A DNA stretch of 64,000 bases from Utricularia gibba (Eukaryota > Streptophyta > Magnoliopsida > Lamiales > Lentibulariaceae). Numbering within the stretch: the stretch's first letter is position 1; every line of letters begins with the position of its first letter. Where the stretch lies: positions 1,426,001-1,490,000 of the forward strand of contig NEEC01000020.1 in assembly GCA_002189035.1 (NCBI GenBank), read 5' to 3'. A program made the translations under genes and the position numbers. Below the pieces are notes generated by a model. That model did no database searches. It was not told where the DNA came from and was given only the letters and a program-made list of their open reading frames with translations. Positions 1-64,000 of the stretch are shown here, piece after piece.

Positions 1-307
1 GTGTCTTAAAAAATTAAAAAAAATGATTTTTTTTTAAAGATATTGAATAGCAAATTAGCAAGTCATCTGACTCGGGAGCTGGACGGTTGAAATCACGGCA
101 ACGTGAAGTTCCACCGACGAAACAGTTCAAAATCAGATGCACTGATACCGATCCATGGCTGTAGCGAAGGACACCGTACTCCACTGACCATTGACCGAAG
201 CCTCCACTCCGGAGTCCACACCAGAAATCCCAACTTCCTTCTTCCAGAAGCCTTCTCTTTGTTAATGTCGATTTGGGTTTCTGTTGATCCCGCGCGTCGT
301 CGAGCAT

Positions 308-1446
308 ATGGATAGGGGCAAACCTCCGCGCCGGCGTCTCGATTCCTACACCGTTAGGCACATCAACAAGACTATCCACCGTGAGTCTGCCTGTTTTACA
401 CCTGCTGCTCCTATTGATGTAACGAGTTTTTGTTTGTTGTTTTCATGTCTCAGCTGGCGATTGCGTGTTGATGAGGCCTTCCGACGCGTCAAACCCGTCG
501 TACGTGGCGCGTGTGGAGAAAATCGAGGCGGACAGAAATGTTAAGGTCCATGTAAGGTGGTATTATCGGCCGGAGGAGTCGATTGGCGGCCGCCGCCAGT
601 TCCACGGCTCCAAGGAAGTTTTTCTCTCCGATCATTTTGACATCCAGAGCGCGGATACCATCGAGGGAAAATGCACAGTGCACTCTTTCAAATCCTACAC
701 TAAGCTTGATGCTGTTGGAAACGACGACTTTTTCTGTCGCTTTGAGTACAATTCCTCCACCGGTGCTTTCAATCCTGATAGAGTTGCAGTGTATGCATCT
801 TTCTTATCCTTCATCACTCTTCTGACTGATATGTTCAGTTTATCCAGTTGTTATTTCCTTCAACTTTGAATTTTTTCTGCTGCATTTGATGCTTTCATGA
901 GTTATCAGCTGATTTCAGATACTCCTTTGCGTGAGTTTTGAAGAGGCAACTTAGTTTATTTGAAGCTGGGGTGTTCGCTTAAATCTTTTTTTTATTGAAT
1001 GAATATTCAATATTGAATGCCTTCCTTTGAATACATTCTGATTTCAGGTACTGTAAGTGTGAAATGCCTTATAATCCTGATGATCTTATGGTTCAGTGCG
1101 AGGGATGTACTGAATGGTGAGCTTTACATCTTAGAATTAATCTGAATTTAATACTTGACACGAGTCTTTTCTTTTGTATGTACTTACTCACCTTCTAAAC
1201 TTGGGGATTCTGCCAGGTTTGATCTGGATAGCAAAGGTTTTGCTTCTCTATTGATCAAATTGGCAATCTAGAATTTGATTCAAATAGGATAACCGTAATA
1301 ACTTAGATGTGATCTCAGAAATAGATGTTTTTGGCTTCTTTTTCAGGTTTCATCCAACCTGCGTGGGTATGACTACAGAGGAAGCAGAAAGATTAGAACA
1401 CTTCTACTGTCATAGTTGCTCCTCTGAAGATCCAATTATTACATAA
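308..1446 (+). CDS. SHL: SHL/EBS-type BAH-PHD histone reader, four exons, 192 aa
   Basis: Exons 308-380, 454-790, 1048-1116 and 1347-1446 join in frame with GT-AG introns and give 192 residues. The BAH domain fills about residues 24-140 (motifs [39 protein letters not shown]). A PHD finger follows at about 142-187 (CKCEMPY, CEGCTEWFHPTC, CHSC). In the Arabidopsis SHL/EBS family the PHD finger reads H3K4me2/3 and the BAH domain H3K27me3, in nuclear complexes that delay flowering. The wording GGRRQFHG and [20 protein letters not shown] fits SHL better than EBS. Start: an in-frame ATG at 284 would add eight residues; 308 is preferred because the next residues align with family N termini. Oddity: the reading frame stops about six residues after the last PHD cysteine, so the usual basic tail is missing. 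The inferred protein is therefore shorter than the roughly 230-residue family norm. Confidence 0.88.
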
Positions 1447-1900
1447 TTGTCACCTTTGTTGCATTGATGCTGATTCCGAGGTAAATTCAACTGTGCATAA
1501 CTTGGGCCTCTAAACATGAGGGTTTGGTATTTTCAAGAATACCACTTGAAGATCACACGGGTGTTCTTTTTTTAGAATTGGGAAGTGCAAAGTTTGGCAT
1601 GCCAACTTGATTTTTTTAGTGATAATTCTTCATGCTAAATCACTCTTAATCTTCATGATCAGTATAAACTTTGAGTAGCTCTATATCCTGTGAAGCTACA
1701 ATGGGGCTAAGCTTGTTGCTCATAAATACTGTTTTGTGTTCATTTACACCTCCGTTTTGGCCATCTCCTGCCAGGAGGATGCAAAATGCGGTTGCAGGTG
1801 GCTGAACATGTATCTCGACAAATATCCAAGATGAGAACTTACTGGAGTACCTCCTAGTCCTCTTGTTTGCAGCGCTGTCCACTTCGCTTTAGGATCTTGT
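1447..1900 (+). other. Probable SHL 3' untranslated region with a possible intron
   Basis: Downstream of the TAA at 1444-1446 there is a good donor at 1481 (GAG|GTAAAT) and a good acceptor ending at 1774 (CTGCCAG), which would make a 294-base intron in the 3' UTR. The sequence after the acceptor begins GAGGATGCAAAATGC and can be read as a remnant of a last coding exon, but it cannot be joined in frame past the stop. Confidence 0.35.
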
Positions 1901-4010
1901 ATGGTTATGTGTGATCATGTGTTTGAGTCTTTTCCCTAACCCAGGGCCATCAGTCTGTATCATATAACCTGACTTCCATACTGTGTTGTAGCCTTCTTGG
2001 GTGCTGCGTCGTGGCGTTGTGCAGTTGAATTAATCTTTCTTTGCGCTCTTGCCATATAAAACAACACTCTCGCTGCATGACAGGCTTCAGTTCAGTACAC
2101 CATTTTTGTATGCTCATTCTGTCTTGCCGGAACAGTGTTTCATTTAGCGTAGACCTGGATTTCTGTAGCTCTGGACGAAGCTACTATTTCATGCCTTCAT
2201 CCTCTTATTTCATGACTACTGAAAGGAGGAAAGAAGATGCAGGAAGATTGCAAACGCTACTGATGGTGGAACGAGTAAAAAATTTGAGTTTAGAAGAAAG
2301 AATGAAACTATGCAAATATTTATTCATAGATATACTTTCGTTCATTCTTCTAGACTCATTTTTTTTAATCCTTTAATTACTTTTTTCAAGGAATCTCTTT
2401 GTCTCAATGAATATACGTTGAAGGCAGCACTATATTATTAATAAAATTACTTATCGAGACTGTTTGTTTTTTTTTTTTTTTTCATTTTAATAAGTTGTTA
2501 GAAGTAGTTTTGAATAAAAGTTTCAAGTGTCATCATCATGGGATCAATGTCTCTGTTCATAAGCCACAAGGCATTTGGTCTCAAGGGCACGTGTGTGTTG
2601 TTGGATGCTCGCAACAAGAGTTGTCTGTCACAGGATGGTTTAGAGGTTACTTTGGATATTTCAGATATTATAAGATAATTTTATCTTTTTCAATATAATA
2701 TTAAGATGATTTTTCCCAAATAATTTTTTTCATTCCAGTTTTAATATTTCTTATTTTTCAATATAATTCTTCCTCCCACAATCTTTTTCTAGTTTTGTTC
2801 AAATGAATGGGTGGTTAGTTTTTTGTTTTATGATTCTAACTTTAGTTATTTTTCTATTTTCTTTGAAATATTTTTGGGTTTGACATTTTACGATTAAATG
2901 TCATATTTGTTTTCCTTTCTGAATTAAAGAAGATGAAAGATGAATTCTATCTATTTGAATGAGAATTGAGAATTAGCAGGATGATAAACATGATTTTTGC
3001 AGTAAATTTTAAATAGAAAAAGATATGTTACATCGTAAAAATTAAGGTTTTAGCGGTAATTTCATATTTTAAGTAGTGATTGGTCGAATTTGAATTTCAT
3101 TTACAGACATGAACAAAATCAATAATTCAAACCTTGATGTAATGATTTCTTCTTAATTTTTGTGGCTAGATTACTAGATAATAAATTGAAACCACATCAA
3201 AGATCAAGAAAAACCATCTCTAGTTTAGAAAATGAAGCAACAGTCATCTGAAAAAGTAAGAAGAGGAGGGGATGAGGGTAAATGGGCAGGAAAAAAAAAA
3301 GGATTCACAGTCATACGGAGAAGAAAAAGAAAAAGAAGATTTTTAAAGGGGCAATGAGGCATGTTTTCTTCAGAGGAAGAGAATTTGTGGGAAGAAGAGA
3401 AAAAAAGAAGAAATGGGAAAGACATTTTCTATGGATAAAGAACCCAAATCTGATCAGAATCACTATTTATAGCAGATTCATGGAAAAAGAACAAATTGTT
3501 GATGCTTGTTTTTCTATTTCAAAGGAACGTTCTTTAACTTATTATTTATTTTCTGATTGCAAGATTGTTGCTATAAGAATGTTGTCCATGTATTTATATT
3601 AGCATGTTTCATCTACCTTTATAATGAGTACCTACATTAGAGTAATGCCTAGTGAAAATAGGGAAGGTGTGCTCATTAAATTCAAATTAATATTAACGAC
3701 ATTTATGTATTCTTTTCTTAATAAATCTAAGTAGAAAGAGAAATGATGAAAACACTTACCTTAGATATATTAACTTATGGTATACTAAGAGTTAAAAAGT
3801 GGTTAATAGATAAGGTTTTTGGATTGAGATCAATAGGATTTTAAACCTTGCAATATGTAGAGCTAACAATAGGGAGATTTAAAAAATCTTAGAAGACTTG
3901 AATAAAAAATTAAAAGGAAAGGATTTGGATATAATTGAATATTTTCATGATAGACTCTTGAGAGAATTAATATAAAAATTTTATTGAACACATTATCTTT
4001 GAAATCTTTA
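1901..4010. other. Intergenic, no gene recognised
   Basis: AT-rich sequence with poly-T and poly-A tracts (for example 2467-2482). The short reading frames here have no similarity that I recognise. There is an A/G-rich stretch at about 3250-3420. Likely relic transposon DNA next to the gypsy element starting near 4011. Confidence 0.5.
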
Positions 4011-4445
4011 TGTGACATTCTAATCTAAAAACATTGACAACTTACGAACATGAGGAGATTTACACCTTATAAAAAACCTATCCAAATCTACTCTCAATAA
4101 AATAAATCTTTTGCAGTCAAATTATGAAAAAAAAAAAATTAGGAACCACACTTCATAATAAGAATAAATTGGAAGTGATAATTGTTAGATATAACAAACT
4201 CAAAAACTTGATAAGTCAACAATATTTAAGTACTCAAAGAAAAGGAAATTTCTCATAAAATTTATGAAATAAACTAAATGTACTTCAAATAGTATATCTC
4301 AAAAGTATTTATACTCTAGAATTAGGGGTTAACATTATTTAACTTAAACCAAATAAAAAAAGGCTAACAAATCTAATAATAGACATAAAAAATGAAAAGA
4401 TATTTTGAGCTCTAAGATGGATCACACTTCAAGTAATTGAACTCT

Positions 4446-5846
4446 TGATAAACGGGAATTTCCTAATATCGTTGCAAATAAAAATAGAAAATCCGTATCA
4501 AATAAATTTATAATCCCTAATCTATACAAAATACAAATTTGGAAAACTTGTATAGTGGATATCGGGGTCGATCACGAAGAGCTTGTACTTGCTAAGTGTT
4601 TTAGTACATGAATAATTTCGGATAACAGTAGATCTTAGTCTAAGCTCGGACTAACAGTGGTAAACAAGTTCAGTGAACAAGGTAGGTAAGCAATATCAGG
4701 TTTCTACGCTAAGGTAACAGGTACTGGTTTTGACTCAAACTAATACGAGGACGCCTTAAGGATCTGCGGGTGGTGTCATACTAAGGTTTCTAACTTAATT
4801 TGCTATCTTACTACATTCACAACTTCGAATAACCTAGGTCTATCCAGGTCATTCATCATATTTTTGGCTTAAGCTAGTCACCAATATCATAACCAACATT
4901 GCAATTAGGTCTACCCACATGCAAGGCATATAGAATTAGGTCTACCCGGTTCTACTGGTTCTACCCTGGATTAACACCGATTGATCATGTCTTGGTTTGT
5001 TGGTCTACCTCTAAACCAAACATCTAAGTTGTGAAACTATTTGCTCCCCTCCTTAGGTCTACCCATGGTTTGTTAGGAACAATAGTTAAGGAAGACAACT
5101 AAATTTCATCATCAACCTAAACACATACCACCCACTTCTCCTTAAGGCATCCCTAAGACTCTAGCCACTCATGCTTTGGAAATAAAACACGATTTTATTC
5201 ATATAAGTTGGCCAAAATGACAGAAACATTGTAAACAAGTAAAATGCAGAAAGTCGAAATGTTCAGAAAACTAGAAAATAAATAAAGATTGTTCTTCCGC
5301 CCGTTAGCTACTGTTCACCGCCCGGAACAGTAGCACTAGACTGGGCTCCGGTGCTATTCTTGGTGATGAAGGCCTCCCTTCACCCTTCTGGTTGGTGTTT
5401 TTCCCGTTGGGGAAGAAGACCCCCTTGCGTCCCCCCGGTCGCTTCACTCTTCGCGCTCTCTCTTTTCCCGAATTAATTTCCTTTTCTTTTGCTTCACTCC
5501 ATTGCACTGTTTCTGACTACCAGTACTGTTCTTGACCGCCAGTACTGCTTCTGGTCTGAACTTGCAGACTGTGGTGGCAGTAGAACGATGCCCTTTGTCC
5601 TTCTCCGGATTTTGCGCCCTTTTTCGCTTGTTTTACACGCTTGCAAGTCTGATTTTTCGGCTCATCTCCCTGCTGAACTTACTGAAACATTAGTAACAAG
5701 GGTTGGATTTAGTCCACTTTTCAACATAATCACATAGGATTAACATAAACACCACTAAAGCATGAAAAACCACATTTATCTAACCTAAACCATAATAAAA
5801 TATAACTATTTTGCATTATGAATTTCAGGAAAAATGTGTGTCATCA
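4446..5846 (+). mobile_element. Solo LTR, family B, copy 1 (1401 bp) with ACTCT target duplication
   Basis: The sequence begins TGATAAACGGG and ends GTGTGTCATCA. The 5-base ACTCT occurs immediately before (4441-4445) and after (5847-5851), and the host LTR aligns across the gap. No internal coding region is present, so this is a solo LTR. Hallmarks shared with other family B copies are TATCAAATAAATTTATAA, a GGTCGATCACGAAGAG word, and a GGAACAGTAGCACT..GACTGGG block. Confidence 0.78.
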
Positions 5847-5986
5847 ACTCTTTTGGTAGCAAGTCTTTAAACCCAACTTCTATCCTAATATTGTTAAGTA
5901 GAGACTTAAATTTAATTTTAATCTTCTTGTTCTTATTCTTTGTCATTGATCTAAGTAGAATAATGTTACTATCCAAAGTATTTGCT

Positions 5987-7297
5987 TGCTAAGTGTCATT
6001 TTCTAGTTATTTATTAGGTATTATTATGTATTAATCTAGTGCTAAGTTGCCCAATTTAGGATTTATATTGATAAATATTGTATTTCTTTAGAAAAATCAT
6101 ATTTTCCTATTTTGTATATATTTTATGTCTTTTTTCTCACACTTTGATCGAGACATGTCAGGAGATTGTCGTGGAGTGTTGCAGGAGTATTACAGGTGGT
6201 CAGAGTCTGACTTTTCGTGCTTTGTATGCGACTTGGAACAATTGTGGGCGGAAGACTGACACTAGTCAAGGCCCCTGACTTACGACATGTCAGAGTCTCC
6301 AAAAATGATTGAGTGCTAACTTGCATGTCTAAGGAAGGCTGTTGGTGCACGCAAGATAGAAAGAAAGATGAGAAGGGGATCCAAAGAAGTTAATGTACGT
6401 GGGGAGTGATATAAAAACCACTTGAAGCACTCAGTTTCGAACTTTTGCCATTTCCTTTCTAGATTTAGAACTTTTGAGTTCTTCCTCCCCTCCAAAAAAG
6501 AAGAACACTTAGCTTTCAATTTCCTTTCTGTTTTCATGGCCATTTCGGGCTAAAAACCTTTGGTTTCTGGGAAGTAAATGAAGTTTCTTTCTAAGTCCTG
6601 AGCAATGCACTCAGTTCTTCGCTGAATTCATTTCAAATTCTGCATACTTCCACGCGTCTTGTTGCAGTCTTTCTGTAACGATTCTTAGTCAAGGTCCATG
6701 AGTAGCAGGCCACTCCTCGCGGATTTTGGTGAAGATCAAGGTGAAGAGCACCAACTCCAACCCTACCGGTTCGAGGGAAGCAGCGGATTGTTTGTGGCCT
6801 AGGTACCACGACAGTGGACAGGTTGTGACGTCGGACCTGCCATTGGCCATTGGCAACAGCTGGGCACATGCACGCAGTTCGGTTTTGAAGGCAATCGAAG
6901 GCAATCCTCTTGTCTTCCTAATCGTCCATGGGGGAATCACATGAGGCTTTTCCCGTGCCTCCTTGTCAATCAGAGTGTAAGGGAGAGTAGTTTATTCCTT
7001 GCTCTTATAACCAGCTATTTGGAAGAAATCAATGAAAACCGAGGCAAGGACGGACAAAGGAAGGAGATGGAATCTTATTCCCAGGAACTGCGTCATGTAG
7101 TCAAGGCTCATCACTTAGGTTGTAACTTTTATTTCTGTATTTTAAAACACCCTTTTACAAAACCGTGAAATTTTGTGAAAGTTTCTTACAAACACTTTTC
7201 ACAAAAAACAATTCCCTGAGATCGATACTCGTACTACGCTTTTTGTGTTTTACGTTTTATAAATATTTAAAATTTGTTGAGGAACTGATATGCAACA
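5987..7297 (+). mobile_element. Solo LTR, family C, copy 1 (1311 bp) with TTGCT target duplication
   Basis: Starts TGCTAAGTGTC, ends ATGCAACA, and is flanked by TTGCT at 5982-5986 and 7298-7302. A second, 5'-truncated copy with high similarity lies at about 54436-55649. Near the 3' end is the CCCTGAGATCGATACTCGTAC stretch, of a kind often seen near LTR/primer-site junctions of plant gypsy elements. No open reading frame in it looks genuine. Confidence 0.75.
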
Positions 7298-7399
7298 TTG
7301 CTTATACAACATCTTTATTATTCTTCAAATGTTTTTCATTATCTTGCTGAGATTCATCATCTCCTCCTTACGAAGATTCGATCCTGAATCTACATCCAT

Positions 7400-8095
7400 T
7401 TTGAAAAGCGACAAATTAGCTACATTGAAAGTTGAATGAACATAATACTCACCTGATAAATCAAGCTTGTAAATATTATCATTCACACGTTCAAGAACTT
7501 GGAAAAGCCTATCTCCATGAGGAAGAAGTTTTGACTTCTTTTTGGTGGAAAACCTCTCGTTCCTAAGATGTAACCAAATTCAATCTCCGGGTTCAAACAC
7601 AACTTTGTATATATCCTTGTTTGCTATAGATGCATATTTTGCATTGGTGGACTCAATCTAGTGTTTCACCTTCTCATGCAAGCTTTCAATTGTTTGAACT
7701 CTTGTTTTTATCTACTGCTACTCTTGCATCACTAACAACATGCCGAAGAAAAGAGATACTATTTATGTAAAAGACACACTTCTTTATGTGAGCAAATAAT
7801 TTTTCTTTCCTAAGAGTATCTAAAACATACTTCAAATGACCATCAACACTTTTGCTATGAATCAGAATATCATTAAAAAACAAATCTACTTGTAAAGGGC
7901 CTAAAAACATGATTCATCAATCTCAGAAATGTGTTGAGAGCATTAGTCAAATAAAAAGAGATAAAAACCCACTCATACAAACCAAATTTGATTTTAAAAT
8001 CAATTTTAATAAAAACAAGCACCATGCAATTCATCAAGTATATCTTCAAATTTAGTGATATGATGTCTATATTTAATGGTGATATTGTTGATGAC
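7400..8095 (-). pseudogene. gypsy pol remnant: RT palm C-terminal part plus integrase C-terminal end
   Basis: Minus-strand reading from 8095 gives INNITIKYRH, ILDELHG and then, after a shift, the RT words FNDILIHSKS, LRKEKLFAHIKKCVF and SFLRHVVS (to about 7700). The catalytic YxDD appears degraded to FND. From about 7690 the frame jumps to ESLHEKVKH, WLHLRNERF, KLLPHGD and LFQVLERVNDN, then SGEYYVHSTFNVANLSLF, the typical integrase C terminus of plant gypsy elements. The jump removes RNase H and the integrase core. Stops and shifts throughout. Confidence 0.75.
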
Positions 8096-9148
8096 TGATA
8101 AACAAAAAATTTAGCAATGTCGTCAAGATTGTAAATTCTTCTATCAAATAAATTTATAAACCTAATTCACATCTTATCATACATCAAATATGAGCATAGT
8201 GCAATAGGATTGAACACATGAAACTATGTGCTTGCTGTGCGGAAGTCAGGGCATTCAACTTGTGTCATGTTCAAGAGATTAACTCTAAGCTAAGAGTAAT
8301 GCAATAAGAAATAATAGATAGATTCAACTACTAATTAGAATAAGGTAATGCAATGTCTTCAACCTACCTCTAGTTAGGTTGCTTATGATGAACTTAACCA
8401 CTTCCTCCTCTTGGGCTACCTTGGTTTGATAAAGAAATAATATGATTATTGAGCTAATGCAGTCTAACAAACAATAATCTTGTACACCCCTTCTACACGA
8501 ATGCATTACGTGTATTTAGCTACTCATGCTTAAATAAAATGAAATATGCTCATAACATAGCAATTAAAACATGTTCATGTCGCAGTGCAACAACAAGGAA
8601 AGAAATATTAACAGAAATAGAAATCATAAATAGTTCACGCAGAAAGCTAAAACTATTCTCGACTAGGAATAGTGTTCCTGATAAACAAAAGAAAGTTCAG
8701 AGGTAAGCTTGGATCCTGGTTTCATCTTCTTCATTCTTCATGATTCTGCAACTCTTTCCTACTCCATCCCCTCCCCAAAATTGTGTAGCATGTTCTCTAA
8801 TGACGAGATAATTTTCTCTTTCTCATTATTCTTAAAATCTTTCTTTTCTTTCACTTTGGAATTTGGTATCTTCCATTTTCTGCTATTGCCCCCATTTCTC
8901 TGCCATCTCCACTGCACATTTTCTTCCATTTTTCTTCCCCCATTGCTCCTTGGGATTTGGTATTCTAAAACGTGCTACATTGCTCAAGAGAAAAATTTGA
9001 ACTAAGATGATTTAGTCCTAGTTAGGAATAAAAAACATAAACAATGCCATAAATCACAAAAATACAGAAATATACAACAAAATTCAAGTTTTATAACAAA
9101 ATATTAATTATTTTCTTGTCCTTAAATATTCAAAAATATGTGTTATCA
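8096..9148 (+). mobile_element. Solo LTR, family B, copy 2 (1053 bp), inserted in the gypsy RT
   Basis: Begins TGATAAACAAAA and ends TGTGTTATCA. It splits the RT motif CxDCRAINN: the minus-strand coding words before and after the insert join across it. Flanks are ATGAC (8091-8095) and ATGGT (9149-9153). Each is one transition from ATGGC, the complement of the GCCAT expected at the RAIN codons, so an original 5-base duplication is plausible. Confidence 0.7.
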
Positions 9149-10240
9149 ATGGTTCAGCAATCAGCGCACATATGCCAAGTTCCATCAGGTTTAGAAACCA
9201 ATAAAATTAGTATAGAGCAAGAGTTCATGCTTTCTTGTACAAAAGCTTTATACATCAATTCCTTCACTTGCACTTGTATTTCTTTAGTCTCCTATGGATT
9301 GCATGTTATGCTGATCGATTGGGGAGTTGTGCAGTAGATACAAGATCAATTTGGTGCTTAATCCCTCTTGTGAGAAACAATCTATGCATTTATTCTGGAA
9401 ATACATTTTGATATACATACAAAAGAGACACAATACAAGATGGATGAGCTGAGCGTTGTTAGGAAAAATCAAAACTTGTTTCTATTACATGAGTAGAAGC
9501 AATGACTATCTAACATGAAGGGAATACTTAATTTCACTTATCTAGTTAAGAGACTCTTTTTTGTTTTTCACTTTTCATCTCTCTCATGATTCTACTTTTT
9601 ATTTTTTCAATTATTCTCACCATTTTTTTCACTCAATTTCTTTCTACATCTGGTTTTCTCTCTACTCTTTTGAAACTTTTTTTTTACTCATTTTAACTCC
9701 ACTTCCTTTTTTTCTTTTCTGTACTTATCTCTCCTCCCTCAAGGACGAGCTCCTTTTGATTCCATGGGCATGTAATACTTTAGCATTACTCGGGATCCTC
9801 ACTTGATCTTCATGTGCCTCAGAAAATAATGGAGCTACTATAGTTGAACGTCCACTATGAGTAAAGAAATACTTGTTTTTGAAGCCATCATACAATGCTC
9901 TTTTATTATATTCCCAAGTCCTGCATAAAAGGATGTAGGTGCATGTATAGGGATAATATCATATAAGTTTTTTATCTTCATATCTTCCTATAGAAAATGC
10001 CACAAGTACTTTTTTGGTCATCTTTACCTTACTTTTTTCATTGAACCACTTTAAATCTTAAGGTTTAGGATGGCTGATGGTTGGTAGTTGCAATTTCTCC
10101 ATCAAGATGTTCACGGCAACATTAGTACAACTACCTCCATCAGTGATCAAGCCACAATTCACAAAGCAGCACGTTTGAAATAAATTTTCTCTTTACACAT
10201 CATTGTCCTTAACTTCAATATTAAGAATGTGTTGTGCACG
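9149..10240 (-). pseudogene. gypsy protease linker and RT N-terminal remnant
   Basis: From 10240 leftwards the minus strand reads DGGSCTNVA, MEKLQLPT, then VAFSIGRYEDK and RTWEYNKRALYDGFKNKY, the post-zinc-knuckle region of plant gypsy polyproteins with the aspartic protease DGGSC motif. From 9380 to 9155 it reads GIKHQIDLV, TKEIQVQVKELMYKAFVQES and KPDGTWHMCADC, the start of the reverse transcriptase. Several stops and shifts are present; 9480-9780 is T/C-rich linker with little recognisable coding. Confidence 0.72.
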
Positions 10241-10689
10241 CCTTTTGTAAGTTAATTTTACTTTTACAAGCATGAGAATGCAATTGTATCATAACACATT
10301 GTTCTTCTACTTTTTCCTTCTTTTAAAATTTCTCTTTTTCTTTCTCCATTTATTCTCTTTACGTTGGAATGAGATCCAAACCAACTTTTACATTCTCATT
10401 TTAACTTCTTATTAAAGGTAAGAGATAAAATTACCTTTATATCCATCATTTTTATTCATAAAAAAATAAAAACCCTAACGAGAGAAATTCATATCCTGAT
10501 CCCCAAATCATATCCTTGGTGCTACTTCAATTCTGAGTCTTCTAAGATTGATGCTATTTCTTGTTATTTTCTTACTTTCCTTTACTCAAGAAGAAGATCG
10601 TGTTTAGATTAAGTTGTTTCGAACTTGCTTATTTTCTCATATGATTTTCATATATTATCTTTCTAGTTTATACATTGTTTCCAAATTCA

Positions 10690-11712
10690 ATGAATGTAAA
10701 AAATAAGTGGCTTGATCTCCGAGCTTTCTGGATGCTTTGGATAAGATTCAAGAATTGAAATAGAAACGGATGGGATTCAACCAAAAATACTATTCATGCT
10801 GATGACAAGTGGTGGATGGAAAGGATAGCAGTAAGGCCATGTTCTATATTTGAAGGAACATTTGTAGTTTCAACATTTTATTTTTAATCATACTTTCGTA
10901 TTTTGTATCTTAACATGAAAGAAGAGGATGATAATGAATTATGTTTTTCTTTAAATGTGCAGCAAATTATGTTTTTTTTATCTCTTTATTCCTCTTAAGA
11001 TATCAATGAGAAATTGATTATTTTAGTTTAACATCTTAACTTGATGCTTGAGATGTTTTTCTAATTGTAATTGATTTTTAGTTATTTTTTTGATATAATA
11101 TTTTAGGAAAATCCTGATGCTAAGAAGATCTGTGAAGGACCACCACCTTACAAGGAGTTACAAGAGCAATTATTTGATAGCATTATTGCATATGGTCAAA
11201 ATAGATTTACTCCAAGTTCAGGAATTCTACCACGTGAAATTGCTTATGCAGATATAGAAATCAATGAAGAAATAGGTTTGAACACTAAACTAACACCTTG
11301 TCTTGATGATTTATGTACTCCTCCAATGAAGCAGGCTTCCACACATTTAAACAAGGAGAGTGACAGTGGTTTGCAGCTTTTAAAACGAAAGAAAGCACGC
11401 TCCAGAAATAGTGATTCCATTGCCAAATCTATATGTCAAATTGCTGATTCCAATATTTACCACATTAATTTGAAGGAGAAGTTCACAATGGAGAAATGTG
11501 TTGAAGTTTTAGAATCAATGGACGGTATTGAGGAAGGAGATCCCTTGTGGTGCATTGCTCTATGTTTGTTCACCAAATGTGTTCATCATGAATTGTTTTT
11601 ATCTCTCAAGCATGATGCAGGTCGTATTTTATGGTTGAAGGATCATTTAGCAAGTTCCAAATCTTCTTTGGCATCAACACTTCCTTCAGAAGCCAGCTCA
11701 CTGCTCAAGTGA
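10690..11712 (+). pseudogene. Harbinger ORF1, Myb/SANT-like domain protein, broken
   Basis: Exon 1 runs to 10830 and reads NKWLDLRAFWMLW, a TGA stop at 10756, then GWDSTKNTIHADDKWWMERIA. This is the Myb/SANT-like domain commonly encoded next to Harbinger transposases. A GT-AG intron (10831-11106) joins it in frame to ENPDAKKICEGPPPYKELQ. The second exon stays open to 11712 (144 residues after the Met at 11278) and ends in a helical, hydrophilic C terminus. The partner protein in active Harbinger elements helps bind DNA and import the transposase. The stop makes this copy a pseudogene. Confidence 0.65.
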
Positions 11713-12203
11713 GATGTCCGTTGGATGTGTTACTGTTTTTATTACTTTTATGTTGTTTATATTCTTTTTTATAAGGCTCTGTGAACGAGAACTATGTGCA
11801 TGGTGTGTTGAATATATTCAACGAAATGCAATGCTGATCATATTTTTTCTATTCATTAATAATTTCAAAAATATTGTATATTCTCCAAACATCTACAAAA
11901 ACCATTTGCATGTGCCTTAGAAAAGAATTTAGTGAATATTGTATTTTTTTGGTAATCTACGATAGCTCATATGAGTAATCGAAACATCGAGTGCATTATT
12001 TTATTTTATTAATCAATGGCCAATATGAATATTATTGGGCATAGTGTCAATATTAATATTCATTATGTAATCTAACTTTTGAAATCTAAAACAATGAGAC
12101 TCGTGACTTTAATTTGGCAAGTAGCATTTGTTTTCAAATAAATTCTTTCTCTTTCCCAATATTTATTTAATTCATGCTCATTCGTTAGGATGATATAGCA
12201 ACA

Positions 12204-13030
12204 ATGTCTTCCTCAAGTTTTTCAAGTGAAGCCTTAGATGATGCTTTTTCTACTAATTCAAATGAGGTCGATAATTTGCTCAAGTCCAATGTAGAGGTGA
12301 TTGGTATCTTAGTAGCTTATCATGAAAGGTACTTAGCAAAGCAGCTACTTAATAATAGAATAATAAGCGGATGGTCGTTGTTATTGGATATGCTTAATGG
12401 CCATGATTCACGAGCTTATCGGTTATTGCGCATGAACACTGGCACATTTTTGTAATTGTGTGCATTACTGGTCAATGAATATGGTTTGAAGTGACGAAAG
12501 TATGTGGTTGTGGAAGAGGAGGTGGCCATCTTCCTCAAAGCTGTAGGGCATCGAGAATCTAATAGAAGTCTTCAAGAATTTTTCCAGTGTGGTGCTGATA
12601 CTATCCATAAGTCTTTTAAGAATGTTCTCAATGCTTGTGTTCGAATGTCCATGGAGTGGGTGAAGCCGCCTTTAGAATATCCTATTGTTGATCCTTACGT
12701 TTCAAGATTCTAAGTACTATCCTTTTTTCAAAGATTGCATTGATGCAATCGATGACACACAGATTTGGGCTTCAGTTCTAGCTGAAGACCGTGTTCGGTT
12801 TATTGGGCATAAAGGGGAGCCAACTCAAAATATCCTTGCTTTTTGTGATTTCAATATGTGCTTTGTCTTTGCTATGGCTGGATATGAAGGGATAAGTTAT
12901 GATAGCAAAATACCATTTCGAAAGTAAGTTCACCTAGTGTTTGCTACAATGGCAATACACAACTTTCTATGACAAGTCGATGTAGAAGATGATGGTGCAC
13001 GTTTCGATGAGTATAAAAAAAAAAACTTCC
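12204..13030 (+). pseudogene. HARBI1-type Harbinger transposase, broken
   Basis: An 83-residue open frame (12204-12455) is followed, after two stops, by VEEEVAIFLKAVGHRE and LQEFFQCG (12507-12700), then in another frame by YYPFFKDCIDAIDDTQIWA (about 12717-12770), GEPTQNILAFCDFNMCF and YEGISYDSKIP (to 12925). These match the DDE_Tnp_4 nuclease family with the first two acidic positions recognisable (IDDT and YDSK). The sequence then skips to FATMAIHNFL, so the segment with the third acidic residue is deleted. Frameshift at about 12710. Confidence 0.72.
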
Positions 13031-13640
13031 ACTACCTATGATAGAGGAGCAAAATGATGAAGCCCCTAACGAGACTCCAATGGACCAAAAAAGAAGCTCT
13101 ATTTGCAATGAGTTATGGCAAACATATCAAGGTAATCATTCCTCTAGAAGATGCACCTAAATAACAATGAGATGTCAATTAATATATCATATGAGCATAT
13201 TTTATTTTTATGATGTATTTGTCGTTGTTTATGTATTTGTTATGACATTTGTGTTCATTTCACTTTCAAACTTTCCTTTATTGAAAATTTCATATTTAGT
13301 GAAATTTAAGATAAGAAGGATTGAAACTTTGAACTTATAAATATAATTTAAAATCTTCATCATATGGAAAAATAAAGTAATCATAAACAACAATCATGTG
13401 CCCTATTATAATTATTTGGATGTAACTATAACCCTAAACCAAAAGATCACTTTCATAAAACATATTTTATTATTAGGTCAAAAATGTCATTTACATTGTT
13501 ATTAAATTTGCATTCTCTTTACCAAACAGAGCATGTTATATATGCATTTTACTTCTTAAAATAAGAAAGAGAATGTATTTTTATAACTTCTCATTCTAAA
13601 AAGAATGAAAATGAAAAATGAGAAGGAGATTAGAACACCC

Positions 13641-14516
13641 TCTAAGTGTCCTTCGAGTGACGAAGACTTCTCCATAAATGGGCATTTCATCCTCATTACT
13701 TAATTCGTTCGTTGTCTCTACGAGATCATCATTGTTTTCACTAATAACTTCTCCATTGCCTCTGATCACCATTGTTTTCTTATTTAGACATTTGGCAGCA
13801 ATATGTCCATATCTTCAGTATTTGAAATATTTTATGTTTCTTGTAGTGTCTTTTGTTGGTGTTGTTTGTTCCTTTTGCTTGGAACTTGAAGAGATGTTGA
13901 ATTTGAAGTCTTCCATGAATAACTTTCATTTATTTATATCCAACATTTCTTTTATGTCTCCAAATGTCTCGAGCAATTAGATTGTCATTTTCATCCTGTT
14001 CAATTAGATTTAATTTCCTTTAGAGAAGTTGCAATCAAAGATATGTTCTACTCGAGTTTTCCGTTGCAAATAAGTATCTGAATCATTCTTTCTTTGAATT
14101 TGGAGAATTTTCATCTTGATATTATTAAAATCCCTTCCATTTTGTCTCCCTGCTCTCCTACCTTCTTGGTCTTTCTTCTTCTATCATCATGTACATTGTC
14201 ATTTTCATCATGTTCAAGGTACTCATCATCTTCATTATCATTCAGGCCTCTATCTCTTCTTTGAGCTCTCCTTTCACTTCGTTGATCACTAGTTGTGTTG
14301 AGACATTTACACACCTTGACTCTTTGTGGCAGCATGATGAGTTCGTGTGTCTTGAGCTCTTCCAACATTTTGAAGAGAATTTTCGTATTCATCAAGTCTG
14401 ACATTGATATTTTCTATAATATGATGCAATTTTTCAAATTCTTGTTGTATGGCTCTCAAAGTAAACTCGTCATCCAATGAGACATCTTTCTTATGCTCAC
14501 TTTTTGAATTTGACAT
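13641..14516 (-). pseudogene. gypsy gag remnant with zinc knuckle
   Basis: Minus-strand frames from 14516 read MSNSKSEHKKDVSLDDEF and IQQEFEKLHHIIENINVRLDE (coiled N terminus), then an acidic/basic stretch with DNEDDEYLEHDEND, and near 13840-13780 KYFKYxRYGHIAAKC, a CCHC knuckle whose first cysteines are degraded, followed by VIRGNGE and GEVFVTRRTL. This is the usual order in plant gypsy gag proteins. At least three frames are needed. The retrotrans_gag core between the two parts is shortened. Confidence 0.68.
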
Positions 14517-14519
14517 CCT

Positions 14520-15337
14520 AAAAAATAAGAGAAAAGAAACAAGTAGTAAGGAAAAAAGATAAATAGAAAATGCAAAGAAAACACATATGGGTTATTACAC
14601 TCAATCCTCAAGTTTTCAAGTCCTTGGTATACTCTTTAACATCATCATGCTAGATCTTATGACATTCTAATAATTAAATCACTTCCATAGTGGTAATGGT
14701 TACAATGTTATAATGGGATTAAATGAGGTTAAAAGTGACAATCAAGTCGAGATAGAGATAAGGAAGAATGATTGAATTGAAATAAGATGAATAAATTGGT
14801 TGCTTATTGAATTAGATGGATAAGAGGGAAGATAATGAACAAAAGAGAAGATAAATCAGATGAATGGGCACTGAACTCAAAATATATTGTTTGTTAGATT
14901 ATAGTAAATAGATAAATGTGCAATAAACAAAGAGTCTTCTAATAAGATGTTAATATCAAGTAAATGATAATGAATGAGTGATTGAAGTAAAATAAAACAA
15001 CAAGAAATAGGTTGCTTGTTGGAATGTATTAAATAGAAGAATGAATAATAAACAAATAGAGTTTAATAATAAATAATATAGTGACAATTAAAAGACAAGT
15101 GATATGTTTACCTTTACATTCTTTCTCTTTCACACAATTGAAATTGATCTTCAAGGTGTTCTTATTACTCTATTGAGATAAAATTTAAAGTTTTCCAAAA
15201 CAAACTTACTTTTCATCTTTTTTTTTTTGTTTTACAAAAATCCCCAAAAAATGGAGGTCATAGTTCTTTTTTTTCAACAAGCAGAAAGAGAATAAAATAT
15301 TGATAAAGAAAAATAATCTCAAAACTCTAATATCAAA
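14520..15337. other. gypsy untranslated leader, no gene
   Basis: AT-rich sequence between the gypsy gag start and its 5' LTR. Next to the LTR the minus strand reads TTTGATATTAGAGTT, a degraded match to the tRNA-iMet primer site TGGTATCAGAGC. Confidence 0.5.
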
Positions 15338-15971
15338 TGATATAACCCTCTAATTTAAAAAGATTAACAACTCACAAATATAAGAAGATTTACAGCTTAA
15401 AAAGAATCCACTCAAGTCTAATCTTAAGAAAAATTTCTTGCAGTCAAACTATAAAAGAAAAGGAAAAATTAGAAGACACACTTCAAAATGAGATGAAATT
15501 GAAATTGATAATCCTTGAACACTATTAACTCAAGAGCTTGATAACTCAAAAATATTCAAACAATCAAAGAATAGAAATTTTTTTACAAAATTTATGAAAT
15601 AAGCTAAAGGTTCTTCAAATAATATATCTCTAAAGTATTTATATTTTAAAATTGAGTTCTAATATTATTTAACATAAATCAAATAAAAGGAAATGTTAAC
15701 AAATCCAATAACACGTATCAAAGATGAAGAGATATTTTGGATTTTAAAGTAGATCAATCTTTAAATAGTTGAACTACTTTAATATTAAGTTTTTAAGTCC
15801 AATTTCTATTCCAATATTGTTGAGTAAAGATTTAAGTGTAATCTTAATTTTTTTGTTCTTGCTCTTTGTCAAGAGCAAAAAATGGAATTGATATTACTAT
15901 TCAAAATGTTCATTTGTGCAATATTCTCCTCATTTTTCAAATGCTCTTCATTATCTTGGTAGGATTCTTCA
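15338..15971 (-). repeat. 5' LTR of the minus-strand gypsy element
   Basis: Plus-strand ends are TGATATAACC and GGATTCTTCA. It aligns along its length with the split left LTR (4011-7359) but the two have diverged clearly, with many substitutions and small gaps, so the insertion is old. Confidence 0.72.
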
Positions 15972-16633
15972 AATCTTAAGGCATTGCATTGATATATTTG
16001 AATTAACATTTGAGTTATATTGTTCATTACTTTTACATTAATGATTATATTTCAAGTTTTATTGGTTTCAATTGAAATTTAAAATTGATTGTTGAACATG
16101 AATATATGAACTTTTATATACCAAATGCTAAGTTCCTTGTATTCCACCTTGATTCTATTTCAATATGTCATTTGAATTGAATTTGATTAAAAATTTAGAT
16201 TTAAAAATTTATTTGATAAAAGAATTCAATTATTTTACATATTTAGAATTCTTTGTTTATCATTGGATTATGTATTTTTATATTATTTTATAAGTAAATA
16301 CATAATTCTCTTTTTTATATCTTTGAATCCCTCCAAAATATTTATTACACAATCTTAACCAAAATTAAAATATATTTATTTCCCACATAATATTAGTATT
16401 AAACCATATTGCTTTTTTTAGCTTAATATCTCTATTAAAATATTTATCGATATATCAGTTTTTTCAAATCAAATGATAACACATTTTGCAGAAGTACCTG
16501 CAACGAGGGCGACCCCTATAGTCTCGTGACAAAAAGTTTGGCAGAAGCATATGGGAAGGAAACAGCAATTAAGCGCTTCGAATGAGAGCGGTGTTTTTTC
16601 CTAGTTCAAAAGCTGCTGCAGCGATCTTCTAAA
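15972..16633. other. Intergenic and NERD 3' flank
   Basis: AT-rich up to about 16480, then GC content rises into the probable 3' UTR of the minus-strand NERD gene, whose stop codon is at 16634-16636. No other gene seen. Confidence 0.45.
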
Positions 16634-19600
16634 TCAAACATGCAGGTAATCACAGCGAGCCCCCTTCTTACACCTGCCGTTCGCATTGTATGGACAAATC
16701 GTGTCCCTCTTGTAACCGGAACCACCGCCGCCTCCTCCGAAAGACGACGGCCTGTTCCAAGGACGGCCACCCCTTTGACCAGAAAACTGACCACCATTGT
16801 TGTTCTGATCACCGGCCCACGAGCCTTGACCTGATGGAGGCCCCCAGCCTTGGTTTGGAGCATTTCCTGGAGGTGGTGGCCCCTGGTTTCGATCACCGGT
16901 CCACGGGCCCTGACCACCTGGAGGCCCCCAGCCTTGGTTTGGTGGATTTCCATGAGGCGGTGGTGGTCCTTGGTTCCGATCACTCGTCCACGAGCCCTGA
17001 CTGCCGGATGGAGGCCCCCAGCCTTGATTTGCATTGCCATGTGGTGGTGGCGGCGGTCCTTGGACGGGCGGAGGAGGTCCGCTGGGATTTCCAGGCGGAG
17101 GACCCCATGCGTTGCTGGGCACCTGTCCTTGATTAGGAGGATTATTCCAGCCTTGAGTCGGCGGAGCCCCCCAAGCAGGATTTGCATTCCCAGGGACAAA
17201 TCCCTGCATGTTGGCACCAGTATTTCCTGCAGGAGGAGCAACCCAACCGGTTTGCTGATTTCCACCTTGTGCCCAGTTCACGTTTGTATTTGCCGGGGCT
17301 GGATTCAGCCAACCCATGTTCGTATTAGTCTGTGATGGCCCCCAGCCAGCAGTGTCATTTTCAGCTCTCATCCCCATAGAAGCAGAGTTGTCCTGAGGTA
17401 CCATGTTCCAAGAAGCATTTTGTGTAGAACCAGGAGGCATAGATTGCTGGCTTCCCTGGATAGGTCTCCAAGCATCAGGTTGCATCCCAGATGGACCTAA
17501 ATTTTGGAAGCCCCCAGATGAATTCTGAACATTTGGTGTACCCCAATTATAACCTTGCGGTTGTGACTGTGGCAGTGGAGGTGGCGGCGGTGGCTGTGAG
17601 TGTGGCTGTACAGGGGCAGGGGCACCCGAACCCCAGCCCTGATTATCAGTGTTTGGATTCTGAGTAATGGTATTCTGAACCGGGTGGGTAACAGAGGCTG
17701 GTTGTGCAACTGTCTGAACTGCAACTGGCTCACTCACGGATGCTAGCGGGGTTGGCAGAGAAGATGCAGAGTTGCTAGTCATGAGAGGCTGGGAGCTAAG
17801 AGGAGTGATAGCAGCAGTCTGAGCTACAGACGGCACTGATGCTAGATTAGGCAAAACGGTAGCTGAAGGCTGCAATCCACTGGCAGCAGCTGGCTTAATC
17901 CCTCCTGCAAGAGGGCTCCCATGTTCTACACTCCGGCTTACATTACTTTGTCCCTGAGCAGGAAATACCAGAGCACCTGTACTACTACGGCTAAACGTGT
18001 CATTGGAGAAATTTTGGAGGGAGGACAAACCAACAGAATCAGTATCAGGCCTCTCTTCACCTCGGTTTACAGATGCATCAGAGCTTCTAACCGGATGATC
18101 AACCAAACTATGTGAACGAAGAAGAGACCTAGTAGACGAGGGGCTCTGGTCAGAAAAAGGCGAACCCCTTGGGAATTTACCAGCCAAAGCATCAGTGAGG
18201 AGCACCGCATTTTCTATTTTCTCTGTGGCTCTCCAAATTTTCAGATTAGCAGGGAAGTAACCAGTGTTGTTCCATTTACGAAGCTGAACCATAGAAAAGG
18301 GTCCTTGAACTTTTCCTGATGGATCAAGATAGTGCCATATCTTTTCTGATTCATTTATCTTGAGAGACTTTTCCACTGAGGCTGGAGATGTAGACGCTCC
18401 AGAGGTTATTGAAGCAGCAACTGAAACTAATCCTGACCTGGGGCGTGGAGTCAGCTCAGAGGACTCAGATACAGTAGCAGAGTGCACCCTTCCCAAATTG
18501 TCAGATTGACGAGTTTCCTTATCTCTTCCTAGACTTGAGGTAGTCTCATATGCAATCTCAGCATTTAGACTGGAGTTGGTAAAGATGTTGCGAGATACGT
18601 TTCTTCCAGATTCTAAATTTCGGATTGAAGCTTGATTGCCGACATTGTATGGCTCCTTTGAAGGGTGCTCCACTCTAGGAGAAATGAAACCCCTTTCCCT
18701 TCTGCTCACATCAGAGCCAACGGATCGACTAAAAGCATCTGAATGCAATAGAGTAAGATAATACACTGAGTGATGCTATAAAACTGGAAAACAGGCATAT
18801 GGGATTAATGTAACAAAAAAACCTTGTTGGATGTTTTCCGCTTCACTGTCATTGTCTTCAGATTCATAGTTAGGGTCCATCTTTGGGTCTGCATGAATTT
18901 CAGGGAATTCATCTAGTCTACGTTTACGTTCTTCAGGGGCCTTCAAGAGCTGCAATTTCTCAACACATTCTCTGTGCGTGAAAATCTGTTAAGGATCCCA
19001 TGTACAGAATTACAGTAAAGTGATCATAAGAAAACATCTATATACAACACAAGAACTTAACAGCATAATTTTCCAAAAAATCCAAGAACTGCTCAGTGAA
19101 ATACTTAGTACAGGACTCATACTCATCAGCTAGAACAAATATCTTGCAAGCCACAGCTTGATTTCATTGAAAACTTACAGCAGCTTGCCAAACAAAAGCT
19201 AAGAGGAAAAAAAAAGCACATATATTGACATAACACTATGAGTGAATTCAAAAATTTATTAATAAAATGCCTGGAATAGGAGTTTCCGTACATTAGCATC
19301 ACACAAGTCAGGTCATAACACTGCATATGTCAAGTAAAAATAAGAATGATAAGCCCATTAACTTGCATGCAAACTAAAAAAGGTTCATTGACTTTCATCA
19401 GAGAAGGATATTCTTTTCTACGCCCTAAATCACTTGCCCTGTCACACAAATGACTAATCCGCAAAATCTCTGATTCCAGCAACTGCATTCATTGAAAGAA
19501 GAAAACCAAGGTGAAGCAAAATAGAAAAAAACTAAAAAAATGTTCCAAGAGTCTAGAGACATCTACATTTTTAGGGGCAATCATTTCAAAGTATCAATGC

Positions 19601-22600
19601 TTAGGCCATTCACATCTTTCAGTAGAAAAAACAAAGAACAATCAAAATCCTTAAAATTGTCGAAAGTGATTTCTCAGAGGATAAAATTATGTGCAATTTA
19701 TGAGGTTAAGGCCTGATTCTTAGAGGGTTCGAAGTATGCCTGAAAAATAAACATTAAACTATTTGATGAATAAAACATAGAGTTCAAAAAATATAGTTTC
19801 CTAAAATACAGATGATATCATCCAGTCCATGCTTCAAGACCCGGACGTATCAGAAAATGTACACAAAAGAGTTAAGGCATACCTCATTGACTCTTACCAC
19901 TTGCAGTTCCATGGCCTTGCCAAGTATCACTCCCTAGAAAGCAATATTGTCATTATTTCAACGACTATATGCAACCAAGCATGCTACTTACCACAGTAGG
20001 TGGGTTAATAAGACCACATTTGATACTCTGACGAAGGCGCTTGCATTCCTCCTATGATTTGTTATATAAAAGGCATAAATAAGGACATGCGTGCCATTCA
20101 AAAACTATATGAAAACACTACAGAGAACAACTACCACTGCATTGAAGAAAAATTAAATAGTTCAGAACAGCTCAAATTCCATGCGAAGATCCCTTATGCA
20201 TGTTGGTATAACAAAAGCAATATAAAGGAATGCAAAGGTCCAAGCATCCTATGAGAAAACCACAGATATATAGCTTCATTGCAGTGCATTATCATATGAA
20301 GCCAATAAACTAAATGGTTAAGAACATCAAAGTCAAACATATACTAATTTCATGATTTTTGTAAATTGAATATAACATAGTTTGGAAATACATCTATATA
20401 CGATTAGAGGTGGAAGCAGCACATATAACTATACATCAAAAGATAACTGGAAATACCAAAAAGCATGTCACAATAGTTTAGCTGTTTCAATGTATAAGTA
20501 TTTGCCCTGAGAAAAATTTGAAACATTAACCAAACAAGAAATACAACAGCTTTTTCTTTTTCTCATTCACCCAACATTTATATGAAAATTGGAGGTCCAC
20601 GACGCATAGCTGCAGAGCACTGTGTTTGATTCTTTTTTCATACCTCTGTAAAATCCTGATTGGAGACTGTATCAATTGATATTGTTTCAATCTTATCAAG
20701 ATTCAGTATATCCACCATGAGGTCAATGGTTTTCTTCCCAATTTTGTACGGTTCAGGTGATTTGTTTGTTCCTGAAATGAGACGAGGGGAAAATCATGGA
20801 CAAGGAAAATGCCAAAAAAAAAAAAATTTGCAACAAAGATGGGTTAATTGTTCATTAGAGGATAAAAATATATGTCAAGTTCTTACCAACAACTTGGACT
20901 AATCTGTACAGGTCTTGCTTTTGGCTGCTACCTGAAATTCTTATGCGTACAAATGTTCCAGTGACTTTATCAGGAAACGTTGCAAGATCTTCAAGTAGAT
21001 CTTCCATCAACTTTCGGCGTAGATAAATCAAACCAATATTATGCATATCAATAGCCGCATAATCATCAAGATTTGACTGAGGTGCATCACCTTTTTTGCG
21101 TGACCTACGTTTCTTATCTTTCACACCCTTTTGCATTGCGTCTGTATTGCCATCAGTGTCCAACTGTAAATTTTCAGTGTCAACAACACTACTCTGGACA
21201 TCATCATTCTGTTCATCTTTTAACAGAAAATGAGACTCAATGAGTTTTAACATTTCAAAATGTCCAACTCGAGGTTTCCCAAACAGACTTTTAAGTCTTG
21301 CATCACATACAATTTGGCTTCCACGGCGAGGGTCACGGAGTTTATTTCTCTTGATATATTCTAGCAAAAGAGCTTGCACATCAAACTGGGAGAGTACAGA
21401 TATGTCACCATCTTTCATATGTGAAACAAATTCAAGAAGTTCCTTTGATGCCCAGTCAGCATTATCATACAAAGATGTAACTCTATTCCCAGATGTAACA
21501 GTTGTGATGTGCACACCCTCGTCCTTGGTTAGGGCTTTTGGATTCTTGCCTACTTTGCGGGTTTTGGGTTTGGCAGGCTCTATATTAACGGTAGAATCTG
21601 CAGAACCAGAATCTCCATGCTTAATATCTTCTGTGTTACCAGTAGAAACCTCTGCTCCTTTAAATTGATTCTTAGCCTCCTCAATCTCAGAAGAAGAAAG
21701 TGAGAGCTTAGCCTTCAACTCTGTGTAATAATCCTTGAAAAGATACTCCCAACTGCTTCTATCATCAAAATCTACTTCAGCCTGCACAAGCCAGAAACAA
21801 TATGTTGGAAAAGAGTAAGCAGATGGCTAAAAAAGGCTTAACGAATATTTGCATTGAGAGCTGAAAAAGTGAGCGGAGAGAAATACTGCACATCACATGA
21901 TAAGAACCATAACAAAACATTACTTCACTGTTTTTGTTGATGTTTCTTAGCAGGGGAAAATTCAGGAATATACATTATCTATATATATATATATATATCA
22001 TTTAAAACAGGTGGATAGATATGATCCAAAGAATAAAAAACAAGCTGAAGAGGGAATCACATAAGTGCATACATCATCGCTTCCCTGTTGATCACTCTCA
22101 ATAAGAGTCACAGTTCTCATGCACGTCTCACAGAAACCCTTATTCCCACGAACACAGAAGATGACTGCGTCAGCATCCTTGATGCAAATCTTGCACAAGG
22201 AGTATGCACATGTATAACACATATACCAAGCATTCTTCTCACAGATGCTGCACAAATGCCAACCTGTGAAAAAGATTAAAAATATAAGGATTAACCCAGA
22301 AAATTATAGATATTCAAAAATCATTTAAAAATAAAACCACAGATGCTGAGTTCTAGGGCACAAGAAAGAAAATGAGAACTTGAATAACAAGTTCAGATTT
22401 AACTGGCAGTCTGATAGTAATTGCGCTCTAAGTTGCATAACAGTAAGCTTCGACAAGCAGCTGCAATTCCAGAAGAATCAAAAGAATTTGGTTTTGTGAA
22501 GGCAAAGAAAATTCATACCACAATTCCACCGTCCCTTAGACCTGAAGAATGCTTCATCTCGGTTTACACAGGAAGGGTGATATGCCTTTGGACAACCCCT

Positions 22601-24253
22601 GTGAATGCATCAAGGAAAGATAAACTCATAAGAAACATTAATAATAAATTTTCATTCAATCAACTCCCAGTTTTATCCAAATGTTGTATGGAGAAACAAC
22701 CTGCGACCACAAACCACAAGCTCCCCACCCTCAAAGCAAATGAAACAGACATCCTCTCGAACTTTTTTCCTTGAGGAAGCTTTCCCAGTAGCCCTAGTTA
22801 TTGGTCCACTTTTAGAAAATTTCCCTCTTTTCCGTTTTGTCCCAGTTGTTTTCCCAGATTCAACAACATCTGTTTCAGTCTCCATCTCAGTGTCCTGTGT
22901 TTCCATCTCCTCATCCCCAGTCATTGTGTCATCTTCCTCCTCTAGCAAGCCAACTGGAGAATCATGCATGCTTTGTCCTGGTTCATCTGCATCACTTGAT
23001 GCCCCCTCAGTTTGCATCTTGGCATCCTCATCCAGCATACCTTTAGGAACAAAATGTGGTACCAAGTCAGTTTCTACACCAGCATCTTCTAATTGAAAAC
23101 CCTGTAACATACCACATCCCATTTTTTGTAGCTCCATACCTGAATCTGTTTCATTTTTAGTGTTTCCTGACAGAAACTCCTCTTCAGTCCTTGCTTCCTC
23201 TTTGGTTTCCGCATCATTCACATTTTTGTCCAACTCAGAACCCTTCAGTACAATTGTATCGTTTTCTTTATCATCCAAGGACGTCTTTCTAGATTCCAGA
23301 CGCTCATCTTTCATAAAAAATTCATCCCCAGCAGTGACAGATGGCGTTTCACCAGCCTCGTAATCTCCACTAAAATTATGAACTTGGACTGGATCATTGC
23401 CAGAAACTAGATGCGAAGCCTCTTCAGTTCCCGCTGCAGATGGCACATTGCTAATGCCAATATTTTCAGTAATGCTATGATCACGAACTCCTCCATACAG
23501 AGACGTTGCATTTTGCGGATATCCCATTTCTCGATTTAATGAATCATAGACATTCTCATCACATGCATTAGAAGCAACTACCGTAGCCTCTGCATCTTTA
23601 ATTAAAGCGGAGTTGTCTGGCAACACACTATCGACATCTTCATTGTTCCCAGCATCAACCGCATCCACCTCTAATCTACAATCCAATTTATCAGCTATCT
23701 GAAAAGCTTCACTGTCCAGCAATCCTTGTTCTTTGGCATTCTGATAGAATGAAGGGTCAAATGCCTCATTATCCAATTGCATTCCATTAGTTGACTCAGG
23801 AAGTTCATCACTGATAATGCTTTGCACCTTTGCATCACCAATTTCATCCTTTAATTCCTCAAGCTTATTTTCGTGTTCAGGTTTCAAGGATTGTGGATCA
23901 GTATTTTCTCCGTCTTCTAGAGCAGCGGAAGCAGCCGCTAGTGAATTCGAGGGAATTGTCTCCTCCTTCATCTCCAGGGCAGCAGGCCGCTCGACACCCT
24001 CCAACAGAACATGCTGTTCCGCCCCCTCCGATACCACGGGTATTTCATATTTCTCCATCGCAATCGTCTTCTCAGTCGCACCCATCACAGGGTTATCAAA
24101 ATCCTCCGAATCTCCTCCCAAGCAAGCCGACCTATCCTCCAACGAGCATTTTTTCCCTTCTCCATCATCAGTGTCTCGAATCACTTCGCCCACATCGCTT
24201 TTCGATTCGCTTTCGGCGCCACTATTTGCAGTTTCCAATTTTTGGTCTTCCAT
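16634..24253 (-). CDS. NERD: NERD-type GW-repeat, PHD, SWIB, Plus-3, GYF and CCCH protein, 1762 aa
   Basis: Ten exons: 24253-22701, 22598-22519, 22263-22073, 21781-20887, 20771-20644, 20051-19992, 19933-19883, 19482-19412, 18977-18823, 18738-16634. All phases fit and give 1762 residues, close to the roughly 1770 of Arabidopsis NERD. Order: acidic N terminus (1-500), extended PHD from about 502 (VCFICFEGGELVVCGRR, GCPKAYHPSC), SWIB/MDM2 about 717-796, Plus-3 about 846-975, GYF 1194-1249 (WHYLDPSGKVQGPFS), a Ser/Pro/Gln tail with about eleven GW/WG pairs, and a final C-x7-C-x5-C-x3-H finger at 1743-1761. In Arabidopsis, NERD binds histone H3 through the PHD and AGO2 through GW motifs, and acts in RDR2-independent siRNA-directed DNA methylation in the nucleus. 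Intron 8 is U12 AT-AC; the others are GT-AG. Divergent with the CCHC gene at 25435. Also annotated in plants as CCCH protein 19/44. Confidence 0.92.
16790..17080 (-). repeat. Tandem coding repeat in the NERD GW-rich tail
   Basis: Three adjacent copies of a 27-28 residue unit containing NQGWGPPSG, then SW/PW, then DRNQGPPPP. Each adds one GW motif, so the number of AGO-binding hooks can change with unit number. The plus strand shows the same words (CCCCCAGCCTTGGTTTG and variants) three times. Confidence 0.7.
18978..19411 (-). other. U12-type AT-AC intron of NERD (434 bp)
   Basis: On the minus strand the intron starts ATATCCTT at 19411, the exact U12 5' splice consensus. It ends with branch-point-like ATCCTTAAC (18996-18988) only ten bases before the terminal AC at 18979-18978. 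Joining GA (exon 8) to G (exon 9) gives ...RRKE-HRECVEKLQLL..., matching the family, with no GT-AG alternative that keeps the frame. Confidence 0.85.
21984..22000. repeat. (TA)n microsatellite in NERD intron 3
   Basis: An uninterrupted TA run in the intron between the exons ending at 22073 and starting at 21781. Confidence 0.7.
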
Positions 24254-25434
24254 TTTCAGTCACCGTCTTCCTTGACCTCCTACTGACAAAATTCACATTT
24301 CTAAACAAATTTTCCGTAGCCGTAGCTCAACCGTGGAATACACTCTCGTTGCCCAGAAGAAGAGTGCGGTACCTACGAAAGCTTGAACTCAGGGTTTTGC
24401 AGGTCAGAGCTTCTGGGATTTCACTTTTTTTTTTTTCGGTTTTTTCACCACTTCATAAAACGATTTGCATAACCGCAGAAAGTCGATGGTTTGACAATGG
24501 GCCAAAAGTAAGGTATTTAATGGCATGCCCGGCCCGTTAAACAAGGCCCAACATTTCAATTTTACCATTTTCCCATGATAATAAATTAAAGAAGAAGAAC
24601 GCAATTTCACCAGGCTTCTTGGGCAACACCTTGCAGCAGTAGTTTTGCATCTTTGTGAATCCTACGGTTATCGGTTTTCTCGGCGAAGCACTGCGGAGTG
24701 CCTCATCTGAAGTGCGGGTTTTCTCTAGCTCTCATAACCTTTTAGTCGATTTAAACCTTATCGGAACTGATTTAAGATCTAGGTCTGTGGATTTCTTTTC
24801 GTATTTTTCGTTTTTCTTTGGGTGTTTTGTCTCTGGTTGATGCTATTCTCCTTGCTTTAATTCTACTGTGGATGACGGCTTTGTGCGGGTGAGGAAAGGC
24901 CATTAAATATCCTAATTTTGAAGTCGACGGTTTACAAGCTGTGATATTTTATGGTATATGTGATTCTTAATCTGTGCCTGCCTTGGTTTACGAATCTATT
25001 TAACAATGAGGTTGTTCGCCTTCTTCTCTTGGTTAACCACATAACTCGTTACCTTAAAAGGCAGAGGAGCTAACTTGAAGGGGATGGGGATGGAGATCCT
25101 TTGGGAACTTTTGAGGTTTTCTCAGAATACTGTTGGTGGTGCTGTAAATCTGAAGCTTTAAGCTTTATTCTTGATGTGGTTTTCCCTTTATTATGAGAAT
25201 TGATTGGCAATAAATGTAATTTTATAATGATGCATGGTGGTTTGTGTTGAAAACATGGGACCTCAGTATGGGGATCCGGTGCTTCAATCGTGAATGTTCG
25301 AGCTAAAGAGTTTGTGGGGTACATTGATGTGGTATTGGATATGTGGTTGTGGTGCCCAGGGAGGAGTCAGCGGCATTGGGGTTCGGTGATATTTTCAAGT
25401 AGTTGGTGGTTTGTTGGTTGTTTTAGTGGTGGAA
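24254..25434. promoter_or_regulatory. Divergent promoter region between NERD and the CCHC gene
   Basis: The two start codons (24253 minus, 25435 plus) face away from each other with 1.18 kb between. TGGGCC site II-type boxes lie at 24498-24503 (+) and 24545-24550 (as GGCCCA), with a further CCCGGCCCG between. A good acceptor (TTGTTTTAG) ends at 25426, only eight bases before the plus-strand ATG, so the CCHC gene probably has a 5' UTR intron whose donor lies somewhere after 24650; I could not fix it. Confidence 0.5.
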
Positions 25435-26503
25435 ATGAGCTTAGACAACAGGAGCAGGAGCAGGAGCCGGAGCAGAAGCAGAAGTCCTTTGGATCGTAAG
25501 ATCCGTACTCAGCGTTATAGCTATCGTGATGCACCCTATAGGAGGGACTCAAGACGGGGATTCAGGTTATTTTGGTCTCATTTGTATTTTGTTGCTTGTA
25601 GCGTAGGTGATCAAACAGGTGTCTGTCTGAGAAGAACTTGACCTGAAGCTGATTAGGGGGCTTTTAGGATATTAACTGGAGGATTTGATGGATTTTTTTT
25701 CATCGTTTTCTTTTTGCTTTGCATTGTATGAATAGATTTTCCCCTTTTATTAACAACTCTTGGAAATGTTAATGATGCTTTCATTCATCTTCTTTTAGCA
25801 GTCAGAGCAGCTTGTGTAAAAACTGCAAAAGGCCTGGCCATTTCGCAAGGGAGTGCCCAAATGTTGCCATCTGTCACAATTGTGGTCTTCCTGGGTGAGC
25901 ATGAAGTGATATGCATAATCAGTGGTTTCTTTAAACGCCAACATTCTGGTTTATATTTTCGTGTTGTCCAGGCACATTGCATCAGAATGCACCACCAAAT
26001 CCCTCTGCTGGAACTGTAGAGAACCAGGGCACATGGCTGGAAACTGCCCAAACGAAGGCATCTGCCACACGTGTGGAAAAGCAGGACATCGAGCCAGAGA
26101 CTGCACAGCTCCTCTCCTCCCTCCAGGTGATCTGAGGCTGTGCAATAACTGCTTCAAGCAAGGCCACATGGCAGCTGACTGTACAAATGACAAGGCCTGC
26201 AAGAACTGTAGGAAGACTGGCCATCTTGCACGTGACTGTCCAAATGATCCCATCTGCAACATGTGCAATGTATCTGGGCATGTAGCTAGAGATTGCCCAA
26301 AAGCCAATCTCATTGAAGAGAGGAGTGGTGGTTTTCGTGGAGGAGGATTTCGTGACATTGTTTGCCGGAACTGCCAGCAGGTGGGGCACATGAGCCGTGA
26401 CTGTATGATGATGACCATATGCCACAACTGTGGAGGAAGAGGTCACCTGGCCTTCGAATGCCCTTCTGGAAGACTAATGGATCGTTTCCCTCGAAGGTAC
26501 TAA
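25435..26503 (+). CDS. GIS2: Nine-knuckle CCHC zinc finger protein, GIS2/CNBP type, 251 aa
   Basis: Exons 25435-25565, 25802-25894 and 25972-26503 join in frame (251 residues). The N terminus is a short RS-rich segment (SRSRSRSRSRSP). Nine C-x2-C-x4-H-x4-C knuckles follow, for example CKNCKRPGHFAREC, CHTCGKAGHRARDC and CHNCGGRGHLAFEC, with an RGG-like GGFRGGGF spacer between knuckles seven and eight. Yeast GIS2 and animal CNBP are single-stranded nucleic-acid binding proteins of seven knuckles that act in translation; plant relatives have more. A role in RNA binding is inferred from the fold. The RS segment might allow SR-kinase control. The symbol is by family resemblance only. The second acceptor is a tandem TTTTAGCAG, so mRNAs may differ by one Ser codon. 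The protein ends RFPRRY. Confidence 0.85.
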
Positions 26504-26938
26504 GTGTTTTCTCGCCCGTAGTTTACATGCTTGCTGGGAGCAACATGGCATTGTGCGGCTGGTTTTCCTTGGAGTTGCGGTTTACTTTGTAATCTTCAGC
26601 TCTTTCTCGGCTACTTGAGTTCATTTGTCCTGGTATCAGGAGGGAATTTGAACAACACTTTTCATGTTGGAGCTTACTAGGGCTGTCCTGTGTACTCTAT
26701 TTTTGGATTTTCAAGGACCACTGCTTATTTTAATCGCATATCAATCAAGGCATCGAAAATTACGTTAAAATTTTCTGATTTTTTAAATAATTTTTTTTTA
26801 AAAAGTAATATAAAATAATTTTATAGTCAAATATTAACGATTTATATTATAAAATTTACGTATTTATTTTATTAAAAAATATATTTGAAAGTGATTTTTA
26901 AAAAATAAAATTAACTAAACCTACGTGATTATTTGTAA
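26504..26938. other. CCHC gene 3' flank and spacer
   Basis: Probable 3' UTR to about 26750, then AT-rich spacer up to the NDUFB9 promoter. No gene seen. Confidence 0.45.
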
Positions 26939-27080
26939 TGGGCCGAATCTGTACCGGGCCTACGAACGGCCTTTATCCGGCCCGTTTCATCTTAAAAAAT
27001 AAAATAGAAACGCAATCGTCGGTCCTCTGGCGGATCCGGAGAAAGGAAGAGCGCGTGGGAGAGGCAGACAGGCGAAAGAA
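26939..27080 (+). promoter_or_regulatory. NDUFB9 proximal promoter with GGGCC boxes
   Basis: TGGGCC at 26939-26944, CGGGCC at 26955-26960 and CCGGCCCG at about 26977-26984 lie within 145 bases of the start codon. TGGGCY site II boxes, bound by TCP factors, are common in plant promoters of nuclear genes for mitochondrial and ribosomal proteins. Confidence 0.5.
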
Positions 27081-28342
27081 ATGAGTGTCGCGACGGCGTC
27101 TTATTTGGCTCGGCGAGCTGCGCAGAAGGAGAGAGTGAGGATTTTGTACCGGCGAGCTCTTAGGGATACTCTCAATTGGGCGGTTCATCGCCACCTCTTT
27201 TATCCTGATGTAAATTTCTGTTTCTTTTTGTTTTTTGGGTTACACGTTTTTTTCTTTTTTTCTGTTTGATTCGATGATCAGATCTGTTTAATCCATTTAC
27301 GAATAGTTTGGAATTTTCTACTGAATTAATGATTATAGCTCCTAATTTTCACTAGGCTTATAAGCCAAGGAGATTTTTAAGGCTCCCGTTTGCAGATTGG
27401 GGTCGTTTTGGGAGTTGACAATCGTAAATAGTTAATTGTTGTTTTTTAACCCTCTATTGCCCCAATTTCTTTTTCTCTTCCTGTACCTCATAGCATCTAG
27501 CCGTTGGTGTTATGTTATATAATGAAATCTTGCCTTGCGGAACGAACTACGGAGTTGCTCTTGTTTCTCACGATTCATCTGTTGTGGTTCAGGCAGATGC
27601 TCTGAGAGAAAAGTTCGATGCTAACAAAAATGTGGTTTGTTCTCAACTCTCACTTTGGTTTGCTTCCGTTTCCAGCTTAATTTGGATGCACTTCGAACTT
27701 TTTACTGGATTTCCATGCTTTGGTTTTCTACTGAAGAGTGTAATAGATGCTGATGAACTTGAACACTAAAGATGTCAAACATTGTTGCCAGGAGGATGTC
27801 GAATACATTGATAAACTGATTGCTGCTGGTGAAGCAAGCTACAATAAATGGAGGCATCCTGATCCATACATCGGTGAGTTGGTAACTGCCCATTTTGTTA
27901 TTGCACATTTTAAAGAAAATGGTTCGTAGGGGCTTACTACGCTTCCTCGTATGTGTTGATGAAAAAGTCAAATTCATGCATTAGAAACTCATGAATCTAC
28001 ATGGAGCGAAGTTGAAATTATGAGGTTCAGTCGTAGACGCTTTTCGTTTTCACATCCTCACTGCTGCTGTGAAAATGTTGGCATTTGCTTAGTATTTTCG
28101 CATTTGTGGATTTAATGTGATTTTGGAGAATCATGAGCACTTTGTTTCAACAGTCCCATGGGCACCCGGTGGCTCCAAGTTCTGTCGCAACCCAACACCG
28201 CCCCGGGGGTAATGCTCAGCTCTTCCCTTGTTTTGTTCCGAATAACCTTCTCTGTATTATGAATGCGGACGCTGATTCGAGGTGCTTTTGGTTACTGTAG
28301 ATTGAGATTGTATATGATTATGGCCGAGAGAGCAATGACTAA
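27081..28342 (+). CDS. NDUFB9: NADH dehydrogenase (complex I) subunit NDUFB9/B22, LYR family, five exons
   Basis: Exons 27081-27209, 27593-27634, 27792-27873, 28154-28208 and 28301-28342. The protein starts MSVATASYLARRAAQKERVR and carries the LYR-family N terminus (VRILYRRALRDTLNWAVHR), then DADALREKFDANKNV, DKLIAAGEASYNKWRHPDPY and VPWAPGGSKFCRNPTPPRG, ending IEIVYDYGRESND. It is an accessory subunit of the complex I membrane arm in mitochondria; LYR proteins bind acyl carrier protein. Expected length is 116 residues, like the Arabidopsis protein. Oddity: the fourth donor lies in a run of five G's (28205-28209). With canonical GT-AG splicing the frame is one base short, giving GLRLYMIM... 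up to a stop at 28467-28469 instead of the conserved end. Either one G is missing from the assembly or the C terminus has truly changed. Confidence 0.87.
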
Positions 28343-28469
28343 CTTGGCATCCACCGAGGTACGTTGCGAAATGAGTTGCCTTCATCATCTGCCTCATGGA
28401 AGAGAACAGAAATGCAGTGACTTCATGACAAGAACATGTCGTTTTATTGTCTTGCCGCATGTTCAATAA

Positions 28470-29014
28470 ACAAATTCGGGTTCCATGAACCAGTACCTGT
28501 CATCATGCATCCATATGCTTTATATTTTATGCACCCTCCCAAAGAGGCTCAGCAGGCATCATACTATTAACACCAAGTTAGAGAGATAACAACGTCCGAG
28601 GGCTGTAGTGACTGCCTGTTAGTTCAAGTGTGCAGTATCGTTCAGAGGGTAGGAGTGCTTTCGATGACCATTTTGTGAAAAGTATTCGGGCATGGGAGAG
28701 AGAGATCTCCCATTACCTGTTAAGCCATGGCTATGGGAACACGAGAGGAAAGCGTCAATGCTTGTGAGCAAACAACTATGGGGAATGGGGATGCGGTAAA
28801 CTTCACAACTCATTTCAGGCGTTCCTGGATCACTCTAAGAAACCTAAAGATGCGAAACAAAACCTATCCACTACAGGAAACGCAGCACGGAAGTGAATGT
28901 TTCACAGCAAGGGATTCCCCCTCTAGAATGATGGAAACAATTGGCGTCGATAAGAAGCACAAGCACCGAGCTGATTTAGAAATCTGCAACAGTCGTTTGC
29001 AATCGAAAGAAAAT
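28470..29014. other. Convergent 3' region between NDUFB9 and bS31m
   Basis: Both flanking genes end here. Probable 3' UTRs of both strands; no third gene seen. Confidence 0.45.
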
Positions 29015-29269
29015 CTAAACCAATTTGAAAGGCAATGGCCAAGGAGTGGACCTTGGAACCTCGACCTTATCCTTTATCCTCTCGATTTGCTTCTCCTTCT
29101 TCGGTCTAGAATTTCCGTAGGAGCCTTTGAATCTCTTGCCTTTCTTAGTCCTCTTGTCTCCGCGTCCGCAGACGACCGGCGAAGAAGAAGAAGAAGAAGC
29201 GAGAGGCAGCGACGGCATCAGTGATTCCATCCTCCAGACGGCAGCCACACAGCGTCGAACCGCTGCCAT
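29015..29269 (-). CDS. RPS31: Mitochondrial small ribosomal subunit protein bS31m (bTHX type), 84 aa
   Basis: A single uninterrupted exon of 84 residues. The N terminus is a basic, Arg/Ala/Trp-containing presequence ([18 protein letters not shown]) typical of mitochondrial import. The mature core [20 protein letters not shown] is the bTHX signature, and the C terminus runs [21 protein letters not shown]. The family protein is known in Arabidopsis as 30S ribosomal protein S31, mitochondrial; its bacterial relative (Thx) sits in the head of the 30S subunit and stabilises rRNA. Start: this ATG is followed directly by the presequence and the frame has no better upstream candidate. The gene is tail-to-tail with NDUFB9, another nuclear gene for a mitochondrial protein. 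Confidence 0.9.
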
Positions 29270-29500
29270 TTTCAGCGTCTGAGATCCGATTTAGAGTGTT
29301 TGGGGAACGAATTTGCGTGCTCTCCCAACCAAAACCCTATATTTATACTGGAATTCGAACCCATAACTAAAAAGTTTTTATAAATTGGAAGAATAGGCCT
29401 TGTGAGATTATAACTCTTGCCCAAGCCCACAGGGATATCATTACAAAAATTAACATACGGGAAAATTATATTTTTGGTGTATCAGGTTTACCAAAAGTTG
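29270..29500 (-). promoter_or_regulatory. bS31m upstream region
   Basis: Contains an AAGCCCAC box at about 29424-29431 (GTGGGCTT on the gene strand), a site II/telo-like motif often found upstream of ribosomal protein genes. A TATA-like TATAAATATAG (on the minus strand) lies at about 29337-29347. Confidence 0.35.
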
Positions 29501-29879
29501 TTCCTATAATGTTGACATCTAACGATAGTGATGCATCACATTGATAAATGATTTTGTCATTGAGAATCGAGTAGTTCTTCTCTAATCTAACTTGGTTGGC
29601 TTTTTACAAGATACATCATGCACAAGCTCGAATGGTGGTGGTGCTCATTGAAGTTCTATCTGCAACGGTTGAAATTGTATCTGATACGCATTAATTTTCC
29701 TTTCAAGTGAGAATAAAAGATGGATGAAGGCTTTTGAATCAACTACTAGTCTCTTGCAAGATTGTTGGACATATGAATATGGAATCCCAAAAATTTGCCA
29801 CTTTTTACATGTGCATGTACCATCCTTTATTCACACTAGGAAAATCTTTCCCTCTTGTCCTAGTTTATGCTGAGTTATC

Positions 29880-31233
29880 ACCTAAATAACCATATTTTCT
29901 TGGTCATATATCTCCACACATGCATGTGGTATTGCCTGATTACAATGTTTATACAACTTGGATGAATTTTTGGCGAATTGCAGTCTTTAATGACGTTGTT
30001 GTAAGGCCTTAGATAATCAATTTATAAAATAATTCTTACGACATTAATACGTATATAAATGAGTTGCATCAATTGACACTACTGGCCGACACCATCTATA
30101 TGCTTGAATACAAGATCTAAATGTCCAAAATGTATAGTGTAATACATTTCCACTGTGATGGTTCCATTGGACTATAGTGCTGAGATTCTGAAGTGTGATC
30201 TTTTGCAAGAAAGAGAGGAGTTTTGGCACAGAATCCTAAACCATACCAGGCTCTATGATATGGAATAGTATATTCGTTGTCTCGTTGACTGCAGTTACAA
30301 TCGTGCTTACTTTAGTGTCAATATCTCTTTTCACGAACGGTCTCGCTATGTTGGCGATATACCAAACTCCAATATTCCGATTATCAAAATATCTTAAACC
30401 ATCCCGATTACAAGTGTGAGGTAATTCCACTACATTAACTTTCTATTGATCATGCCTTTTATAGTACGTACCACGAATTCTCCATCGACATCCTTGTTTT
30501 CTTCGCTATTTGTAATGTTAATCCAAAACATTAGGCTCTAAATCATTAACATATAATTCTTTACCGATTTTGATCGAGTAGTCCAACATTGCACTACGAA
30601 AAGCTTCTTTATTTTCAAAAAAATGACTTAAAGCAATTGGACATTCAATTTCATCCAATTCTGAAACATCATCCCCATCCTCTTCATCTTCATCAAAATC
30701 TAGATTGTATTCTGGATCACATTCTCTTTGATTACCAATATTAGGATCATAATGTGGATCAACCTTACATATATATCGGCATCAAGATCATTTGAAAAAA
30801 AATTTCTTGTTACATTTAAAAAAATAATAACATATAATAATAATAATTATTATTTACCTGAATTTGAATTGGATTCCACTCTAATTTTTTTTTCTCTTGT
30901 ATGATAATTTCCCATCTCATTGTAATCAATACCGATTGAGTAGTAATAAAATTTTGAAGCTCTATAGTTGTGTATCGTATACTCATCCTCTATGCCAAAC
31001 CATTCAGTATTTTGAAGATTTGTCATTTCCGAATCCATATTTTTCAAAATTATAAAAATCAATAGTAATCATACATTTGCATCTAGCTAAAAAAATTAAA
31101 AAAATGAACCACCCTCATATTCTGAATGTTGTGGGTTGAACTCATACGAAGTATTTTATGAGTTGTACCCATATGAAGAATTTTGTGGATTGAACTCATA
31201 AGGGTCGCTATTCGAGCCCGAAAAGTTTGACAT
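29880..31233 (-). pseudogene. Mutator-like (MULE) transposase remnant
   Basis: From an ATG at 31233 the minus strand reads MSNFSGSNSDPYEFNPQNSS, an acidic segment (FDEDEEDGDDVSELDEIE, about 30700), NKEAFRSAMLDYSIKIGKEL, then the zinc-containing MuDR N domain CRWRIRGTY and VELPHTCNRDG (about 30420). At about 30130-30060 comes FWTFRSCIQAYRWCRPVVS and IDATHLYTY, the start of the MULE transposase core with its first Asp. Several stops and shifts occur, and the rest of the DDE domain is not recognisable. The left boundary is uncertain and no terminal repeats were found. Confidence 0.7.
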
Positions 31234-31389
31234 CAGAAATTCAATTGTAATGTTTGTTACAATAACTTGTATGCACCATTCTTTTATAAATAAAATTGTA
31301 GATATTTTCATTTCTATATAACTAATTTTACACCATATAATTAAATATAAAAAATTATCTAGCTTTAAATTAAATCACATGATTTTTTT

Positions 31390-33101
31390 TGTAGTGGGCC
31401 TGCTCCCTGTGGATCATATAAACTGGCCCACGACTAGCTGGCCTCACCCCAAGAAGCCTACCACATAACGGCTACCGTTATGAACCCCTGAAGCTGAAGA
31501 AGATAAGGAGACTAACAGGAAGCACTAAGATTTTTCATTTTTTCACAGCAGAAATCAAAGGGCTACAAAGAGCCTTCTCTCTACAGACTGATCGGTGAAT
31601 GATCGAGCAAGGGGAGGGAATTTTCAGTCGCTGTTATCAGTCTTGTTTTGCTATGTTTAGGTTCTTGAACCTGTTTGGAACTGTGATTGTTCCTTGTACT
31701 TCTCAATCGGGATAGTGAAGCTGTTCAACCTGGTCTGGAGCACCCGAGGTTGTTCCCGAAAGGGTTTTCCTCGTTAAAAATCTTGGAGTCCTTGATAACA
31801 CCGTTTTTATTATGTTTTTATATATATTTTTAAGTGTGATGTGTAAGGTTAAATGTCGCTAAATGTGCTAAAATGTCTTCTTTTGTGTATTTAATCTTTT
31901 AGAATGTGTTTATTGTGAAAATAGGCTCAATTGGTAACAATTGAGCCAACAACTCTAATATTACGTCTAGTTTGTATTTTAAGTCTTATTAGGGTGAGAG
32001 CTAGTACTGTAGCAGTGCACTTTCTACGTTGACAAGTCAAAGGGGACCGAAAAGCTGTGCAAAAGCAACTTTCAGCCGAAAATAGCTGCCCTTCTGAAGA
32101 TATAAGATATGGAGCAGAGATATCCCTTCTAGAAGCCTGAAGAAAAGACCAAGCTGCCCTTACTTTTGAGCACCAAAATGAAAAAAAAGAAGGGAGAGAG
32201 AAAGAGAGTACACTGTGCACGCAGAGTGCACAGACAGCAAACAGGAGCGAGTGATAGCGAGGAGAACGTCGTTTCTCTGGCGAAAGTCTCCGGGTACCTC
32301 TAGATCTGCGTGTCTACACCACCGTTTTGGCCAGAACTTTGATTTCTAGCAGATCTCCAGCCCACATAAGCATCTTGCAACTTTTATTTGCACATTTTCT
32401 GCACTTTCATTTCTGCAAGAACCTGTTATCGTTACTGTTTTCGTTTCTATGCTTTTTGCTGCTTTTCGATACCTTGCTGTGAACGGGGAACTCGTTGTAG
32501 ACCTTGCCTTAGTTTATAAACATGTTTCTGTTTAAGCTTTTCACATTTTCTTTTAAGCTTGATATGCCATTTACTGTTCTTGCGCACGCATATTCTGTTT
32601 TCGCACACTCTTACTCTGTTTTTAAGCGTTTTTAAGCTGGGTTTAAGCCTATGGGCTCTCTTGAGTGACATAAGAGCCAGACCCTGGTGTAAAACTCAGC
32701 CAAGTTACTTTTATTTTATGTTTTCTGCACCTTAACTTTAATTTCAGTGCCCCTTTCAACCCTTCAACTCGTTTATTTCAGTTACTGTTATTTTAGATCC
32801 TACCCGCGTTAGAACTAAACCCCAGGAAACCCCCCCCCCTGTTTTCAGTAAATGCAATGAATTTCGAGAAATTACAACCACACTACATTAATTCCTGTGA
32901 TTTGTGTAGTAGAATAGTTAGGTTATAAATTTCTTTTGATGTGTTGAATGTGCTAGACTGCGACATTTAGCAACCCATTTCAAATGTTCATCAATCCTTC
33001 TTTATCTTTTCTTGCGGTCTAGTTACGCATTGAAGAAGCAAATTCATTAATGCGCCTGGGAGTGTTCTTATAGATTGTCTCGCATTGTTAATACCCTCAC
33101 A
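31390..33101 (+). repeat. copia 5' LTR interrupted by a solo LTR
   Basis: 31390-31792 and 32994-33101 align with the right LTR. The right LTR also carries about 36 extra bases (around 34707-34745, AATGGGAATGGGGCAG) that are absent here. Confidence 0.82.
31793..32993 (+). mobile_element. Solo LTR (1201 bp) inside the copia 5' LTR
   Basis: Begins TGATAACACCG and ends GTTCATCA. The copia LTR reads GGAGTCCTTC in the undisturbed copy; here it is split into GTCCT before and ATCCT after, a 5-base duplication with one change. No coding region. It shares TG..CA ends and the TGATAA start with family B but I see little internal similarity, so it may be a separate family. Confidence 0.68.
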
Positions 33102-33168
33102 AATTGGTATCAGAGCTCGGCTTTGACATACTGGAATACAACACCTCCGTAATTCTTGCGTTGTATTG

Positions 33169-33712
33169 ATGGAGGACTTCGTTGGAATGATTAAACTCAA
33201 CTCTCAGAATTATCTCTTTGGCGCACCAAGATGAAAGCTGTTCTTATCTGCAAGGATCTCTGGAATGCAGTAAATCTTGGAAAAGAAAAGCCAGAAAAGA
33301 TAAGTGAGAAAGATTGGAAAACACTGCACTTGAAGGCCTGTGCATATATGCAACTCTGTATTGAGAACGCATATCAGAAAAGATTTAGAGACTATGAGGA
33401 TGCAAAAGAACTTTGGAAGAAAATTGAGGACAGTTTTAGGCCATGCACTGCCCAGAATAAAATGTTGCTAGATCAAAAGCTTACAAGTCTCAAATACAAG
33501 GATGGGGAATCTATGATGGACCACATAAGTAAATTTGAAGATCTGGTGGATGAGATGACATCAATAGGAATGGACCTGGATGATGAAACCCAGGCCATCA
33601 AGCTGCTACGTTCTCTCCCTTCTAGCTGGGAAGTGTTAACAGTCACTCTGATGCACACTTCAGGGGGCTGTCTTACGACTCTGCAGTAAACTCGTTGCTG
33701 CACGAAGAATTG
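33169..33712 (+). pseudogene. copia gag remnant
   Basis: Starts MEDFVGMIKLNSQNY; one base is missing right after, then the frame continues LWRTKMKAVLICKDLW, LKACAYMQLCIEN, AKELWKKIED, LDQKLTSLKY and FEDLVDEMTSIG, LRSLPSSWEVL. This is the copia gag N-terminal domain (UBN2/DUF4219 type). A second shift at about 33665 leads into YDSAVNSLLHEELR. The zinc knuckle is gone. Confidence 0.78.
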
Positions 33713-34411
33713 AGGCCACAAGATGAACTGGAGAGACACCTCATGGCCAGAACACCTTATGCATCTGCCGTTGGATCCATCATGTACCTAATGGTATGCA
33801 CCAGACCGGATATTGGTTTCTCAGCAAGCACTATGAGTAGGTTTTTGGCTGATCCTGGCAAAAGACATTGGGAAGGTGTGAAGTGGCTGCTGAGGTATCT
33901 GAAAGGCACAAAAGGGTACAAGTTATGCTATGGCTCGGACACAACAGCATCAAAAATATATATTGATGCAAACTTAGGAGGAGATCATGACACCAGAAAG
34001 TCCACCACTAGTCTGATCACTGTCATGGGAGGAGCTGTGAACTGGAGCTCTAAACTATAGGAAACGGTGGCATTGCCAAGCATTGAATCAGAATATATGG
34101 CACTTACAGAAGCCTTGAAGGAGGGACTCTGGATTGGGAGATTCTTATCGGAAATTGGCTTTCTAGAAGAGAAACCTGTGGTGTTTAGTGATAGCCAAAG
34201 TGCCATTCAACTCAGCAAGAATTCTACCTTTCATGCACGCACCAAACATATAGAAAAAAGATGGCATTGGATCAGGGAAGTGCTGGAAAGGAATGAAGTT
34301 GAGCTGCGAAAGATTGATATTGAAAGGGATATTGCTGATGCATTAACAAAACCACTGCCATCCTCAAAATTCATGCTCTGCACACAGGGCATGGGCCTTA
34401 AGAAGATATGA
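33713..34411 (+). pseudogene. copia RNase H remnant fused behind gag
   Basis: Reads PQDELERHLMARTPYASAVG, MYLMVCTRPDIGFSAS, HWEGVKWLLRYLKGT, then after a single TAG (34058-34060) LPSIESEYMALTEALKEG and SDSQSAIQLSKNSTFHARTK, ending ADALTKPLPSSKF. This is the C-terminal RT/RNase H block of copia. The join to gag lies at about 33713. Confidence 0.82.
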
Positions 34412-34446
34412 TATTTCCTGAGGTGAGCTCAGCTGGAGGGGAGATT

Positions 34447-34988
34447 TGTAGTGGGCTGCTCCTTGTGGATCATATAAACTGGCCCACGACCAGCTGGCCT
34501 CACCCCAAGAAGCCCACCACATAACGGTTACCGTTATGAAACCCTGAAGTTGAAGAAGATAAGGAGACTAACAGGAAGCACCAAGATTCTCATTTTTTCA
34601 CAGCAGAAATCAAAAGTCTGCAAGGAGCCTTCTCTCTAGAGACTGATCGGTGAATGATCGAGCAAGGGAGGGAATTTTCAGTCGCTGTTATCAGTCTTGT
34701 TTTGCTATTACCCTGGAATGGGAATGGGGCAGACTGTGGGTTGCTGTGTTTAGGTTCTTGAACCTATTTGGAACTGTGATTGTTCCTTGTATTTCTCAAT
34801 CGTGATAGTGAAGCTGTTCAACCTGGTGTGGAGCACCCGAGGTTTTTCCCGAAAGGGTTTTCCTCGTTAAAAATCTTGGAGTCCTTCTTTATCTTTTCTT
34901 GCAGTCTGGTTACGCATTGAAGAAGCAAATTCATTTATGCGCCTAGGAGTGTTCTTACAGATTGTCTCACATTATTAATACCCTCACA
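34447..34988 (+). repeat. copia 3' LTR
   Basis: 542 bp, ends TGTAGTGGGC and CCCTCACA. Similarity to the 5' LTR is high, so this is a fairly recent insertion compared with the gypsy element. Confidence 0.85.
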
Positions 34989-34993
34989 TTTTT

Positions 34994-36320
34994 TGTTATA
35001 ATAATATATATTATATAATAGTATGATATAAATATCTACATATACTAATTTATTGTCATATAATGATAATATCTACATATACTAATTTATAGCTACATAA
35101 TAATAATATCTACTTATCATAAGTATTATATGTAGATGTTATATATCATATTATTGTATGATATATAGTATAAAAGCAAAAAATGATCTAATCTAATTTA
35201 TAATCACATATTTTTTATAATACATTATATACTATATTGTTATATATAAATTTCATATACAATGTTATAATATCTAGATTATTATATATTATTTTTATTG
35301 ATAATATTCATTATCTTTATATTCATAAATTTATACAAAATGATAAAATGAATATTGTTAACTTTATACAAAATGAATATTGATTAAAATTTAATTAATT
35401 TAAATTTTATAAAAATATACAATTGATCAGAAATTGAAATCGAACCCTTTATCTATAGGTTAAATAAAAATAATGCATACCAATTAAACTATGTGCATAA
35501 TATAATTTCAATGATGTAAATTATCACTAAATGACATATGTGTATACATGACAAAGCCGTGCGCATACCCGACAGCCGCATATATATTACAAAGTCATAT
35601 GGGCGTTGTTTTATGATATATACACACATAGCTTAATTGGTATATTTTATTTTTATTAAACATATGGATCAAGGGTTTAATTCCAATTCATGATCAATTA
35701 TATATTTTTATAAAATTTAAATTAATTAAAATTTTGAAAATTCAATTAATTTACATTAATTTTAATTTTTGTATTAATAAGAATATAAAATCAAAACATC
35801 AATTATATATATATATATATATCAATTTTTATTGTATTATATATGATATATCAAAATTTTATAGCATAATTTTTTTAATTATTACAAATATCATTTTTAT
35901 ATTGATAAATAAATAAAATACACTAATTTTATGTATCATAAATTAACAAAAATTTTAAAAAAAAAGAAGTATGGGTAAATATATCACACAATTACACATA
36001 GTGGGGTAGATTTCTAAATCTATTTTTTAATAGTGGGTATAATTCTAATAAACTTCCATATACATTGTGGGGTACAATTTGTGTTGCTTCACTATTCATA
36101 CCAAGTATCGATCGGTGATAAGTTCATAAAGGTCATCTTGTAGAGTTGAATTCATTTATGAAAAATGTAGAAGCATTGGAAGCTCAATAGAACAGGCAAA
36201 CCACAAAACAATTTTAACTATTACACAACAACAATAAGAAAAAGAGCAAATACACACTTTCATGTTTCTCAATGTTCTTATTTCTTCTTATTAGGTGGAT
36301 AAACCGAAGTAGCTAACTTG
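34994..36320. other. Very AT-rich intergenic DNA
   Basis: Contains ATAT-rich repeats, short local duplications (ACATATACTAATTTAT occurs twice near 35040 and 35080), a (TA)n run at 35806-35822 and the inverted tRNA-like pair listed separately. No gene seen. Confidence 0.5.
35391..35730. repeat. Inverted repeat of two tRNA-like (Pol III promoter-like) units
   Basis: Right arm (+): A-box-like TAGCTTAATTGG (35629-35640) and B-box-like GGTTTAATTCC (35674-35684), about 33 bases apart. Left arm (-): TAGTTTAATTGG (35491-35480) and GGTTCGATTTC (35446-35436). Beyond the boxes both arms continue into matching AATTGATCA and TTTAAATTTTATAAAAATAT. It could be a fold-back of a tRNA-derived SINE or tRNA pseudogene; neither copy folds into a convincing tRNA by eye. 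Confidence 0.45.
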
Positions 36321-36359
36321 CTTCACATGTTTAAAAACATCTTCTTGTGAATTCGCACT

Positions 36360-38281
36360 TTAGGGGCGAGAAATGATGGCCGGAATTTTGGGATGTGGAG
36401 GAAGTGGAGGAAGTGGAGGAAGTGTGGGAAAAGGTGGAAGTAGAAGAGGTGGCTTGGGGAAGGGGTGACTGAAAAAGGGTAATGGCGGTGGAAGTGCATT
36501 TGGTAAGGGGTGTTTGAAAAAGGGAAATGCTGGAGGAATAAGCACTGGTGGCGTCTCAACTGGAGGTGTGTACACTGGTGGTGTTTCAACCACAGGAGGT
36601 GTAACTACTGGTGGGTTATGCACAGGAGGTTTTTCAATTGGTGGTTGGTATACTGGAGGCTTTTCAACGGGCGGCTTGTACACGGGAGGTTTGTATACAG
36701 GAGGCTTTTCAACAGGTGGTTTGTACACAGGCGGCTTGTACACTGGAGGTTTGTATACAGGAGGCTTTTCAACAGGTGGTTTGTACACAGGCGGTTTGTA
36801 CACAGGAGGCTTGTACACTGGAGGTTTGTAGATAGGAGGCTTTTCAACGGGTGGTTTATACACAGGTGGCTTGTACACTGGAGGTTTGTACACAGGAGGC
36901 TTGTACACTGGAGGTTTATACACAGGTGGCTTTTCAACAGGCGGTTTGTAAACAGGAGGCTTGTACACTGGAGGTTTATACACAGGTGGCTTTTCAACAG
37001 GCGGTTTGTACACAGGAGGCTTGTACACTGGAGGTTTGTACACAGGAGGCTTTTCAACGGGTGGTTTATACACAGGTGGCTTGTACACTGGAGGTTTGTA
37101 CACAGGAGGCTTGTACACTGGAGGTTTATACACAGGTGGCTTTTCAACAGGCGGTTTGTAAACAGGAGGCTTGTACACTGGAGGTTTATACACAGGAGGC
37201 TTGTATACTGGAGGTTTGTATACAGGAGGCTTTTCAACAGGCGGTTTGTACACTGGAGGCTTGTACACTGGAGGTTTATACACAGGTGGCTTTTCAACAG
37301 GTGGTTTGTAAACAGGAGGCTTGTACACTGGAGGTTTGTACACAGGAGGCTTTTCAACAGGTGGTTTGTACACAGGCGGCTTGTACACTGGAGGTTTGTA
37401 TACAGGAGGCTTTTCAACAGGTGGTTTGTACGCAGGAGGTGTTTCCACGGGTGGTGTGTACACACGGAGGTGTTTCCACGGGTGGTGTGTACACCGGAGG
37501 TGTTTCCACAGGTGGTGTGTAAACCGGAGGTGTTTCCACGGGTGGTGTGTACACCGGAGGTGTTTCCACAGGTGGTGTGTACACTGGAGGTTTAATCCAA
37601 GGATTGGGGGGAAAGATTGGAAATGGAGGGAAGTTGAAAAAAGTTTTGGAAGTGCATAAAGTAGTTGAGAATTTGATCTTCTTAGCAGGCCCAAAAGTAG
37701 ACTTCCCATCGACTAGGGACTTGAACACAATCTTAGCCGAGCTGAGGCTGTCCTCAATGGGGCACCCAGTGGTTGAGGGGCCGTGAACCTGTGCATAACA
37801 CTCGTGTTTCAGTTTCTTACCGCTCTCATCCACAACTTCTTTTGTTAGAGCAAAGTTGAAGCTCCCCTTCTCATTCAATTCACCTTCACCAACTCTTTGC
37901 ATCCCCTTGTTCCCGAGTTTGCACTCAATGCTCACACGGAGTCCTACATTACACAAGAAATGTGCATTTTGAGGTGAAAAAAAAACATGTATAAATTTAA
38001 GACCGAAACAATGTTTGCTAACCCCAAATCTACAGAAGAATATTTAGATCAAAACATTACTATTAACCCCTTTTTCGTATGGGAGTAGAATGCAGTAATA
38101 GTGAAAGGAGCATGCCACCTGCAAAAGCCTGAGTGGGCTTGATGTTATTCTCCTGGCAATCAGCACATTCCCCATACCCAGAAACCTCAAAGGATGAAGT
38201 CACCTCCCCTATGCAGAAAGCTGAGGAGGAAAGTACCAAAAACAAGCAAAATCCCCATCTAAGGGAATGAACCCTCCCCAT
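36360..38281 (-). CDS. PRP4: Proline-rich cell-wall protein, Ole e 1 domain plus [10 protein letters not shown] repeats, with frameshift
   Basis: Exon 1 (38281-38119) encodes a signal peptide ([19 protein letters not shown]) and [19 protein letters not shown]. Exon 2 starts at 37943 with [12 protein letters not shown]. Residues about 30-150 form a pollen Ole e 1-like domain (Cys at ECADC, IECK, HECYA, TGCPIED, TTLCTS). After [18 protein letters not shown] come [10 protein letters not shown] units, then a long array of PPVYK and PPVEK pentapeptides and a Pro/Leu/Phe-rich tail ending KIPAIISRP (36360). Such proteins are secreted and crosslinked into the wall through Tyr; architecture matches Arabidopsis PRP2/PRP4. 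Oddity: one extra base at about 37464 (TACACACGG where neighbouring units have TACACCGG) shifts the frame. As written, translation stops at 37414 after 230 residues; without the extra base about 581 residues result. Assembly error in a repeat is possible. Confidence 0.82.
36600..37465 (-). repeat. 15-bp-unit coding repeat ([10 protein letters not shown])
   Basis: The 15-base unit encodes PPVYK or [10 protein letters not shown] recurs after groups of mostly three (sometimes two or five) PPVYK units, giving a higher-order period of about 60 bases. The repeat lacks stops in several frames of both strands, so long spurious frames appear on the opposite strand. Confidence 0.85.
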
Positions 38282-38400
38282 TGGGAATAGGGTAACGATG
38301 AAGATAGCCCAAGAGAAACTCTCAGCCTAAGCTGATAGGTTGCATCTTAGCAGCAAGAGGTCGATATTTATATACAAAATGTCTCTTCATCACTCCCAAG
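38282..38400 (-). promoter_or_regulatory. PRP core promoter
   Basis: A TATA box TATATAAATAT lies on the minus strand at 38374-38364, about 85-90 bases upstream of the start codon, implying a 5' UTR of roughly 55 bases. Confidence 0.55.
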
Positions 38401-41400
38401 AAAGACTTCAGTGACAGCGAGTGTGAGTGGGTTGAGATTCAATTGATTGAGACTCAAGGGGAGGAAGGAAAACACAGCTATGCAAAATGGCCACCTCCCT
38501 TCATTTATTGCCTACATCCAACTCCCCTCAACTTCAATTCTTGTCTCCTATAAAAATAATGAGAATGAAAATGAAAATGAAACTTATTTACATAAAATAA
38601 TTTTTATTAAAGAACAATTTCAATTCAGCTATGCTTGGTGGATTAGTTTGGACAGGTTTGAATGGATATAGATTATATTTTATGTGTTTGATACAAAATT
38701 TTATTAAACTCATAAAAAAACAAAAACATTAAATCTTCATTTCTTTTATTTTAGCCAAACATGCCCTTCATTTGTCATAATTTACTCAAGAATACTTGTC
38801 AGCCATTTCGTTAAAAACTACCTATGTCTTGAGTCTAGACAGATGGTTCATCTACTACACATCCGAATATAAAAGATATATAGTTAGGTTATTTTTGGAT
38901 CCGATCCAATTGAAATCGAACCTGGTACAAAATTTTGAAAATTGTTTGAATTTTCGTTGCACAGTTTTGATAATTTGAGGTGTTTTTTTTTGTAATTTTG
39001 AAATTTAGAGGTTACACTCTTTATACTGATTGAAAATTGAGATTTTTTTTTTGGAACTTTGACATTATAAGTCATATACTTTTTTTAAAAAAGAATGATT
39101 GATTTTACTTGAAAATTTTCGTTAAATTTTTCATTTTTTTGTTGTGCAGTCACCCTCAACGCCATTAATTGGTGTGGGACTTTTTTTTTTAATTTTTGTC
39201 TGTACATTGGAGTTTGCGTTTGAAGATTTTCTAAATTTTTTTCCATTTTTTCAATTTATTAATTTTAAGAAAAATTAAAAAAATTTATTCGTGGCGTTAG
39301 TAACGATTTTGGAAAAAATTGATCCACAAACAGTAATATCTTGAATAAAAAAAAACCACACGTACTATTGTGCAATATTCAATAAACTGTACGCCTCAGA
39401 ATTAAAACTATGCCATTTTTCTTTGTTTGCAATAAAACCCTCGCAGGAGATTGTGCGTGGATTAAACTCAATTGTGTGGTACATGTAGTGTGCATCGGTA
39501 AAGCAAGTTGGTTGAGCACCTCGTCCAAAAACTGTATCGTGGGTGCAACGACGATTGTAAAAGAGAGAAACCAAGACAAGGACGTGAAACAAGAAAACAA
39601 TTGGAAACTACCGCATACTAATACTATTTGTTGCGTTTTACAAAATTCTGTATTCCAACAAATTCCTCTAGGCCATATTTGATAGCTATACTAACAGATA
39701 TTATTCCGATATAAATTTATTCATGATATTAGAATAAATTTAAAAAGTGATGACATGTGAAAAAAATGTATGCTGATAATAAGAGAAAAAAATATCTTGA
39801 GAAAAACTTATATTGAATACTACACACATATTATATATCCCTACTTATACCAACTACCAAATACAACAAGGAGCCTGCAAAGACATTCCAATAGGTGGTC
39901 GCAGCAGGATGGATATATTACATTACAATGCTGGTATGTGAGTGAGCTATAATAAATGCCCAACTTGTTAATCAGCAAAAATGAAACACATGAGAATTAG
40001 AAGCACGAAAAAGAGTAGCAGGTGGATAGTGATTTAGGGGACAGGTCTCTCAAGAAACTAAGTCATGTCCTGGTCAACCCATCGGACGCATAATATCCCA
40101 AGTCGTGGTACACTACACTTTACTATATTAGGTGTCGTATGGTGCGCATGTATTGTATTGTATTGTATGATTGAGGTTGATTGCCATGGGGCCGGGGGTG
40201 CCCGCCCCCTCAACCGCATCTGCGGTCCGGCCATTAAAGGCTTCCCGTGTTGGGTGCCACAGTTGTCGTCCAGAATCATGCCCTGCGCAAATACATTAAA
40301 AGACATGCCCCCACCCGCTCCTGCTGCTTATCTGCTTCGAGGTGGATTGGATTAGTAGTTCCATGGGGATGACTTTTTCCCATTCTTTTCATTCAGAACC
40401 ACACGTTATAATCATGTTTTTTTTCAGTTTCAGTTACACTTGAATTAGCCCTGGCCTCCGGTCCCATGCGTATCACTTAGAATGTTGAATGTGGTTGTAG
40501 AGTTGTAATCTGTTCGGAACCGACCACAGTACTATATGAGCGTCATTGAAAAAATAAACAACTCATTCAGTGCAACACCTAAATCGGTAACCCAATGTTC
40601 TAGAATATTTTCATTAATGCTTCAGGATTCTTAATGGTCAGATTAATTGGTGACATAAAATCATATGTAACTAATCAAATATTCAATTTCATAAACTCTC
40701 CATGTGACAAATTTTTTTTTGCAACTGCTTTGGACGCCAACTCACTCGCTTGTGGTGGTTTTCTTCTCCTCATTGAATCCAACACACATGTCTAAAGATT
40801 TTTAATATAAACATTATTCAATCATAAAAACATTTTTATTAATTTATGCTTCAACCCCACCACAAGGCATCATTGTGCCATGTGTGTGTTGTATTGGGAG
40901 TACATAAATTATTAATGATTTAGTTCAATAACAACTTAGCCTAAATCAATAAAACAAGTATAAAGATTCAAAAATACTACTTCAAGCGTTAAAATCGGTC
41001 AAAAATTATATCTCAAATTTCAAAAGTCCCACATAATATCTTTGATTTATTAAATATTGTTGTAAGACTTTTGAAATTTGAGATACATTTGTTAACCAAC
41101 TTTCACAATTGTAGTAGTATTTTGGAACTTTTTCCATTAAACAATATAGCAATAGCACGTGATTTACATTGTGTTATGGGGGTTTGAAGATTTCTAATTT
41201 TATTACGTTTTACGTAATATTATGTATTTAGAGGCAAGGTTTACGGAAAACAAGTAGAAAACAAATAGATACTAACCCAACAATTAAGAAAATCGAATGC
41301 TCACACAATAGGGAGTACGATTCTTTCCGTGGTGTCCATCAAAAAGTGTATATGACATGATTCAATAATTTTAGAAATTTCAAATTTTGGAATGCACCTT

Positions 41401-41780
41401 TCAATAACACTATCATTTCATTTTATATATAAATATGGATCATCTCAAATGTAATATTTAGTGTCATTTCTCAATTTTTTCTGGCATACTAATCCATTCT
41501 TATTGGCATAATTCTCATGACAATAAAATTAATAGTATCAGCAAATCACAGTTAGAATACTTAGCATCACTTTCGGTCTTGTTGAGATGGTTGGCCACTG
41601 GCCTACCAGGTTTTAAGGGTATGTCTTGAATTTCAAATTAAATTCTTGAACAATAAGGACCCATATGATAATTCTAGGTTTGGAGTTCCTCTTTTCCATT
41701 GAGTACTTCATTACCCAATGATTCATGTAATGATCAACTTTGTTTTCCAATAAATAATGTCTACATTTTTCTAGTGAAAA
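38400..41780. other. Intergenic, no gene recognised
   Basis: AT-rich with T-runs (38980-39350) and a short GC-rich island at about 40185-40330. A (TATTG)n-like stretch lies at 40150-40168. Short frames here have no similarity I recognise. Confidence 0.4.
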
Positions 41781-41799
41781 TACTACAAAAAAAACTCCT

Positions 41800-42800
41800 T
41801 ATTTGTCATAGAATCATCAAAATTAAATTCCACATCTCGATGCAAAAAACTTTATATAAGGCAGAGTGATCAATCCCAGAAACATTTAAAATAAATCTTC
41901 TATAAAACCTACGAAAGATCTCATCCCTTTCACATCAATGCTATGTGAAATTTGGATATAATGTCCAAGAACAGTTATATGATTAAACATAAAATGCTGT
42001 TTTTTAGAATCCACCAAAAAATTTTCTCAACACATTTATTTAACATTTGATCAAAATAATTTAGATGAGGGTTATAATCTTCTCTATACATCGTAAAATT
42101 ATAGATAAATATTTCATTGAAATATTTTGTAAAATTTGAGAAGAGTTGAAATATAACTGGAGTTGCAAAGTATAAAAAGTATTCTTTAATATGCATAAGT
42201 TCCAAATGGATCGGTGAAAGTCGTTGGTGTTGCCCTAAAATACGAATTTTATTGCCAATCTTTCTAACATTTGATCAATTAAAGATAGAAGATAATGATA
42301 TTTCCTCATAACTTCACTTAGATTCTTATAATCAATGCATACTTGTCATCCATTTTGAATTCTTTCTCATTAGTCACAGATTCATTTCTATCTTTTCTGA
42401 CACAACATTATATAGGGCTCACTCATTCATTATTAGTGATATGTGCATCATGAAGTTTCAAAATCTCCATTTCAACTTCCATCATATTGGGATTTAATCA
42501 CATTTGAGATTGTCAAATTGGTTTGATGTCATCTTTTTGAAGAATCATATGTAGGCATGTTAAAGAACAAATTCCCTCGATATCATCTGAAGTCTAGCCA
42601 ATTGCATTCTTATGCTTGATCAACATCTCGAAAGATTGTGACTCTTTGTTAGAGCTAATACTATTGAAGATGATAGCAAAGTTTTCAATTCAATATTTGA
42701 GATATATACTTCAAATGTAATGACAAGAGTTTCAATTCTGCCATTCTCTCCTCCTTTGTTGTGTCTTGCATAACACTTAAATACCTTGACTTTGTTTCAA
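41800..42800 (-). pseudogene. Athila-like gypsy reverse transcriptase remnant
   Basis: Minus-strand frames give NGRIETLVITFEVYISNIELK (about 42750), SDDIEGIC (about 42580), RNESVTNEKEFKMDD (about 42370) and then NEIFIYNFTMYREDYNPHL, YFDQMLNKCVEKIF (42120-42000), which match the plant gypsy RT block around MEIFMDDFTVYG and LKRCIEKDLVL. The DD pair is degraded to YN. LITLPYIKFFASRCG at about 41860 corresponds to the next block. Many stops and shifts; the element ends are not seen. Confidence 0.55.
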
Positions 42801-43080
42801 TTTTCTATTTTTTCAAAAATAATTATTCATGAGCTATTTTTTTTTTTTTATTTTCTTCTTCCTAGCTCTCTTTAACAAGCCCTTCATCACATCCACTGAA
42901 AAATACTATAAAAAATCATTGGATAATTTTTTATGTCCTTCATCTCAAGTATGACTTTGTTTTCATAAAAGAATATCTGAATAATACCCATTTTCACTGT
43001 TATGGGGAAGGAAATTGTTCTCTCATATCCAAAGAAGATTAACTACCACCTGATAAGGTTACTTATCACTCTCATGGTAG

Positions 43081-43690
43081 GAAAGCATAACTGGGCTGAC
43101 GGAATTAGAGTAAGGAGGAGACAAGTTCTAGGTGAAATCTTGCCTTATTAAACACCAATTCAAAGAAATTCAAAGTGAATCAGGGAGACAAGACCTCCAA
43201 ATTCCTCTGATGAGGTGTTCATTCGTGTACCCCATTCATTGTTAGGTCTAGGAGCCATGTTGAGCGCCTCACCTATATAGTCTATGGGGGATTAATGGAC
43301 TTTTCCAAAATTAGAAGAATATTGTGTGACTGTTGAATGATATTGTTAGGGAAATGTGGAGAAAAGAGGAAGTCTCATGTCGTCATCTTATTTTATGTAG
43401 ATATATAAATAAAATATGAGAAAGGAGTAAGAACCAAATTTTTTGGTAAATGAAATCACCAAAAGAAGGCAAAACCAACTTCTCTAAAGTTCTTGTAACT
43501 TTATGGGTGACTTTGTCCTTCTCACTTTCAAGTTCATTATGAAACCTTTTTTTATGGTGTGCCAGTATCTCTGGTTTTCTTGTTTCTTACCATTCTTTGT
43601 CTTTTGATATGACCCTTCGAATCTGAAGTGTATAGCAAATCAATTTGTTGCTTTCCCATGAGACAATTTTTCACTTGAGAAAGATGACTC
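43081..43690. other. Unassigned spacer
   Basis: Sequence between the gypsy remnant and the MITE. No gene, repeat partner or terminal repeat recognised. Confidence 0.35.
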
Positions 43691-43693
43691 TTA

Positions 43694-44212
43694 GTGCGAG
43701 TTTGGTTGGGCTGATTATGTGGGTTTCAAGGTGGGTTTAGCATTAAACTCACGTTTGATACGTGGGTTGCAAATGGGTATATATATGCCTGCCTACTGCC
43801 TCTATACTCGGCGGAAACTCATTGAGCCTAGTTTACTTAAATCTATGAGGGGTGATCTATTTAAAAAAACACATGTTGTGCCTTCCAATTTTGCCCTTAC
43901 ATTATTGTGTATTTGAACCCAGATCCACCAGTTTCCAGCCACAAGCATCATGAATCGCAGGTGTTGCATTCTATCAATTGGGTGCTACTTGTGGGTCTTC
44001 TGGTGCATTTTTTTTTTCTGATATTAGTGGGTTACTTTTCCAGTACCGTCATAAAATCCATGCCTCTACCATGAAGATATCTGGTAAACTCCATGGGTAC
44101 ACTTTGATGAGCCTATCTTGGTTGTTGGTGTCATTATTCTGTGGAATTCATTTATCTAAATTCAAATAAATTAAATCTGGATTTAAGCATTACCCACCAA
44201 TCAAATGCACCC
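43694..44212. mobile_element. Harbinger-type MITE (519 bp)
   Basis: Left end GTGCGAGTTTGGTTGGG and right end (reverse complement) GGGTGCATTTGATTGGTGGG are imperfect inverted repeats. TTA flanks the element at 43691-43693 and 44213-44215. No coding capacity is needed; a 65-residue frame inside is not convincing. The right TTA is also the left target base triplet of the next element. Confidence 0.62.
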
Positions 44213-44570
44213 TTAGGGCGCGTTTAGTTGCTGGGTTTAGGTGGGTTGCGGTGTGGATTTAGTCATAAACCCACGTTTGGTTTGTGGGTTTCAGGTGGGT
44301 AAAAATAAGCCCACTTGTTGACTATAAACCAAGCGGGAACCCGTGGAGCTGGGTTTAGCTAAACCCAAGGAGGGGAGGTCGGTTTAGCTAAACCCAGCTC
44401 GGCACTTCCACTTTTGCCCTCTCGTGAACTGCATTTGAATGCAGGTCTACAACCCAGAATTCGTTCGTGCTTTGCCAGTGGCGTCACCTGTTCTTTGAGC
44501 GCAAGAGGGTGGGTCTTTTGGTAAGTATGCAGCTACCCCATTTTCTAGAAATTGTGTTTCAAACAAGTGA

Positions 44571-45660
44571 ATGGGTCTGGGCTTCCAAGAACACCCAGCA
44601 ACTCCACTAGCAACCATCATAAGAACTAAAGAAGATATAGCAGATTTTGGGCTAATTGACGTTATTAGTGAAAGCACTTTCACAAAGATCATTTCTGCGC
44701 TAGATGAGACAATCAGTACTGTCCTTGATTATTTGCTAGATGCAAAGGTAAGATCCTCATTGTGGAGCATGCCATCTCATTCTCCAGTTCATATGTGAGC
44801 TGTGTTGTTGATTTTGTTTTTCCGCAGGCCGATGAAAGGAGAAAAGGGGATGACCTTTTAGGCTGTGTAAGGATAGCTGGGAGGCGATTTCTTTCTCCCA
44901 TCTCTACTAATCAGTAGTTTTTTTTTATTTGTAAATGCTTTATCATACTAAATTTATGATTTTTTTTTTTATGTTTTTGCATCATATTAGGCAGTAATTT
45001 CATTTGTAGGAAGGCTTTATGATAAACATTATTTTTTTTAAATGTTGTAGGACAATTAGTATTTTTTGGACTTTGGTTTTAGTTATCTTGCTGAAGCACC
45101 CCTTGCATGCAAAGAGAAGGTTGAAGAACTTCTTGGTTATAGGGGCAGGAAGAGTTAAAGTTAAACCTGCAATAGTCCAGTAGTTTTTTCCTTGATAGTT
45201 TGAGTAGCCAAGCTTAATTTTTTTTTTTTTTGTGTTTGACAGCAATCTCTCTTGTGTATCCTTTTTGCTCCCTTTAATGTGTCAAATGACAATGGAGAAT
45301 GATGGATGCAAGATTTTTTTTGCTTCTGGCGCTATTGAGGCAGTAAGAATATTTTTTAATATGCTAATGCACTTTCTAGGTTTTATGTATATTTTACTTC
45401 AGGATTTTGCGCCGTTTTCAGGTGGTAGGATACCCAATAAAATTGATAGATTCAAGTGATTCTCAAGTTGAGGATTCCAATTCTATATTCTTGGCCTATG
45501 ACACAAATTTAAATACCCTTTTGAAGGTAGATCTTTGAACTTTATGTAATGATGAACGTAAGGTGATTGGAGCTGTAATTTGTTTTTCTTTTTAACTTTC
45601 TGCAGCGGGAATGTCATCACTTTTTGTCATATGAATCTTACCATATGGATCTCATGTGAA
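44571..45660 (+). pseudogene. Captured fragment of a neurochondrin-like (ARM-type) gene, five or six exons
   Basis: Exon-like pieces are joined by recognisable introns: TFTKIISALDETISTVLDY (to 44747|GTAAGA), ADERRKGDDLLGCVRIAG (44828-44890, donor now GC), YLAEAPLACKEKVEELLGY (45083-45142), SFLLPLMCQMTMENDGCKI and FASGAIEAV (45262-45342|GTAAGA), VGYPIKLIDSSDSQVEDSN (45421-45526|GTAGAT) and RECHHFLSYESYH (from 45606). The order and wording fit the middle-to-C-terminal part of plant neurochondrin family proteins (compare VRILGAWLAEE in animals). Because introns are kept, capture was at the DNA level. A GT-to-GC donor change and stops make it non-coding as a whole. Identity is from memory and moderate. 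Confidence 0.5.
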
Positions 45661-46035
45661 CTATCGTATGCTGACCTTGTTAGTTTTTAATCGATCACTG
45701 ATCACGATGGCACCGCATGTTGTAACATCCGGTGCCACCACTGGATTTGAAACCTTGTGTCTAGATGTGGTGCTTCGTAATATGCAACACCAATACGGTG
45801 CTAGTCCATCACTACTCGATAGCACCGCTCTGAATGTGGCGATAGTTGCAGTACGGTGTTTGCGGAAGAGTGCTCAATAGCGAAGCACCACAATTGTTCA
45901 TACGCGGTGCTTCCACATACAAAGTCAGAACACTGTCTACCCTTTGCAGTGCTCATATTAGTTTAAAGGATGATTAGAAGATGAAATACACCTAGTCCAT
46001 GAGTCCAACATAAGGTGGAGCACCACACAACAGAT

Positions 46036-46467
46036 TTAAGATCTACGTTCGGATACTAAACCACGCACAATAAGCTCTCTTTCACAGTCTCTAGAGGCAA
46101 GGAAATAGTGCAACCTCGCAGGGTTGGAACTAATCGTCTCTGCTATGGTAAAACGTTTGATGGCAGTTAATTGCACCGACATACCTCTAATGATCTCCCC
46201 TGCCTGACGCTGATTATCCACCAACTCCCGCGCTTGCTGCACCACTGTTAATCCCAAGTGACGTAGCTCTTCGCATGTGCGCACGTTAAGCTCCTTCATT
46301 TCTGTGATAAACTGCACATCATCATCGATTCCCCTCGGTCCCCTGCCGCTTCGTCCAATCCGCCACAACGAGTCCATGCTGTTGTGTGATACAGAGTCCC
46401 TACTAGGCGTGATGTTCACACCCTCCGCAGCACAACCAATTGGGTCACAAGGTGTGTCAGCATACAA
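46036..46467 (-). CDS. Uncharacterised ORF in the Harbinger-like element, 143 aa
   Basis: Open frame MYADTPCDPIGCAAEGVNIT to DCERELIVRGLVSERRS. It has a low-complexity linker (RIGRSGRGPRGIDDD) and a helical stretch with Arg/Glu/Gln. The C-terminal pattern (…YFLASRDCERELIVRG) resembles the tail of Myb/SANT-like ORF1 proteins that accompany Harbinger transposases, but I cannot confirm it. It may be the 3' exon of a degraded ORF1 on the minus strand. Confidence 0.35.
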   Translation of the reverse strand: MYADTPCDPIGCAAEGVNITPSRDSVSHNSMDSLWRIGRSGRGPRGIDDDVQFITEMKELNVRTCEELRHLGLTVVQQARELVDNQRQAGEIIRGMSVQLTAIKRFTIAETISSNPARLHYFLASRDCERELIVRGLVSERRS

Positions 46468-47499
46468 GAAGTTAATATCGTGTCCAGTGCTATCCGGGTC
46501 CAGAGGGCAATCCGGCTTCTAGGCGCGTTTCGTTTTTTTGTGAGACTCTTCCACCACGTTTGGGCTATGCATACCTGCAATCTGTGATGGAGAAAAGAAA
46601 ACAGCAAAAAAAAAGCACCTACACCGAACACTACCACAAGTAAACCGTAAAATTCACTCAAAATTCAACGGATTTCAAACGAGAAACTCTGCGCAACTAA
46701 GGGAGTATACAAATTGAACTTAACCCATGGCTCTTCACTCTCAATTACTTGTGAAAACGAGAGATCTCGTCGAGCGGCAGCACCGCGACAACCGACTGTG
46801 AAAATCGGTGGACGAAGGGGGTAATGGTAATAAAGAGGAATATGTATGAATGGGTAAAGTCGGTGTGAAAGCCGGTGGATGAGTATGAAAGGCTATATTG
46901 GTAAATTCCCATGAAAATTGTGTATAAACCTAATTTTATACCCACCTACCAAACGTGGGTTTATTTATACCCAAATAATGTAAACCCATCAACCAAACAT
47001 GATTGACAGAAACTAAACCCACAAAACCGGATTTCCCTAAACCCAAATAAACTAAACCTAGGTTTAGGCGAAACCCAGCAACCAAACGCTCCCTTAAGGA
47101 ATTAATATTCTTACAAACCAACTTATGAAATGTGGCGTCACACTCATAAGAGAAAGAAGAAGATGGAAGTGATGAACTAGACTAGATACTAAAAACAAAA
47201 CTTGATAAATCTAATCTTTTTTTTAAAAAATACTCAAAATAGGAGCATTGCTTTTAAAATACATTATACATAAGAACTGTCCATTATTTAAAGTGAGCCC
47301 CTTCTTATATAGCTAGACAATGAATCTATTCAAATGAAAAGTTCTATTAGTATTCATGGGTTGGAAAAGAAAAGTAGAGCACATAGATCCAACATCATCC
47401 TTTTTAATCCATTTTGTTAAAGTTGAACTCAATGCTATATTCTCTTAAGCATGTTGTAGGTATTATCATTGATCTTATTTATGACTGCCTCATGTTTGG

Positions 47500-47989
47500 A
47501 AATCTTTCCTTGTGACACCGTACTCAAAATCAATCTCTTGACATAACTATAATCTTTTTTCTATGTTTGCTTTCTATGCATATTGCTTGTTTTTGGCTTA
47601 TGTTGCATTCCAACATTCTCATGAAGTGTTATAATGGCATAAGCTCTCTTTGCATCATCAAAGCTATAAAATTCATTAATGTAACAAGTCAATAGGAATA
47701 CGAAGATGAAATACATACTCAACTTCAAAAGGAGAGCATTGGGTAGAAGAATGTATTGTTCTATTTTGCAAAAAATCCACATGAAGCAAGCAATCTTCTC
47801 ATTTTCTAATACTCTTTTTTATCATAGGGTTCGATTTGTTATCTTAGTTTGTGTATTAGTTTTTTAGGTGACAAGTGGTGGAAAAAAAGAATCCAGGAAA
47901 GTGGCAAAAATGTCAAAAACATCGTGAAAGAATTGGTTTCAAAAACTAAAAACATCAAAAAAACGAAAATAAAGTAGTAAGAGTTCTGG
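47500..47989. other. Spacer, no gene
   Basis: AT-rich spacer between the Harbinger-like element and a family B LTR fragment. Nothing recognised. Confidence 0.35.
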
Positions 47990-48559
47990 TTTCCACTTGC
48001 TATTGTTCCTGGGCCGGAACAGTAGCACTGGACTGGGTCTTAGTCTTTGTTCTTCAAGCTGGAGTTTCCTCTTCAGAAAATCGCCTTTCTTTCTCCTTCT
48101 GGTTCAATACTCGTCGTGTTGGAGTTGGAGTTGTTGCGGGAGAAGTCCCATCATGTGTGTTATGAACACTTGTCTCACCCCTGCCCCCTTTTTTTCGAAA
48201 ATATCTTTCTCCTTTACTCCAATGCACTGTTCCTGACATCAGCACTATTCTTGACCTGAACTTGCAGACTGTAGACGGCAGAATAGTGCTTTTTTGTCTC
48301 TCTTTGGATGTTGTGCCCTTTTCTACTTATTTCACACGTTTGTGAGTCTGATTTTGCTGTTAATCTTCCTGTTGAATTTAGTCAAATATTAGTAACAAAG
48401 GTGGTGGACTAAATCAAAGGATTTAGTCTACTTTTCAACATAAACACACATAATTAACATACACACACATAAAACTTGAAAAACCACATATACCTAACCT
48501 AAAACACAATAAAACATAATCATTTTGTATTATAAAATTTGGAGAAAATGTGTGTTATC
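47990..48559 (+). repeat. Family B LTR fragment, 3' part
   Basis: Begins within the GGGCCGGAACAGTAGCACTGG block shared with copies at 5311 and 54340 and ends AATGTGTGTTATCA, the family 3' end. The 5' part is missing. Confidence 0.65.
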
Positions 48560-48720
48560 AGGGTCTATATTGGACCCATAGGGGTTTGAACTCAACCCAT
48601 GTGAGATTCTGGGTGCTGCAAGTTACATGACCCATGCATTTGTTTTTCCCACTCAACCCAAACGAGTTGGACCTAGGGGGTTTTGATTGGGCCCAAACCG
48701 AAACCAGGTTTTATGGGTTT
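48560..48720. repeat. GGTT/AACCC-rich hAT-like MITE fragment
   Basis: Directly abuts the LTR 3' end. Words such as GGACCCATAGGGGTTTG, CTCAACCC and GGGCCCAAACCGAAACC resemble the element at 57068-57607. Confidence 0.35.
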
Positions 48721-49199
48721 CTTTTATTTTTTATTATTTAATATTTTTTTATAAATTCGTTCAAAAGAAACTTAAAACAAACTGAAAATTTTAATACTTT
48801 TAAGTATTAATAAAAATAAACCAACAAATTTAAATATGAAGCATAATAATCCAACAACCAAAATATAAACAAGAAAACCATATATACCATTACATATTTC
48901 AGTCTAATCAACCAACATAATTTTAATATTGAAATGCTACTTTATATTACAATAAGTGGTTTATCCTAATTCTATACATATTGCTTTCCTACAGATTTCA
49001 AGTGTGATTATCATTATCACCATCTTCATTCTCATTTCATGCATGTTGTTTTTGCACCTTTGGTTGCATCCAATCCTTCAAACATATGCATGCCTTTATT
49101 GTTTTTCTATTTATAAACTTTCTTACAATGCTTACAAATAGCCTCTTCATTTTCAGCATTATATTAGAATGATCTCTTCAGTAAATATCGCAAACGACC

Positions 49200-50060
49200 T
49201 CGTATCTGCTACACTGTTTTCAAGAAACATGCAACTCGCATGTGATAGTATCAATATTCTTAAATTCTTGCATGTATCTATTAAAATATTTTTGACTCTG
49301 CGCATGCTTTAAGCTCTCATGGTCTGTATAAATGATAAACTCTTTATACCACACATAATGTTTCCAAGATTCTAAAATTCTCACAAGTGAATACTCTTCT
49401 TTGTCATAAGTTAGATAATTGAGAGTGGCTCTACCAAACTTTTCATTATAATATGTTATGAGCACCCTACTTGCATTAGAACATTATCTATCCACCTCTA
49501 GAAGCATCACATTCAATTTGAAATATTTTAAAAAAATCACACAATGCAAGAAAAGTGGTAGAATTAAGCTTATTCTAAAATTACTTAAATTGCTTAAAGG
49601 CTGGCTCTTGAACTTATCCCTAAAAAAATTGAACATTCTTCTATATTGCCTCATTCAATAGTGCAGCCATATTAATAATGCGCTTGACAAAACATTGATA
49701 AAAACTAGCCAAGCCATGGATGTTGTTAGGATGGTTGCATTTAAATTTTATTTAGTTGATGAGTCAAGGTCTTTGTACATACTCCATATCATCACTATTG
49801 AAGGAGTGATTGATGCTAACATTATTCCTTCTTTCACAATGCATACTCTTTGCCTTAACTATCAAATTCCAAATATTTATTCTATAGTGCATTCCTTCAC
49901 TCACACAAGCATGTATTCTTCCTCTTTCATGAGATCTATTGTTCTCTTTTTGCTTTTGAAAGTTATTTGGTGATTGCTCATGTTTCTCTAGTACTTCATA
50001 CATGTTTAGTCAATCGAACTCGTGTTGTATGGCATTGAACAAGAAGCAAACATCAATATC
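49200..50060 (-). pseudogene. gypsy remnant: gag piece joined to RT-RNase H
   Basis: Minus strand: NAIQHEFD, MYEVLEKHEQSPNNFQ (gag N terminus like the one at 14516), then NIHGLASFYQCFVKRIINMA and LLNEAI (end of RT), and [40 protein letters not shown] and [13 protein letters not shown] (RNase H, 49440-49290). The internal region from gag to the RT end is deleted and many stops are present. Confidence 0.65.
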
Positions 50061-51184
50061 AACTCTCTCTTTTTTAGAGTATAGGTGAAAAAAGAGGACA
50101 AACAAAAAAGAGAAGAATGAAACATAAACAAAATTAAGAAAGTTAAATGTCACATCTCTATTACTTGTAGCACCTCCAAACCTTGATTCTTCTTGAACTT
50201 CAAGATTTAAAAAACCTTTCTGGATTAGTCGAGAATCGGTTCAATAGGTATATGGGAGATAGGTGAGCTCCAAAGACCTAGAATTGAAGTAAAAATTTAG
50301 TTTTTGGCAAGAATAAAGTTGGATTTGTAGGCAAAAATTTCTAATAGGTGACAAGAATTATAATGGGTGAGAAGAGTAATGAAGGAATGATAGTACTTGT
50401 TACAAGATTTGATGATACATGAGAAATAGAAAAATAAATCACACATATAATACATATAGTGCCAGTTCCAATACTAGAAAAAGAGGTTGGCTGGTTTTGA
50501 CAATGGAGAATGAAAATATTGCTTGTTAAAATGGAAAAGTGGATAACTTCTGAAGCTAGGAAATGGATTGCTTCTGAGACTAGAAAAGAGTATTGCTTCA
50601 GAAGTACAAAAAATGGATGAGGTTAGGATCCCTTCTCTTCTTTCACCTTTTTTTTTTGTACAGGTAAGTAAGAATATGATATTAAAAGAAAAAAACTAGT
50701 TTTTTATTTTGATTTCAGTTATGAGAAAAAGATAATAGAAGAACGTGAGAAACATCTTTCTTTTAGGGATAGCAGAAAGAACACACAAAGTGACTCTTTG
50801 CCCAACTTTTTCTTTGCTTTCCTCAATATCATGGACGTACAATTTTCTCCTCAATAAGAATTTGGATTTGCTTCATTTCAGATGGAAAACTCCCATTTTT
50901 ATTTTCAACTCTACAAATTATGTTTATTTGTTACCATAATGAAATCATCACCAAATTATTCTTTGGTAGAGTCATGTTGAAGAAAGTGCTTGGAAGGGCA
51001 TTATTAGTTGAAGAAAGGAATGATAAGATATCACCAGTGGGGAAAAGATCTAAGTATGTAATCTCCTTCAACAACCTCACATATAAAGTTCAGGATATCA
51101 AGAGACTAGAGAAGAGGTACCTTAGGCATTCTCATGAAGAACCAAGGGAAAAAGGAATATAGTCTCAACAAGGAGCATTATTAT

Positions 51185-51475
51185 TGATAAACATGAAATT
51201 TTGTAAGTCACTATACAATTCATAATATCTATATCAAATAAATTTATAAACCTTATTCTCAATAAAACATTATGCAAATATGAGCATAGTGGAATTAGGG
51301 TTGAACACGAAGAGTGAGATGTTTCTTGTGTAAAGGTTAATGCATTCTGTTTCATCATGATTGAATATTAAGTTTAAGATAAGACTAACATAATTTAATG
51401 ACAGTATACATCAAAGGTAATAAACAAGCAAATCACATTACTCTATAGAAAGAAATAATGTAATGCCTCAAGTCT
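51185..51475 (+). repeat. Family B LTR fragment, 5' part
   Basis: Starts TGATAAACATGAAATTTTGTAAG and contains TATCAAATAAATTTATAAACC and AGGGTTGAACACGAAGAG, the 5' hallmarks of family B. The 3' part is absent; it runs into a gag fragment. Confidence 0.6.
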
Positions 51476-51810
51476 TCCAAGAGTTGCAATGGGCATCTTC
51501 TTCAATAAAATTTTACCTACTGCTAAATTTACTATTGCTTCATCAATGCACAATAGCTTATCATAAAAATATTTCACAAGATCATTGGATGGAAAATCGT
51601 GATATGTGCAAGATCCCAACAATTGATTGAAATACTCTCAATATTCATGAAGAGATTCTCGAGACATTTACTCAATATCATTAATTTCATTTCTAATTCT
51701 TTTAGCCTTGGATGTTCTAAAATTCTTGCTCAATAACACTTTCTTCATTTTTTCCCAATTCATGATGCTTCCTAGCTTTAAAGAATTAAAGCAGAATTCA
51801 ATGCTAAAAA
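51476..51810 (-). pseudogene. gypsy gag (retrotrans_gag domain) remnant
   Basis: Minus strand reads SIMNWEKMKKVLLSKNF, RIRNEINDIE, a stop, SRESLHEY, YFNQLLGSCTYHDFPSNDLV and FYDKLLCIDEAIVNLAVGK, the retrotrans_gag core of Athila-like elements. Stops interrupt it. Confidence 0.6.
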
Positions 51811-52219
51811 AAAATCTGTGCACAAAAAGAGCCAAATATATTTAATATTAATGTAATTTAATAGTTAATCAAACGAATCAAAATGTAACACAAATGTTTT
51901 TATTGGTGGAATTGTTTGAAATTAAATAAACATATGATGAACGATATGATTATGGAATAAGAAAATAAAAGATCTTAAGTTTAGCACTTGGATTGTAAAA
52001 AAACAATTAACAAACCAATAAATAACTATGAGAAGAAAAGCAAGCAACATAAAATAAGGATAATGACCAATTAGGCTTTGGAATATAGTTTGACATGGTT
52101 TGACATAGCGCTCTATAGTTGTAAGACCAAAGACTTTTCCCCTGGATGGTTGAGTGCCTAAAGTGGACAATATCATGCAAGATGAGAGTGAGCCGTGACA
52201 ACAGTAATTAAAAGATAAG

Positions 52220-53200
52220 CTTTACGTAGTAGGTTTTTTCGGACATTTTCTAGGCTCAGAAGGAATTGCTATAATAACCACCACGTGCGTCTAAGGCTAG
52301 ACAAGATATTACATAGAAAATTTGTTAATAGTGAATTGGTGAGTAGTATGCACTAAAGTGAAGTTTAGGTTACTATGAATTGTGGAGTTGTGCAAAAATC
52401 ATAAAATTTTGTAAGAGAAATTACATCAAGTTTTTAGTTTTTGCAGAAATTACATTGAAAGTTTGCTCTTTGTTTCATTTGCAAATATGTGCTTATGTGA
52501 ATGCTTATGTGTTTCATAATTTCTTTTGTGCTGATTGGTTGCGATTCTTGGAATCTCATAAACTTGAATTTTAAAATCTTTCAATGTTGGTTATGTTTAA
52601 ATAAAGAATTTCTTGAATTAGAGATGAAGAAGTAAGCTATGAATTTTCTCTTCAAAGTGCTCAAAGTTGTCAAATGTCAAATACTTTCTACTAGGGAATC
52701 GGATTTTGGTAATTTTTTTTCTTGAGAAACCATTGCTCCTTAGATTTCAAATGGAACATATTTGATAAATTTCAAACAAACAATGGGCCTTTCAATTTGA
52801 TGTGCAAAATGATTTTGTGAAGTAAAAGACCCTTGTAGGAGTTGTGGACACATATATATCAAACATGCTTGAGGCAACTTCTCATTGATAATAGTCATCA
52901 AACAGTTTGAAGTTGAAGAAATAAAAGGATAAAGGAGCTGCAACCAAGTGGAATTGATGTGAGCCACTTACCCTTGACTGGTTTCATGAGATGAGAGCAA
53001 AAAGAACCTCTTGAACTTGGTTTTTGTGGTTTCCAGATTGAAGTTTACTAAGGATGATGAGACATAGCCATGTGAATAAATGGCCACTTAGATAAATGAC
53101 TCATTATGTGATAGATGTTTTTTATTGTATGTCCTTCCTTCATATGGATCTTACATTTTAAACTATTTATTACTTGCTTTACATGTTCTTCTTGATGCTG
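52220..53200. other. Intergenic, no gene recognised
   Basis: AT-rich, no convincing frame or repeat. Confidence 0.35.
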
Positions 53201-53224
53201 AGTTTTGTATTCAATATACTAAGT

Positions 53225-53412
53225 GTTTTGAAACAAAACCCAAGGTATCAGTTCCGGTTTCAGTTTGGTTCAAGGTTTTGGAATTCGGTTACACACCGAA
53301 AGCGAAAGCATGATCCACGGCGAACCATGGTTTATGAATCAACGGTTCGCTGGAACTGTGCGGTTCGAAATAGAAACCGTACTGTTCACAACTGTCGCAC
53401 CTCTACCTAGAA
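53225..53412. repeat. hAT-like MITE end
   Basis: Rich in GGTT/AACC words (CGGTTTCAG, GGTTCGCTGGAACTG) and ending GTCGCACCTCTACCTA, whose reverse complement TAGGTAGAGGTGCGAC resembles hAT-type termini. Only one end is recognisable. Confidence 0.35.
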
Positions 53413-53934
53413 GGGTATTTAGAGTTGATCCTTGTTTCTAAACTACATTTCTAGTCTATGTTCAAGTGTTCATCTAGCTTAGTGATGTAGTAGGTAATTT
53501 TGTAGGATAGCTGCATGCTCATCTCACTCACGTTTGCCTGACCATGGGTTATCGGCTTGGGTTTGGTTTTCATATCAAATGTAATGACCCACTCTTCACT
53601 TGTATAATATTGTGTGCGTCAAACATTTAACTCTAAGGGCATCTCCAATGATTTCAAGAAATCTGGAGTGCCATGTCACTTTTACTACTTTTCCGAAAAT
53701 CGAATTACTAAATTTCCATTTTCTTTATGATCATTTTCATAAACATATAATATTGAAGGAGAGAAAAGATAATTGATAAAATGTTAAAAAAAACATACAA
53801 CAGAAAAATAAATTACGGAGACCAATTTCAACACAACTAGAACAACTGAAAATTAAAATCATCCACACAAAAATATCAATCGAAATTTTCCAAAATATGC
53901 CCAATCAAATCCCTTTTCAACCATCAATGGACGT

Positions 53935-54327
53935 TAATATGACGTGAGTGTTCCACATGTCCGAGGTAGCTTTGCAAATTTGTTAACATTCCCATAAATT
54001 TCCGGAGGATGAACTGTTGAACAATGATCATAATCATCTTCAACATTATTAGGAGGAATTATTTGACTTTCGTCTTCAATTAAAATGCATACATAATATC
54101 TTTTAGCATCTTTCGATCCCAAACTCTTGCCGACATTGTCAGAATCGCAAATTGGATTTGTAAGATCTCAAAAGTGTGTTCTATATATTTTTTGACACTC
54201 TTTTGTAATTACGAAAATAGCCAAGCTTTTCGACCTTGTGGCAGTGTGATGGACTTCATAAAAATAGGCCATTCAGGATAAATTCCATCTTGCAAATAGT
54301 ATCTCATGTCATAGTTATTGCCATTGA
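53935..54327 (-). pseudogene. Harbinger transposase C-terminal remnant (Plant_tran type)
   Basis: Minus strand from 54320: INGNNYDMRYYLQDGIYPEW, MKSITLPQGRKAWLFSQLQ, VKKYIEHTFEILQIQFAIL and RVWDRKMLKDIMYAF, then ILIEDESQIIPPNNVEDDYD. This matches the Plant_tran block around YYLADGIYP and the IVEDER tail. One or more shifts and a stop are present. Confidence 0.65.
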
Positions 54328-55893
54328 TAGTAAGTTGTTCCCGGGCCGGAATAGTAGCGCTGGACTGGGTTCTAATGTTGTTCTTGAGGATAAAGTTCTT
54401 CTTCTCCTCGCCTGGTCGGTGTTCTTATTAAGTATTTGATGTTTATCAAAAAATTTCTATTTTTCTATTTTGTATATATTTTATGTCTTTCTTCTCACAT
54501 TTTGACCGAGACATATCAAGAGACTGTCGTGGAGTGTTGCAGGAGTATAGCAGGTGGTCAGACTCTGAGTTTTCGTGCCTTGTATGCGACTTGGAACAAT
54601 TGTGGGCGAAAGATTGACACTAGTCAAGGCTCCTAACTTACGGCATATCAGAGTCTGCAGAAATGATTGAGTGCTAACTTGCACGTAAACGAAGTCTGGT
54701 GGCGCATGCAAGACAGAATGAATGATGGGAAGGGGACCCGAAGGAGTTAATGCACGTGGGGAATGATATAAAAGACACTTGGAGCACTTAATTTCGGACT
54801 TTTGAACAATTTCTCTTGTACTTAGACTTTTTGAGTTCTTCCTCCCTTCAAGGAAGAAGAACACTTAGTTTCTAATTTCGTTTCTGTTTGATGACCCTTT
54901 GTGGCTAAAACCCTTTATTTCTAGGAGAAGATGAAGTTTCCTTCCAAGTCCTGAGCAATACACTCGGTTCTTAGCTGAATTGATTTCGGATTCTGCATAC
55001 TTCCACGCATCTTGTTGCAGTCTTTCTGTAATGACTCCTAGTCAAGGTGCATGAGTGGCAGGCCACTCCTCGGGGATTTTGGTGAAGATTAAGGTGAAGA
55101 GCACCAACTCCAACCCTGCCGGTTCGAGTGAAGTAGCGGATTGTTTGTGGCCTAGGTACCGCGACAGTGGACAGGTTGTGACCTCGGACCTGCCACTGGC
55201 CATTGGCAATAGCTGGGCACATGCGCACAATTCGGTTTTGAATTCAATCGAAGTCAATCCGTTTGTCTTCCTAATCGTCCAAGGGGAAATCACATGAGGC
55301 TATTCCCGTGCCTCCTTGTCAATCAGAGTATAAGGGAGAGTAAGCTATTTCTTGCTCCTATAACCAGCTATTCGAAAGAAATCAGTGAAAACCGAGGCAA
55401 GGACGGACAAAGGAAGGAGATGGAATCTTATTCCCAAGAACTGCGTACGTAGTCAAGGCCCATCACTTAGGTTGTAACTTTTATTTCTGCATCTTAAAAA
55501 CCCCCTTTTGCAAAACCGTGACATTTTGTGAAAGTTTCTTACAAACACTTTTCACGAAAAACAACTCCCTGAGATCGATACTTGTACTACGCTTTTTGTG
55601 TTTTACGTTTTATAAATATTTAAAATTTGTTGAGGAAACGACACGCAACATGGTTGCACACCCTATTTGTCCATTTCATGTGCATGTCTTGTTTCATTCT
55701 TACCTCCAACCTCCTCCTGATTCTTTTCCTTCAGAATTTCATTTTTAGCCTCCGGCTCTTCCCCAGCTGCCTCTTCTTCATTTCTGGAAATTTCCACATT
55801 TTCCTCCACTGGTGGCAGCACTTGTTTTCTAGGGAAAAATTCCAATTTTGGGTAATTTTCTTATCTTAAAAGTGAGAAAATTTTTGTGCTATC
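54328..55893 (+). mobile_element. Composite LTR insertion: family B with a family C LTR nested
   Basis: Starts TGATAGTAAG next to the family B block GGGCCGGAATAGTAGCGC, and ends TTGTGCTATCA, both like family B termini. Within it, 54436-55649 aligns with the solo LTR at 6085-7297 (family C, lacking about 100 bases at its 5' end) and ends GACACGCAACA. No clean target duplications found. Confidence 0.6.
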
Positions 55894-56516
55894 ACCAATC
55901 TTCTATCAGTTATCCTATAAAAAGACACAATCAAATTTATCTAAACATCAATACCCCTTGATTACCCAAAACTCAGGTCAAAGAAATTCATGTAAATCGA
56001 TGATACTCATCATAAGAACCATCAATTCCCAATTCTAAACAAAGTAGAGGAGCAATAGTGACATGCGGCATCACATCATAAGAAACAGAAGACTGGAAGC
56101 AACGATGACAATGGACCTTGTGAGAGCTGTTCTAATGATAAAAACTCTTTCAAGAAACTGAGAGAAGGGCAACAGATAAAGGCTACGATTATGCAGAGGT
56201 TTTTCAAAACAGATGCATCTGATACTAGTCTTGTAAGTATAACGAGCCAGAAGTATGATGCATGAAGAAGAATAAAAAGAGAATGAGTACTTGATTCGAA
56301 TTTCGCATCAATGGAATTGATGTTAGTGGAATTGGGGAAGAGAAAAGCTGGCGCAATCTTTTGGTGCCTACTTTAATGGATTTCCACAATGAAAGTGGAA
56401 ATTCTACCATGTGGAAATTCGGACAAAACTACACCCACATAATGATTTCTAGAAATCTAATAAACGAAATGGACGTACCACATAAACTTCTGTGGAAACT
56501 GTTGGAGATGCTCTAA

Positions 56517-57067
56517 TGATTTTATGTTCCTTCCTTCCGAAGAAAATGTATCATGCAAGATTAAAGAATGTGTTTCTATATAAATTCTCATTTTTCCTCA
56601 CGTGTAACTGATGTGATATTTTTCTAATATACTTATACCCTTCCTTGAGGCATGCCTTTCTACCCTTGAAAACTCAGTATCCTCACTAGGGTTCGCACCA
56701 CCACCAGTTACTAGCCTAGATTTGCTTTTGATACCAACTATATAACTCATCCCCTCATTACATTATATTGTCCATTTCGGACACTCAACCTTTATAGTTT
56801 TACATTCACTCCTTTTGGGAAAAAGGTCCTGCACAAGATTATCGAAGGCCCCTCTATGTAAACCCATACTTTTTCCTATACGTAACTAATGAGAGCATGG
56901 ATACAAAAGATAAAAAGAATGAAGATGAGTGAAAGAATCAATAATACTCTTGCAATTTCGCTTGGTCCAATCACAAAATCAAGAGTGTAATAGAATCAAA
57001 AAGTTACTAAAGAATTATGGAGTAATCAATAAAACTATGAAACATATGACATTGAGTTTAACCTTAC
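56517..57067. other. Spacer with LTR-like edge
   Basis: At about 56730-56750 the minus strand reads a primer-site-like TTGGTATCAAAAGC next to TTATATAG, which would mark the inner edge of a minus-strand LTR element, but no partner LTR or coding region was identified. Confidence 0.25.
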
Positions 57068-57607
57068 TAGTGGATGTGGGTTGGCTCGACCCATAGGCCT
57101 AGCCCAAATCAACCCCTAAGCCATACAAGTCAGACCCTTCTTATGGGATTGACAGGTTGAGCAGGTCAAATCAACCCATGACCCATATGGGTCAGATCCA
57201 TTGGGCTACAAGTTCAACACCAAAAACAGTCCAAAATATATATTTTATAAATTATTTTTGTGATCCAAAATTTAATCTTATGTTTTTATATGTTTTATTT
57301 AAATATTAATCATATAAATATTATGATTAAATTATTTAATATAATTTGATTTAAAATTAAAAATATTAAATTTTTAAAAATGTACATTTTTTTCTCAAAT
57401 TTTGAGTAAATCCAATCTATGGACACTTAAACCCATAAACTTGTAATCGACCCATAGGTTGGGCCGAATTTGATTAAAACAAGTGGGGATGATCCACATA
57501 TGGGTCCAAATTATATTTTGGCCCATAGGTTAGATACGTAGGGTTGACAAACCTGTGGGGTCTAGCCCTCAACCCGTTGGCCCCAATCTATGCCGTGCCC
57601 ATCACTA
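57068..57607. mobile_element. hAT-like MITE (about 540 bp)
   Basis: Left end TAGTGGATGTGGGTTGG and right end (other strand) TAGTGATGGGCACGG are imperfect inverted repeats, and the subterminal parts are full of GACCCATA / TATGGGTC words in opposite orientation. Possible 8-base flanks are AACCTTAC and CAACTTAC (offset by two bases). Non-coding. Confidence 0.45.
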
Positions 57608-58340
57608 TTCAACTTACTCAAAATAGACTAAGAAGAGAGTAATGATGGGCCATGATTTCCTAATTTAATGATAATACTTGTCTTTTAAATAGGCCAATTT
57701 CTCTCTATATATAAGAATAGTCTTTTACTTGTCGATCATAATGTATTTTGAGAATAATATTATTACTTTGAGTTTTTGAAAAATTTTGAATTTATAAAAT
57801 TTTCTTTGTGATATCTAGTGTGATTCATCGATTATATGTTATTCTTATCTTGTGAGTTTGACACCATTTACATAAATTAGGTAATAAAGATATACCAAAT
57901 AATAATTATTTTCCAAACACTTATTATTTGAATAGTTGGCATAAGTAACTAATTTTGGATTTACCAAGTCCTTACACCCTTCCTTTTAACTTGATCTCAT
58001 ATGATATTTTGAAGGAAATCAAACTCTCTTGTCCCTTAAAATGATCTTCAATCGACATTGCGATTAAGGAGATAGTAGGGCCTTATCTTCTTTCTTTAAA
58101 CTCTGCCTATCCAGCCTTGGATCCATAAAGATGCAAATTCAGACGTTTAAAAAAACCCAATTAAATGTATTTTAATAATCATTAAACGTAATTATATATA
58201 TATAGAAGGCATTGAGAAGTCAAAAAGGTAATGAGAAATTATGCCGAATTTCAATATGAAAAATCCAATTTAATGTATGCCACTGAATTTTAAACGAAAA
58301 TAATCACTTGTATTCATTCCAAAAGGCACAATGAGAGTCA
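57608..58340. other. Upstream region of the S-protein gene
   Basis: AT-rich, with a TATATATATA run at 58193-58202. No gene seen; core promoter not assigned. Confidence 0.35.
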
Positions 58341-58521
58341 ATGTATCCAATTAATGTGAATTCCCTTTTCCCCAAAATAGAACAGAAAGGCCACGATCGA
58401 GGGATGATTGATTCCAGCCATGCGATTGGATTTCAGAAATCAGTGTCGATTCCTTCTTCTTCGCATCCAACAATATCTATATCTCCCCCCAACATTCCTT
58501 CTAACGTTGCAAAACTTCTTC

Positions 58522-58917
58522 ATGGGGATGCATATCCTTCTGCTGCTTCTTCTGGTTGCATCCTACTACTTCTCCTTCGCTGAATCCTGCGTCTTCACTA
58601 AACCCGTCCACGTGAAGGTCTCGAGCTTTCTTGAAGGCGAAGCGGAGGTGCATTGCTTTTCAAAGGAAGACGATCTCGGGCACCATACGCTGCGCGACAG
58701 CGACCTGGAGTGGAGCTTCTGCCCGAGCATCTTAGGGAACACGCAGTTCTTCTGCAGCGTGTACTGGCAGCTGGAGAACAAGAAGAAGGAGTTCGTGGCG
58801 TATAGGCAAAAGGAGCACGGAAGTGCCAGAAATATGCTGTACTCGTTGCAGTTCGACGGGATATTTCTGTCGATCAATTATGGTGCCATCGACAAGAAGA
58901 TTGGTGATTGGGATTGA
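58522..58917 (+). CDS. S-protein homologue (plant self-incompatibility protein S1 family), 131 aa
   Basis: Single exon, 131 residues. The start at 58522 is chosen because it opens a clear signal peptide (MGMHILLLLLLVASYYFSFA); the frame is open upstream to 58408 but those residues do not look like a leader. The mature part has the family pattern: KPVHVKVSSFL, VHCFSKEDDLGHHTL, LEWSFCPSI and TQFFCSVYWQ, with four Cys (in SCVF, VHC, SFC and FFC). S1-family members are small secreted proteins; the Papaver founder is the stigma ligand for self-incompatibility and most others have unknown roles. No intron is needed, as is common in the family. It sits alone between transposon remnants but the frame is intact. 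Confidence 0.8.
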   Translation: MGMHILLLLLLVASYYFSFAESCVFTKPVHVKVSSFLEGEAEVHCFSKEDDLGHHTLRDSDLEWSFCPSILGNTQFFCSVYWQLENKKKEFVAYRQKEHGSARNMLYSLQFDGIFLSINYGAIDKKIGDWD

Positions 58918-59261
58918 ATATCCCGCATCGGAAATATTCTGAATGCTCCTTTTTAATAGTAACTCTCGCTTTTTAATTCACAAAACCGGAGACGGTGTCG
59001 GGGTGCCTTGCGGCTATTTCGAGACGGAATTTTGGAACCAGTAGACAAAATTTAAGACGTAAGACCAATCAAAGACAAACGGTATTTTGCAATAAATGTT
59101 ATTTAATAAAAAATTATCTAACGTGTATTTGGTAAAAAAGTTTGTAAAAAGATTATAAAGCAAAGAGTGCAAGGTTGTTTACAAGCTAGATACATTCGGC
59201 AGGTATGGTACTCATAATGGGCTACATCATATCCCATGATTGTACTTAACCTAAGGGGAAA

Positions 59262-59650
59262 TAGAGAATGTGCATAGACTTCATTGACCCAAACAAAACA
59301 TGTGAATATGGTTCTTACTCAGTTAATTTCACAATGCATGTGAATCAAGAGTATCACCAAATTTCACTGAAACCCCACTATCAGAGAAAAACTATTTTCA
59401 ACACAGGTGACCATGTTTTCTACTATGTGATAATATCATTTGGATTAAAGAATATAGGGCCAACTACTAGAAAACGACGAATAAGATTTTGGAACTTTAT
59501 GATCGTCTACATCGACAACATGGCTGTTAAGTCAAGGGGCGATGACCATGTGCATGCTCAGTGTTTAACTAAATTCTTCACCACTCTGAAGAAGTACGGC
59601 TGAAGATAAATGTTGAGAAATGTTGCTACAGGATGAGAAGTGATAAGTTT
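59262..59650 (+). pseudogene. gypsy (Tat-like) reverse transcriptase remnant
   Basis: Plus strand reads MCIDFIDPNKTC (preceded by a TAG where Trp is expected), then FGLKNIGPTTR and IVYIDNMAVKSRGDDHVHAQ, LTKFFTTLKKYG, matching RT words such as VCVDFTDLNKACPKD and MIVYVDDMIVKS. The catalytic DD is IDN here. Large parts between the blocks are shortened; the next 300 bases may hold decayed RNase H. Confidence 0.62.
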
Positions 59651-60502
59651 CTGAGAAAGAGAGATTGAGAAAGCCTAATTTGTTGGAATGGGGTGAGCAC
59701 GAAAGTGTTTGCAGTCCTAAGGGAGTACTTGATATCTACACTTTTCCTTGTAAAACTGATTCGCCCCAGCAACTCCTCGAGCTATGTATGGCTGTTTTAG
59801 AGGCAGCAATGAATGCTATCCTCTGAGCATTTCCACATATATTCACGAGTACATCATATTAGCCCAAGTTGGATTGACATCAAGAATGCCCTTATTGGGT
59901 TGTTGATTCTGGGGCTTATAGATTGTAGACACTAGAGGGTGAGGTTTTGGTTCGCTCCTGGAATATAATTTACTCGAAATAGTTCAATATTTAACTTGTC
60001 AGGTCTTTTATGATTCTCGATATCTTAGTTATTACAATTGATGTTTGCCAGCAGATGTTGTTATGATGAAAGGAAAATATGTTTTCTTATCGCCAAATAT
60101 TAATCAAAAGGTGTCAAAGATGCAAACATACACAAAATGCAAAATAATGAAACACAGAAGTATTGGAAATATACTAAAAATACATGTGCTCCAGAGGTGA
60201 GCAAGGCTCCTCAAGCATGTTCAGTGCTGGTTTCCTTCCGGGCATTCGTCATTATACGCTCCTTCAAGGTCCTCGTCATAGCTCCTTGTGCCACTCATGC
60301 ACCACGAAAGAGGTCCAGAACACTAACGGCTACACCCATCATTGAGAGTGAAGTTGAGCAGACTCCAACTTGTGCTTGAGGGCTAAAGACCAGAAAATGT
60401 GGCAATCTGAGCATTTTGCTGCTTCTGAAAGAAGATGAACACCATGGAAAAGTATCCATTCACACATTGGTTGAATTCAGACATTCAGACAGCATGGGTC
60501 CA
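59651..60502. other. Retroelement debris, no gene
   Basis: Likely continuation of the plus-strand gypsy pol to about 59950, then unassigned sequence. An 80-residue frame at 60137 shows no family signal. Confidence 0.3.
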
Positions 60503-60905
60503 CTAAGCTTCTTCCCAGACTATCGGAGGAGCCTTGAGCCTCTCCACCTCTTCTAGCAACCTGTGATTTTCTTCCTCGTCTGCATGGTTCTGCCGGTTTG
60601 TGGCGGCCACGTGATGCTTGAGGATGGAGATTTGGGATATGAGCTTGGCCCTCCTTGCATCCTCCTTATCTACATCATTAACCGGCTCATCCCAAGGATC
60701 ACTGATCATATGTAGATTGGTAGATTCCTACTTCATTAGCCGGCACATATATCGCTGAACAGCATGAAGTCCAGTAGCATTGTTGCTTGTTGCCACCCCT
60801 GAAACATGAGTAACTGGGGCTGGATCCTCTGACTTGCGCCATGGCTCCCAAGCATCCCTTGGTAAATGAGAGCACTCTTCCTGAACAGCCTTCCAAACAT
60901 CGAGT
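60503..60905 (-). pseudogene. Unidentified ORF remnant with coiled-coil C terminus
   Basis: In one minus-strand frame: KKVLDVWKAVQEECSHLPRD, AWEPWRKSEDPAPVTHVSG, NATGLHAVQRYMCRLMK, a TAG, then MISDPWDEPVNDVDKEDARR, LISQISILKHHVAATNRQN and EENHRLLEEVERLKAP. The heptad-like end suggests a coiled coil. It resembles gag-like or plant-mobile-domain retroelement proteins but I cannot place it. One internal stop, upstream start not found. Confidence 0.35.
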
Positions 60906-61439
60906 ACTTTTTTGGTTCATTTTTTACAGCATTATTTCCGACAACACAGTCTTTTTCAGAAAAATCATTCCTTCTTTCCCACCGAACGTTTCTCACTTTT
61001 AGAAAACTCAAATGGGAAACCAAGTCAGGTTTCTACAGATGATGCCATATGTGATTTTTCACTACAATATTATTTGTAGCTAATGGTTGAAAGCAACAAG
61101 ATGGCGAACAAGAATAGTAACTTGGAAAAGCAAGAAAGATCGAAGATACTCATGCTATATAAATGATTTCACTACGAAAATGAAAAGAGTGGTACAAGAA
61201 CTTTCAAAATACGTGTGCCCAAAACGCTCCATGGTTTCTTCATTCAACTAAGAGCCCATTATGATTTCTTCCTTCTCTCTTCCTTATATCGGGGGTGTTT
61301 TACATGACTTGTAAAAAATTAAATTATAAGTAGTAGTAACTTAAAGTAAAAAATAAGTAGAAGATGTTTGTTTTAACTTATTTATAAAAGTTATAAGTAA
61401 AAGAAAACATATGTAAAAGCTTAAAGTTGAACTATTTCA

Positions 61440-61635
61440 TGTATTGAAGTCGCATACTGCCAAAATAGTCTATGTGGCTTCACGATATCGACCAAAAAAC
61501 AAAAGTCTTTCTTCTTTTCTAAATCTGGCAAGAATATGAGTACCATCAATGGCACCAACCGCATCTTGAAAATGAGGCCAAAATCGAGAATCATTTCTTA
61601 TTTTTGCAAGGGAAGTCAACATATCACTCGTTGGG
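61440..61635 (-). pseudogene. HARBI1-type Harbinger transposase fragment
   Basis: Minus strand: MLTSLAKIRNDSRFWPHFQD, AVGAIDGTHILARF, then EERLLFFGRYREAT, a stop, TILAVCDFN. GAIDGTHI holds the first catalytic Asp. The fragment begins exactly where the LTR at 61636 is inserted and is truncated after CDFN. Confidence 0.7.
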
Positions 61636-62500
61636 TGATAAAAGAAAAATTATGCAATGTCGTTAAATGCAAATTTCTCCTATCAAATAAATTTATAACC
61701 TAATACACCTTCAAGCATTAAAAAATTATGAACATAGTGATTAGGGTCGAACACGAAGAGGATGTGCTTGCTATGTGAGTGTTAATGTATGTAATCAGTG
61801 TCACGTTGTTAAAATTGATTTTAGCTAGGAATAAAACAGAACTACGATGGAATGCAGTAAGGATAAGTAATAAGTTTTGGGTTTACATATAAACCACGCC
61901 CGTACACCCACATAAAATTACCGCTCGATCCAAATTGCCCCTAAGACTCGAATGCTAATAACATGATTAAAATAAAAAATCACCGCTCGATCCATATTGC
62001 TCCCAAAGATCGAGTACTAATAAAATGATTAAAAAAAAATCACCACTCGAACGAAAATGCTTCCAAGGATCGAGTGCTAATAAAATGATTAAACAAAAAA
62101 ATCACCGCTCGATCCAATTCAAACTTAAGGAGCGAGTGCTAATAAAATGATTAAAATAAAAAATCATCGCTCGATCGAAATGACTCTCAAGGATTGAGTG
62201 CTAATAAAATGATTAAACAAAAAAATCACCGCTCGATCCGATTCAAACCTAAGGATCGAATGGTAATAAACTTATTAAAATAAAAAATCACCGCTCGATC
62301 CGAATCAAACGTAAGGATCGAATAATAATAAAAAACGTTTGGGTGTGAAGTGTTTTAGAAAACGTTATCGACCGAAATGAGGTGCAATATGGAAAGGTTT
62401 GTATACCTTTTGATTTTTTCTCACGGAATTGTTGCAGAAATGCACAGGGAATTGATAATAATATTAGCACACAGAATTGTTACATAAAATCAAATTCAGT
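61636..62500 (+). mobile_element. Family B LTR copy with expanded minisatellite
   Basis: Starts TGATAAAAGAAAAATTATGCAATGTCG and carries TATCAAATAAATTTATAACC and AGGGTCGAACACGAAGAGG, as in copy 2. The 3' end was not located precisely; it must lie before the ORF at 62586. Confidence 0.6.
61917..62336. repeat. Minisatellite, seven units of 60-62 bp
   Basis: Each unit begins with CACCGCTCGATCC (or a close variant), then a variable 10-15 base stretch, AAGGATCGAGTGCTAATAAA and ATGATTAAA plus an A-rich tail. CGCTCGATC and GGATCGAGTG within each unit are inverted, so every unit can form a hairpin. The first unit corresponds to a single-copy stretch (CCCTAAGACTC..CTCATGC) in copy 1 of the LTR at about 5150. 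Confidence 0.78.
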
Positions 62501-62585
62501 CAAACATCCACATGAAATAGTTCAACTTTAAAGAAAACGATGTTCTTAATACATTTCAACTTCTCTTACTAATAGTCAAAGAAAA

Positions 62586-63420
62586 CTATTTTAGATGAGC
62601 ACTCTTATATGCTCTGATAGATGCCAATCTCTCTTCATTGCTTGTTATACTCATAAAAGCTCCACGATAAACAATCTTGCCAAACGTCAATGCAGCAGCT
62701 CCAAACACACTTGTATCCTCTCGTACTTCTGGAATTCTCCTCACTATATCTAAGCACTCTGCAATCGAGGGTATCTTTGATCTTTGAAGCACAGATGAAT
62801 AAGATCCACTCTTTAACTGATTTGTTAAATCAGCGACTGACTCAACCAACTTTTCTCCTGTTTCTTTCATGGTTCTTCTTTGACATTTGTTTCCCACATT
62901 CACACTACTCACACCAACTTCCACACTTCCCTAAACATCAACGGATTAGAAGTAGGCTCAACCATGCCGAATCAGCTGTCGCAGTCACTAGTGTGAAGAT
63001 AACATTTTGCAAGTCAGAATAAATAGGTGGAGTGGTCTTGAATTTTTTACATGCTGGCATCTGTTAAAAAATATAAAATAATTGAGTCATAATACATTAA
63101 TCATTTATACATAAGTGTAAATATAACAAAAAATCACCTTAATTATTTTTTACCACCATCCATATGTTCCTGTTATTATTCCCAAATTGTCATCCCAACC
63201 ACTTCCAGTTGTCTTTTGAAGCCTAATCCATGTAGATCAATCTTTTTTTATTGTATTGAATTTATTCTTCAACTGTTTTATCACATAACGATGGCCCGTC
63301 CTTTCATTAAACTCTTTCAAAATCCCATGCCACCCTTGAGAATTGAAACATGTTCCAAACATATTGTTTGCATAGACTTGATGTACACAAGCTTCTAAAA
63401 ATATATTAGTATTTTTGTCC
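62586..63420 (-). pseudogene. Harbinger ORF1, Myb/SANT-like, broken
   Basis: From 63395 the minus strand reads EACVHQVYANNMFGTCFNSQ, GWHGILKEFNERTGH, QLKNKFNTIKKD, a stop, STWIRLQKTTGSGWDDN and GWW, the Myb/SANT-like domain; then, after an intron-like gap, MPACKKFKTTPPIYSDLQNV (about 63060). A 112-residue open frame (62924-62586) with VGNKCQRRTMKETGEKL, IPSIAECLDIVRRIPEVRED and IRAYKSAHLK forms the helical C terminus. Confidence 0.68.
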
Positions 63421-63429
63421 CAAGCAGCA

Positions 63430-64000
63430 CTAGAGGTAGGCGAAAATGGTCCCTATTTATCCACGTGTTCCCTGGTTTCAAAAATTATTTATACATCATT
63501 TAATTATAAAACATCTAATACTATTTCAAATAAATTTTTAATAACAAAAGATAAAATAATAAAATTACACATATAAAAATATAAATACATACAACAAAAC
63601 AAGCCAATAGTATCATTAAATCACATATACACAAGAAAAGTATAAGGGATCATGATTTTTTAGACAATTAGTTACCCAAAATGTTCAATTACAGCAGCAA
63701 AAGTAAGAAGAAAGGTATGCGTCAGCTAAGAGTCCATCTCCCTGCATAGGCAACCGCACACAACACCAAGGAAAAATCAGATTTGTGAAAAAAAAGCCAC
63801 GCCTTGGATCATTGGCTCCCAACATTAAATACATACCATAAATAGAAAATAACATGCTTAAGATTATGTGTTTAGAAGAAAAAAACCTGATGAAACATAA
63901 GTGTAAGTTTTGATCCGTAACAGCAAAAAAAAAAAAAAAGATCCCTCTTGAGATGCTATTATGTTTTAATGCAAAATTTTCATAAATAACACTTAACAAT
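63430..64000. other. Window edge, no gene recognised
   Basis: AT-rich with an A-run at 63924-63939. A 104-residue minus-strand frame (63999-63685) has no family signal. Confidence 0.35.

Follow-up and report, generated by a model that had tools for sequence, protein, structure and literature searches.

Positions 19411-18978 (minus strand) of the window, by which we mean the whole 64,000-nucleotide stretch of Utricularia gibba DNA analysed here, are read as a true AT-AC intron of the U12 type, excised by the minor spliceosome, a reading that we hold, from sequence, with a probability of about 0.97. We adopted it because the splice signals, the restored reading frame, the agreement of exon lengths with poplar, conservation across five genes and the minor-spliceosome genes of the same genome all point to it. 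A first-pass annotation had proposed such an intron at 18978-19411, and this proposal was borne out by the signals, the frame, the poplar exon lengths and four paralogs. The intron belongs to a known class, and its family-wide retention, in five of the five members found, is the most useful part of the result.

Splice signals and reading frame of the AT-AC intron

The intron is coding intron 8 of its host gene, 434 nt long and in phase 2; read on the minus strand, its first base is the A at 19411 and its last the C at 18978, and it starts with ATATCCTTCT and ends in ...GGATCCTTAACAGATTTTCAC. The U12-type 5' splice site, ATATCCTT (19404-19411), has C at both +5 and +6 and is predicted to pair with U11 and U6atac, while the branch site, ATCCTTAAC (18988-18996), for which pairing with U12 is predicted, is close to the textbook TTCCTTAAC and contains two candidate branch adenosines, 18989 and 18990. 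Deviations from the textbook forms were seen at position 9 of the 5' site (textbook ATATCCTTT) and at position 1 of the branch site. From the end of ATCCTTAAC to the end of the intron there are 10 bases, which fits the spacing of roughly 10-15 nt for U12 branch sites, and the 3' splice site reads TTTTCAC/GCACAG, with the AC at 18978-18979 (slashes mark splice junctions). Direct reading thus confirmed both the branch motif ten bases before the end and the AC terminus, as described in the first-pass annotation.

Joining 19412 to 18977 yields ...CGT AGA AAA GA/G CAC AGA GAA TGT..., which in phase 2 encodes RRKE-HRECVEK, so that the protein runs ...DLGRRKE-HRECVEKLQLLK... across the junction, and the terminal AC is found together with a restored and conserved coding frame. 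The earlier statement that RRKE-HRECVEK is recovered in phase across this junction therefore holds within a frame of 1762 codons.

The 5' motif of the ATATCCTT type, taken alone, occurred 5 times in the 64-kb window against 4.2 expected (not significant), and of 100 dinucleotide shuffles, 24 contained a loosely defined U12 motif pair. A significance test on the motifs by themselves was set aside as uninformative on these grounds, and with the motif at chance level the case for a U12 intron rests on position and conservation: the signals are significant because they lie at an exon boundary set by the coding frame, by the poplar cDNA and by four paralogs.

Inside the intron, a 97-base piece (window 19158-19254) was 89% identical to a site on contig C516 (L002) and also matched, in part, a site on C317 (L003). 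It is likely a repeat or transposon fragment, and may in part account for the greater length of this intron compared to those of the paralogs.

The host gene and its agreement with poplar NERD

NERD is a plant DNA-silencing factor. The gene carrying the intron occupies 16634-24253 on the minus strand, with coding exons 1-5 at 24253-22701, 22598-22519, 22263-22073, 21781-20887 and 20771-20644 and coding exons 6-10 at 20051-19992, 19933-19883, 19482-19412, 18977-18823 and 18738-16634. Joined, the ten exons form one open frame of 1762 codons, and every coding intron other than the AT-AC intron has GT-AG ends. SWIB, Plus-3 and GYF domains were each detected above the Pfam cut-off in this one protein, accompanied by PHD-like fingers (PHD models match below the Pfam cut-off), by a C-terminal CCCH motif, CPYNANGRCKKGARCDYLH, recognised by direct reading and by alignment to the paralogs, and by a GW-rich tail that was read directly. 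Given these domain matches, fingers and tail, the name NERD-type is reasonable, and a function in AGO2-linked, RDR2-independent DNA methylation may be assigned by homology. The protein resembles Arabidopsis NERD (AT2G16485) and the Populus tomentosa NERD (PtoNERD) in its SWIB, Plus-3 and GYF domains and in its putative PHD-like and C-terminal CCCH fingers. Head to head with the gene lies an open frame (25390-26503, plus strand) that contains numerous CCHC zinc knuckles, and the two starts are roughly 1-1.7 kb apart.

A PtoNERD cDNA has been cloned and aligned to its own gene, in which exons 3, 6, 7, 8, 9 and 10 measure 80, 128, 60, 51, 71 and 155 nt (PMC5475392). The matching exons of the NERD-type gene in the window are 80, 128, 60, 51, 71 and 155 nt long, equal to poplar in six of six. 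Coding exon 8 (19412-19482, minus strand, 71 nt), which ends in ...GRRKE, corresponds to PtoNERD exon 9 and to an equal exon in all four paralogs, and coding exon 9 (18823-18977, minus strand, 155 nt), which starts with HRECVEKLQ, corresponds to PtoNERD exon 10; the 71/155 nt pair is the exact product of the AT-AC junction. The poplar intron between these two exons is 1076 nt long (PMC5475392) against 434 nt here, which indicates that the exon edges have been conserved and the intron length has not. This comparison is one of exon lengths, as PMC5475392 gives lengths without junction sequences, and that paper makes no mention of U12 for the PtoNERD intron.

Paralogs with the same intron

Using the joined exon pair as a protein query, we found two paralogs in the same genome (C402 and C505), and a Plus-3 search added two more (L034 and L035) together with a one-exon Plus-3 gene, which we take to be probably RTF1/VIP5. 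An AT-AC U12 intron is present in all four family paralogs at the identical codon, in phase 2 and in each case directly after a 71-nt exon. The intron of C402 (L013) runs ATATCCTTGC...TTCCCTTAATTCATTTCCAC (187 nt) and that of C505 (L014) ATATCCTTTC...TTTCCTTAATATGTTTCCAC (224 nt), both joining RKKE-LREYVEKLQ; the intron of L034 (L034:3137-3269) reads ATATCCTTTC...TTCCTTAATTCATTGTTTTAC (133 nt) and joins WRGE-LFEYLERRRKLQ, and that of L035 (reverse complement of 3183-3402, minus strand) reads ATATCCTTAA...TGCCTTAACCTTTTAGAATTCAC (220 nt) and joins WRRE-LFEYLDQRKMLQ. As in the NERD-type gene, C stands at +5 within a full U12 motif in all four.

The intron bodies of C402 and C505, a recent pair, are 72% identical over 136 bases, and across the five genes the bodies otherwise do not align, apart from one 23-base match, while the splice signals are kept. 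Since the bodies hardly align outside the recent pair, the signals appear to have been maintained. At the protein level, C402 and C505 align to the NERD-type protein over the PHD, SWIB, Plus-3, GYF and CCCH regions, L035 is a SWIB/Plus-3/GYF gene with a GYF match, and L034 showed no GYF match in the stretch analysed. The NERD-type protein and L034 share 28% identity over 310 aligned positions, which suggests that the duplications within the family are old. From their domain content, the paralogs may tentatively be called C3H44-like and ZMP-like. As all five members found keep the codon, the phase and the AT-AC subtype, the intron was probably already there in the ancestor of the plant PHD/SWIB/Plus-3 (NERD/ZMP) family.

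Minor-spliceosome genes in the genome

Genes for U11, U12 and U6atac were each detected over the Rfam cut-off, with the 5' regions AAAGGAGAGA (U6atac), GAGUAAGGAA (U12) and AAAAGGG (U11). Duplex predictions paired the U11 and U6atac 5' regions with the 5' splice site of the intron and the GUAAGGA of U12 with its branch site. U4atac was not found in the genome with the Rfam model, and the same search detected nothing in control genomes either; its absence from the results may mean that the gene has diverged, that it falls in a gap or that the search has reached its limit.

Among protein components, a CCDC84/CENATAC homolog lies on C3, and a gene on C451 matches TXNL4B with an E value of about 1e-29 compared to 1e-10 for TXNL4A, which clearly marks it, by sequence, as TXNL4B-type, i.e. 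of the DROL1 kind. A DIM1-type gene on C414 was rejected as DROL1, being a YLS8/TXNL4A-type copy while the TXNL4B-type gene is on C451. A second DIM1/YLS8-type copy, at C414:1901848-1902361 (L016, L018, L021), reads STVFRNKH in place of the conserved STVMFFFRNKH segment and is possibly a decaying duplicate. In human cells that had lost CENATAC, 92% of the A-type minor introns were affected (PMC8280824). Work cited in PMC11039992 describes faulty splicing of AT-AC introns in Arabidopsis drol1 mutants.

Alternative splice pairs and other readings of the locus

We enumerated exhaustively the GT-AG, GC-AG and AT-AC pairs around the junction and kept those that left the frame and the downstream block intact. 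The first-pass annotation had stated that no GT-AG pair restores the frame; this was wrong as worded, as three pairs do so in the NERD-type gene, all with the acceptor AACAG/ATTTTC and each inserting YPSLMK...IFT. One of them runs from AAA/GTCAAT (19392) to AACAG/ATTTTC (18986) on the minus strand and would give RRKE-YPSLMK-IFT-HRECVEK. The accompanying warning that automated gene models are likely to go wrong here was apt, for the sole frame-keeping GT-AG alternatives are the YPSLMK read-throughs that it named. All frame-keeping GT-AG, GC-AG and other AT-AC pairs give proteins that depart from the family pattern, and none was retained.

A U2-type GT-AG intron using AAA/GTCAAT, TTA/GTTTGC or CAA/GTTAAT as donor and AACAG/ATTTTC as acceptor, with YPSLMK...IFT added to the protein, would thus preserve the frame of the NERD-type gene, but its exons would measure 90 nt or more and 163 nt, compared to 71 and 155 nt in the poplar cDNA, and its acceptor AG would come immediately after the U12 branch-site motif, at a distance of three bases from the branch adenosine. 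Nor do the paralogs agree with it: in C402, C505 and L035 the enumeration found no GT-AG pair preserving both the frame and the conserved residues, and the single frame-keeping pair in L034 adds more than 20 residues. In C402 and C505 the branch site contains a TAA in frame, and between it and the conserved LREYVEK block there is no AG, so that a GT-AG intron cannot preserve this block in either gene. We consider such an intron very unlikely. Introns with AT-AC ends that are spliced by the major spliceosome do exist, and those discussed for sodium channel genes have G at +5 (PMC2831892), whereas the NERD-type gene and all four paralogs have C at this position within a full U12 motif, together with a U12 branch site; a major-class origin is accordingly hardly credible. 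A decaying or unexpressed NERD copy, in which the motif match would be without function, is given a similarly negligible probability in view of the 1762 open codons over ten exons, the exon lengths equal to those of poplar and the U12 signals that are intact in all five genes despite their divergence.

Proposed splicing mechanism and its implications

On the favoured reading of a U12-type AT-AC intron, and from what is established about minor splicing, the minor spliceosome would remove the intron in planta. The UCCUU of the 5' splice site would pair first with U11 and afterwards with U6atac, and pairing of U12 with UCCUUAAC would bulge out an adenosine (18989 or 18990), the putative branch point; the AC at 18979-18978, about 11 nt downstream of the branch point, would serve as the 3' splice site. 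By analogy to AT-AC introns in Arabidopsis and human, removal of the NERD-type intron may depend on DROL1/TXNL4B and CENATAC. Expression of NERD would depend on the minor spliceosome, as follows from the intron class, and we infer that expression of the NERD family may fall when the AT-AC arm is limiting, which would weaken small-RNA silencing. It is further conceivable, though in our judgement improbable, that a single NERD/ZMP ancestor already had the AT-AC intron and that no member has since lost it, making the DROL1/CENATAC arm a common control point of small-RNA-directed silencing in plants; were this true, slow minor splicing would lower the NERD, C3H44-like and ZMP-like proteins together and silencing would weaken.

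An AT-AC intron at the same position in five of five members offers a simple link, open to testing, from the minor spliceosome to the machinery of RNA-directed DNA methylation. In plants without DROL1 or U11/U12 proteins, retention of this intron across the family would be expected, possibly with altered methylation at NERD/ZMP targets. Predictors that accept GT-AG introns only put NERD-family gene models at risk in plant genomes, and mis-annotation here alters a conserved stretch that closely follows the Plus-3 domain.

Comparison with known systems

Our literature search found no paper linking NERD, AT2G16485, AT3G51120 or ZMP to U12 introns, and intron databases may list the intron. With the plant U12 AT-AC introns of U12DB, ERISdb and IAOD it shares the 5' splice site, the branch site, the spacing and the AC end, and the mechanism does not differ. 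AT-AC introns had been described at the outset as a small minority even of U12 introns; a minority they are, but not a tiny one, as they account for 26% in Arabidopsis, 23% in soybean and 22% in rice (22-26% in three plants), and for 13% in maize (PMC7367187). ZMP, a Pol IV-interacting PHD/SWIB/Plus-3 protein, belongs to the same family as NERD, and in rosids its lineage has lost the GYF domain, which NERD keeps (PMC9699677); the ZMP-like L034, without a GYF match, has its AT-AC intron at the NERD position. The conserved land-plant U12 intron of CBP20 (PMC5932401) has likewise stayed at a fixed position in its gene, but it concerns a single gene, whereas the NERD/ZMP intron has a copy in every family member found.
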